Shown here: positions 1-35,913 of the stretch, piece by piece
Layout of the letters: each line of letters begins with the position of its first letter
Numbering within the stretch: the first letter of the stretch is position 1
NCBI GenBank assembly: GCA_913058185.1
Contig: CAJXQX010000038.1
Location: 1 to 35,913, forward strand
Length of the DNA stretch: 35,913 nt
Reading direction: 5' to 3'
Source: an uncultured Verrucomicrobiota bacterium
GTDB taxonomy: Bacteria > Verrucomicrobiota > Verrucomicrobiia > Opitutales > Opitutaceae
Made by a program: the position numbers and the translations under genes
Notes under the pieces: model-generated
The model's input: the letters and a program-made list of their open reading frames with translations, nothing else
Databases searched by the model: none
What the model was told of the DNA's origin: nothing

Positions 1-219
1 CAGCTCAACTCCATCGAAGCCAAACTCACTAGCGAGCTCGATACACTTGTGGAGATCCCGCAGTTCATCGTTGCGAAACCGCCACAGCGAATACGTGGAC
101 AGCGCAATCGGGTTGGATCGTTTCGGCTTCCCTTCGTGATGAGCGGCACGAGCGATTCCGGGGAGCCCCGCCAGGGTGGACGCAGCAAGAGTGGATTGGA
201 GGAACTGTTTTCGATTCAT
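1..219 (-). CDS. Sugar phosphate isomerase/epimerase-like exported protein (5' end only)
   Basis: The gene is read leftward from an ATG at 219-217 and is cut by the window edge after 73 codons. The N-terminus MNRKQFLQSTLAAST, followed by LAGLPGIARAA, looks like an export signal of the Tat/Sec type found on verrucomicrobial periplasmic enzymes. Downstream, ALSTYSLWRF and the block CIELASEFGFDGVEL match the first beta strand and helix of xylose-isomerase-like TIM barrels (AP_endonuc_2 family), where the enzyme interconverts or epimerises sugars using a divalent metal. Metal ligands and the rest of the barrel lie outside the window. It is divergent from aroE with about 118 bp between the starts. 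The family call rests on a short stretch; the substrate cannot be named. Confidence 0.72.
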   Translation of the reverse strand, partial: MNRKQFLQSTLAASTLAGLPGIARAAHHEGKPKRSNPIALSTYSLWRFRNDELRDLHKCIELASEFGFDGVEL

Positions 220-337
220 CTTGGGGTATCAAACTGAGAAAATCCTACGGGTAACCGCTTCCACAATCGAGCGCGTAATCTTAGGTCACTCAGGCTCTCG
301 CTTGATTTCGGTTCGGTGCCCCCCCAACCTCCTCACC

Positions 338-1213
338 ATGCCGAAAGAGCTAAATTTCAAACAAGAGCTTACCGGCTGCTTCGGGCTCCCCGTCGCGGAG
401 AATCCTACTCAGGCGATGATTGAACCGGCCTACCGTGCCATGGGCCTCGACTGGCGCTACCTCACTCTTGAAGTTCGTCCCGAGAATCTCGCTGCCGCCG
501 TCGCCGGTGCCCGTGCTTACGGCCTGCAAGGTTTCAACTGCACCATCCCGCACAAGGTCGCGGTCATCGAGCATCTGGATGGACTCGGCGAATCGGCCGA
601 ACTCATGGGCGCCGTAAACTGCGTCGTTAATCGCGACGGCCAATTCATCGGGGAAAACACCGATGGCAAAGGCTTCGTCTCTTCTCTGCGCGAAATCACC
701 GACCCGGCCGGAAAATCCTGTGTGATCTTTGGTGCCGGCGGCGCTGCCCGCGCCATCAGCGTGGAGATGGCCCTGGCCGGTTGCACCCAAGTCACGATCG
801 TAAATCGTTCGATCGAACGCGGAACCGGACTCGTCGATCTGCTCAACACCAAGGTGAAAGCGGTATCCAGTGAAAAATTCGCCGCACACTTCTCGGCCTG
901 GAGTGGCGACTATCAGATTCCGGCGGAAACGGATGTCGTGATCAATGCCACCTCGATCGGGCTCTATCCGGATATCGAAGCACGGTTGGCACTTGATCTG
1001 GAAACACTGACTCCAAACATGGTCGTAGCCGACGTCATCCCGAACCCACCCCAGACTCATCTCGTCAAAGACGCCCGTGCTCGTGGTTGTCGCGTCATCG
1101 ACGGCCTCGGCATGCTCGTCTCTCAAGGTGTCATTGGTATCGAATACTGGACGGGGCAATCACCCGATCCCGCCGTAATGCGCGGCGGTCTAGAGGCCGT
1201 CTTCGGCGTCTAA
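338..1213 (+). CDS. aroE: Shikimate dehydrogenase (AroE family, variant substrate motif)
   Basis: A 291-residue protein of normal AroE length. Family role: NADPH-dependent reduction of 3-dehydroshikimate to shikimate in the cytosol (aromatic amino acid pathway). The N-terminal substrate domain has GFNCTIPHK with the catalytic Lys at residue 73, MGAVN (90-94) and ENTDGKGF with the catalytic Asp at 109. The Rossmann domain has GAGGAARA, then NATSIGLYP, and the C-terminal DGLGMLVSQG motif. The ATG at 338 was chosen because the longer frame upstream has no AroE similarity and would overlap the divergent gene. Odd point: the SxSP motif that normally binds the shikimate carboxylate reads AENPTQ (20-25), so both Ser are replaced (Asn22, Thr24). 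This could mean a quinate/shikimate-like paralogue rather than the housekeeping enzyme. No Shine-Dalgarno is seen. Confidence 0.9.
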   Translation: MPKELNFKQELTGCFGLPVAENPTQAMIEPAYRAMGLDWRYLTLEVRPENLAAAVAGARAYGLQGFNCTIPHKVAVIEHLDGLGESAELMGAVNCVVNRDGQFIGENTDGKGFVSSLREITDPAGKSCVIFGAGGAARAISVEMALAGCTQVTIVNRSIERGTGLVDLLNTKVKAVSSEKFAAHFSAWSGDYQIPAETDVVINATSIGLYPDIEARLALDLETLTPNMVVADVIPNPPQTHLVKDARARGCRVIDGLGMLVSQGVIGIEYWTGQSPDPAVMRGGLEAVFGV

Positions 1214-1258
1214 GAAACCTGGGTTTGGTAATTTCGATTTTCGCCGAATTCTCGAAGT

Positions 1259-1281
1259 AAAGTAACCTATTAGGTTACTTT
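1259..1281. repeat. Perfect 23-bp palindrome after aroE
   Basis: AAAGTAACCTA, one central T, then TAGGTTACTTT: 11-bp arms with a 1-nt centre. The arm is AT-rich and has no loop, so it looks more like a dimeric protein-binding site than a terminator. It lies 46 bp after the aroE stop in the convergent gap. Confidence 0.6.
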
Positions 1282-1311
1282 CATAACGACACTATCTACC
1301 CAGTTGAAACG

Positions 1312-1406
1312 GTCGGGCATAAAGCCCGCCCCCTCAAGCGAGGCACCCGCCATAAGGGTTCGGCGTTCCTGTCTGCCATAACCTTGGCGAAGGAGGAACG
1401 CCCGAC
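1312..1406. repeat. Palindromic intergenic element, family A; probable bidirectional terminator
   Basis: Outer termini GTCGGGC (1312-1318) and GCCCGAC (1400-1406) are inverted repeats. Inside lie GGGCATAAAGCCC (1315-1327) and a 9-bp stem GGCGTTCCT (1362-1370) / AGGAACGCC (1394-1402). The element sits between the convergent aroE and DUF1501 genes, 18 bp from the latter's stop. It shares its TCGGGCATAAAGCCC end with 16168-16227 and a degenerate piece at 22857-22876. The terminator role is inference from position. Confidence 0.6.
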
Positions 1407-1423
1407 ATTTGATCTCTATTCAG

Positions 1424-2836
1424 CTACGCGATCAACTCTTTGATAACGCTTCCGCCGAATTGGCTGAGCTGTTTGTAGCGGCCGCCGTGGAAATAGGTCA
1501 GCTTGTTGTCATCGAGTCCTAACAGATGGAGCAGCGTCACGTGTAGATCGCGAATGGGGTGAACCACGTCCACGGCCTTGCGGCCGAGTTCGTCGGTGGC
1601 ACCGACAATGGCACCTTTCTTAACGCCGCCACCGGCCATCAGGACGGTCATGGCGTCGGCGTTGTGATCGCGACCCAGGGAATAGACTCCTCCCCGTTTG
1701 TTGTTGTCCGGGGTGCGACCGAATTCTCCGGTCCAGACCACGAGAGTATCATCGAGCATGCCCCGTTGTTTGAGGTCACGAATCAGCGCGGCCATGGGTT
1801 TATCCACACTGCGAATGCGCGACTTGTGACCGCGTTCGAGGTAGTCGTGACTGTCCCAACCGCCACTGAATATTTGCACAAAACGAACGCCCTTTTCGAC
1901 CAGACGACGCGCCATGAGACACTGTCCGCCGAACGTGGAAGTCTCGGGCTCATTCAAGCCATACATCTCGCGGGTCTTCTCGGTTTCCGAGGAAATATCG
2001 ACGGTGTCCGGCACTTCCATCTGCATGCGGTAAGCGAGTTCGTAATTCTCCATGCGGGAGTTGAGCTCCTGATGCTCCGGATGGAATTTTGCGTGTTCCT
2101 GGTTGAGGAACGCCATCTCGTCGAGGAAGCGGCGTTGGTGATCACGCGACTTGTAGGATTGGCCCTCCAAATCGAGAATGGGCGAACCCTCGGTGCGCAG
2201 ACGCGTGCCTTGATAATGCGCCGGCAAAAATCCGTTAGACCAGTTACGTGAACCGCCTTGCGGCATAGCCAACTCGGTCATCACCACGTAGCCGGGCAGA
2301 TTTTGATTCACCGAACCCAGACCATAACCCGCCCAAGCACCGAGTGCAGGATCGCCGCCCAGGCGACTGCCGGTGTTCATGTGGAACAGCGCCTCGGGAT
2401 GATTCAGCGACTCCGCGTGACACCCCCGGTAGTTACACAGTTCATCCGCGATATAGGGATCAGCCATGTGATCCCATTGATCACACATTTCGATGCCGGA
2501 CTGCCCGACCTTGCGGGACCCGAACGGGCTACCGACGTAGAAGCGGAAACCCGTCGCGAGACCGGACGTATCATTCGATTCCGTCTTGTGTAGTTTATGC
2601 AACATGGGCTTCGGATCGAAGGTGTCCATGTGACCGGGGCCACCCTCCATGAAGAGCATGATCACGTTCTTGGCCTTGGCCGGGAACATCGGGTCACGCG
2701 GGGCCAACGGTCCGGATGCTTCTTGGGCGAGAAGATCGGTAAACGCGACGGAACCCATTGAGGCACCGAGGCCATAGAGGAACTCACGGCGGGTAAACGC
2801 GTTGGAAACGGGGCGGGAACAAATAGGAGCTTTCAT
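1424..2836 (-). CDS. DUF1501 family exported protein (sulfatase/phosphatase-like fold)
   Basis: A 470-residue protein with a twin-arginine signal near the N-terminus (FTRREFL, residues 14-20), so it is probably exported folded. The mature part has the DUF1501 landmarks: VIMLFMEGGPGHMDTFDPK near residue 60, HPEALFHMNTGSRLGG, and near the C-terminus VVWTGEFGRTP and GRDHN, which in the alkaline-phosphatase-like superfamily are metal-site regions. No reaction has been established for the family as far as I know. It follows the DUF1549/DUF1553 cytochrome by 9 nt. An AAGGA Shine-Dalgarno overlaps that gene's TAA stop, so the two are translated together. DUF1501 and PSCyt2/PSD1 proteins are a standard pair in Planctomycetes and Verrucomicrobia. 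Last gene of the operon starting at 7771. Confidence 0.9.
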   Translation of the reverse strand: MKAPICSRPVSNAFTRREFLYGLGASMGSVAFTDLLAQEASGPLAPRDPMFPAKAKNVIMLFMEGGPGHMDTFDPKPMLHKLHKTESNDTSGLATGFRFYVGSPFGSRKVGQSGIEMCDQWDHMADPYIADELCNYRGCHAESLNHPEALFHMNTGSRLGGDPALGAWAGYGLGSVNQNLPGYVVMTELAMPQGGSRNWSNGFLPAHYQGTRLRTEGSPILDLEGQSYKSRDHQRRFLDEMAFLNQEHAKFHPEHQELNSRMENYELAYRMQMEVPDTVDISSETEKTREMYGLNEPETSTFGGQCLMARRLVEKGVRFVQIFSGGWDSHDYLERGHKSRIRSVDKPMAALIRDLKQRGMLDDTLVVWTGEFGRTPDNNKRGGVYSLGRDHNADAMTVLMAGGGVKKGAIVGATDELGRKAVDVVHPIRDLHVTLLHLLGLDDNKLTYFHGGRYKQLSQFGGSVIKELIA

Positions 2837-2845
2837 GGGCAGTCC

Positions 2846-5668
2846 TTAGTAGAGGTAGGTAAATTCGTTGGTGTTAAAGAGCAGCAGACAAAGATCGGCC
2901 AAGGCTCGGGTCTTTGGATCGACATCGAGGGCTTTCAGATCGGCGACGTAGTTTTCGAAGATCGGGAGGATCTCCTCATATTCGAAGACTGAACCGGAAA
3001 ACTCCTCGACCAGAGATCGCGTGATCGCCTTCGGATACGCAGCCGGTTCGGGTGTCACGCCCTCGTGGTATGACGTCATCTCGCGAAGATACGTTGTGAG
3101 CCGCTTCTTTTCGTCGCCGGTGGGATTACGGTTCAGCGCGATTTCAAAGGCTCGATTGATCTTTGCCGAATCGAGCAGGATATCTTCGTTGAGACGGCTG
3201 GCAAAAGCGATCGAGCGATCCGTCACCACATCACTGTTCATCATGGTGAACGCCTGGGGCGATACCGCCGCCACATCGCGACGTTCACAGGAGATATTGG
3301 GGTTAGGTTGATTGAAAATCTCGAGGAACGGATCGGCCTGTCCTCTCACGCGATAAGCGTAAATGCTGCGACGATTGCGTTCTTCCGGCGTGCGCGAAGG
3401 TTGGTAGGCCGGCGACAGCGAGAACTGAATCATCCGAGGTTGCAGCGCCACTTCCATGTTGATCTCGGGCATGACCGGCAGTCCACCGACAGCCGGGTTC
3501 AACTCACCTGTCATGTATAACATCGAATCGCGTAATTCTTCGGCGGTGAGGCGACGGTTCGGATAAAACGCGAGCAGGAGGTTGTCTGGATCGGTGTTGG
3601 CGAGGTCCTTTGAATTCGGATGTCGACTCGCCATTTGGTAAGCCTGCGAAGACATGATTAGGCGATGGAGTCGTTTGATCTTCCAACCGTTTTCGACGAA
3701 GTCTGCGGTCAGCCAATCGAGCAGTTTGGGATGCGTCGGCTTGTTGCCCTTGGCGCCAAAATTATTCGGATTTCCGGCGATAGCGCGGCCGAAGTGATGC
3801 TGCCAAACCCGGTTCACGATGGAGCGAGTGGAGAGCTGATTGCGGGGATCCGCCACCCAATCAGCAAAAGCCAAGCGACGGCCAAACAACTTGTCGCTGA
3901 TCACGTAAGGATCATGACCATCTTCATTGACCGGAAGCTTAATGGCGCTGAGCACCCCGGGCTGCACCGAATCACCCAAAGCTTCGAGCGCGCCACCGGT
4001 GTAGATATAGGTCTCCGGAATCTCCACCTCACTCAGATTGATCTCATCCTCCGGCATACGCAGCTTCCGCGCATTGAGCGCCTTGGGAGTCGGTCCGTTG
4101 TAAACGCTCTGGACCATGGGTTCGTAGCGTTCGAGACGACGGTTCCAAATCCACGAATCCTGCTTCCGCACCTTGTAACGGCCCTCTTCAATGTAATCCA
4201 ATCCGATGTTACGGGGAGGCTTTAACTCATCGGGCAGTTCATTCAGCACATCCCCGGTGGCATACGGTAATCCATGGTCTACAAACCAGGCCCGCGATGC
4301 GTCCTCCTTCTTCTTCGCCAGCGCATCCTTTTTCACGTCCGCGAATTCGAGGAGCATTTCGACCATCTTTTTGCCTTCGTCAAACCCAGCCAAGTTCTCT
4401 TCGGGCAAGAAGTCCGCGTGGCGCTCCGCCATCTGCGTGCCGGAGAACGTCGCATACATGCGGTAGTAGTCCCGGGTGGGCAGTGGATCGAACTTATGAT
4501 CGTGACATTTGAAACAGCTCATCGTGGTGGAGAGGAAGGTCTGCCCGACCGCATCCACCACATCATCCAAATACTGTTGGCGTGCCTGCGGGAGTAGCAC
4601 CATCGCCGGGTCCCATGGACCCATGCGCAGGTAGCCGGTGGCGACGAGCAGTTCAGGGTCTTTCTCTCCTTCCGGTTGCATCTCCCACAGTTCGTCGCCG
4701 GCGAGCTGTTCGACAATAAACTCGTTGTAAGGTTTGTCCTCATTGAAGGCGCGAATCACGTAGTCGCGGTAGCGCCATAGGTTCGAGCGTTCGTAATCGT
4801 TGGAGAGTCCGGCCGTGTCGGCGTAACGGGCAATATCCAGCCAATGCTGGGCCCAACGCTCGCCATGGTGTGGACTGCCGAGCAAACGATCGACCAAGCC
4901 CGCTATCGCAGCGGCAGGATCCCGCTTGTGCGCCTTCTCGAAAGCCGTGACCTCCTCCGGCGTCGGTGGTAGGCCGATCAGATCAAAAGTCGCTCGGCGA
5001 ACCAAGGTGCGAGCGTCCGCCGAGGGAGCCGGCTTCTCACCCGCGGCGACGAGTTTTCCACCCACGAAGTAGTCCACGGGGTTACCCTTAAAGTCAGCGG
5101 GGATCTCCGGTTTCTTGACCGGTTCAAACGCCCACAGGTCTTCCAGCTGATAACGACGGTAAGTCCACTCGTCGGACGTGCCTCCACTTGTCTCCAGAAT
5201 AATACCCTCATCCGTGACCCGTTCGCCCCAGTTGGCGGCGCGGTGGTGAGCGATCCGCTCCTCGGTCGGCCAGAGGGCACCACCTTCGATCCACTGCCGT
5301 ATATCGTCGATCTGCTGCTGGTTGAGTCGATCATTTTGCTTGGGGGGCATTTCGAGATCTTCGTCCTGCCAGAGAATCGCCTGGAACATCGCACTTTCAT
5401 CCGCATCACCGGGGACCAATACGTTGCCGTAGCCATCGCCACCGAACAGGAGTTCGTCGAGGGAAGTCATCACGAGACCACCTTCGATCTCTTCTTCGTC
5501 GTCACCGTGACAGGCGAAACACTTCTGTTTCATCACGGGCAACACCTTAAGGGCAAAGTGCGCCTCGGCCGCATCGTCACTTAGCGCGAAGCTGGAGGAT
5601 GTCGCTACGAGCAGCGCGCAGGCCGTGGTGGTGAGTTTGGTGAGAGGGGTAATCCTAGGGTTTTCCAT
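2846..5668 (-). CDS. Planctomycete-type cytochrome, PSCyt1-DUF1549-DUF1553
   Basis: A 940-residue exported protein. After a signal peptide (about residues 1-30) comes a c-type haem domain with CFACH (C50, C53, H54) and the axial-ligand-like LEMPPK motif. A DUF1549 (PSCyt2) domain follows from about residue 175, with HHGERWAQHWLDIARYADT and a second CxxCH, CFKCHDHKFDPLPTRDYY (C385, C388, H389). The C-terminal DUF1553 (PSD1) domain begins near residue 610 (RRLAFADWV, NRVWQHHFGRAI) and ends with TNEFTYLY. This domain order is typical of PVC bacteria; roles in periplasmic redox or polysaccharide use have been proposed but not shown. The ATG at 5668 lies inside the end of the FecR gene, a 14-bp overlap that suggests translational coupling. 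Confidence 0.93.
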   Translation of the reverse strand: MENPRITPLTKLTTTACALLVATSSSFALSDDAAEAHFALKVLPVMKQKCFACHGDDEEEIEGGLVMTSLDELLFGGDGYGNVLVPGDADESAMFQAILWQDEDLEMPPKQNDRLNQQQIDDIRQWIEGGALWPTEERIAHHRAANWGERVTDEGIILETSGGTSDEWTYRRYQLEDLWAFEPVKKPEIPADFKGNPVDYFVGGKLVAAGEKPAPSADARTLVRRATFDLIGLPPTPEEVTAFEKAHKRDPAAAIAGLVDRLLGSPHHGERWAQHWLDIARYADTAGLSNDYERSNLWRYRDYVIRAFNEDKPYNEFIVEQLAGDELWEMQPEGEKDPELLVATGYLRMGPWDPAMVLLPQARQQYLDDVVDAVGQTFLSTTMSCFKCHDHKFDPLPTRDYYRMYATFSGTQMAERHADFLPEENLAGFDEGKKMVEMLLEFADVKKDALAKKKEDASRAWFVDHGLPYATGDVLNELPDELKPPRNIGLDYIEEGRYKVRKQDSWIWNRRLERYEPMVQSVYNGPTPKALNARKLRMPEDEINLSEVEIPETYIYTGGALEALGDSVQPGVLSAIKLPVNEDGHDPYVISDKLFGRRLAFADWVADPRNQLSTRSIVNRVWQHHFGRAIAGNPNNFGAKGNKPTHPKLLDWLTADFVENGWKIKRLHRLIMSSQAYQMASRHPNSKDLANTDPDNLLLAFYPNRRLTAEELRDSMLYMTGELNPAVGGLPVMPEINMEVALQPRMIQFSLSPAYQPSRTPEERNRRSIYAYRVRGQADPFLEIFNQPNPNISCERRDVAAVSPQAFTMMNSDVVTDRSIAFASRLNEDILLDSAKINRAFEIALNRNPTGDEKKRLTTYLREMTSYHEGVTPEPAAYPKAITRSLVEEFSGSVFEYEEILPIFENYVADLKALDVDPKTRALADLCLLLFNTNEFTYLY

Positions 5669-7241
5669 GCTGATAAATTTCAGTGATCTTCTCGTCGCTC
5701 AAGGCGGCGGCAAAAAAGGCAAATTCGTCCATACTTCCATTCAGGTTACGGACGGCAAAAGCGGGGTCTTCGCGGGAAGGCATTCCCCAATTCCCGATCG
5801 ACGCGGCGCCGATGTTGGTGGTCTCGACCAGAAACTCTTCTGGAATGGTTTCGCGACTCAACACCTGCCCATTGAGAAAGTGCGTCGTTTCCCTGGCATC
5901 CACATTGTAGACCGTGGCGACCATGAGCCACTGACCACTCATGGAGGAATCCCAGAATGACGGCGAATAGAAGATGTGCTTGTCTTGGACTCCTTTGGCC
6001 GAGTCGTAATTGTCATTCTTCTTCACTGAGAAGAAGAGACGGCCGTCGTCCATGATCTGCCAATGCGGTTCGTGCAGCTCGTGACCATCGGTGAGGAAGA
6101 GAGAGTTAAACCACCGATCGAGACTGTTGATCTTCACCCAGGTGAGAAATGTCATGGAGCGAAACTCACCCGGCACCACTAAACGCACGCGACTGCCCGT
6201 CGGTGAAAAATCGAGAGCCTGCCCTGATCGACCCCATCGGTCCGCCACCTCCGCGGCGGCGACTACAGCGCCCTCACCCACCTGAGTCGCGCTGGACATG
6301 ACACCATTCGGCAAACGACGGCTCCACTGATCGGCCGCGTCCATACTGTAGTGAGCCACCAAACGAGGATCCTGTTGCAGGTCGGTCGTGTAGCGTTCCC
6401 ACCGTTCAAACTGAGCGACACGCGATGAATTGCGCCGCGCAGTGATCTCTTCGATTCCGATGAACGCCGATGCATCCGCCGCCATCGCTTCGGTGTCGCC
6501 ATTGGCATCGAAGCGGATCGCCTGGCCACCATCTAACTGCTGCATGGGTTGATCTTTGGAGTGCCATTCGATTTCGCCTTCCAGCACGTGCACGACCGAT
6601 TGTCCGTCGATCACATCGAGCGCGAACTCCGTGCCGAGATCGACGACGCGACCTTCCGGACTATTGACCAAGAAACCGTGAGCCGCTTCAGGCACGCGGG
6701 CCCGCATTTTTCCCGCCACCAAATTGATCTCCATCGGCGAAACGATTTCGAACTGCGCTGCACCTTCGACAATCACGCTGACGCCGCTAAAGAGCTCAAT
6801 CTGCGCGGCACCCGAAACGAGGGCGAGTTCACCAGCTGGCAAAAGGTCGCCATCGGCGAGTAAACGCCCGTCCGCCCATTCAGCATCCACCTGCCCCACC
6901 ACAACCCCAAAACCTTGGGCGAGTTTTTCAACCGGCGCGAAGCCGTTATCGGCTGGCTGGGTCCAAAATATGGAAGCCAGACTCAGCACCATGACCACCG
7001 CAGCCGCGGCCACCATCACGCGAGCTCCAGACCACCACGACGAGGTGGCTGAGGTGGGCATCGGCACGACCTCACTGCCCAAAGTGGTTTCGAGTAAAGT
7101 CGCGAGTTCTAAACGTTGGTAATACTCTTCACGCACCTGCGGATCGATCGACATCTCGGCCTCGAGCAGCAGGAAATCAGCTTCGGAAATATCGTCTTCG
7201 ATCAATGCATCGATCAAACGGCTGCGATCACTCCGGTTCAT
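5655..7241 (-). CDS. FecR-type anti-sigma/transducer with C-terminal LamG domain
   Basis: A 528-residue membrane regulator. Residues 1-70 form a cytosolic anti-sigma-like segment (LIEDDISEADFLLLEAEM, then PQVREEYYQRLELATLLE). A single membrane helix lies at about 73-93 (VMVAAAAVVMVLSLASIFW). The FecR domain (about 105-240) has ELALVSGAAQIELFSG, GRVVDLGTEFAL and HVLEGEIEW. From about 290 to the end is a concanavalin/LamG-like domain (LVAHYSMDAADQW, FLTWVKI, NGSMDEFAFFAAALSDEKI), expected in the periplasm and possibly ligand-sensing. Its ATG overlaps the sigma factor stop (ATGA) and its 3' end overlaps the cytochrome start. Inference: it controls the adjacent sigma factor in response to an outside cue and is co-made with its targets. 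Confidence 0.88.
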   Translation of the reverse strand: MNRSDRSRLIDALIEDDISEADFLLLEAEMSIDPQVREEYYQRLELATLLETTLGSEVVPMPTSATSSWWSGARVMVAAAAVVMVLSLASIFWTQPADNGFAPVEKLAQGFGVVVGQVDAEWADGRLLADGDLLPAGELALVSGAAQIELFSGVSVIVEGAAQFEIVSPMEINLVAGKMRARVPEAAHGFLVNSPEGRVVDLGTEFALDVIDGQSVVHVLEGEIEWHSKDQPMQQLDGGQAIRFDANGDTEAMAADASAFIGIEEITARRNSSRVAQFERWERYTTDLQQDPRLVAHYSMDAADQWSRRLPNGVMSSATQVGEGAVVAAAEVADRWGRSGQALDFSPTGSRVRLVVPGEFRSMTFLTWVKINSLDRWFNSLFLTDGHELHEPHWQIMDDGRLFFSVKKNDNYDSAKGVQDKHIFYSPSFWDSSMSGQWLMVATVYNVDARETTHFLNGQVLSRETIPEEFLVETTNIGAASIGNWGMPSREDPAFAVRNLNGSMDEFAFFAAALSDEKITEIYQHGKP

Positions 7242-7771
7242 GCTCGGCCCTCCTCGGTGGCGACGCGGTTAGAAATGCAGTTCAGCAAAACACTACGCAG
7301 ACGATGAAGCGTTACCTTGAGTCCACCCACACTACGACCCGAACGCGCTGAATAATCCTTCAACGTAGCGGACGAGTTGTAGCGATGCAGCAACAGCTCG
7401 CGGTCCTTAGGTTTCAAATTATCCAGACAACCCCGCAGGGCCTCGTGGCGCTTCTCCAAATCCTCAGATCGCGTGGACATCTCTTCGGCAATGGTCTCGT
7501 TCAGCTCCTCGCTGAAGCCCAATCGCGCCGAACGCGCCTGTTCCTTCCGGTAGTTCAGCACCTCGTAACGAGAGATACTGAAGGCCCACGCCCGAAAATT
7601 GGTGCCGATTTCAAAGTCAGCCCGTTTACGCCAAATCGTTGAATTGGCCTGTTGCGTGACATCGTGCCCCGAAGGATCTCCCGGTAGTAACGACTGCACA
7701 TAGATCCGCAGGGCCAACTGCAAGTCGGTCAACTGCTCTACGAATGCACTTTCGTTTTCCAGTCCGTTCAT
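7238..7771 (-). CDS. ECF RNA polymerase sigma factor, Rhodopirellula/Verrucomicrobium type
   Basis: A 177-residue sigma-70 family protein made of region 2 and region 4 only. Region 2 (about 15-85) includes LALRIYVQSLLPG, NSTIWRKRADFEIGTNFRAW and SISRYEVLNYRK. Region 4 (about 115-165) includes CLDNLKPKDRELLLHRY and the helix-turn-helix SGRSVGGLKVTLHRLRSVLL. It directs RNA polymerase to a small promoter set; here it most likely drives its own operon, since FecR, the cytochrome and DUF1501 follow without gaps. The start ATG at 7771 has no clear Shine-Dalgarno. An 18-bp inverted repeat lies about 50 bp upstream. The target promoter sequence cannot be read from one copy. Confidence 0.9.
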   Translation of the reverse strand: MNGLENESAFVEQLTDLQLALRIYVQSLLPGDPSGHDVTQQANSTIWRKRADFEIGTNFRAWAFSISRYEVLNYRKEQARSARLGFSEELNETIAEEMSTRSEDLEKRHEALRGCLDNLKPKDRELLLHRYNSSATLKDYSARSGRSVGGLKVTLHRLRSVLLNCISNRVATEEGRA

Positions 7772-7821
7772 GGGATATTACATACAATAAATGCCTATTT
7801 CGGAGAAAGGTTAACCAAAAC

Positions 7822-7839
7822 TCTCAAAATTTTTTGAGA
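7822..7839. promoter_or_regulatory. Inverted repeat upstream of the sigma operon
   Basis: TCTCAAAA TT TTTTGAGA: 8-bp arms and a 2-nt centre, 51-68 bp upstream of the sigma factor ATG. The spacing fits an operator or a curved A/T element at the promoter. No recogniser can be named. Confidence 0.4.
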
Positions 7840-8011
7840 AATGCGGATTTAGCCGAAAAACCAGCCACAAGAGGTTGAGCCGCACCGCGATCAGCGGTGG
7901 AGCCGGGTTATCCGACCGTTTTGCAGCGCCCCCATAGGACACCCCAGGACCCTGGTGAGGGTCACCGGTAATTGGGACACGGAGGGCCAACCGCCGGTCA
8001 AGCGGCTTGAA
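7840..8011. other. GC-rich gap with several small stem-loops
   Basis: No credible coding frame. Stem-loops seen by eye include CACCGC-GATCA-GCGGTG (near 7890), CCAGG-AC-CCTGG (7944-7955) and GGTGA-GGG-TCACC (7954-7966); the last two share bases and could be alternatives. On the minus strand the stretch follows the SIS gene stop and precedes the sigma operon, so it may terminate one and form a leader for the other. It does not match a riboswitch class that I recognise. Confidence 0.3.
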
Positions 8012-8029
8012 TAACTGGAAAAACAGTTA
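8012..8029. terminator. Small hairpin over the SIS gene stop codon
   Basis: TAACTG GAAAAA CAGTTA, a 6-bp stem with a 6-nt loop. The stem includes the stop codon (8029-8027, read leftward). The stem is weak; a role in ending the leftward transcript is possible only together with the GC-rich hairpins beyond it. Confidence 0.25.
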
Positions 8030-8797
8030 GAGCGCCTTCACGCGAGGCGTGTATTCATTGAGATACTGCTCGTTGTGCTTATCACCACCGATCGTATTGG
8101 CGCTTTTCCAAACCGGCGGTTCCACGCCATTTTTCAAACAGAGCTCGATCGTTTCCATCACAAGCCAATTGATCGCAAAACACGCTAGCACGTTGCAGGT
8201 GCCTCCAACCTTCTGCGGATAATTATCGAGACTCATGAGCGTTTCGCCATGTGGCACGTGGTTGTCGATGATCACATCGGCAATCTCACCCAGGTTTTTC
8301 TGACAACTATGGCGAGCGACGAAATCGCGGGGTGTTGCTTCGGCGAAGGCGACCGAGGAAATTGCGATCACCTTACATCCGCGGCGCTTCGCCTCGAGGG
8401 CGGCATCGATCGAACACGCGTTGATCCCATAGGCGCTGGTAATCACGAGGAGATTGTCGGGACCGAGCTGATGCGCTTTCACGATCTTATCACCGATATT
8501 CTCCTGACGCTCCAGCATGGTGGATTTCTGACCACCGGCGGCGAGGGAGAGACTTGGTTCAAACATCGGGCTAATATTCGCTAAACCACCGGCTCGATAA
8601 AAGAACTCCTCGCTGCCCACATACGAATGACCGCCCACCCCATAAATATGGATCAGGCGATCCGCCTTAATCTGTTCATAAAACAACTGCGCGGCCTGAT
8701 TAACGGCATCCTGCTGCGTGTTTGTCATCGTAGTGAAACGCTCAGTCATGCCGTCACGGTAGCGTTTCGCAATATCACTGGGGGAAGTTTGATTCAT
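8027..8797 (-). CDS. SIS-domain sugar isomerase-like protein (UPF0309-like)
   Basis: A 256-residue cytosolic protein. The phosphosugar-binding SIS fold is visible as LIHIYGVGGHSYVGSEEFFYR (about 48-68), NLLVITSAYGINACSIDAALE (about 116-136) and GCKVIAISS, followed by a helical C-terminus (NVLACFAINWLVMETIELCL). The layout and length match the single-SIS UPF0309 group, which is annotated as putative sugar isomerases and is related to MurQ and GmhA only through the fold. I see no MurQ signature, so the substrate is unknown. It is transcribed alone, divergent from the large cytochrome gene at 9201, with a 403-bp gap that carries a 19-bp palindrome. Confidence 0.82.
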   Translation of the reverse strand: MNQTSPSDIAKRYRDGMTERFTTMTNTQQDAVNQAAQLFYEQIKADRLIHIYGVGGHSYVGSEEFFYRAGGLANISPMFEPSLSLAAGGQKSTMLERQENIGDKIVKAHQLGPDNLLVITSAYGINACSIDAALEAKRRGCKVIAISSVAFAEATPRDFVARHSCQKNLGEIADVIIDNHVPHGETLMSLDNYPQKVGGTCNVLACFAINWLVMETIELCLKNGVEPPVWKSANTIGGDKHNEQYLNEYTPRVKAL

Positions 8798-8998
8798 AAT
8801 AATAGCGTGGTTCAGGGGTGATAGAAATTAAGCGGAAAGGAGACGAGCAATCAAATATACCGGCGCTTGTTGGATTTTTCGAGCAGGACGCGCGGAGCTT
8901 GATATTTCAGGAGGGATTGAAGCCCGCCTTCCTCTTCGCAACGCTCACCCACAAACCAAGCGAACAAGGTGCAGCAGACCCACCACTGACCGCCGAGT

Positions 8999-9017
8999 AG
9001 TTTAGATTTACTAAACT
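8999..9017. promoter_or_regulatory. Operator-like palindrome in the divergent SIS/cytochrome gap
   Basis: AGTTTAG ATTTA CTAAACT: perfect 7-bp arms with a 5-nt centre, 202 bp from the SIS start and 184 bp from the cytochrome start. It is the only marked symmetry in the 8798-9200 gap, which otherwise holds no gene that I can support. It could serve one or both promoters. Confidence 0.4.
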
Positions 9018-9200
9018 TGCCCCCCATTGGAGTTCGCCGCCACTCAGCGCGGCTGTACTCAGACGTTGATCGTGCTGCGGTTATACCCGCTTAAAAACCT
9101 TACAACTTTGGTTTAACCCTGTTCACCTCTCCTCCCCACTTCTCTTCGCGCGCCGTGACATTGGCCCGGTGGAGCACGCTTTGCTTTCTAAGTTCTTAAT

Positions 9201-11819
9201 ATGAAATCCTTATTCACTAGCATTCTAATTCTAGCTACAGCGTCCCTGGCGAACGCCGCCGCTGCCGAGGCGACCCTCGTACCGGTCACCGACTTCCAAG
9301 TGCCCGATGATCTTGAGGTCACGGTCTGGGCGACGTCCCCGATGCTCTTCAATCCCACGAATATGGACACTGACGCTCAGGGTCGCATTTGGGTAGCGGA
9401 AGGGGTGAACTACCGGAAGACCACCTCACGTATTGCCGGCGACCGGATCGTCGTGCTCGAAGACACCAACCACGACGGAAAGGCCGATTCTGCGCATGTG
9501 TTCGTCCAAGATCCCGAACTGGTCGCTCCCCTCGGAATTAGTGTCTTCGATAATAAAATCGTCGTCGCCCAACCGCCCCACATATTGGTGTATACCGATG
9601 TCGACCGCGATCTCAAATTCGATCCCGCCATCGATACCCGCGAAGAACTCCTATCAGGTTTTAATGGCAAAAATCACGATCATTCCCTGCACGCCACCCT
9701 GTCAGGTCCCGATGGAAAATGGTATTTCAATCAAGGAAATTGCGGCGCCCAGATCACCGACAAAGACGGTCGCACATTCCAATCCGGAGGCCCCTATTAC
9801 CAAAAAGGCGGGGGAACGCCCGAGTGGTTCAATGATACGCGTTCCTATGCGGGCAAAGCCTCCGACGACGGCAATACCTATCACGGCGGGTTTGCGGGTC
9901 GCATGAATCCGGACGGATCGGCCGTCCAAATCGTGGGTCACGGTTTCCGCAACAGCTACGAGCTTTGCCTCTCCTCTTTCGGGGACATTTTCCAAAACGA
10001 CAACGATGACCCGCCCGCCTGCCGGAACACCTGGCTCATGGAAGGAGGTAATCTCGGTTTCTTCTCGAACGACGGCACGCGCACCTGGCAAGCGGATCGA
10101 CGCCCTGGACAACCAATTTCCATCGCTCACTGGCGTCAAGAGGACCCGGGCACACTCCCCGCCGGAGATATTTACGGTGCCGGATCACCGACTGGAATGG
10201 CCTTTTACGAACACGGAGCATTACCTAAGCAATACGAAGGGATGCTGCTCAGCGGCGAAGCTCGAGCCCGCATTATCCAACGCTACCATCCGAAACTTTC
10301 CGCCACCAACGCAGCGGTTGAACTCGGCCAACGGAGCAATCTGTTAACCTGCGACGAAAACAATCTTTTCCGACCTTCGGATATTATGGTGGGCGCAGAT
10401 GGAGCTCTGTATTTCGCCGACTGGTTCGACTCCGGGGTGGGAGGCCACAACGCTGGGGATACTGGTCACTCGGGAACGATCTATCGACTCGCTCCCAAAG
10501 GCTTCAAGCCAAGCCTACCCGACCCATCAACCGACCCGCTTGAAGACGCACTCACGCTGCTCAAGAGTCCCGCCACCAATGTTCGTTTCACCGGTTTCGA
10601 ACGTCTCAAGGAAGCAGGCGATCATTCCCTGCTAGCCGTCCGCAAAATCCTCGAAGGAAACAACTCCTGGCATGCCGCGCGAGCAGTATGGCTACTCCCG
10701 CATCTGGGTGAAGAAGGACTCGCTCTCTGCCGCGCGCGTCTATCGAACTCGGACCCCGAACAACGCCTACTGGCATTCCGAGCGCTTCGCAGCGTTGGGC
10801 ATGATGTCATCGCGATGGGGAAACAACTCGCGAACGACCCCAGCCCCGCCGTGCGGCGCGAATTAGCGGTGGCTTTGCGAGACCTGGATCCCAAGACAAA
10901 ATTACCTTTGGTAATCGAACTATTTTCACGGTATGACGGAGTCGATCGCCACTACCTCGAAGCCTGTGGCCTTGCCGCGGAGGACATAGAATCAACCGTC
11001 TGGGCCGCTCTCGCTTCAGGCGGTGACGAGGCCCCCACCGACTGGTCGCCCGCCAAAGTTCGAACCGCATGGCGACTCCAACCCGAAGCAGCTGTGCCTG
11101 ATTTGATTGCCCGCGCAAAATCCGATCGCCTATCGCCGGCCGATCGAAAACTAGCCATGGAGACACTGGCCTTTATTGGAAATAAACCGGCCGTGAACGC
11201 GATTGCCGACCTCGCGGCCAGCAAGGACGACCTCGGGCAGAACGCCACCTGGTGGCTACTCAATCGCGGCTTGGACGATTGGGCCGAATGCGGCACGCGA
11301 GCAATTTTGAAAGAACGCGGAATTTACGATCCGGAAACCATCGCGATTCAGTCCATAACGGTTCCTGAGCCTTCTAAAACGACCCTGCCCTCACCTAAGG
11401 AAATCGCAGCGCTGGACGGCGACCCGGTCTCCGGAGGACTCCAAGCCGCCCGTTGCATCATGTGCCACAATATTAACGGCAGAGGGGTCGACTACGGTCC
11501 AGCCCTTTCCGGTTGGGTTGCCAATCAGGGAGAAGAAGCTTTTTACGAAGCCGTAATTTTCCCATCGAAAAGCATCGCCCACGGATATACAGCATCCCAG
11601 ATCGAGCTTAAAGATGGAGGATTAATCGATGGACTCGTCTACGGCGAACGCGATCCCGTGCTCATCCAATCAACCGGCGGTATTCTGCAAATGGTTCCGA
11701 GGGATCGTATCAAAACGATCAAGAAGCGTAGAGAGACGTCCCTCATGTTTTCTGCCGACCAGCTAGGTTTCACCGGGCAGCAACTGGCCGACTTGGCCGC
11801 ATATATGAAATCCCAGTAG
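9201..11819 (+). CDS. PVC-type haem-binding CxxCH protein with HEAT-like repeats
   Basis: An 872-residue exported protein. A signal peptide covers about residues 1-22 (MKSLFTSILILATASLANA). Residues 30-430 form the membrane-bound-dehydrogenase/beta-propeller-like domain typical of PVC bacteria: VPDDLEVTVWATSPMLFNPT, GRIWVAEGVNYR, LEDTNHDGKAD, HGFRNSYELC, DIMVGADGALYFADWFDSG. Residues 440-720 are alpha-helical HEAT-like repeats (VRRELAVALRDLDPKTKLPL). The C-terminal cytochrome c domain has CIMCH (C752, C755, H756), GPALSGW and a final helix ending LADLAAYMKSQ. Proteins of this layout are thought to be periplasmic redox enzymes acting on carbohydrates, but the substrate is not established. Single-gene transcript, convergent with the CotH operon. 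Confidence 0.92.
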   Translation: MKSLFTSILILATASLANAAAAEATLVPVTDFQVPDDLEVTVWATSPMLFNPTNMDTDAQGRIWVAEGVNYRKTTSRIAGDRIVVLEDTNHDGKADSAHVFVQDPELVAPLGISVFDNKIVVAQPPHILVYTDVDRDLKFDPAIDTREELLSGFNGKNHDHSLHATLSGPDGKWYFNQGNCGAQITDKDGRTFQSGGPYYQKGGGTPEWFNDTRSYAGKASDDGNTYHGGFAGRMNPDGSAVQIVGHGFRNSYELCLSSFGDIFQNDNDDPPACRNTWLMEGGNLGFFSNDGTRTWQADRRPGQPISIAHWRQEDPGTLPAGDIYGAGSPTGMAFYEHGALPKQYEGMLLSGEARARIIQRYHPKLSATNAAVELGQRSNLLTCDENNLFRPSDIMVGADGALYFADWFDSGVGGHNAGDTGHSGTIYRLAPKGFKPSLPDPSTDPLEDALTLLKSPATNVRFTGFERLKEAGDHSLLAVRKILEGNNSWHAARAVWLLPHLGEEGLALCRARLSNSDPEQRLLAFRALRSVGHDVIAMGKQLANDPSPAVRRELAVALRDLDPKTKLPLVIELFSRYDGVDRHYLEACGLAAEDIESTVWAALASGGDEAPTDWSPAKVRTAWRLQPEAAVPDLIARAKSDRLSPADRKLAMETLAFIGNKPAVNAIADLAASKDDLGQNATWWLLNRGLDDWAECGTRAILKERGIYDPETIAIQSITVPEPSKTTLPSPKEIAALDGDPVSGGLQAARCIMCHNINGRGVDYGPALSGWVANQGEEAFYEAVIFPSKSIAHGYTASQIELKDGGLIDGLVYGERDPVLIQSTGGILQMVPRDRIKTIKKRRETSLMFSADQLGFTGQQLADLAAYMKSQ

Positions 11820-11953
11820 ATTTCGCCCTCCCTCCGGCCCGGAAACCACTCCTCAGCACTGCCACGTTACTCACTTAACACCGAGCGAAGCGATAGCTGA
11901 CACGACCCAGCAGGCACAGCTTCAATCGCGCAGAAAGAACGCATATATCCGGG

Positions 11954-11976
11954 GCGGAAGACCAGATCGCTTCCGC
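11954..11976 (-). terminator. Stem-loop after the CotH gene
   Basis: GCGGAAG, a 9-nt loop, CTTCCGC: a perfect 7-bp GC-rich stem 12 nt beyond the CotH stop on the minus strand. It has no U-run, so it is a candidate only. It may also serve the convergent gene ending at 11819. Confidence 0.45.
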
Positions 11977-11988
11977 TTGGAGCCATGC

Positions 11989-14292
11989 TCAACGGCTCAG
12001 TCGTTGGGCTGTCTTCACTTCTTCGTGCTCCAGCAGGAATGCCCGACGGCGTTCGAAGAACGCTCGCAGGCTATTCTCATCACTGCCGTCGACTCCGTCA
12101 TAGAATTCTTCCGTTAAATGCAGTTTGCGGGTGTCGGCTTTGATGTCTTCTTCGATCAGGGCCTGATAAAGCAAAATCCGAGGAGCATTCTTTTCCCAAT
12201 CCAGCCAATTTTCGGCGATGTCGCGCACATAGCTCAAGTAGCGGGCGCGTAGTTCCGGAACTGCGAGCAACTTCGAAGCAAGGGGGCGACTCTCGTCGTT
12301 CTCGAGGACCAACGGATCCAAGTCTATGCCGCCTCCGCTTGGTCTTCCGCCGGGAGCGCCCCCAGGACCACCACCCGCGCCACCTCTGCCTCTGAAACCA
12401 CCGGGGGCATTTGCACCACCAGTATTCCCCCGACCACGTCTCGGACCGGCCTGAGCCGTGGCGCCGCCGTTCTGTTCACGGATACCAATCAAAGTAGCGT
12501 TGATCCCTTCAGTCATCTGCCTGGTGGAGAGGGCACCCAACAGTTCCCCACCCCACTCCGTGAACCATGCGCCAAGACGGTTTTCCAAATCGGCGTGAGC
12601 CACCTGTCCATCCTCGTCGGCATCGACCGACGTGAATAGATCGCCACCGATAAATGCAATGGGAGAAAAGCCCGCTCGACCGCCCGGCGCCGGAGGTCCA
12701 CTCGATTCGGGCTGACGATCCACCAGTTTCGTCAGACCGGCGACGAATTGGTCGCGATCCAGCGTTGCGGTTTGGTCCACTCCGGCATCCAGAAACCAGG
12801 CGTCAGCCAGAGTTAAAAATTCGTCACGTTCGGCCTCTCCATCTTCGTTGCCATCTGCTTCAGCAATCAGGGCTGGAGCCACAAACGTCCCCGGTGAAAA
12901 ACCACCGGCGCCGGCTCTGCCTCTGCCCGTTTGTCCCCGGCCGCCACGCGCACCGCCCGGAGCTCCACCGCCCGGAGGTCCACCCCCGCCTCGGCCCACA
13001 GAAAAGGTCTCATTCGCATCGTAGGGCATAACGTGAAATTTTCCGTATGAATCCTGGTAGATACTGTAGTCACTCGCTCGAACCCAAAAGCCGTCGTTGT
13101 TTACAAGCACGTTGTCCAAGGCGAGAAACTTCAGCACGCCGTCCACATCAAGAATCGGAGCGAGCGCACTGGCCAGCAACTCCGTGGGTGTCTCGTTCAG
13201 CGTTTGGGAAAGCAACATGAGCCCCACCCAGCTTTTCGGGTCTTCTTTCGATTTCAGTTCGAAAATTTCGCGATACGGTTCGATTTCATCTCCGAGATAT
13301 GCGAGGCCGCCTTGTCCTGCTGGACTACCGGGCACTTTCCAACGGACGCCCTTCGGCGTGCCAAAAAAATCCTTGGTGAAATTCGAATCAAACTGCTGCA
13401 CGTTGGCGTAGACGCCCCAGCTCTCGCCATTGATCACCACTCGCATAAAATTCGCCTTGAAAGCGGGGATGTATTCCCGAGCGATTTCATAGTAGAGGAC
13501 GGAGCGGAGCATGGTCGCGTCTCCATTGGCATTCAGCAGGTTCATCGTGCTGTAGCCGCCGATTTTCTGTTTCGGATGCACCAAATCGAGGGTGATATTC
13601 AGCGGCCTCTTTCGACCACTCGCTATCGTCGAGTAGGAAGTATTTCCCCTAAATCGAATACCGACGTGACGCATCGTTTGGCCATCCACTTCAAGGTTCG
13701 CCGGCACATCGACATCGGTGTAGCGAAATGCCTCCAGCTGTTTCTCCCAATCGTCATTGTCAAATTCGAGGAACAAGGTTCGGAGCGAAAAGGGGTCATA
13801 CAGCGGCGCGTCAGGAAGCGAGGCTACATCCGCCGGAGCAACCTGGAGACCTGGTTCGGATTCGCCCTGTTCACCGCCGGAACCAGGCCCGCCACGACCA
13901 CGCCCGCCGGGACCACCGGGACCGCGACCGCCGCCTGCAGCACCCGCGTCGCTTTGGGTTTCTAAATGAACGAGTGCGGCCTTTCGCTCGGTCGCATTGA
14001 GCCAGCCATTTCGATCCTCGTCAAACTGCACGAGAACCTTAACGGGCTCGCGACTACGTCTCGGACGTCCTCCTACCCCACCCGGGCCTCCAGGGCCTCC
14101 GCCGCCGGGTCCACCTAAAGCCGCTTGGGCGCCAGGGCCGTTTGCGTTAGAGTCCGTCGGTGCGAACTCTTCATCAGATGAGGGTCCTAGTGTGATTATG
14201 ACCAAGACGCCCACGACCAATCCCACGGCCAGCACCCCAATAGTCAGGTCTACCAATGAAGAATGAGAGGGTTTCAATCGTGAACGTTTCAT
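11989..14292 (-). CDS. CotH-family protein kinase-like protein with EF-hands and Gly-rich linkers
   Basis: A 767-residue membrane-anchored protein. A short basic N-terminus precedes one helix (about 15-36), so the bulk should face the periplasm. The CotH domain spans about 165-430: LRTLFLEFDNDDWE, HVGIRFRGNTSYS, RPLNITLDL, MNLLNANGDATMLRS, VINGESWGVYANVQQFD and MPYDANETF (Mg-binding DxN-like, 425-427). A helical tail carries RARYLSYVRDIAENWL. Three EF-hand loops are visible: DEDRNGWLNATE (91-102), DGNEDGEAERDE (479-490) and DADEDGQVAHAD (557-568). Gly/Pro/Arg-rich low-complexity blocks lie near 56-80, 118-140, 432-465 and 640-675. CotH of Bacillus spores is an atypical protein kinase. Last gene of the DUF4956-VTC-CotH operon, 26 nt after VTC. 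Calcium dependence is inferred from the EF-hands. Confidence 0.9.
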   Translation of the reverse strand: MKRSRLKPSHSSLVDLTIGVLAVGLVVGVLVIITLGPSSDEEFAPTDSNANGPGAQAALGGPGGGGPGGPGGVGGRPRRSREPVKVLVQFDEDRNGWLNATERKAALVHLETQSDAGAAGGGRGPGGPGGRGRGGPGSGGEQGESEPGLQVAPADVASLPDAPLYDPFSLRTLFLEFDNDDWEKQLEAFRYTDVDVPANLEVDGQTMRHVGIRFRGNTSYSTIASGRKRPLNITLDLVHPKQKIGGYSTMNLLNANGDATMLRSVLYYEIAREYIPAFKANFMRVVINGESWGVYANVQQFDSNFTKDFFGTPKGVRWKVPGSPAGQGGLAYLGDEIEPYREIFELKSKEDPKSWVGLMLLSQTLNETPTELLASALAPILDVDGVLKFLALDNVLVNNDGFWVRASDYSIYQDSYGKFHVMPYDANETFSVGRGGGGPPGGGAPGGARGGRGQTGRGRAGAGGFSPGTFVAPALIAEADGNEDGEAERDEFLTLADAWFLDAGVDQTATLDRDQFVAGLTKLVDRQPESSGPPAPGGRAGFSPIAFIGGDLFTSVDADEDGQVAHADLENRLGAWFTEWGGELLGALSTRQMTEGINATLIGIREQNGGATAQAGPRRGRGNTGGANAPGGFRGRGGAGGGPGGAPGGRPSGGGIDLDPLVLENDESRPLASKLLAVPELRARYLSYVRDIAENWLDWEKNAPRILLYQALIEEDIKADTRKLHLTEEFYDGVDGSDENSLRAFFERRRAFLLEHEEVKTAQRLSR

Positions 14293-14318
14293 GACTTTTT
14301 AGAAATTTGGGTTTCTGG

Positions 14319-15032
14319 TCAGGCGCGACGAATAGCCTCAATCCCCAAGACGTATTTGGAGCAACGGGCGATGCGGCAGGGAAACCAGTTAGCGATATCA
14401 GCGGCGCAATCGCCGTCGGCTGGCGCATACTTGAGCTCAATAACTACGGCGTATTCTTCGGGTGCTGAGCTGACTAACGCAGTCGCAGTGCGGTCAGGAG
14501 CATAAAATGAGAGATCTGAATCCACGGTGAGGCGGACTCGGCCATCGCCGCTCAGAAAATAGTGGCGGTGATATCGATTGATGAGACTGGGTTGTCGATC
14601 GTCGAGACAGCGGGACAAGGGGTTCTCCGGGCCCAGTTTGCTCAGCATCGCCCGCAATTTCGGTTCGTCCAGTCCACCGTTAAGAGCCAACTCGGGCACC
14701 GCGCTCGAAAGTTTCCCGCTTAGGGTGCCTTGCTTGCGTTTCCGTTCGAACACCGGTTTCGAAATCGATCCGCGCAGATCCCCATACCAACGGATGCGGC
14801 TCTTACTTCTCGTGGCCAGTCCCGTGACGTGGTCGTGGTAATCCTCCAATCGCGGGGAATCGAGGTAGAGGTTATTCACCCAGCGAGGCGAATAAACCTC
14901 ATGAAATCCGGAGGGATGCTGGTGGATCAACGCCAACACTTCCGGATGAGCGTAGCCCACCGGGAGTAGCTTCCGCTCATAGCGAAGATCATCAGATGCC
15001 AAGTTCACAGCGAGGTCGCGGGGTGGGATCAA
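14319..15032 (-). CDS. VTC-domain polyphosphate polymerase-like protein
   Basis: A 237-residue soluble protein consisting of one VTC (CYTH-like tunnel) domain. In eukaryotic VTC4 this fold makes polyphosphate from ATP. Candidate tunnel residues are all present: RYERK (17-21), NNLYLDS (53-59), KSRIRWYG (77-84), FERKRKQG (95-102), NRYHRHYF (152-159), RLTVDSD (167-173), VIELKY (197-202) and CSKYVLGIEAI (224-234). The start is a TTG at 15032 that overlaps the upstream TGA, mimicking an ATGA overlap; no in-frame ATG exists before the first conserved block (a GTG at codon 9 is the alternative). It lies between DUF4956 and CotH, a grouping that I recall from other bacteria. Polymerase activity is by homology only. 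Confidence 0.87.
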   Translation of the reverse strand: MIPPRDLAVNLASDDLRYERKLLPVGYAHPEVLALIHQHPSGFHEVYSPRWVNNLYLDSPRLEDYHDHVTGLATRSKSRIRWYGDLRGSISKPVFERKRKQGTLSGKLSSAVPELALNGGLDEPKLRAMLSKLGPENPLSRCLDDRQPSLINRYHRHYFLSGDGRVRLTVDSDLSFYAPDRTATALVSSAPEEYAVVIELKYAPADGDCAADIANWFPCRIARCSKYVLGIEAIRRA

Positions 15033-15715
15033 TGGTTCAGACCGGCATCCTCAAGGCAGGTAATTTCGACCGATGGGCTGAGACTGCGCATGGTCTCACT
15101 AAAGGTCTCAATGCCTTGAGGGTCGACAAACCCGACTCGGAAGGAGGCTCGCATTAACTCAGGGCCATCATCAATTCGCTTCAAACTGGCCGTGGCCCCA
15201 ACGCTGGAGAGCGATTCCAAGATCTGCTTGGTCGTAAGTTTGGCTGGAGCCGGGCTATTTATCGTCAGAAACAGGTTTCCCGAATCAGTCTGGGGACGAG
15301 AAAGACTTCGCAGCGCAATGAGTCCGAGGATCAATACAAATGCCACCACGGTCACCAGCCCTTGTCCCGCTCCCATGCCCAAGCCAACGGAGATCGCGAG
15401 GAACAGGAATGCCAGTTCCTCGGGCTCTTTGATCGCCGCCCGGAATCGCACAATCGACAGCGCGCCGACCAAACCAAGCGACAAAGCGAGAGAGGATTTG
15501 ACGATGCTAATGATCAGCGCAGTGGTCACGGTCAGTAACAGAAAATTCCGCGCGAACTGACGCCGATTTGAAAGGGCGGTGCCGAACCTGACATAGGCCA
15601 AACCTAGAATCCACCCCAGGAGAGCGGCGGTGAGTAGGCTAAGGGCTAAGGTCGGCAGTGACTCGATGGTCACCGGGTTCCAGAACAATTCAGTGAAGCT
15701 ATTTTGCAGTTGCAT
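15029..15715 (-). CDS. DUF4956 family membrane protein
   Basis: A 228-residue integral membrane protein. Hydrophobic helices lie at about 19-42, 54-72, 74-90, 100-116 and 117-136; a soluble C-terminal domain follows (about 145-228). The family hallmark is the stretch SLALSLGLVGALSIVRFR followed by IKEPEELAFLF (about 73-105), with charged residues inside the membrane zone. No function has been assigned to DUF4956 to my knowledge. First gene of the operon with VTC and CotH, overlapping VTC by 4 nt. In yeast the VTC catalytic subunit works with membrane subunits, so DUF4956 may be the bacterial membrane partner for polyphosphate handling; that is inference. No clear promoter is seen upstream in 15716-15837. 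Confidence 0.85.
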   Translation of the reverse strand: MQLQNSFTELFWNPVTIESLPTLALSLLTAALLGWILGLAYVRFGTALSNRRQFARNFLLLTVTTALIISIVKSSLALSLGLVGALSIVRFRAAIKEPEELAFLFLAISVGLGMGAGQGLVTVVAFVLILGLIALRSLSRPQTDSGNLFLTINSPAPAKLTTKQILESLSSVGATASLKRIDDGPELMRASFRVGFVDPQGIETFSETMRSLSPSVEITCLEDAGLNH

Positions 15716-15837
15716 GGGTTTGGGGTGTTTTCGACTTACGGGTAGAAATTTGGGGGTTAATCGGACGGGCTTTCGCCGGCGGGTTCGGAGCCGTTCGTTG
15801 AACTAAGGCGGGGTTTCCCGTCAGAGTAGGACGCTGA

Positions 15838-16011
15838 AGGCGTGAAGAGGCTACCGAGAGCTTTGATTTTGTTGATAAGAACTTACAGGGTCGAATCTCT
15901 TCGGCGGCTTGGTACAGCAACGCTGGCGATGGGTTAGATCTAGCGGCCTATAGTGGAGAATTCAAAAAACACGTCATTGCGAAGTCAGTCGACGAAGTCT
16001 TTGGTGGTTAA
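15838..16011 (+). pseudogene. 57-codon open remnant without a start codon
   Basis: The 542-bp gap 15716-16257 holds this open frame on the plus strand, ending with TAA at 16009-16011. It is preceded in frame by TGA at 15835 and has no ATG, GTG or TTG start. The translation (EEATESFDFVDKN, then YSNAGDGLDLAAYSGEF, ending AKSVDEVFGG) reads like the C-terminus of a real protein, with normal residue use, but I do not recognise a family. Its third-position GC (about half) is lower than that of neighbouring genes. It may be the tail of a gene lost by deletion, or chance. The rest of the gap holds the palindrome at 16168-16227 and nothing else that I can support. Confidence 0.3.
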
Positions 16012-16167
16012 GTCCCCGTAAATACCTTCCGGGCCGGAGTCGGTTTCGAAAGCCTCTTCGACGGGACAATTTGATTATACAGCCCTGATGTTGGGCATTC
16101 CTCTTTCGTCAAGGGTTCCGCCATAGCCGAGACTACGACGGACGAGTTGAGCCAGACCCGCAGCATT

Positions 16168-16227
16168 GTCGGGTATAAAGCCCAACCCACATCTGCCCTC
16201 TCCGGTGGGTTGGGCTTCATGCCCGAC
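16168..16227. repeat. Palindromic intergenic element, family A
   Basis: Arms of 23 nt (16168-16190 and 16205-16227) pair at 21 of 23 positions around a 14-nt loop. The left arm starts GTCGGGTATAAAGCCC and the right arm ends GGGCTTCATGCCCGAC. It lies 31 bp past the ankyrin gene stop, so on the minus strand it can end the DUF1592-DUF1552-ankyrin transcript. It shares termini with the element at 1312-1406. Confidence 0.75.
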
Positions 16228-16257
16228 ATCCGGTTAGCGGGAATCCTACTCTACTGA

Positions 16258-17733
16258 TCAATACTGGGACTGCAGTTTACGGTGGTCCGTTTTGGGCTCC
16301 ACTCCGGCGGCTAACATGATGCCGACAATGGCCTCAGAAGTTGCGGCGGAAGGTTTAAAGTTTCCCGGACGATAACCGTCGGCGATATCGAGCGGCGTCC
16401 AACCGCGGTCGTTGAACTGATTCCAGATTTCGATGTCGGCACCGTTCTCGTAGAGGAATTGCGCGACACGCGGGAAGTTCTTGTAGGCGGCACCGTGCAT
16501 CACGGTCTCTTCGTTACTGTCGGTGTCGTTGATGTCGGCCCCGAGCTCGAGGAGGAGGGCCAACAAGGCGAGCGCGTCATCTTCGTCACCCGCTTCTTCT
16601 TCTGGGGCGTGGTTGCCGAGTCCGGCCGCGATGAGGATCGGGGAGGTGCCATCGGCATTGCGTTTGAAGGGATCGGCGCCTTCGGCGAGGAGGAATTTGG
16701 CCATCTCCACGTCCCCGGTATGACAGGCGAGAATGAACGGGGTATTGCCGCGATTAGGCAAATGAGCGCCGCCCTTACCGCGACGGTTTCCACTGGTGAG
16801 GGACAAATTCACATCGGCGCCCCACTCCACCAGAGCTTCGGCCATATCCATGCTGTTAAGGTTGCCTTTACCAATCGGCACCGGGTCACCCGCGGCGTTG
16901 TCGCCGAGGTCGGGATTGCGCACCCAACTTAACGTGTGGAGCGGCGCGAAGCCGGACCGTTGGTCATCGGGATCGGCGCCGGCCTCGAGTAACTCCCGGG
17001 CCAATTCGAAATGCCCGTTCTCAATCGCGAGAATCAGTGGGCTGGTGCCCTTTTTGGGTGGTTTATGAGCTTGAGAGCCGGTGGGTTCGATGGCGGCGTT
17101 GGGGTTCTCGCCGCGGCGAAGAAACAGATCTACCACGTCCGAATGACCTTCGCGCACGGCGAACATCAGTGGGGTAAATCCAGATTTCACCGCACTTTTG
17201 AAATCAGCACCGACTCCGATCATGTATTCGACGACCTGCAGGTGCCCTTCCGCGGCAGCCCACATGAGTGCCGTTTGCGCGCCCTTAGGCAACTTGGCTT
17301 CGAGATCGGCTCCGGCTTCTACGAGTACGCGCACGGCGTCCACCTTGCCGGTGCGAGCCGCCGTCATGAGAGCGGTTTCTCCTCCCTTGCGCATGCTGTT
17401 GGGATCGATTCCGGCGCTGAGGAGTCCCTCAATAATAGCGGCGTTGCCGCTGAGACAAGCTAGGTAAAGCGGTGTGACCCCGTAGCGATTGGCCCCGGTC
17501 GGATCGGCGCCGACTTCGAGCAGCTTGAGCGCAGTCGTCGCGTCGTCGCGATAGCAGGCCCATTGCAACGGCGTGGTGCCATCAACTTGGGGCCCATTCA
17601 CGTCAGCGCCGGCGGCAATTAATTCTCGAGAGGCGTTGAGGTCACCCTGCTCTACGGCATCGGCTAAATCAGATCCCCCTGCCCCCCAGACCGTCGCAGC
17701 CCAAAGGCTGCTAAAAAAAAGCAACCGCTTCAT
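16258..17733 (-). CDS. Exported ankyrin-repeat protein
   Basis: A 491-residue protein. The ATG at 17733 is chosen over an in-frame TTG two codons earlier because it gives a good signal peptide (MKRLLFFSSLWAATVWG), so the repeats should be periplasmic. About eleven ankyrin repeats fill residues 20-475, for example TPLQWACYRDDATTALKLLE, TALMTAARTGKVDAVRVLVE, TALMWAAAEGHLQVVEYMIG and TPLMFAVREGHSDVVDLFLR. The eighth repeat carries a longer insert (about 270-320) and the tenth an acidic one (PEEEAGDEDDA). No haem or enzyme motif is present, so it is probably a binding scaffold. It begins 2 nt after the DUF1552 stop; association with this cytochrome pair suggests that it binds one of them. Confidence 0.9.
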   Translation of the reverse strand: MKRLLFFSSLWAATVWGAGGSDLADAVEQGDLNASRELIAAGADVNGPQVDGTTPLQWACYRDDATTALKLLEVGADPTGANRYGVTPLYLACLSGNAAIIEGLLSAGIDPNSMRKGGETALMTAARTGKVDAVRVLVEAGADLEAKLPKGAQTALMWAAAEGHLQVVEYMIGVGADFKSAVKSGFTPLMFAVREGHSDVVDLFLRRGENPNAAIEPTGSQAHKPPKKGTSPLILAIENGHFELARELLEAGADPDDQRSGFAPLHTLSWVRNPDLGDNAAGDPVPIGKGNLNSMDMAEALVEWGADVNLSLTSGNRRGKGGAHLPNRGNTPFILACHTGDVEMAKFLLAEGADPFKRNADGTSPILIAAGLGNHAPEEEAGDEDDALALLALLLELGADINDTDSNEETVMHGAAYKNFPRVAQFLYENGADIEIWNQFNDRGWTPLDIADGYRPGNFKPSAATSEAIVGIMLAAGVEPKTDHRKLQSQY

Positions 17734-17735
17734 GG

Positions 17736-19079
17736 TCAAATGGTCAGAGGTTGAATAACGTCATCGAGCAGCCCGGTGCTGTCGCCGAAGGAGTCAATTT
17801 CCACGCCAGCTTTGTCCATCATCGAGAGGTGGAGATTGGCGAGCGGCGTCGGTTTATCATAGGTGATGTGGCGGTTGCCTTTCACGCCGAGAGCCGAGCC
17901 ACCGGCAATGATCACCGGCAGATCGACGTGGTCATGCAGGTTCGGATTACCCATGCCACTGCCATACATGAAGAGCGACGTATCGAGCAGCGTCCCGTTG
18001 CCTTCCGGAGTCTCGCCGAGTTTGGCGATAAAGTCGGCGAAGAGCGAAAGGTGGAATTGATTGATCTTCGCCATGCGTTCGATCTTGGCCGGATCGTTGC
18101 CATGGTGAGACAGCGGATGATGTGGATCGTCGATGCCGATTTCCGGGTAAGCCCGGGTGCTGGTTTCGCGGGCCAGCTGGAAGGAGAAGACGCGCGTTAT
18201 GTCGCCCTGCATGGCGAGCAGCTGAAGATCGAACATCAACTTCGCGTGATCGGCGTAAACCTCGGGCACTCCCGTCGGGCGATCAAGATCGGGTAATAGG
18301 TTTTCCTTAGTATTGGCTTCGGCGCGTTGGATGCGACGCTCCACTTCGCGCACGGAAGTGAGGTAATCATCGACCTTGGAACGATCTGCGCTCCCGAGCT
18401 CGCGTTTGAGCCGACGGATATCTTCGGTGACAAAATCGAGCAGGCTCGAGCGACGCGATAAGGCAGCGCGACGATCCTCTGGCGTGCCGCCTTCGCCAAA
18501 GAGTTTTTCGAATACAAGGCGCGGATGCGCCTCGGCCGGAAGCGGCGTAGTCGGCGACGACCAAGAAAGGTTGTTCTGGTAAACGCAGGCGTAGCCGTTG
18601 TCGCACTGGCCGATGTTCTGCATCATGTCCATCGCGAGTTCGAGGGATGGCAATTGAGTCTGTTGGCCGATAGATTGAGCAGCGATCTGATCGACCGTCG
18701 TCCCGAGATAGTAATCGGTGCTCTCGGTTACCTTAGCCTTAGCCGCGCTGAGAAAGGCCGAGTTCGAAGTCGCATGGGACCCCGGATAAGCCGGACGCAG
18801 TTCGAGATTGGAAACGACACTAACATTTTCTCGAATCGGAGCGAGGGGCTCGAGAATGTAACTGAGGTTGTCGAGGTTGTCGCCCTGCGGCGTCCATCGA
18901 GTCATGTCGGCGCCCATGGGAATGAAGGTGTAACCGATGCGCTTGGCCTTGAGGGCTTCAACGCTCGCGAGTCTGGTGGCTGCTGGGACCATCGCATCGA
19001 GCAGGGGTAGACCGAGAGTGGCACCCATGCCTCCGATGAAGGTGCGTCGAGAAAGGGCTTTACGAGTCAGTGGGGTCAT
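17736..19079 (-). CDS. DUF1552 family Tat-exported protein
   Basis: A 447-residue protein with a twin-arginine signal (LSRRTFIGG, residues 9-17, then GATLGLPLLDAM). The body matches DUF1552: RIGYTFIPMGADMTRWTP, HATSNSAFLSAA, STDYYLGTTVDQIAAQ, LPSLELAMD, DFVTEDIRRLKRELG, DYLTSVREVERRIQ, HHPLSHHG and YGSGMGNPNLHDHVDLPVIIAGG. Several His/Asp residues in the last blocks look like a metal site, as in the related DUF1501 proteins, but no reaction is known. ATG overlaps the stop of the DUF1592-type cytochrome (ATGA), so the two are coupled. The pairing of DUF1552 with DUF1592-type cytochromes is standard in PVC bacteria. Confidence 0.92.
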   Translation of the reverse strand: MTPLTRKALSRRTFIGGMGATLGLPLLDAMVPAATRLASVEALKAKRIGYTFIPMGADMTRWTPQGDNLDNLSYILEPLAPIRENVSVVSNLELRPAYPGSHATSNSAFLSAAKAKVTESTDYYLGTTVDQIAAQSIGQQTQLPSLELAMDMMQNIGQCDNGYACVYQNNLSWSSPTTPLPAEAHPRLVFEKLFGEGGTPEDRRAALSRRSSLLDFVTEDIRRLKRELGSADRSKVDDYLTSVREVERRIQRAEANTKENLLPDLDRPTGVPEVYADHAKLMFDLQLLAMQGDITRVFSFQLARETSTRAYPEIGIDDPHHPLSHHGNDPAKIERMAKINQFHLSLFADFIAKLGETPEGNGTLLDTSLFMYGSGMGNPNLHDHVDLPVIIAGGSALGVKGNRHITYDKPTPLANLHLSMMDKAGVEIDSFGDSTGLLDDVIQPLTI

Positions 19080-21745
19080 AGGGCAGTCCTCATTTGAAAG
19101 GGCACGCTTTGGGCGATACCGGAGATGATAGCAGAAATTTTGTAATTGTCAGCCTCGGCGTCGTGCACGATCCGACGGACGGCGGGAGCATCATAATACT
19201 CGAGGCCCCGACCCAGCGCAAAGGTCAGCAGCTTTTCCGTCATCGTGCCGACAAAGAGGTCGGGGCGTTGCAGCAAAGCATCTTCGAGACCTTGGGCTCC
19301 GTGGAACTCTGCTCCATCCGGCAAGCCGCCCGAAGCATCGATGGTGTGGCCCAGCTCGCTGTCCCGCCAGCGACCGACTGAATCGAAGTTCTCCAGCGCG
19401 AACCCGATTGGGTCCATCATATTGTGACAGCTCGCACAGGCGGGATCCGCCCGATGGAGCGCCAGTCGTTCCCGCATGGGTAATGACTCCGAAATCACAC
19501 CTTCGAGCGAAGGGATATTCGGCGGTGGCGGTGGCGGTGGCGTGCCGATGAAATTCTCCAGGATCCAGTTTCCCCGGATTACGGGGGACGTGCGGGTCGC
19601 ATAGGATGTGACGGTGAGAATACTGCCCTGTCGCAACAATCCACCGCGATTAAACTTGCGCTCTAGATCGACCCGGCGAAAGCGACTCCCGCGAATCGAT
19701 GGGATATCATAATGACGAGCGAGCCGTTCGTTGAGGTAAGTGTAATCCGCCGAGATCAAGTCGACGGCGCTGCGGTCTTCGCGGATGATACTCTCGACAA
19801 ATAACTCCGTCTCTTGGCGGAAGGATTGACGCAGGTTGTCATCAAAGTCGGGAAACAACCGCAGGTTGGGCGCCGTGTTTTCGAGATTACGCAAGTGCAG
19901 CCATTGTCCGGCGAAGTTGGTGGCGAGATTGGCCGCGCGGGGATCGGCGAGCATGCGGCTGACTTGGCGATCGAGCACGTCCGGATCGCGCAGTTTGCCC
20001 TGCTCAGCGAGCGTCAACAGCTCGTCATCAGGAATACTGCTCCACACAAAAAATGACAGTCGTGATGCCAGTTCGAGATCACTGATGGCGTAGGCTTCAC
20101 CTGACTCGACGTGCTCGGGTTCGCGTTCAATGCGGAAGAGGAATTCCGGACTCACTAGAATCGCCGACAACGCCAATTCAATCCCCGCCTCAAATCCACC
20201 CTCAGCGTTCCCCTCGTCGAAGAAAGCCATGGGTTTCTCGAGATCGGCTTTCACCACAGGTCGGCGGTAAGCGGACCGTATCAAATTGCTCAGAATCTTT
20301 TTCGCGGCGACCTCGGGACTGCGCTCCTGATCGGGAGTCGTGACGAAAACCTTATTCCGGCTCGGGGTTTCGCTTACGCCGGAGGACGAGAACGGACCGG
20401 TGATCGTAACTTGATAGAGTGCGGGATTCTGCCGCGGATGACGGTGGAAATTAAACCGCGCTTCGAAAGGTTTACGGCGGGTCTCCATCAGTGGTGCCAG
20501 CGGCTCAGGAAAGGTGACACCCAGATTGGCGGGACCGGCATTAAATTCGCCTCGGTAGACGAGGTGGCGATCTACGGTCACGTGATCCTGTCGGCCATCG
20601 TCCGGCTTCTTGATCGTAAAACTCTCCAGCAATTCGTTGGCCAACAACAATTCAATTTGGCTGCTGCCGCCCAACCCTTCGACGTGTTCGTTGCGGTCGC
20701 GAGCAAGTCGCATGCGGACTTCGTAAACACCATCGCGAGGAAAGTTGTAGGGAATGAGCGTTCCACCGCGCGTGCCCAGAGGCAGCCCATCCACATGCTT
20801 TTCCTGCGTGCGGTCGGCCGGAATTCGTACGGTATGTCCGGCCGGAATTTTTAATGGTGCGCCCACCGCTAGGCGACTGATCCGTTGCGATGCGGTGATG
20901 TAGCGGTCCATCAAAGTCGGCGACAGATTCGTCACGGTGATATTGTCGAAGCCGTGGGCTAATTCATCGGCCGGCAATACACTCGCCGCGTCAAAATCGA
21001 CCGCCAGCAGATCGCGAATTGCGTTCTGGTATTCAGTGCGGTTCATGCGCCGGAACGATTCAATGCGACCCGGCTGAGGGTCGGCAGTGGCACCTTCATC
21101 GAGCACCCCGGCCAAGTCGTGGGTGAACTTTTGGTAGATATCTTCATCCGGCCGGCGGCGTTCATCGGCCGGCGGCATTTGCCGAGCGTGCATCCGGTGC
21201 ATCAACTTTTCCAACAATTCGGGATGAGCCTTCGGGTCATCCAAATCCAGTCCCTCCAACACCAGTTCGCCCTCCGCGTCGTTCGTGTTATGACAGGAGA
21301 TACAGTAGGTTTCGACGAGTGCATTGGTCGTCGTGAACTCGGCCGGACCAGCATATCCCGCTTCCAATTCACCAAACCACGGTTCCATCCAACTTAGCAG
21401 CGACTCATACTCGGCCTCGCCCGGGCGGGCGATATCGGGTTCGTCGTCCGGCGGCATGTCTCGATCCTGCATGGCCCAGAGAATCGATTCCCAAGCCTCA
21501 AACTCGGCCACGGGATCACCGGTCAACATCGATTCCATGTCGAACTTACCCTTCTTCTTCTCGGAATTGTGGCAATCGAGGCAGTAAGTCTCCGCGAATT
21601 TGGGGAACGGATTACGGAGCACCCCCGTTCCCGCTGTGGCCTGAGGAGATGGGGAAGACACCGATTGCGCCGAAGATACGAGGACGCCCAAAGACATCGC
21701 GGCAAACGACACGCAAAAAAACTTCTTAAAGGGGTAAGCAGACAC
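19076..21745 (-). CDS. Multi-domain cytochrome, DUF1587-DUF1595-DUF1592-DUF1588-DUF1585
   Basis: An 889-residue exported protein. A GTG start at 21745 is preferred: it gives a signal peptide (MSAYPFKKFFCVSFAAMSLG), whereas the frame open upstream to a TTG at 21814 would add 23 residues ahead of it. Two N-terminal haem sites follow, CLDCH (C55, C58, H59) and CISCH (C148, C151, H152), each trailed by a MPP axial-ligand-like motif. Then DUF1587 (FRRMNRTEYQNAIRDLL), a carbohydrate-binding-like region (GVYEVRMRLAR), DUF1595 (NLIRSAYRRPV), DUF1592 (EFLFRIERE, LASRLSFFVWSSIPDDELL), DUF1588 with a third haem-like CASCHNMMDPIGFALENFD (C770, C773, H774), and DUF1585 (LTFALGRGLEY). First gene of the operon with DUF1552 and the ankyrin protein. 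Enzymatic role unknown. Confidence 0.9.
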   Translation of the reverse strand: MSAYPFKKFFCVSFAAMSLGVLVSSAQSVSSPSPQATAGTGVLRNPFPKFAETYCLDCHNSEKKKGKFDMESMLTGDPVAEFEAWESILWAMQDRDMPPDDEPDIARPGEAEYESLLSWMEPWFGELEAGYAGPAEFTTTNALVETYCISCHNTNDAEGELVLEGLDLDDPKAHPELLEKLMHRMHARQMPPADERRRPDEDIYQKFTHDLAGVLDEGATADPQPGRIESFRRMNRTEYQNAIRDLLAVDFDAASVLPADELAHGFDNITVTNLSPTLMDRYITASQRISRLAVGAPLKIPAGHTVRIPADRTQEKHVDGLPLGTRGGTLIPYNFPRDGVYEVRMRLARDRNEHVEGLGGSSQIELLLANELLESFTIKKPDDGRQDHVTVDRHLVYRGEFNAGPANLGVTFPEPLAPLMETRRKPFEARFNFHRHPRQNPALYQVTITGPFSSSGVSETPSRNKVFVTTPDQERSPEVAAKKILSNLIRSAYRRPVVKADLEKPMAFFDEGNAEGGFEAGIELALSAILVSPEFLFRIEREPEHVESGEAYAISDLELASRLSFFVWSSIPDDELLTLAEQGKLRDPDVLDRQVSRMLADPRAANLATNFAGQWLHLRNLENTAPNLRLFPDFDDNLRQSFRQETELFVESIIREDRSAVDLISADYTYLNERLARHYDIPSIRGSRFRRVDLERKFNRGGLLRQGSILTVTSYATRTSPVIRGNWILENFIGTPPPPPPPNIPSLEGVISESLPMRERLALHRADPACASCHNMMDPIGFALENFDSVGRWRDSELGHTIDASGGLPDGAEFHGAQGLEDALLQRPDLFVGTMTEKLLTFALGRGLEYYDAPAVRRIVHDAEADNYKISAIISGIAQSVPFQMRTAL

Positions 21746-21918
21746 GCGCTGGCAGGGGTTATGAGAAAACACCCAAGATACAGGGTCGCTCAAGGGGAGA
21801 CGAACTCGACCCAAATCGGTTAAAACAGATCGGACAAAATTTCAACTCCTATCCAACCTAATATCTTACGCGCAAAGAAGGGAACGTCGGGGCGGTATGA
21901 CAGTTAAGCGGTGAAAAG

Positions 21919-21996
21919 GTAGGGACGGACCGCCGGGCCGTCCGGCTCCAAAATAGTAGTCTTCCAACTGCGGACGGCCCAGCGGTCCGTCCCTAC
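21919..21996. repeat. Palindromic intergenic element, family B
   Basis: Arms of 26 nt (21919-21944 and 21971-21996) match with a single mismatch around a 26-nt loop; the arm begins GTAGGGACGGACCGC and ends GGGCCGTCCG. It starts 2 nt beyond the NicO-like gene stop (read leftward) and is therefore a strong terminator candidate for it. Each arm also folds on itself (CGGAC..GTCCG). A related but diverged copy lies at 28565-28658. Confidence 0.8.
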
Positions 21997-21998
21997 CA

Positions 21999-22730
21999 TT
22001 AATGCCCATGCCGGAGGAAAAAGGTCACTCCAGCCAACAGGAAAAACAATCCGGCCAGCAATCCCGCCTCGTAGCGCTCAAAACGCTCCAGTCGGAACCG
22101 CTCGCTACCGATTAGTGTGATCCAGGTGAGCACCGTCATTCCTGCCGTGGTCGCCACGGCTAAGATCCCGCTTAAAATCACAAACCCCGACCACCCAAAC
22201 TGCACGCCCGACAAATAGATCGGCAGAAATCCTTCGCATGGACTCAAGGTGACCATAGAAAATAAACCGCCGATCGCCGCCCAATCGCCCTTATTGTCCT
22301 TCACCAGCGAGGTGCCCGCCAACTCCTCGTCCCAGTGGGTGTGCCCATGATCATGGTCATGACCGCAATCTTGGCTGGGCTGATGGCGACTCCCGGGAGG
22401 GTGATGATGACAGATTCCCTGCCCGCGCCACTGGCGCACGCCGAAATACAGCCCCACCACGAGTAGGATCCCCGAGGTCAGAAACGGAAACCACTGTTCG
22501 ATCGACTCCTCCACCTCAAATCCCAGCCAAGCGATCAGGAAACCGATCAAGGTTGTGACCAGAATGTGGCCCGATCCCGCCAGAGCAGTGATCGCCAAGG
22601 TGCGACGGCGCGACCACCCCCGGGCCCTGCCCACGAGCACAAACGGCACCCAGTGGGTCGGGATCGCCGCGTGCAGAAACGCCACCGTGAATCCGGTGAT
22701 AGTGATAGTGAGCAATGCGGTGTCGTTCAT
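21999..22730 (-). CDS. NicO/RcnA-like metal transporter with His-rich loop
   Basis: A 243-residue membrane protein with about six helices. Helix 1 carries HAAIPTHW (20-27), in the position of the His-rich motif of Ni/Co permeases. A cytosolic-type loop at about 107-138 is extremely His-rich (ICHHHPPGSRHQ, CGHDHDHGHTHWDEE), and the second half has TLSPCEGFLPIYL (about 160-172), resembling NicO/UreH-like transporters. The likely role is Ni or Co movement across the inner membrane, but direction and metal cannot be told. No urease, hydrogenase or cobalamin gene lies nearby to support one. It stands alone, with palindrome B directly after the stop. A TauE/UreH-like exporter is the alternative call. 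Confidence 0.62.
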   Translation of the reverse strand: MNDTALLTITITGFTVAFLHAAIPTHWVPFVLVGRARGWSRRRTLAITALAGSGHILVTTLIGFLIAWLGFEVEESIEQWFPFLTSGILLVVGLYFGVRQWRGQGICHHHPPGSRHQPSQDCGHDHDHGHTHWDEELAGTSLVKDNKGDWAAIGGLFSMVTLSPCEGFLPIYLSGVQFGWSGFVILSGILAVATTAGMTVLTWITLIGSERFRLERFERYEAGLLAGLFFLLAGVTFFLRHGH

Positions 22731-22856
22731 AAATTGGGCGATTCAAAGCCGCAAACCGACTACGCTTGCGAGTCGGTGCGACCTGTCCACCGCGAACTCT
22801 AACAAAGTCGTCAACCCCCAGTGAATCCGGGAAAGAATTCCGGGACGCCCTGATTA

Positions 22857-22876
22857 TCGGGTGCAAAGCCCGCCCC
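22857..22876. repeat. Degenerate piece of palindromic family A
   Basis: TCGGGTGCAAAGCCCGCCCC matches the start of the element at 1313-1332 at 17 of 20 positions. The matching right arm is missing, so this is a decayed or partial copy in the gap upstream of the gene remnant at 22983. Confidence 0.45.
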
Positions 22877-22880
22877 ACCT

Positions 22881-22917
22881 CTTTCTCTTACTATTACTCA
22901 TTCTCGTTCTCGTTCTC
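22881..22917 (+). repeat. Pyrimidine-rich simple repeat ahead of a broken gene
   Basis: A CT-rich stretch ending in TTCTCGTTCTCGTTCTC, 10 nt before the ATG at 22927. A similar tract (CGTTCTCTTTCTCGTTCTC) lies at 24970-24997, 13 nt before the hemF ATG. Confidence 0.5.
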
Positions 22918-22926
22918 AACCACCCC

Positions 22927-23228
22927 ATGAACCAGTGCCTGTTCCCCCTCCTCTGCGCCCTTCCTTAATAACGACTTCTTAGACTCAAACAGACGAAGGC
23001 ACCGAGAACCTCTACAGCATCGACGTAAACGCCTACCAAATCATCTGGCGATGGGTCGACGGTGAGATGGTTTTGGGAAAACATACCCTGCTCGACGACA
23101 TCGACGACGTCCTCGCCGATCCCAAGAAGGCCCGGGACTACAATACGAATGAAATCTGCAGCCTGCGCTACGACATCCTGGAATACTTCGGCGCCAAAAA
23201 AGGCAGCGAGCTCCCCGACTACGACTGA
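22927..23228 (+). pseudogene. Decayed gene: signal-like start plus frame-shifted C-terminal remnant
   Basis: From 22983 to the TGA at 23226 an 81-codon frame has strong coding character (nearly every codon ends in C or G early on) and reads ENLYSIDVNAYQIIWRWVDG, later CSLRYDILEYFGAKKGSELP. It is closed upstream by TAG at 22980 and has no start before an internal ATG at 23067. At 22927 another frame begins MNQCLFPLLCALP, like the start of a signal peptide, then stops at 22966. The simplest reading is a small gene broken by a deletion or frameshift between 22966 and 22985. A shorter intact gene from 23067 (53 residues) is possible but ignores the upstream coding signal. I do not recognise the family. 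It directly precedes the hipBA operon. Confidence 0.5.
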
Positions 23229-23290
23229 CCGCGAAGCCCGCATCCGGGCTTGATCGAACGTGAGGTTAATTTTAAATGGACCTCCTTAAT

Positions 23291-23306
23291 GTTTCATATA
23301 TTAAAC
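23291..23306. promoter_or_regulatory. HipB-type operator 1
   Basis: GTTTCATATATTAAAC, a near-palindrome with GTTT/AAAC ends. It differs at one base from the second copy at 23342-23357; the centres are 51 bp apart, close to five helical turns. The very AT-rich DNA between them contains likely promoter sequences (TTTTAGCATAAT, TTTGTATTTT). Confidence 0.7.
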
Positions 23307-23341
23307 AAATTACTCGTATTTTAGCATAATTTTGTATTTTT

Positions 23342-23357
23342 GTTTCATATATAAAAC
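23342..23357. promoter_or_regulatory. HipB-type operator 2, abutting the start codon
   Basis: GTTTCATATATAAAAC ends at the base before the antitoxin ATG (23358). It leaves no room for a Shine-Dalgarno sequence, so the mRNA is either leaderless or translated without one. The paired sites suggest cooperative autorepression by the antitoxin or the complex, as known for hipBA. Confidence 0.7.
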
Positions 23358-23678
23358 ATGAATTTCACGACAGCAGGTTCTCTCATTCGTCAATCGCGAC
23401 GTCAGGCTAAGCTCACGCAAGCCGATTTGGCGAAGCGTCTGGGCATGAGCCGCACCACGATCTCGCAGGTCGAGACGGGTGTCATGAGTGATCTGGGCAT
23501 CCGCAAGTTTGCCGCCATCTGCGATCTGCTGGGGCTGGAAATGACCGTCGCGCCCCGCGACCCGAAACTCACCCTGCACGAAGCCTACGCGAAGAACCGA
23601 GAGGAACGGCAGAATGCGTTTCACGCCACCGACATCGCGTTGAACCAATTGCAGTCTACCCGGACCACCCATGACTGA
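23358..23678 (+). CDS. hipB: HipB-like antitoxin, XRE-family HTH
   Basis: A 106-residue DNA-binding protein. Residues 5-62 form an XRE helix-turn-helix domain: AGSLIRQSRRQAKLTQADLA, RLGMSRTTISQVETG (the recognition helix) and IRKFAAICDLLGLEMTVAP. The C-terminal 40 residues (ALNQLQSTRTTHD at the end) would contact the toxin. It should bind the two operators just upstream and neutralise HipA. Its stop overlaps the HipA start by 8 nt (ATGACTGA), which couples their translation, as is common in toxin-antitoxin pairs. No Shine-Dalgarno is present. Confidence 0.88.
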   Translation: MNFTTAGSLIRQSRRQAKLTQADLAKRLGMSRTTISQVETGVMSDLGIRKFAAICDLLGLEMTVAPRDPKLTLHEAYAKNREERQNAFHATDIALNQLQSTRTTHD

Positions 23679-24900
23679 GGTTTTTGTAAATCGGGCCCCG
23701 GTAGGCGAACTCCGGCGGGATGATCCGGCCAACCGCTTCGACTACCGCCCCGGAACCCCACCCAGCCAAGCCGTCTCGTTGTTGATGCCCGTGGGGGGGG
23801 AACCGTATTTTGCGGAACGCGCCACGGTGCTGCATCCCGTGTTCGACATGAACCTGCCCGAGGGCGCGCTCCGGGATACCCTACATACGATGTTTTCCAA
23901 AGCGTTGCCGGTTTTCGATGACCTGAGCCTGCTGGGAGTGGTCGGTCAGTCCCTGATCGGTCGTTTGCGCTTTGGGAATTCCGCCGCCGACCTCGATCGC
24001 GTACCCGCGCAAAACCTCAGCCAGTTACTCAGCTATCGCGGCACTTCGGAACTGTTTCGCGACCTGCTGGAGCGCTACGCGCAGTATTCCGGCGTGGCGG
24101 GGGTCCAGCCCAAGATGCTCATTCGCGACGATGGCAGCTTAAACATCGAGAAGCTGAGCCCTCCAGTCGGTAAGCAGGAAAAGATCACGACTTCCGGCAC
24201 AACGCACATGCTGAAGACGTTCGATCCAGCAAAATATCCGGCGCTCGCCGCCAACGAGTATCGCTGCTTGGAGACCGCCAGGCGGGCAGGTCTGCCGGTG
24301 GCATCAACTCAACTTGCGGAAGACGGGCAGACGCTGGTAATTGGGCGTTTTGATTTAAAGACCGACGGTTCCTATCTGGCCTTTGAAGATGGCTGCGCCC
24401 TCGACGGTCGACTGTCCCGCGACAAATACGAGGGCTCCTACGAACAACTCGCAGGCACGTTGGCCCGAGTGCTCAACAGCCCACGTGGGCTCGAAGCAGA
24501 ACTGGCCCAGTTTTACCGTTCGTGGGTCTTCTCGATCGCCATCCGCAATGGCGATGCCCACCGGAAGAATTTTGGCGTGCTCTACGATAATGCCACCGCC
24601 GCAGTCACCCTCGCACCCACCTTCGACCTGATCACCACCACCGCCTACCTACCGCAGGATAGTATGGCTTTGACCTTGGATGGCACGAAACGCTGGCCCG
24701 ACTACAAACGCGTTCTTCGCTACGGCATGCAGCGGTGTCGATTAGCGCCCAAAAAAGCGCACGACATCATCGCCGAAGTCGTCGAAACAGTCGCAACCGA
24801 CGAAGCAGTTTTGGATAAGAATATGGCGAGCGAAGACCATGAAGTCGCCCATGCCATGCGCACGGCGTGGCGCGATGGGATCAAGTTCTTGACCAAGTAA
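23671..24900 (+). CDS. hipA: HipA-like serine/threonine kinase toxin
   Basis: A 409-residue HipA-family kinase. In E. coli HipA phosphorylates the glutamyl-tRNA synthetase and slows growth; other HipA proteins hit other synthetases. Visible parts: an N-terminal subdomain (about 1-100), the regulatory loop YSGVAGVQPKMLI with Ser140 in the place of the autophosphorylated Ser, an ATP-contact Lys in THMLKTFD (182), NEYRCLETARRAGLPVA, VIGRFDL, the catalytic loop RNGDAHRKNFG (Asp295, Asn300) and the metal-binding LAPTFDLI (Asp319). All catalytic residues look intact, so the toxin should be active. Full length for the family. It follows HipB in one operon beside a decayed gene, as expected for a mobile accessory module. 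Confidence 0.9.
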   Translation: MTEVFVNRAPVGELRRDDPANRFDYRPGTPPSQAVSLLMPVGGEPYFAERATVLHPVFDMNLPEGALRDTLHTMFSKALPVFDDLSLLGVVGQSLIGRLRFGNSAADLDRVPAQNLSQLLSYRGTSELFRDLLERYAQYSGVAGVQPKMLIRDDGSLNIEKLSPPVGKQEKITTSGTTHMLKTFDPAKYPALAANEYRCLETARRAGLPVASTQLAEDGQTLVIGRFDLKTDGSYLAFEDGCALDGRLSRDKYEGSYEQLAGTLARVLNSPRGLEAELAQFYRSWVFSIAIRNGDAHRKNFGVLYDNATAAVTLAPTFDLITTTAYLPQDSMALTLDGTKRWPDYKRVLRYGMQRCRLAPKKAHDIIAEVVETVATDEAVLDKNMASEDHEVAHAMRTAWRDGIKFLTK

Positions 24901-24902
24901 GG

Positions 24903-24917
24903 CGAGGGAAGCCCTCG
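24903..24917 (+). terminator. Hairpin directly after hipA
   Basis: CGAGGG AAG CCCTCG: a perfect 6-bp GC-rich stem with a 3-nt loop, 2 nt beyond the hipA stop. It has no following U-run, so intrinsic termination is uncertain. Confidence 0.45.
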
Positions 24918-24965
24918 AAGCCGCTATCACCGCGCAAAACGGGTGCGAGAGGTTCACCCTTATAA

Positions 24966-25926
<961 letters not shown>

Positions 25927-25928
<2 letters not shown>

Positions 25929-26033
25929 TTTACGAATTCAGAATTACGATTTACGAATGTTCCCATCCACTCCCATCACTCGCCATCTGGTCAGAGCCAT
26001 CAAATCGTCCTTCGTAAATCGTCCTTCGTAAAT
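25927..26033. repeat. Interspersed GATTTACGAA / TTCGTAAATC repeats
   Basis: GATTTACGAA occurs at 25927-25936 and 25948-25957; its reverse complement TTCGTAAATC occurs at 26011-26020 and 26024-26033. Two direct copies facing two inverted copies can pair to form a long weak stem. The hemF stop codon overlaps the first copy. A short TACTCGC direct repeat lies at about 26083-26098, before hemE. Confidence 0.6.
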
Positions 26034-26110
26034 CCACCAACTGGAGTCCGAAGCATAACTCCATGGGCTTCTACAACTAGCTACTCGCTACTCGCTACTT
26101 TTTCAAAAGC

Positions 26111-27139
26111 ATGACTTCTCGTGAACGTTTCCTCGCCGCCTGTGCCTGCCAACCTCTGGATCGCCCGCCGATCTGGGTCATGCGCCAGGCTGGTCGCTAT
26201 CTGCCCGAGTATCGGGAGCTGAAGGCCAAGTCTTCCTTCCTGCACATGGTGCAGACCCCCGAGCTGGCCCTCGAAGTCACGATGCAACCCCTGCGCCGGT
26301 TTGCGCTGGATGCCGCGATTCTATTTTCGGATATTTTGACCATTCCCGAAGCGCTCGGGCAGCCCTACCACTTCCGTGATCAAGGTGGCATCGGCATGGA
26401 ATATCGGATCGAAACCCGCGCTCAAATCGATGCCCTCGCCGACGCCGATTCGATCCCGGAAAAGCTCTCTTACGTTCCAGCTACTCTGCGTCTCATTCGC
26501 CAAGAAGTCGGCGACACCAAGGCCGTGCTCGGCTTCGGCGGTTCGCCTTGGACCCTTGCCACCTACATGGTCGAAGGCGGCAGTTCGTCTGATTTCGAAC
26601 GTGTTAAACTCCTCTTCTACACGGATCGGGCCATGTTCGACGCGTTGCTCGAAAAACTCACCGCCGCGCTGATCACTTACTTCAAGATGCAGATCGAAGC
26701 GGGAGCGGACGCTATCCAGATCTTCGATTCATGGGGTGGCATCATTGCCGGGCCAGATTACGAAGCCGCCTCACTCCGGTGGATCAAACAAATCGTCGCC
26801 GCCCTACCCGCCGACTTCCCCATCATTCTTTACGCCAAAGGCACCGCCTCCCATCTCACCGATCAAGCCTTCAGCGGCGTGCGCGTGATCAGTGTCGATT
26901 GGACCAACGACCTCGCCATCACCCGCCAGAACTTGCCGGCCAATGTCGCCGTGCAGGGCAACTTGGATCCCGTATTGATGCAGACCACCCCCGAGATCGT
27001 CGCGCGCGAAACGTCCCGACTGCTGGAGTCCATGCGCGGCCTACCCGGTCACATCTTCAACCTCGGCCACGGCATCACGCCTCGAGCTCATATCTCCTGC
27101 ATGGAGTCACTAGTCGACACCGTCACCAGCTGGAAATGA
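26111..27139 (+). CDS. hemE: Uroporphyrinogen decarboxylase
   Basis: A 342-residue cytosolic enzyme of standard HemE length. It removes four carboxyl groups from uroporphyrinogen III to give coproporphyrinogen III, the substrate of HemF. Clear signatures: RPPIWVMRQAGRYLPEYREL (18-37), which contains the active-site Arg residues, FSDILTIPEALGQPYHF with the essential Asp, LGFGGSPWTLATYMVEGG, IQIFDSWGGIIAG, VDWTNDLAITRQNLPANVAV followed by QGNLDP, and FNLGHGITP near the end. Its stop overlaps the hemY start (ATGA), so the two are coupled. Confidence 0.98.
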   Translation: MTSRERFLAACACQPLDRPPIWVMRQAGRYLPEYRELKAKSSFLHMVQTPELALEVTMQPLRRFALDAAILFSDILTIPEALGQPYHFRDQGGIGMEYRIETRAQIDALADADSIPEKLSYVPATLRLIRQEVGDTKAVLGFGGSPWTLATYMVEGGSSSDFERVKLLFYTDRAMFDALLEKLTAALITYFKMQIEAGADAIQIFDSWGGIIAGPDYEAASLRWIKQIVAALPADFPIILYAKGTASHLTDQAFSGVRVISVDWTNDLAITRQNLPANVAVQGNLDPVLMQTTPEIVARETSRLLESMRGLPGHIFNLGHGITPRAHISCMESLVDTVTSWK

Positions 27140-28506
27140 GTGCCTTCCGAAAAGTTGCGGTTATCGGTGGAGGCATCACGGGCCTCACCGCCGCGTATGC
27201 GTTGAGGCAGACCGGTGCGACGGTGCGCCTGTTCGAAGCCGGAGCCAAAGTAGGCGGCCCGGTTCAGTCCGTGCGCGATGGCGAATGGCTGGTCGAAGCT
27301 GGACCCAATTCCATCCAAGAAAACTCTCCCGAGCTCACGGCGTTGATCTCGGATCTCGGACTCGATGAAGCACGCAGCGCAGCGCAACCGGCCGCGAAAA
27401 ATCGCTATATTCTCCGCAACGGAAAACCCCAAGCAGCTCCGAGCTCGCCTCCCGGCCTGTTATCTTCGTCCTTATTCTCTTTCGGCGCGAAGCTGCGGAT
27501 CTTTCGTGAGCTTTTGCACCGCCCTCGCATCCGCCCGGCCGATGTCAGTCTAGCGGATTTTGTGCGCAGTCACTTCGGCGACGAACTGGTAGACTACGGT
27601 CTCAATCCGTTTGTTTCCGGGATCTACGCGGGTGATCCCTCTCAGCTTTCGGCCCGACATTCATTTCCGTCGTTATGGAAGATTGAGCAAGAAACAGGTT
27701 CGATCATCCGGGGCCAAATCAAAGCAGCCAAAGCCAAGCGCGCCGTCGGTGGCCCGAGTGGTCCACCACCGATTATTTCGTTCCGCGAGGGGTTGGGTAT
27801 GCTCCCGGCCGCATTGGCTCGAGACATTGGTCCATTGAACATCGGCCTCAATGCTCGGATCAAAAGTCTCATTCCAGGCAAACGTTGGGGCGTGGTCTGG
27901 AATCGCGATAGCAACACGCAGGTCGAAGAATTTGATCGCGTGATCCTGGCCTTACCCGCGAAGCCATTATCCGAACTCACCATCGGTTCATTGGGTGAGT
28001 GCCCCTTGGCCGAACTGGCTGACATCACCACCCCGGCTGTCTCGTCATTTTTTCTCGGCTACAAACGTGAACAAGTTGCCCATCCGCTGGACGGGTTCGG
28101 CGTATTGATGCCTCAGGCCGAACACCGCCAAGTGCTCGGGGTGCTGTTCTCTTCCTCTTTATTCGAAGGTCGAGCGCCCGAAGGTCATGTTGGGCTCACG
28201 GTCATGTTGGGTGGAGTCCACCGTCCTGATCTAGGCCAAGCCGATGAAGCCACCCTATTGCGCGTGGTGAAGAGAGAACTCGGTGAGATCCTGGGTGTCA
28301 CGGGTGAGCCCGTCTATCAGCGCCTACATTCCTGGCCTCGGGCTATTCCCCAATACAATCTCGGCTACGGCGAATTCCTCAAAGTCATTGAGAGCTGTGA
28401 ACGGTCCTATCCCAGACTGTTCATTGGTGGGAACGTGCGCGATGGCATTTCTCTCACCAACGGTATCGCCGCCGGCCACAAATTGGCAGCTCGCGCGCTG
28501 GGCTGA
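27136..28506 (+). CDS. hemY: Protoporphyrinogen (coproporphyrinogen) oxidase, FAD-dependent
   Basis: A 456-residue flavoprotein; also called hemG in some annotation schemes. It oxidises protoporphyrinogen IX to protoporphyrin IX. The start is the ATG at 27136, inside the hemE stop; the open frame reaching back to 26731 is only read-through of hemE sequence. FAD binding is seen in VAVIGGGITGLTAAYALR (7-24) and LVEAGPNSIQENSPEL (about 54-69). The substrate domain has DFVRSHFGDELVDYGLNPFV followed by SGIYAGDP, and the C-terminus has FIGGNVRDGISLTNGIAAGH. Whether it works on the proto- or coproporphyrin route cannot be fixed by sequence alone, but HemF next door argues for the protoporphyrin route. 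Confidence 0.95.
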   Translation: MSAFRKVAVIGGGITGLTAAYALRQTGATVRLFEAGAKVGGPVQSVRDGEWLVEAGPNSIQENSPELTALISDLGLDEARSAAQPAAKNRYILRNGKPQAAPSSPPGLLSSSLFSFGAKLRIFRELLHRPRIRPADVSLADFVRSHFGDELVDYGLNPFVSGIYAGDPSQLSARHSFPSLWKIEQETGSIIRGQIKAAKAKRAVGGPSGPPPIISFREGLGMLPAALARDIGPLNIGLNARIKSLIPGKRWGVVWNRDSNTQVEEFDRVILALPAKPLSELTIGSLGECPLAELADITTPAVSSFFLGYKREQVAHPLDGFGVLMPQAEHRQVLGVLFSSSLFEGRAPEGHVGLTVMLGGVHRPDLGQADEATLLRVVKRELGEILGVTGEPVYQRLHSWPRAIPQYNLGYGEFLKVIESCERSYPRLFIGGNVRDGISLTNGIAAGHKLAARALG

Positions 28507-28564
28507 GAGGCAGGTGCTTTTAGAACCACAGATTTACCCAGATTGCAAAGCGATGGATTTCTCG

Positions 28565-28658
28565 GGAGGGACGACCTCCGTGTCGTCCGCGGAACCGTTC
28601 CAAACACAATCCTGTTCACCCCATCCCAACGTGCGGACCGAACGGAGCCGGTCCCTCC
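28565..28658. repeat. Palindromic intergenic element, family B (diverged)
   Basis: A 25-nt left arm beginning GGAGGGACGACCTCCG (28565-28589) and its right partner (28634-28658) agree at 19 of 25 positions. The mismatches keep each half self-paired: GGACGAC..GTCGTCC on the left and GGACCG..CGGTCC on the right. It lies between the convergent hemY and PhyH genes, 6 bp from the latter's stop, and could end both transcripts. Confidence 0.65.
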
Positions 28659-28664
28659 CCTTCC

Positions 28665-29669
28665 TTACGACTCCACCGACGGCCAGGGGCGCATACCGCG
28701 CAAATCAGCCGTTGCCTTGTCGTAGGTTTCCCGCCGTTCCACGTAACCCGTGTAGTGGGTCACTTGATCGGGGTGTTTTTCGCTACTGACCAAAAAGTCC
28801 GCTTCGGGAGGATAACAAGCGACCGTGATTTTTTCGTAGAACGCGTCATCCGCTTTACCAGCATCGTCCATGCTCTCCGGCCAAGCATCGCGATTACTCG
28901 GCACTTCCGCTGATTGGTAACGCAGATCCGCGCTCCAACGGATATGATCCGATGAATTGGGCGTCGAACAATGGGGCGTGCGATTGGTCATAAACACCAC
29001 GCCTCCCCGCGGGCATGCCGCCGTGATCGCCTTGCGCGGATCGTCGGGCAAATCCTCCTCCTCGATTACCAGAAAACCCGCGTTGCCCCCGGTGTGATGG
29101 CGCGCGAGCGAGCCGCGATGGGTTCGAGTCAGGATCTGCATACAACCATTCTCCACCGTCGCATCCACCATCGGCACCCAACACGTGATGATCATTTCGG
29201 TATCACAGTGTTCGGCAAAGTATCCACTGTCTTGGTGCCACGGCACATTGCCACGACCGATTTGAGGGAGTTTGGGGCGAATCCGATAGGCCGACGAAGC
29301 GACGACCTCATTGGTGTGCAACAATCCCCGCACCGCTGAGATCAGTTTGGGATGAGCGATCAGATCGAACATCTCCGGTGAGTGAAACCCACCGCCGCGC
29401 AACCCCTCTAGGTGTTTGAGTAATTCTCCACCGTTTTCCTTAGAATCGCGGTAGATCGCGGCCAGTCGGTGATCAAACTCGAGCTCAGGGTGTTCGTTCT
29501 CCAGTTTGCCTGCGGTCTTTAGTTCCTTGGTTTTTTCGGCTATTGCCGCATGCAAGGAACGGCGAAGAGGTTCGAGTTCAGCCGGGTCGAAGACATCTGG
29601 CACAATCACATAACCTTCCTGGTGAAAGTGGCGGATCTGCTCGGTGGTGAGAGAGGTGGAGACTGCCAT
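28665..29669 (-). CDS. PhyH-family Fe(II)/2-oxoglutarate dioxygenase
   Basis: A 334-residue enzyme of the phytanoyl-CoA dioxygenase family. The ATG at 29669 (MAVSTSLTTEQ) is preferred over a GTG nine codons earlier because the family typically opens with the helix LTTEQIRHFHQEGYVIVPDV. Iron ligands are visible as WHQD (His145, Asp147) and NRTPHCS (His233), with Arg244 of HIRWSADLRY as the 2-oxoglutarate anchor. The supporting beta strands MIITCWVPMVDAT and ENGCMQILTRTH are intact. Members hydroxylate small organic molecules (fatty acyls, ectoine, phosphonates); this sequence does not identify the substrate. It is monocistronic and divergent from the arabinofuranosidase, with a 146-bp gap. Confidence 0.9.
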   Translation of the reverse strand: MAVSTSLTTEQIRHFHQEGYVIVPDVFDPAELEPLRRSLHAAIAEKTKELKTAGKLENEHPELEFDHRLAAIYRDSKENGGELLKHLEGLRGGGFHSPEMFDLIAHPKLISAVRGLLHTNEVVASSAYRIRPKLPQIGRGNVPWHQDSGYFAEHCDTEMIITCWVPMVDATVENGCMQILTRTHRGSLARHHTGGNAGFLVIEEEDLPDDPRKAITAACPRGGVVFMTNRTPHCSTPNSSDHIRWSADLRYQSAEVPSNRDAWPESMDDAGKADDAFYEKITVACYPPEADFLVSSEKHPDQVTHYTGYVERRETYDKATADLRGMRPWPSVES

Positions 29670-29815
29670 AACTAACGAAATGTGCGGGGAACCCACTCCT
29701 CGATCAATCGGTTAATCCGCTCGCGAAAAATGAGTCGTGCTAAAGTGTGAGCATCATCGGCTTGGTGGGTCCCGTCCTCGGCATCCATACACAACTCAAC
29801 TCCTGCCTCCCTATC

Positions 29816-31792
29816 ATGAATCGATTCCTTTGTCTTCTCGTTGTCGCCTTGATGGGCGTTTCCGGTCTTTCCGCTATAATACCGCCCTTGCGCGTTGAGC
29901 TCGATCAATCGAAGATCGGTGAACCGATCGAACCCTTTATTTATGGTCAATTCATCGAACATCTGGGCCGGTGCATCTACGGCGGAATCTGGGCTGAAAT
30001 GCTGGAAGATCGAAAGTTCTACTTCCCGATCACCTCGAGCTACGACCCCTACGCGAACCTAACTGATACCGACTACCCCGTAGTAGGAGCATCGCCGTGG
30101 GAAATCCTCGGCAATCCCGCTCACGTGATCATGTCGAACCAAGACCCTTTCGTGGGGGAACATTCGCCGCAAATCACCGCAGGCGCCGGCATCAAGCAGC
30201 ACGACCTCGGGGTGATCGCGGATCAGAAATATGTCGGTTATATCTGGGTGAAACCGATCAACGGTGATGCTACGATCAATCTCAGCCTACGAATTCCGGG
30301 CCAGGCCGACGATTCTCGGGAGATCGAAATCAAATCGTCCCCTGATTTTGAGCGCTACGCTTTCGAATTTACCGCAGCTGCCACGCTCGAACGCGGAGCC
30401 ACGTTCTCGATCGAAGTCGCCCAGGGAGACGTGGTGCTGGGCCCTCCCTCGCTCATGCCCGCCAACAACATCAAGGGCATGCGGGCCGATACGATCGCTC
30501 TGCTCAAACAACTCAACGCGCCCGTCTTTCGGTGGCCAGGCGGAAACTTCGTCTCCGGTTACAACTGGCGTGACGGCATCGGCGATCGAGATCGCCGCCC
30601 TCCCCGCAAAAACCCGGCCTGGACTGGGGTGGAGCACAACGACTTCGGCACCGACGAGTTTATCGCGTTTTGCCGCGAGATCGACACCGCTCCCATGATT
30701 GCGGTGAACACCGGCTTCGGCGACGCCTACACCGCCGCCCAGTGGGTCGAATACACCAATGCCAGCGCCGATACCATCGGTGGCGGTTGGCGGGCGATCA
30801 ACGGCAACCCGGCTCCCTACGACGTCAAGAACTGGTGCATCGGCAACGAAATGTGGGGGCGTTGGCAGCTCGGGTTCATGGCGCTCAGCCACTATACGAT
30901 TAAACACAACGAGGTCTCCGCTGCAATGTGGGCAATCGACCCAGATTTGGTATTGGTCGGAGTGGGTGACCTCGAATCCAAATACGACGAAAACAATCCC
31001 GATGACGAAATGCACCAGATGGGTTGGTCCGAAGGCATGCTCCGCCGCTCGGCCGATCATATGACCATGCTCTCAGAGCACTTTTACGCCGGCCGCACGC
31101 CCTGGACCGAAGAAGTCCGACTGCCGCTGCTTGAACACGTGAAACTGATAAAAGAGCAGATCCGCATCAAAGCCGACGGACACCGTGAGATGCAGGCCCG
31201 GCTGCCTCATCTCAACGGACGCACCGTGCCCATCGCCATGGACGAGTGGAACTACTGGCATCGCGACTACGTTTACGGCGAGCTCGGCTGCATCTACGAC
31301 TTGTCTGACGCCTTGGGAATCGCGATGGGGCTGCACGAGTTTTATCGCCAAACGGACATCATCAAAATGGCCCACTACGCCCAGACCGTTAATGTAATCG
31401 GCGCGATCAAGACCTCACGCATCGCCGCCGAAATGGAGAGCACCGGACTCATCCTGCAACTCTACCGCAATCACTTTGGCACCCTCCCCCTCCAACTGGC
31501 CGACCATTTCGGCGATCTCGATATCGCCGCTGCCCTTACCGCTGACGGCACGGTTTTGACGGTAGGCGCAGTCAATCCGACTGATTCCCCCATCACCCTA
31601 GATCTTAACTCGGACCAGGACCTGCCCGATAGCGCCACCCGCTGGCACGTGGGCGGTCACGATCAACACGACCACAACGTGCCGGGGCATTCTCGGGTAT
31701 TGGACATTCAAATGACTCCAAAAATGAGCATCCATTCAGGTCTGGAGGTCCCGGCGTTAAGTAGCGCGATATTCCGCTTTGATCTGCGCTGA
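29816..31792 (+). CDS. Exported alpha-L-arabinofuranosidase, GH51
   Basis: A 658-residue glycoside hydrolase that removes terminal arabinofuranose from plant polysaccharides. The ATG at 29816 starts a clear signal peptide (MNRFLCLLVVALMGVSGLSA); an earlier ATG-less extension is ignored. After PFIYGQFIEHLGRCIYGGIW (GH51 start, about 42-61) comes a beta-sandwich insert resembling a CBM4/9-like module (about 115-215). The TIM barrel resumes with FRWPGGNFVSGYNWRDGIG, then WCIGNEMWG with the acid/base Glu345, and MDEWNYW with the nucleophile Glu477. A C-terminal beta domain ends at IFRFDLR. Retaining mechanism by family. There is no SusCD-like or other glycanase gene around it; it stands alone between PhyH and ileS. 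Confidence 0.93.
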   Translation: MNRFLCLLVVALMGVSGLSAIIPPLRVELDQSKIGEPIEPFIYGQFIEHLGRCIYGGIWAEMLEDRKFYFPITSSYDPYANLTDTDYPVVGASPWEILGNPAHVIMSNQDPFVGEHSPQITAGAGIKQHDLGVIADQKYVGYIWVKPINGDATINLSLRIPGQADDSREIEIKSSPDFERYAFEFTAAATLERGATFSIEVAQGDVVLGPPSLMPANNIKGMRADTIALLKQLNAPVFRWPGGNFVSGYNWRDGIGDRDRRPPRKNPAWTGVEHNDFGTDEFIAFCREIDTAPMIAVNTGFGDAYTAAQWVEYTNASADTIGGGWRAINGNPAPYDVKNWCIGNEMWGRWQLGFMALSHYTIKHNEVSAAMWAIDPDLVLVGVGDLESKYDENNPDDEMHQMGWSEGMLRRSADHMTMLSEHFYAGRTPWTEEVRLPLLEHVKLIKEQIRIKADGHREMQARLPHLNGRTVPIAMDEWNYWHRDYVYGELGCIYDLSDALGIAMGLHEFYRQTDIIKMAHYAQTVNVIGAIKTSRIAAEMESTGLILQLYRNHFGTLPLQLADHFGDLDIAAALTADGTVLTVGAVNPTDSPITLDLNSDQDLPDSATRWHVGGHDQHDHNVPGHSRVLDIQMTPKMSIHSGLEVPALSSAIFRFDLR

Positions 31793-31847
31793 ACGCGTTC
31801 AAATCCGCCCATAAGTCCTTCCCGAAAAAAATACAATATTGCGACCC

Positions 31848-31875
31848 TTGACTCGGGGAAGTTCGGCCGTAGCCT
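31848..31875 (+). promoter_or_regulatory. Possible ileS promoter
   Basis: TTGACT (31848-31853), a 16-bp spacer and TAGCCT (31870-31875), ending 18 bp before the ileS ATG. The -35 box is good and the -10 box poor, so transcription start and leader length are uncertain. Confidence 0.4.
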
Positions 31876-31893
31876 CCGCCACTTTATTTCTGG

Positions 31894-34725
31894 ATGGCGA
31901 ACGACCTTAAAAACACGCTCCTGCTACCGCAGACTGAATTCCCCATGCGGGCGAATCTCGTCAAGCGGGAGCCCACCCGTCTCGCTCATTGGGACCAGCT
32001 TGATCTCTACGCCGCCATGCAGCGGCTCCGAGCTGAAGCCCCGGCCTACGTGCTGCACGATGGCCCGCCGTTCACCAATGGCGATGTCCACATCGGCACC
32101 GCCCTTAACAAGACGATCAAGGACACCGTTTGCCGCTACAAGACGATGCGCGGCTTCCGCACGCCTTACGTTCCGGGCTGGGATTGCCACGGTCTGCCGA
32201 TCGAACAGGTGGTCACCCGCGAGATTCAAGAATCCGGCGAAGAAGTGTCGACGGCCGAGCGCCGCGCCCGCTGCGACGCGTTCTCCGAGGGCTGGATCAC
32301 GACCCAAACCGCCCAATTCAAGCGCCTCGGCGTTCAGGCCGACTGGGCCAACCAATACAAGACCAAGGATCCGGCCTACGAAGCCGACATCATCCGCACC
32401 TTCGCGGCCTTCGTCGAACAGGACATCGTTTACCGCAGTAAGAAGCCGGTTTATTGGTCCATCCCCTTTGAAACGGCTCTGGCCGAGGCTGAGATCGAAT
32501 ACCGCGACCACACCTCCCTCGCCATCTGGGTGAAGTTCACCGTGCCAGCGGACCAAGCGGAGAAATTTGGTCTCCCCACCGACAAACCCCTTTCCGTGGT
32601 CATCTGGACCACGACCCCGTGGACCATTCCGGCCAACATGGCGATCGCCCTGCATCCCCGCGTGGACTACGTCGTCGCCGATCTCGGCGAAGAACGTATC
32701 GTGGTCGCGGAGCAATTGCTCCCCGCAGTGCGCGAATCGATCAAACACGAGGGTGATGCCCCGGTGGTTAAGACGATCGTCGGTGCCGACCTCGAACACC
32801 TCCAGACGCGTCATCCTATTGTCGACCGCGCCTCCCCGATCGTCCTCGCCGAATACGTGACCACCGACAGCGGCACTGGTTGCGTGCATACGGCTCCCGG
32901 TCACGGTGCCGATGATTACATCACCGGCCTCAACTACAAATTGGACATCTATTGTCCGGTTGGTGACGACGGCAAATACCTCGACGACGGCCAAGTGCCG
33001 GCTGATCTGGTCGGACTGACCACCCTCGAAACCGTGGAGGATCTGAAGGCCAAAAAACCCTCCACCGCCAATATCGGCGTATTGAGGATGTTGGCCGCGG
33101 CCGGCGCATTGCTCGCCAAGAAGAAGTATCTTCACAGCTACCCGCATTGCTGGCGCTCCAAGACTCCGATCATTTTCCGCGCGGTGGACCAGTGGTTCGT
33201 CTCGCTCGACAAGGCCGATCACCGGAAACAAGCCCTCGACGCCATCGACCAAGTGCAATGGGTGCCCACCCACGGCGAGACCCGCATCCGCGGCGCCGTC
33301 GAAGCGCGTCCCGATTGGTGCATCAGTCGCCAACGCTCCTGGGGCGTGCCCATCATCGCCTTCTTTGGGGCGGACAAAACACCTTACATCGACGCCGACG
33401 TCATTCGCCAAGTCGCCGATAAGATCGCGACTAAAGGCACTAACACCTGGTATGACGCCACCCCGATCGAATTGCTCGACGGCGTGACCCTGCCCGAAGG
33501 TTGGCCCGCCGCCGACCAACTCGTTCAAGGCCGCGACACGCTCGACGTTTGGATTGATTCTGGCTCCAGCCACAACGCCGTCCTGCGCAACAGCCAAGGC
33601 GACACCATCTGGCCCGCCGACCTCTACCTCGAAGGCAGCGACCAACATCGCGGTTGGTTCCAATCCTCCCTCTGGACGAGCATCATCAGCCGAGGCGCCG
33701 CCCCTTATAAAGCGGTCCTCACCCACGGCTTCATCGTCGGTGGAGACGGCAAAAAGATCTCCAAAAGCGGCGAATACGAGACCCCCCCCACCTCGGATCG
33801 CTACATCAACGATTACGGCGCCGATGTCATTCGCCTGTGGATCGCTTCCCAAGACTTCACTCAGGACATCACCCTGTCCGACACGATTCTCGGCAACGCC
33901 AGCGAAGCGTATCGACTCTTCCGTAATACCTTCCGCTACCAGCTCTCGACCCAGTTCGATTTCGACTTCGAAAAGAACGGCGTCGCCATCGCGGACCTCG
34001 ATACCCTCGACCGCTGGGCCTTGCACCAAACTGCGGTTTTAACCGAGGCCTGCACCACCGCCTACGACGCCTACGAGCTCCATCGCGTCTACCAACTGTG
34101 TAACAACTTCTGTTCAGTCACCCTGTCATCGATCTATCACGACATCCTCAAGGATCGACTCTACACCCTCGCCGCAGATCACCCTCTGCGTCGCTCGTCG
34201 CAGACTGCGATTCACCACATCTTCCAAACGTTGGTGCGGCTGCTCGCCCCGATCCTGAGTTTCACCACCGACGAAGCCTGGGCCCACGCGACCAACGGGA
34301 GTGATTTCAGCGATGACCCGATCCACCTGCAGGATTGGCCCACCATTCCCGCCGACTGGACCGATACCGCGATCGATGCCGATATCGCCACCCTCCTTCA
34401 GGTTCGCAGCCAAGTGACCGAAGCCATCGAACCTGCCCGCCAGGCCGGTAAGATCGGTAAGTCACTCGACGCCGCCGTCACGCTCAACTTCCCCGCCGGC
34501 AGCGACACCCTCGCCGTGCTGGAAAAACACCGCGAATCTCTACCCGAAATCTTTATCGTTTCTCACGTGGCCATCACCACCGCTGCGGGCGATACCTCCA
34601 TCAACGTCCAACACTGCGAGGAACTCGGCTACACCCGGTGCCCACGCTGCTGGCGTTGGGTCCCGGCCCTCAACTCCACCGCCCATGGCGACGTATGCCC
34701 ACGTTGCGCTGAAGCACTCACTTAA
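31894..34725 (+). CDS. ileS: Isoleucyl-tRNA synthetase
   Basis: A 943-residue class I aminoacyl-tRNA synthetase of the bacterial type. It charges tRNA-Ile and edits misactivated valine. Signatures: DGPPFTNGDVHIGTALNKT with the HIGH box at 66-69 (HIGT), YVPGWDCHGLPIEQ, the CP1 editing domain (VVIWTTTPWTIPANMAIALH; SGTGCVHTAPGHGADDY), WCISRQRSWGVPI, DVWIDSGSSH, EGSDQHRGWFQSSL and the KMSKS loop as KISKS (621-625). The C-terminal zinc site is complete: RCPRCWRW and VCPRCAEAL. No insertion or truncation is seen. The ATG at 31894 fits the usual N-terminus. Only 23 nt separate its stop from the Lys-rich gene, so they probably share a transcript. Confidence 0.98.
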   Translation: MANDLKNTLLLPQTEFPMRANLVKREPTRLAHWDQLDLYAAMQRLRAEAPAYVLHDGPPFTNGDVHIGTALNKTIKDTVCRYKTMRGFRTPYVPGWDCHGLPIEQVVTREIQESGEEVSTAERRARCDAFSEGWITTQTAQFKRLGVQADWANQYKTKDPAYEADIIRTFAAFVEQDIVYRSKKPVYWSIPFETALAEAEIEYRDHTSLAIWVKFTVPADQAEKFGLPTDKPLSVVIWTTTPWTIPANMAIALHPRVDYVVADLGEERIVVAEQLLPAVRESIKHEGDAPVVKTIVGADLEHLQTRHPIVDRASPIVLAEYVTTDSGTGCVHTAPGHGADDYITGLNYKLDIYCPVGDDGKYLDDGQVPADLVGLTTLETVEDLKAKKPSTANIGVLRMLAAAGALLAKKKYLHSYPHCWRSKTPIIFRAVDQWFVSLDKADHRKQALDAIDQVQWVPTHGETRIRGAVEARPDWCISRQRSWGVPIIAFFGADKTPYIDADVIRQVADKIATKGTNTWYDATPIELLDGVTLPEGWPAADQLVQGRDTLDVWIDSGSSHNAVLRNSQGDTIWPADLYLEGSDQHRGWFQSSLWTSIISRGAAPYKAVLTHGFIVGGDGKKISKSGEYETPPTSDRYINDYGADVIRLWIASQDFTQDITLSDTILGNASEAYRLFRNTFRYQLSTQFDFDFEKNGVAIADLDTLDRWALHQTAVLTEACTTAYDAYELHRVYQLCNNFCSVTLSSIYHDILKDRLYTLAADHPLRRSSQTAIHHIFQTLVRLLAPILSFTTDEAWAHATNGSDFSDDPIHLQDWPTIPADWTDTAIDADIATLLQVRSQVTEAIEPARQAGKIGKSLDAAVTLNFPAGSDTLAVLEKHRESLPEIFIVSHVAITTAAGDTSINVQHCEELGYTRCPRCWRWVPALNSTAHGDVCPRCAEALT

Positions 34726-34748
34726 CCTCCATCCTACCCCCACAGATC

Positions 34749-35913
34749 ATGGCTAAGAAAACCCCACCCCACTCCGCCAAAACCAAAGCCTCCGCTAAAA
34801 AACCTGCCAAGAAAGTCGCTGCTAAAAAAGCCCCGGTCAAAAAAGCCGCCGCCAAAAATAAAGCGCCAACCAAGAAGGCTACAGTCAAAAAACCAGCCGC
34901 TAAGAAACCCGTAAAAAAAGCTCCCGCTAAGAAAGCCGCACCGAAGAAAACGATCGCTGATAAAGCTCCCGTAAAAAAGACCGCCGCTAAAAAACCAACG
35001 ACCAAGAAGATCATTAAAAAAGCGCCACAAAAGAAAGTTGCGCCGAAGAAAACGACCGCCAAAAAGATCGCCACCAAGAAGACCGTTAAAAAAACATCCG
35101 CCAAGAAACCCGCCGTTAAAAAGACCGCGGTAAAAAAAGCGCCGGCCAAATCAAAGGCCACCAAATCCGCAGGCAAAAAACCAGCCGCTAAGAAACCCGT
35201 AAAAAAAGCTCCCGCTAAGAAAGCCGCACCGAAGAAAACGATCGCTGATAAAGCTCCCGTAAAAAAGACCGCCGCTAAAAAACCAACGACCAAGAAGATC
35301 ATTAAAAAAGCGCCACAAAAGAAAGTTGCGCCGAAGAAAACGACCGCCAAAAAGATCGCCACCAAGAAGACCGTTAAAAAAACATCCGCCAAGAAACCCG
35401 CCGTTAAAAAGACCGCGGTAAAAAAAGCGCCGGCCAAATCAAAGGCCACCAAATCCGCAGGCAAAAAACCTGCACCCATCAAATCTGTGAAGAAAACCAC
35501 CACTAAAAAATCTCCGACCAAGAAGCCGGCCGCCGTTAAAAAGGCCCCCGCTAAGACGGCTGCAGCCAAGAAGGCTCCCGCAACCAAGAAGGTCGCCGCC
35601 AAAAAAGCTCCCGCCAAAGCGGTGGCTGAGCCCACCGCTGCTCCGGTCAAGAAGATCGACGCTTGCGCGATCCTCAAGAGTCGCATTCTCAGCAAGACTA
35701 AGAAGCCAGCCAAGGCTTCCAAATCGATCGCGTTCAGTCTCGATGAGGTGAAGGAGATCGCTAAGACCACCAAGACCAAGGAAAAGGCCTCCGCCAAGAA
35801 GAAGGCCGCCAAGGCTTCCAAATCGATCGCGTTCAGTCTCGATGAGGTGAAGGAGATCGCTAAGACCACCAAGACCAAGGAAAAGGCCTCCGCCAAGAAG
35901 AAGGCCGCCAAGG
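34749..35913 (+). CDS. Lys/Ala/Pro-rich histone-H1-like protein (3' end outside window)
   Basis: An open frame of at least 388 codons from the ATG at 34749 to the window edge. It is almost entirely Lys, Ala, Pro, Thr and Val in KKPA/KKAP/AAKK motifs, like the C-terminal tail of histone H1 and bacterial Hc1/AlgP-type proteins, so it should be strongly basic, disordered and nucleic-acid-binding. From about residue 300 the pattern changes: KKIDACAILKSRILS, then the 33-residue unit ASKSIAFSLDEVKEIAKTTK plus a Lys/Ala tail, repeated in tandem. Codon choice shifts from mixed AAA/AAG to mostly AAG there. In related Verrucomicrobia, as I recall, the gene after ileS encodes a DksA/TraR zinc-finger protein with such an N-terminus; that domain would lie beyond the edge and is not seen. 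Confidence 0.8.
   Translation, partial: MAKKTPPHSAKTKASAKKPAKKVAAKKAPVKKAAAKNKAPTKKATVKKPAAKKPVKKAPAKKAAPKKTIADKAPVKKTAAKKPTTKKIIKKAPQKKVAPKKTTAKKIATKKTVKKTSAKKPAVKKTAVKKAPAKSKATKSAGKKPAAKKPVKKAPAKKAAPKKTIADKAPVKKTAAKKPTTKKIIKKAPQKKVAPKKTTAKKIATKKTVKKTSAKKPAVKKTAVKKAPAKSKATKSAGKKPAPIKSVKKTTTKKSPTKKPAAVKKAPAKTAAAKKAPATKKVAAKKAPAKAVAEPTAAPVKKIDACAILKSRILSKTKKPAKASKSIAFSLDEVKEIAKTTKTKEKASAKKKAAKASKSIAFSLDEVKEIAKTTKTKEKASAKKKAAK
34886..35470 (+). repeat. 288-bp tandem duplication inside the Lys-rich gene
   Basis: Unit 1 (34886-35173) and unit 2 (35174-35461) are identical by eye over 288 bp, and the match continues 9 bp further to 35470. The period is exactly 96 codons, so the frame is kept. Each unit includes an A7 run (34913-34919 and 35201-35207). 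Identity at silent positions means that the duplication is recent or is being homogenised. Confidence 0.9.
35709..35913 (+). repeat. 99-bp tandem repeat running off the window
   Basis: Copy 1 is 35709-35807 and copy 2 is 35808-35906, identical by eye; the last 7 bases (GCCAAGG) begin a third copy. The period is 33 codons, encoding ASKSIAFSLDEVKEIAKTTK and a Lys/Ala-rich tail. The total copy number is unknown. Confidence 0.9.

Follow-up and report, generated by a model that had tools for sequence, protein, structure and literature searches.

A widely distributed DUF4956, VTC and CotH gene trio that may form a prokaryotic envelope module

Introduction

Yeast Vtc4 polymerises phosphate from ATP. 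To our knowledge, the source of phosphate for kinases that work outside the bacterial membrane is an open question. In the yeast VTC complex (Vtc1/Vtc3/Vtc4), polyphosphate synthesis is coupled to translocation through a channel lined by basic residues, according to the accessible part of PMC9911596.

The closest described prokaryotic system is a set of accessory genes of Gram-positive pel clusters: cotH, a polyphosphate polymerase gene and a DUF4956 gene, adjacent to each other (accessible parts of PMC7112168 and PMC12345266). The trio, together with DUF4832, adjoins pel genes in streptococci, clostridia and bifidobacteria (PMC7112168). In Streptococcus intermedius it corresponds to SIR_1592-1594, within the pel cluster. 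The accessible text of this 2025 study describes the DUF4956 protein as an MgtC-like membrane part with four helices followed by an ACT domain, describes CotH as secreted, and states that trio synteny was not found outside Pel (PMC12345266). Deleting the DUF4956 gene led to more Pel and deleting cotH to less; in sputum medium both deletions reduced aggregation by more than 50%. For the polymerase-gene deletion that text reports no aggregation loss.

A second locus, NELoc-2 of Clostridium perfringens (CP4_0460-0465), combines a CotH gene with VTC domain genes, and genes that lie between these encode membrane proteins of 222-226 aa (PMC2879425, accessible part). Unlike the locus described here, NELoc-2 has two VTC genes, and its membrane proteins are annotated as tubulin/FtsZ GTPases. 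Judging by size and place, our guess is that they are DUF4956 proteins.

Here we analyse the same three families in a 35,913-nucleotide stretch of DNA (the window) from an uncultured bacterium of the Opitutaceae. An initial annotation had proposed the locus as a candidate for an undescribed system. Since the trio has been published beside Pel genes, this part of the proposal is unsupported. In the literature that we found, the gene set is treated only alongside Pel; our analysis moves it to a general setting.

Results

Three coupled genes lie on the minus strand, to which all coordinates below refer. The first encodes a DUF4956 membrane protein of 228 aa (15029..15715; gene call, Pfam, structure model and profile comparison), the second a VTC domain protein of 237 aa with a TTG start (14319..15032; gene call, Pfam, alignments and model), and the third a CotH kinase-like protein of 767 aa with an N-terminal membrane anchor (11989..14292; gene call, Pfam, alignment and hydropathy). 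The DUF4956 stop and the VTC start overlap by 4 bp (TTGA), and 26 bp separate VTC from CotH. All three proteins exceed their Pfam cut-offs: PF16316 with 49.9 bits (cut-off 30.6), PF09359 with 76.8 (cut-off 23) and PF08757 with 118.2 in two stretches (cut-off 23.8). The coupled arrangement noted in the initial annotation is therefore confirmed by gene calls and Pfam. A DUF7133/cytochrome gene lies on one side of the trio and an ankyrin gene on the other, with no polysaccharide gene among the flanking genes inspected. No promoter or terminator signal at 11700-16300 exceeded shuffled sequences, and no RNA family was found across the window.

The arrangement recurs widely. Among the best 80 of at least 521 DUF4956 relatives (loci L113-L192), a sample that leans to the window's type because it consists of the nearest relatives, 57 loci hold all three genes. 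Where at least 4 kb is available on both sides, the trio is complete in 36 of 41 loci; in four of the 41, DUF4956 and VTC stand without CotH. The trio occurs in 15 named phyla, including three of archaea; Agaribacillus aureus (L160) and Methanogenium marinum (L159) are cultured organisms that carry the operon.

Whole genomes tell the same story. In the window's class 41 genomes carry VTC and CotH, one VTC only, six CotH only and 140 neither; in a second class (that of G203) the counts are 94, 2, 20 and 82. CotH thus accompanies VTC in 41/42 and 94/96 genomes, counts for which the large Fisher tests do not correct for species relatedness. Within the window's own family the table is 5/0/1/12 (p 7e-4), and collapsing to genera, counted by hand, gives 34/1/5/70. 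DUF4956 occurs in all 42 VTC genomes of the window's class. As for the control genomes, Bacteroides ihuae has VTC and DUF4956 and no CotH, Bacillus subtilis has CotH and neither of the other two, and Corynebacterium glutamicum has all three families. The three genes almost certainly form one functional module. That they are chance or hitch-hiking neighbours is refuted by adjacency, genome co-occurrence, genus-collapsed counts and the tree labels described next, and we found nothing in its favour.

CotH is one of several third partners found beside DUF4956, the others being an HlyD-like adaptor and an OprP-like porin. Of 70 loci in the window's class, 16 (from 14 genomes) are of the CotH type, 27 have an HlyD-like and four an OprP-like partner, and 23 no recognised partner. 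The HlyD-like and OprP-like labels are phmmer clusters, of which Pfam confirmed three HlyD-like and three of the four OprP-like cases. On a DUF4956 tree the partner label changes four times, compared to a mean of 27.9 for shuffled labels, although the sampling of loci (nearest relatives, hand-picked rows) favours clustering of the CotH label. The tree is a quick one: rows below 200 aa and L097 were excluded, long rows were trimmed to their last 230 residues, and 27 of 135 rows are unlabelled. The type of the third partner tracks the DUF4956 clade.

Judged by PelG matches, Pel is not a necessary setting for the trio in the window's class. PelG (PF16933) has no match in the window's own genome, nor in any of the 14 class genomes with CotH-type loci. 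Across the class it exceeds the cut-off in 6 of 188 genomes, and one of these six (G125) belongs to the 42 with VTC; another genome (G088) has a match below the cut-off only. The window locus thus differs from the pel accessory module in lacking PelG in its genome, in its flanking genes and in the EF-hands inserted into its CotH.

The VTC protein retains the aligned tunnel residues, as the initial annotation had claimed. It keeps all 13 invariant columns of an alignment of 25 hand-picked VTC reading frames (out of 63 in the class). In a second alignment, of the window and 40 hand-picked reading frames from the 63 listed, K21, R79, R81, K98, K107, R156, R167, E199, K201 and K226 are invariant in all 41 rows. 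These ten align with Vtc4 K200, R264, R266, K281, K294, R361, R373, E426, K428 and K458, which we take to be the tunnel residues, with positions from the alignments. The profile of the bacterial alignment matches yeast Vtc4 at 7.1e-28. An AlphaFold model (pLDDT 91.7, pTM 0.88) has the tunnel fold, with chains of the VTC complex as ranks 1-13 in a PDB search. The catalytic domain and its residues are thus common to the yeast complex and the window. Unlike in yeast, Pfam finds PF09359 alone and no SPX domain, hydropathy detects no membrane stretch, the domain is not fused to membrane helices, and a CotH is added.

Alternatively, the VTC domain could act as some other TTM enzyme, such as a triphosphate hydrolase, in a module unrelated to polyphosphate. 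TTM triphosphatases and class IV cyclases follow directly below the VTC chains in the PDB search, and the tunnel residues are partly common to TTM hydrolases. However, the first 13 ranks and the Vtc4 match point to VTC. So does R17, which is invariant in 41/41 rows and also an Arg in Vtc4; it presumably stands where CYTH hydrolases have the first Glu of their ExExK motif. We consider a TTM enzyme unlikely. From alignments and model, the VTC protein probably produces polyphosphate. It does not replace PPK1, which is present in 39 of the 42 VTC genomes of the class, including the window's, and in 112 of the 146 others; VTC is thus not required there as the sole polyphosphate enzyme.

The DUF4956 protein has an MgtC-like layout in its model: membrane helices, followed by a ferredoxin-like cytosolic domain (residues 148-222). 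The model contains five long helices and hydropathy detects four stretches; domains fused in relatives indicate an N-out orientation. Profile alignment with E. coli YhiD runs full length (190-194 columns, probability 84.8-89.5) with a score of 39-43, whereas 22 other proteins reach at most 6.3. YhiD was taken instead of an MgtC alignment from relatives, whose matches were longer proteins with another layout. Unlike MgtC/YhiD proteins, the window protein has no PF02308 match at E<=0.1, and there is none in its genome. The fold search returned no membrane match and found only the common ferredoxin-like domain: the single match at E<=0.001 is a designed protein, and the C-terminal domain of MgtC (2lqj) has rank 20 (E 9.2e-3). 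R90 and R92 of the motif R90-F91-R92 (15440..15448) are the only invariant columns among 63 hand-picked sequences (the window, 48 of 69 listed reading frames of L113-L192 and 14 from the class); a further alignment used 21 hand-picked of 57 DUF4956 reading frames. The conserved basic residues of DUF4956 recall those of the membrane partner in the yeast complex, but DUF4956 is MgtC-like and not known to be related to Vtc1. By that analogy DUF4956 might carry polyphosphate across the membrane, which we regard as a doubtful proposition.

The CotH protein belongs to the family of the Bacillus spore-coat kinase, with a match to 5jd9 (E 7.2e-4) and both catalytic Asp residues. Asp400 (NNDGFW, 13093..13095) aligns with the catalytic Asp, D228 in B. 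subtilis, and Asp425 (PYDAN, 13018..13020) with D251, both mapped by spacing in the 5jd9 row. Unlike Bacillus CotH, it is membrane-anchored, would lie outside, and has an insertion with EF-hands and Gly-rich sequence. Its single hydrophobic stretch spans residues 18-36 (14185..14241, hydropathy). An N-terminal stretch is found in 61 of 63 CotH reading frames of at least 500 aa (L113-L192), and relatives' CotHs are fused to PKD and chitobiase-C/Fn3-type domains. These observations support an extracytoplasmic CotH domain, in line with the single-pass topology first proposed.

Not all module CotHs look like active kinases. In one MAFFT alignment (rows below 380 aa omitted), 28 of 59 have His at the catalytic Asp position, and four more have Pro, Trp, Asn or a gap-like pattern there. 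Module CotH could then be mainly a scaffold or pseudokinase whose function is independent of phosphoryl transfer. Against this, the window CotH and 26/59 keep both Asp, and 25 of the 28 His-type proteins keep the second, so that some catalytic role is possible in these as well. We find a mainly scaffolding role improbable.

Discussion

Our best reading, held tentatively, is a conserved VTC-like envelope module that serves an extracytoplasmic CotH. VTC would polymerise phosphate from ATP at the cytosolic face, like yeast Vtc4. DUF4956, MgtC-like and with its cytosolic ACT-like domain, would be the membrane partner of VTC. Its invariant R-x-R would lie where one of the membrane helices ends on the inner side, and there the protein could take up or sense the polyanion; as a conduit or sensor it would most likely hand polymer or signal outward. 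The anchored CotH, its domain outside, would be the output, a surface phosphotransferase modifying proteins or glycans. The initial annotation named lack of adjacency, a cytosolic CotH domain and an inactive VTC domain as grounds against itself; judging from the sequences, the genes are adjacent beyond chance, the CotH domain would lie outside and the VTC active site looks intact.

Several observations stand against an envelope module. The S. intermedius polymerase deletion has no reported aggregation loss in the accessible text, and PPK1 accompanies VTC in 39/42 genomes. DUF4956 lacks a membrane fold match and TTM hydrolases also match the VTC model. CotH is missing in 4/41 well-covered loci and in B. 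ihuae, and most class loci have other partners.

A rival that we take seriously, without favouring it, is that the module regulates surface polysaccharide or adhesion. Here an MgtC-like DUF4956 senses phosphate or energy, CotH tunes the amount or attachment of the polymer, and the VTC product, if any, is a cytosolic signal only. The pel neighbourhoods (PMC7112168) and the S. intermedius deletions, altering Pel and aggregation for DUF4956 and CotH with no change reported for the polymerase (PMC12345266), argue for it, within the accessible text of both sources. So do one Bacteroidota locus (L154), where the trio lies among two glycosyltransferases, two acyltransferases and a Wzy_C protein, and the resemblance to YhiD; MgtC, of the same family, promotes phosphate uptake in Salmonella (PMC6658541, accessible part). 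A regulatory module offers no reason, however, for the retention of a polymerase with a complete active site next to CotH, as seen in 36 of the 41 well-covered loci. The window's inspected flanks are also free of polysaccharide genes, and its genome of PelG matches.

The envelope module can be taken further. DUF4956-VTC might be a prokaryotic VTC-like synthase-translocase that exports polyphosphate as donor for an extracytoplasmic CotH where ATP is lacking, with HlyD-like or OprP-like partners carrying the polymer further across the envelope. We think this a long shot. That CotH takes polyphosphate as phosphoryl donor is likewise speculation, and improbable on present evidence. Three observations count against polyphosphate being moved by DUF4956 and used by CotH: the S. 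intermedius polymerase deletion, with no aggregation loss reported; the His-type CotHs; and B. ihuae, which lacks CotH. The joint retention, in 15 named phyla, of a cytosolic polyphosphate-type polymerase, a membrane protein and a kinase outside the membrane gives the donor hypothesis a concrete and testable form, and the module offers a prokaryotic system to compare with the VTC complex of eukaryotes. The shared unit suggests that polyphosphate may be made in order to supply or regulate a reaction at the cell surface.

The window CotH carries three EF-hand loops, as first noted. A loop search places one N-terminal of the kinase domain (residues 91-102, 13987..14022); the search and the Pfam layout place two in the kinase-domain insertion (residues 480-491, 12820..12855; residues 557-568, 12589..12624). 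Two or more EF-hands occur in one of 63 other CotHs of at least 500 aa, which does not fit the suggestion that CotH is generally calcium-gated. By these sequence counts, EF-hands are a trait of the window's close relatives and not of the module; a putative calcium gating would be lineage-specific.

Adjacency and co-occurrence of the three genes

In the window, the genes for a DUF4956 membrane protein (15029-15715), a VTC polyphosphate-polymerase-type domain (14319-15032) and a CotH kinase-like protein (11989-14292) lie together on the minus strand, each with a Pfam match over the cut-off. The DUF4956 and VTC genes overlap by four bases (TTGA), and 26 bases separate VTC from CotH. A DUF7133/HEAT/cytochrome gene on the opposite strand and an ankyrin gene upstream are the neighbours. 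Three minus-strand genes at 16258-21814, joined by four-base overlaps, encode ankyrin repeats, DUF1552 and a planctomycete-type cytochrome/PSD protein. VTC and DUF4956 each occur once in the genome, and a further CotH lies away from the trio.

Adjacency was counted in one genome per species, around DUF4956 genes of the window's type and with a strict VTC rule. For the best 80 of at least 521 relatives (L113-L192), VTC is next to DUF4956 at 69 loci, CotH at 64 and both at 57. Gene order varies among the 57 complete loci: DUF-CotH-VTC occurs 22 times, DUF-VTC-CotH 20 times and CotH-DUF-VTC 15 times. Where 4 kb are present on both sides (41 loci), 36 loci are complete, four lack CotH and one lacks VTC. 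The complete loci cover 15 named phyla, three of them archaeal, and four bacteria without a phylum name. Two Opitutales loci, L113 and L170 (84-85% identity), share the window's gene order.

Seven Bacteroidota loci (L134, L137, L138, L149, L152, L154 and L164) continue DUF4956-VTC-CotH with a 436-452 aa protein and a second CotH-like protein in which neither catalytic Asp is aligned. The 436-452 aa protein carries Wzy_C in L154 and looks similar by eye in L149.

The window's class is represented by 188 genomes, of which 42 have VTC, 45 DUF4956 and 47 CotH. VTC and CotH occur together in 41 genomes, VTC only in one, CotH only in six and neither in 140 (Fisher 9e-34). The same categories are 34/1/5/70 by genus (7e-22) and 94/2/20/82 in the 198-genome class of Agaribacillus (3e-33). 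Shared descent inflates these large tests; the most sober one is restricted to the family of the window, with 5/0/1/12 (7e-4). The association is asymmetric: VTC is accompanied by CotH, and CotH can occur without VTC. In a set of 14 control genomes, all three families are present in C. glutamicum and M. acetivorans; B. subtilis has CotH only, and B. ihuae has VTC and DUF4956 without CotH.

Properties of the three proteins

A profile built from 25 VTC relatives matches yeast Vtc4 at 7.1e-28. The window's VTC retains all 13 invariant columns of this 25-row alignment and 27 invariant columns of a closer 41-row one. Among them are the positions that line the Vtc4 tunnel, located in the window through the alignments. 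With the structure model (pLDDT 91.7, pTM 0.88), a structure search returned VTC chains at ranks 1-13, followed by TTM hydrolases. The protein is a candidate polymerase.

Hydropathy gives the window's DUF4956 four membrane stretches, and its model (pLDDT 82.7, pTM 0.62) shows a ferredoxin-like domain besides five long helices. Only R90 and R92 are invariant in a 63-row alignment. The DUF4956 profile aligns with E. coli YhiD along its length (score 39-43), against scores of at most 6.3 for HdeD and 21 other proteins with at least three hydrophobic stretches each. The fold search matched only the ferredoxin-like domain, with a single match at E<=0.001; 2lqj, an MgtC domain, ranked 20th. That the S. 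intermedius protein resembles MgtC and ACT had been noted before (PMC12345266). Chloroflexota and Actinomycetota proteins at L178, L181, L186 and L190 carry an extra N-terminal domain. In the Chloroflexota protein of L178 this is PF06439, which stands ahead of the first membrane helix and behind an apparent signal peptide (by eye), and hence the N-terminus would lie outside. On a five-helix topology, R90/R92 and the ferredoxin-like domain would then be inside.

The window's CotH has a single membrane stretch (residues 18-36). An N-terminal stretch is present in 61 of the 63 CotH ORFs of at least 500 aa in L113-L192, and relatives carry PKD (L178) or chitobiase-C/Fn3-type (L154) domains; these features place CotH outside. 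One of its three EF-hand loops lies ahead of the kinase domain and two lie within it. All three recur in L170, a close relative, which is alone among the 63 in having at least two, so the calcium sites are a local trait. At L090 and L120 the CotH frame is broken and seen as two ORFs (a TAG is marked).

D400 and D425 correspond in the alignment to the two Asp of B. subtilis CotH at which mutation is reported to inactivate the protein (PMC7821199); the B. subtilis numbers were mapped through the 5jd9 row, whose two Asp stand 23 apart. In 28 of 59 aligned module CotHs, His takes the place of the catalytic Asp (L131, L151, L158, L159, L169, L185 and others). These His-type proteins are mostly 780-925 aa long, and 25 of the 28 retain the second Asp. 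At 27 of the 28 loci their genes come after DUF4956 on the strand with at most one gene intervening, L182 being the sole exception. A pectate-lyase-like match below threshold (E 7e-4) falls in the C-terminal part of the L159 protein.

Proposed working and relation to Pel

We propose a VTC-like envelope system, in which VTC would synthesise a polymer inside, DUF4956 would be its membrane partner and CotH would work on the outer side. Yeast VTC is reported to couple polyphosphate synthesis to translocation via a channel with a lining of basic residues (PMC9911596); the R-x-R that is invariant in DUF4956 would suit such a role. The boldest step, put forward in the initial annotation, is that CotH might use the polymer as donor. 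Two facts stand against it: the His at the catalytic position in 28 of 59 CotHs, and the S. intermedius polymerase deletion, in which aggregation persisted and for which the account reports no change (PMC12345266).

The trio adjoins pel genes in streptococci, clostridia and bifidobacteria (PMC7112168). In S. intermedius, Pel is reported to rise on DUF4956 deletion and to fall on CotH deletion, and either deletion lowers aggregation by more than half in sputum medium (PMC12345266). The L154 trio sits within a glycosyltransferase/acyltransferase/Wzy_C cluster. Given these observations, a surface-polymer link is likely in some lineages; in the window, the flanking genes examined give no sign of one. 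PelG is rare in the class, passing the cut-off in six of the 188 genomes; the window's genome has no match, and neither has any of the 14 class genomes with CotH-type loci.

The authors of PMC12345266 state that they did not find this synteny outside Pel. Searches for the trio in open-access PubMed Central gave Pel papers and C. perfringens papers, and no description of it as a general module. Thus the trio is known as a gene set next to Pel, but its breadth, co-occurrence, partner swap and His-type CotH are new.

Alternative third partners

At 70 class loci, the window included, we counted third genes at most 1.5 kb away on the same strand: HlyD-like at 27, CotH at 15, both at one, OprP-like at four and none recognised at 23. 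The labels come from protein clusters and were checked by Pfam of examples. They change four times on the DUF4956 tree versus 27.9 times in shuffles; the partner therefore belongs to the DUF4956 type.

A VTC-DUF4956-HlyD-like adaptor operon is the commonest arrangement in the class (L041, L043, L063, L086 and others). At L060, L077, L079 and L087, the gene after VTC-DUF4956 encodes a PF07396 (phosphate-selective porin O/P) protein, and the family name is a weak pointer to phosphate. L087, with the arrangement VTC-DUF4956-OprP, comes from the genome G085, which is in the same genus as the window.
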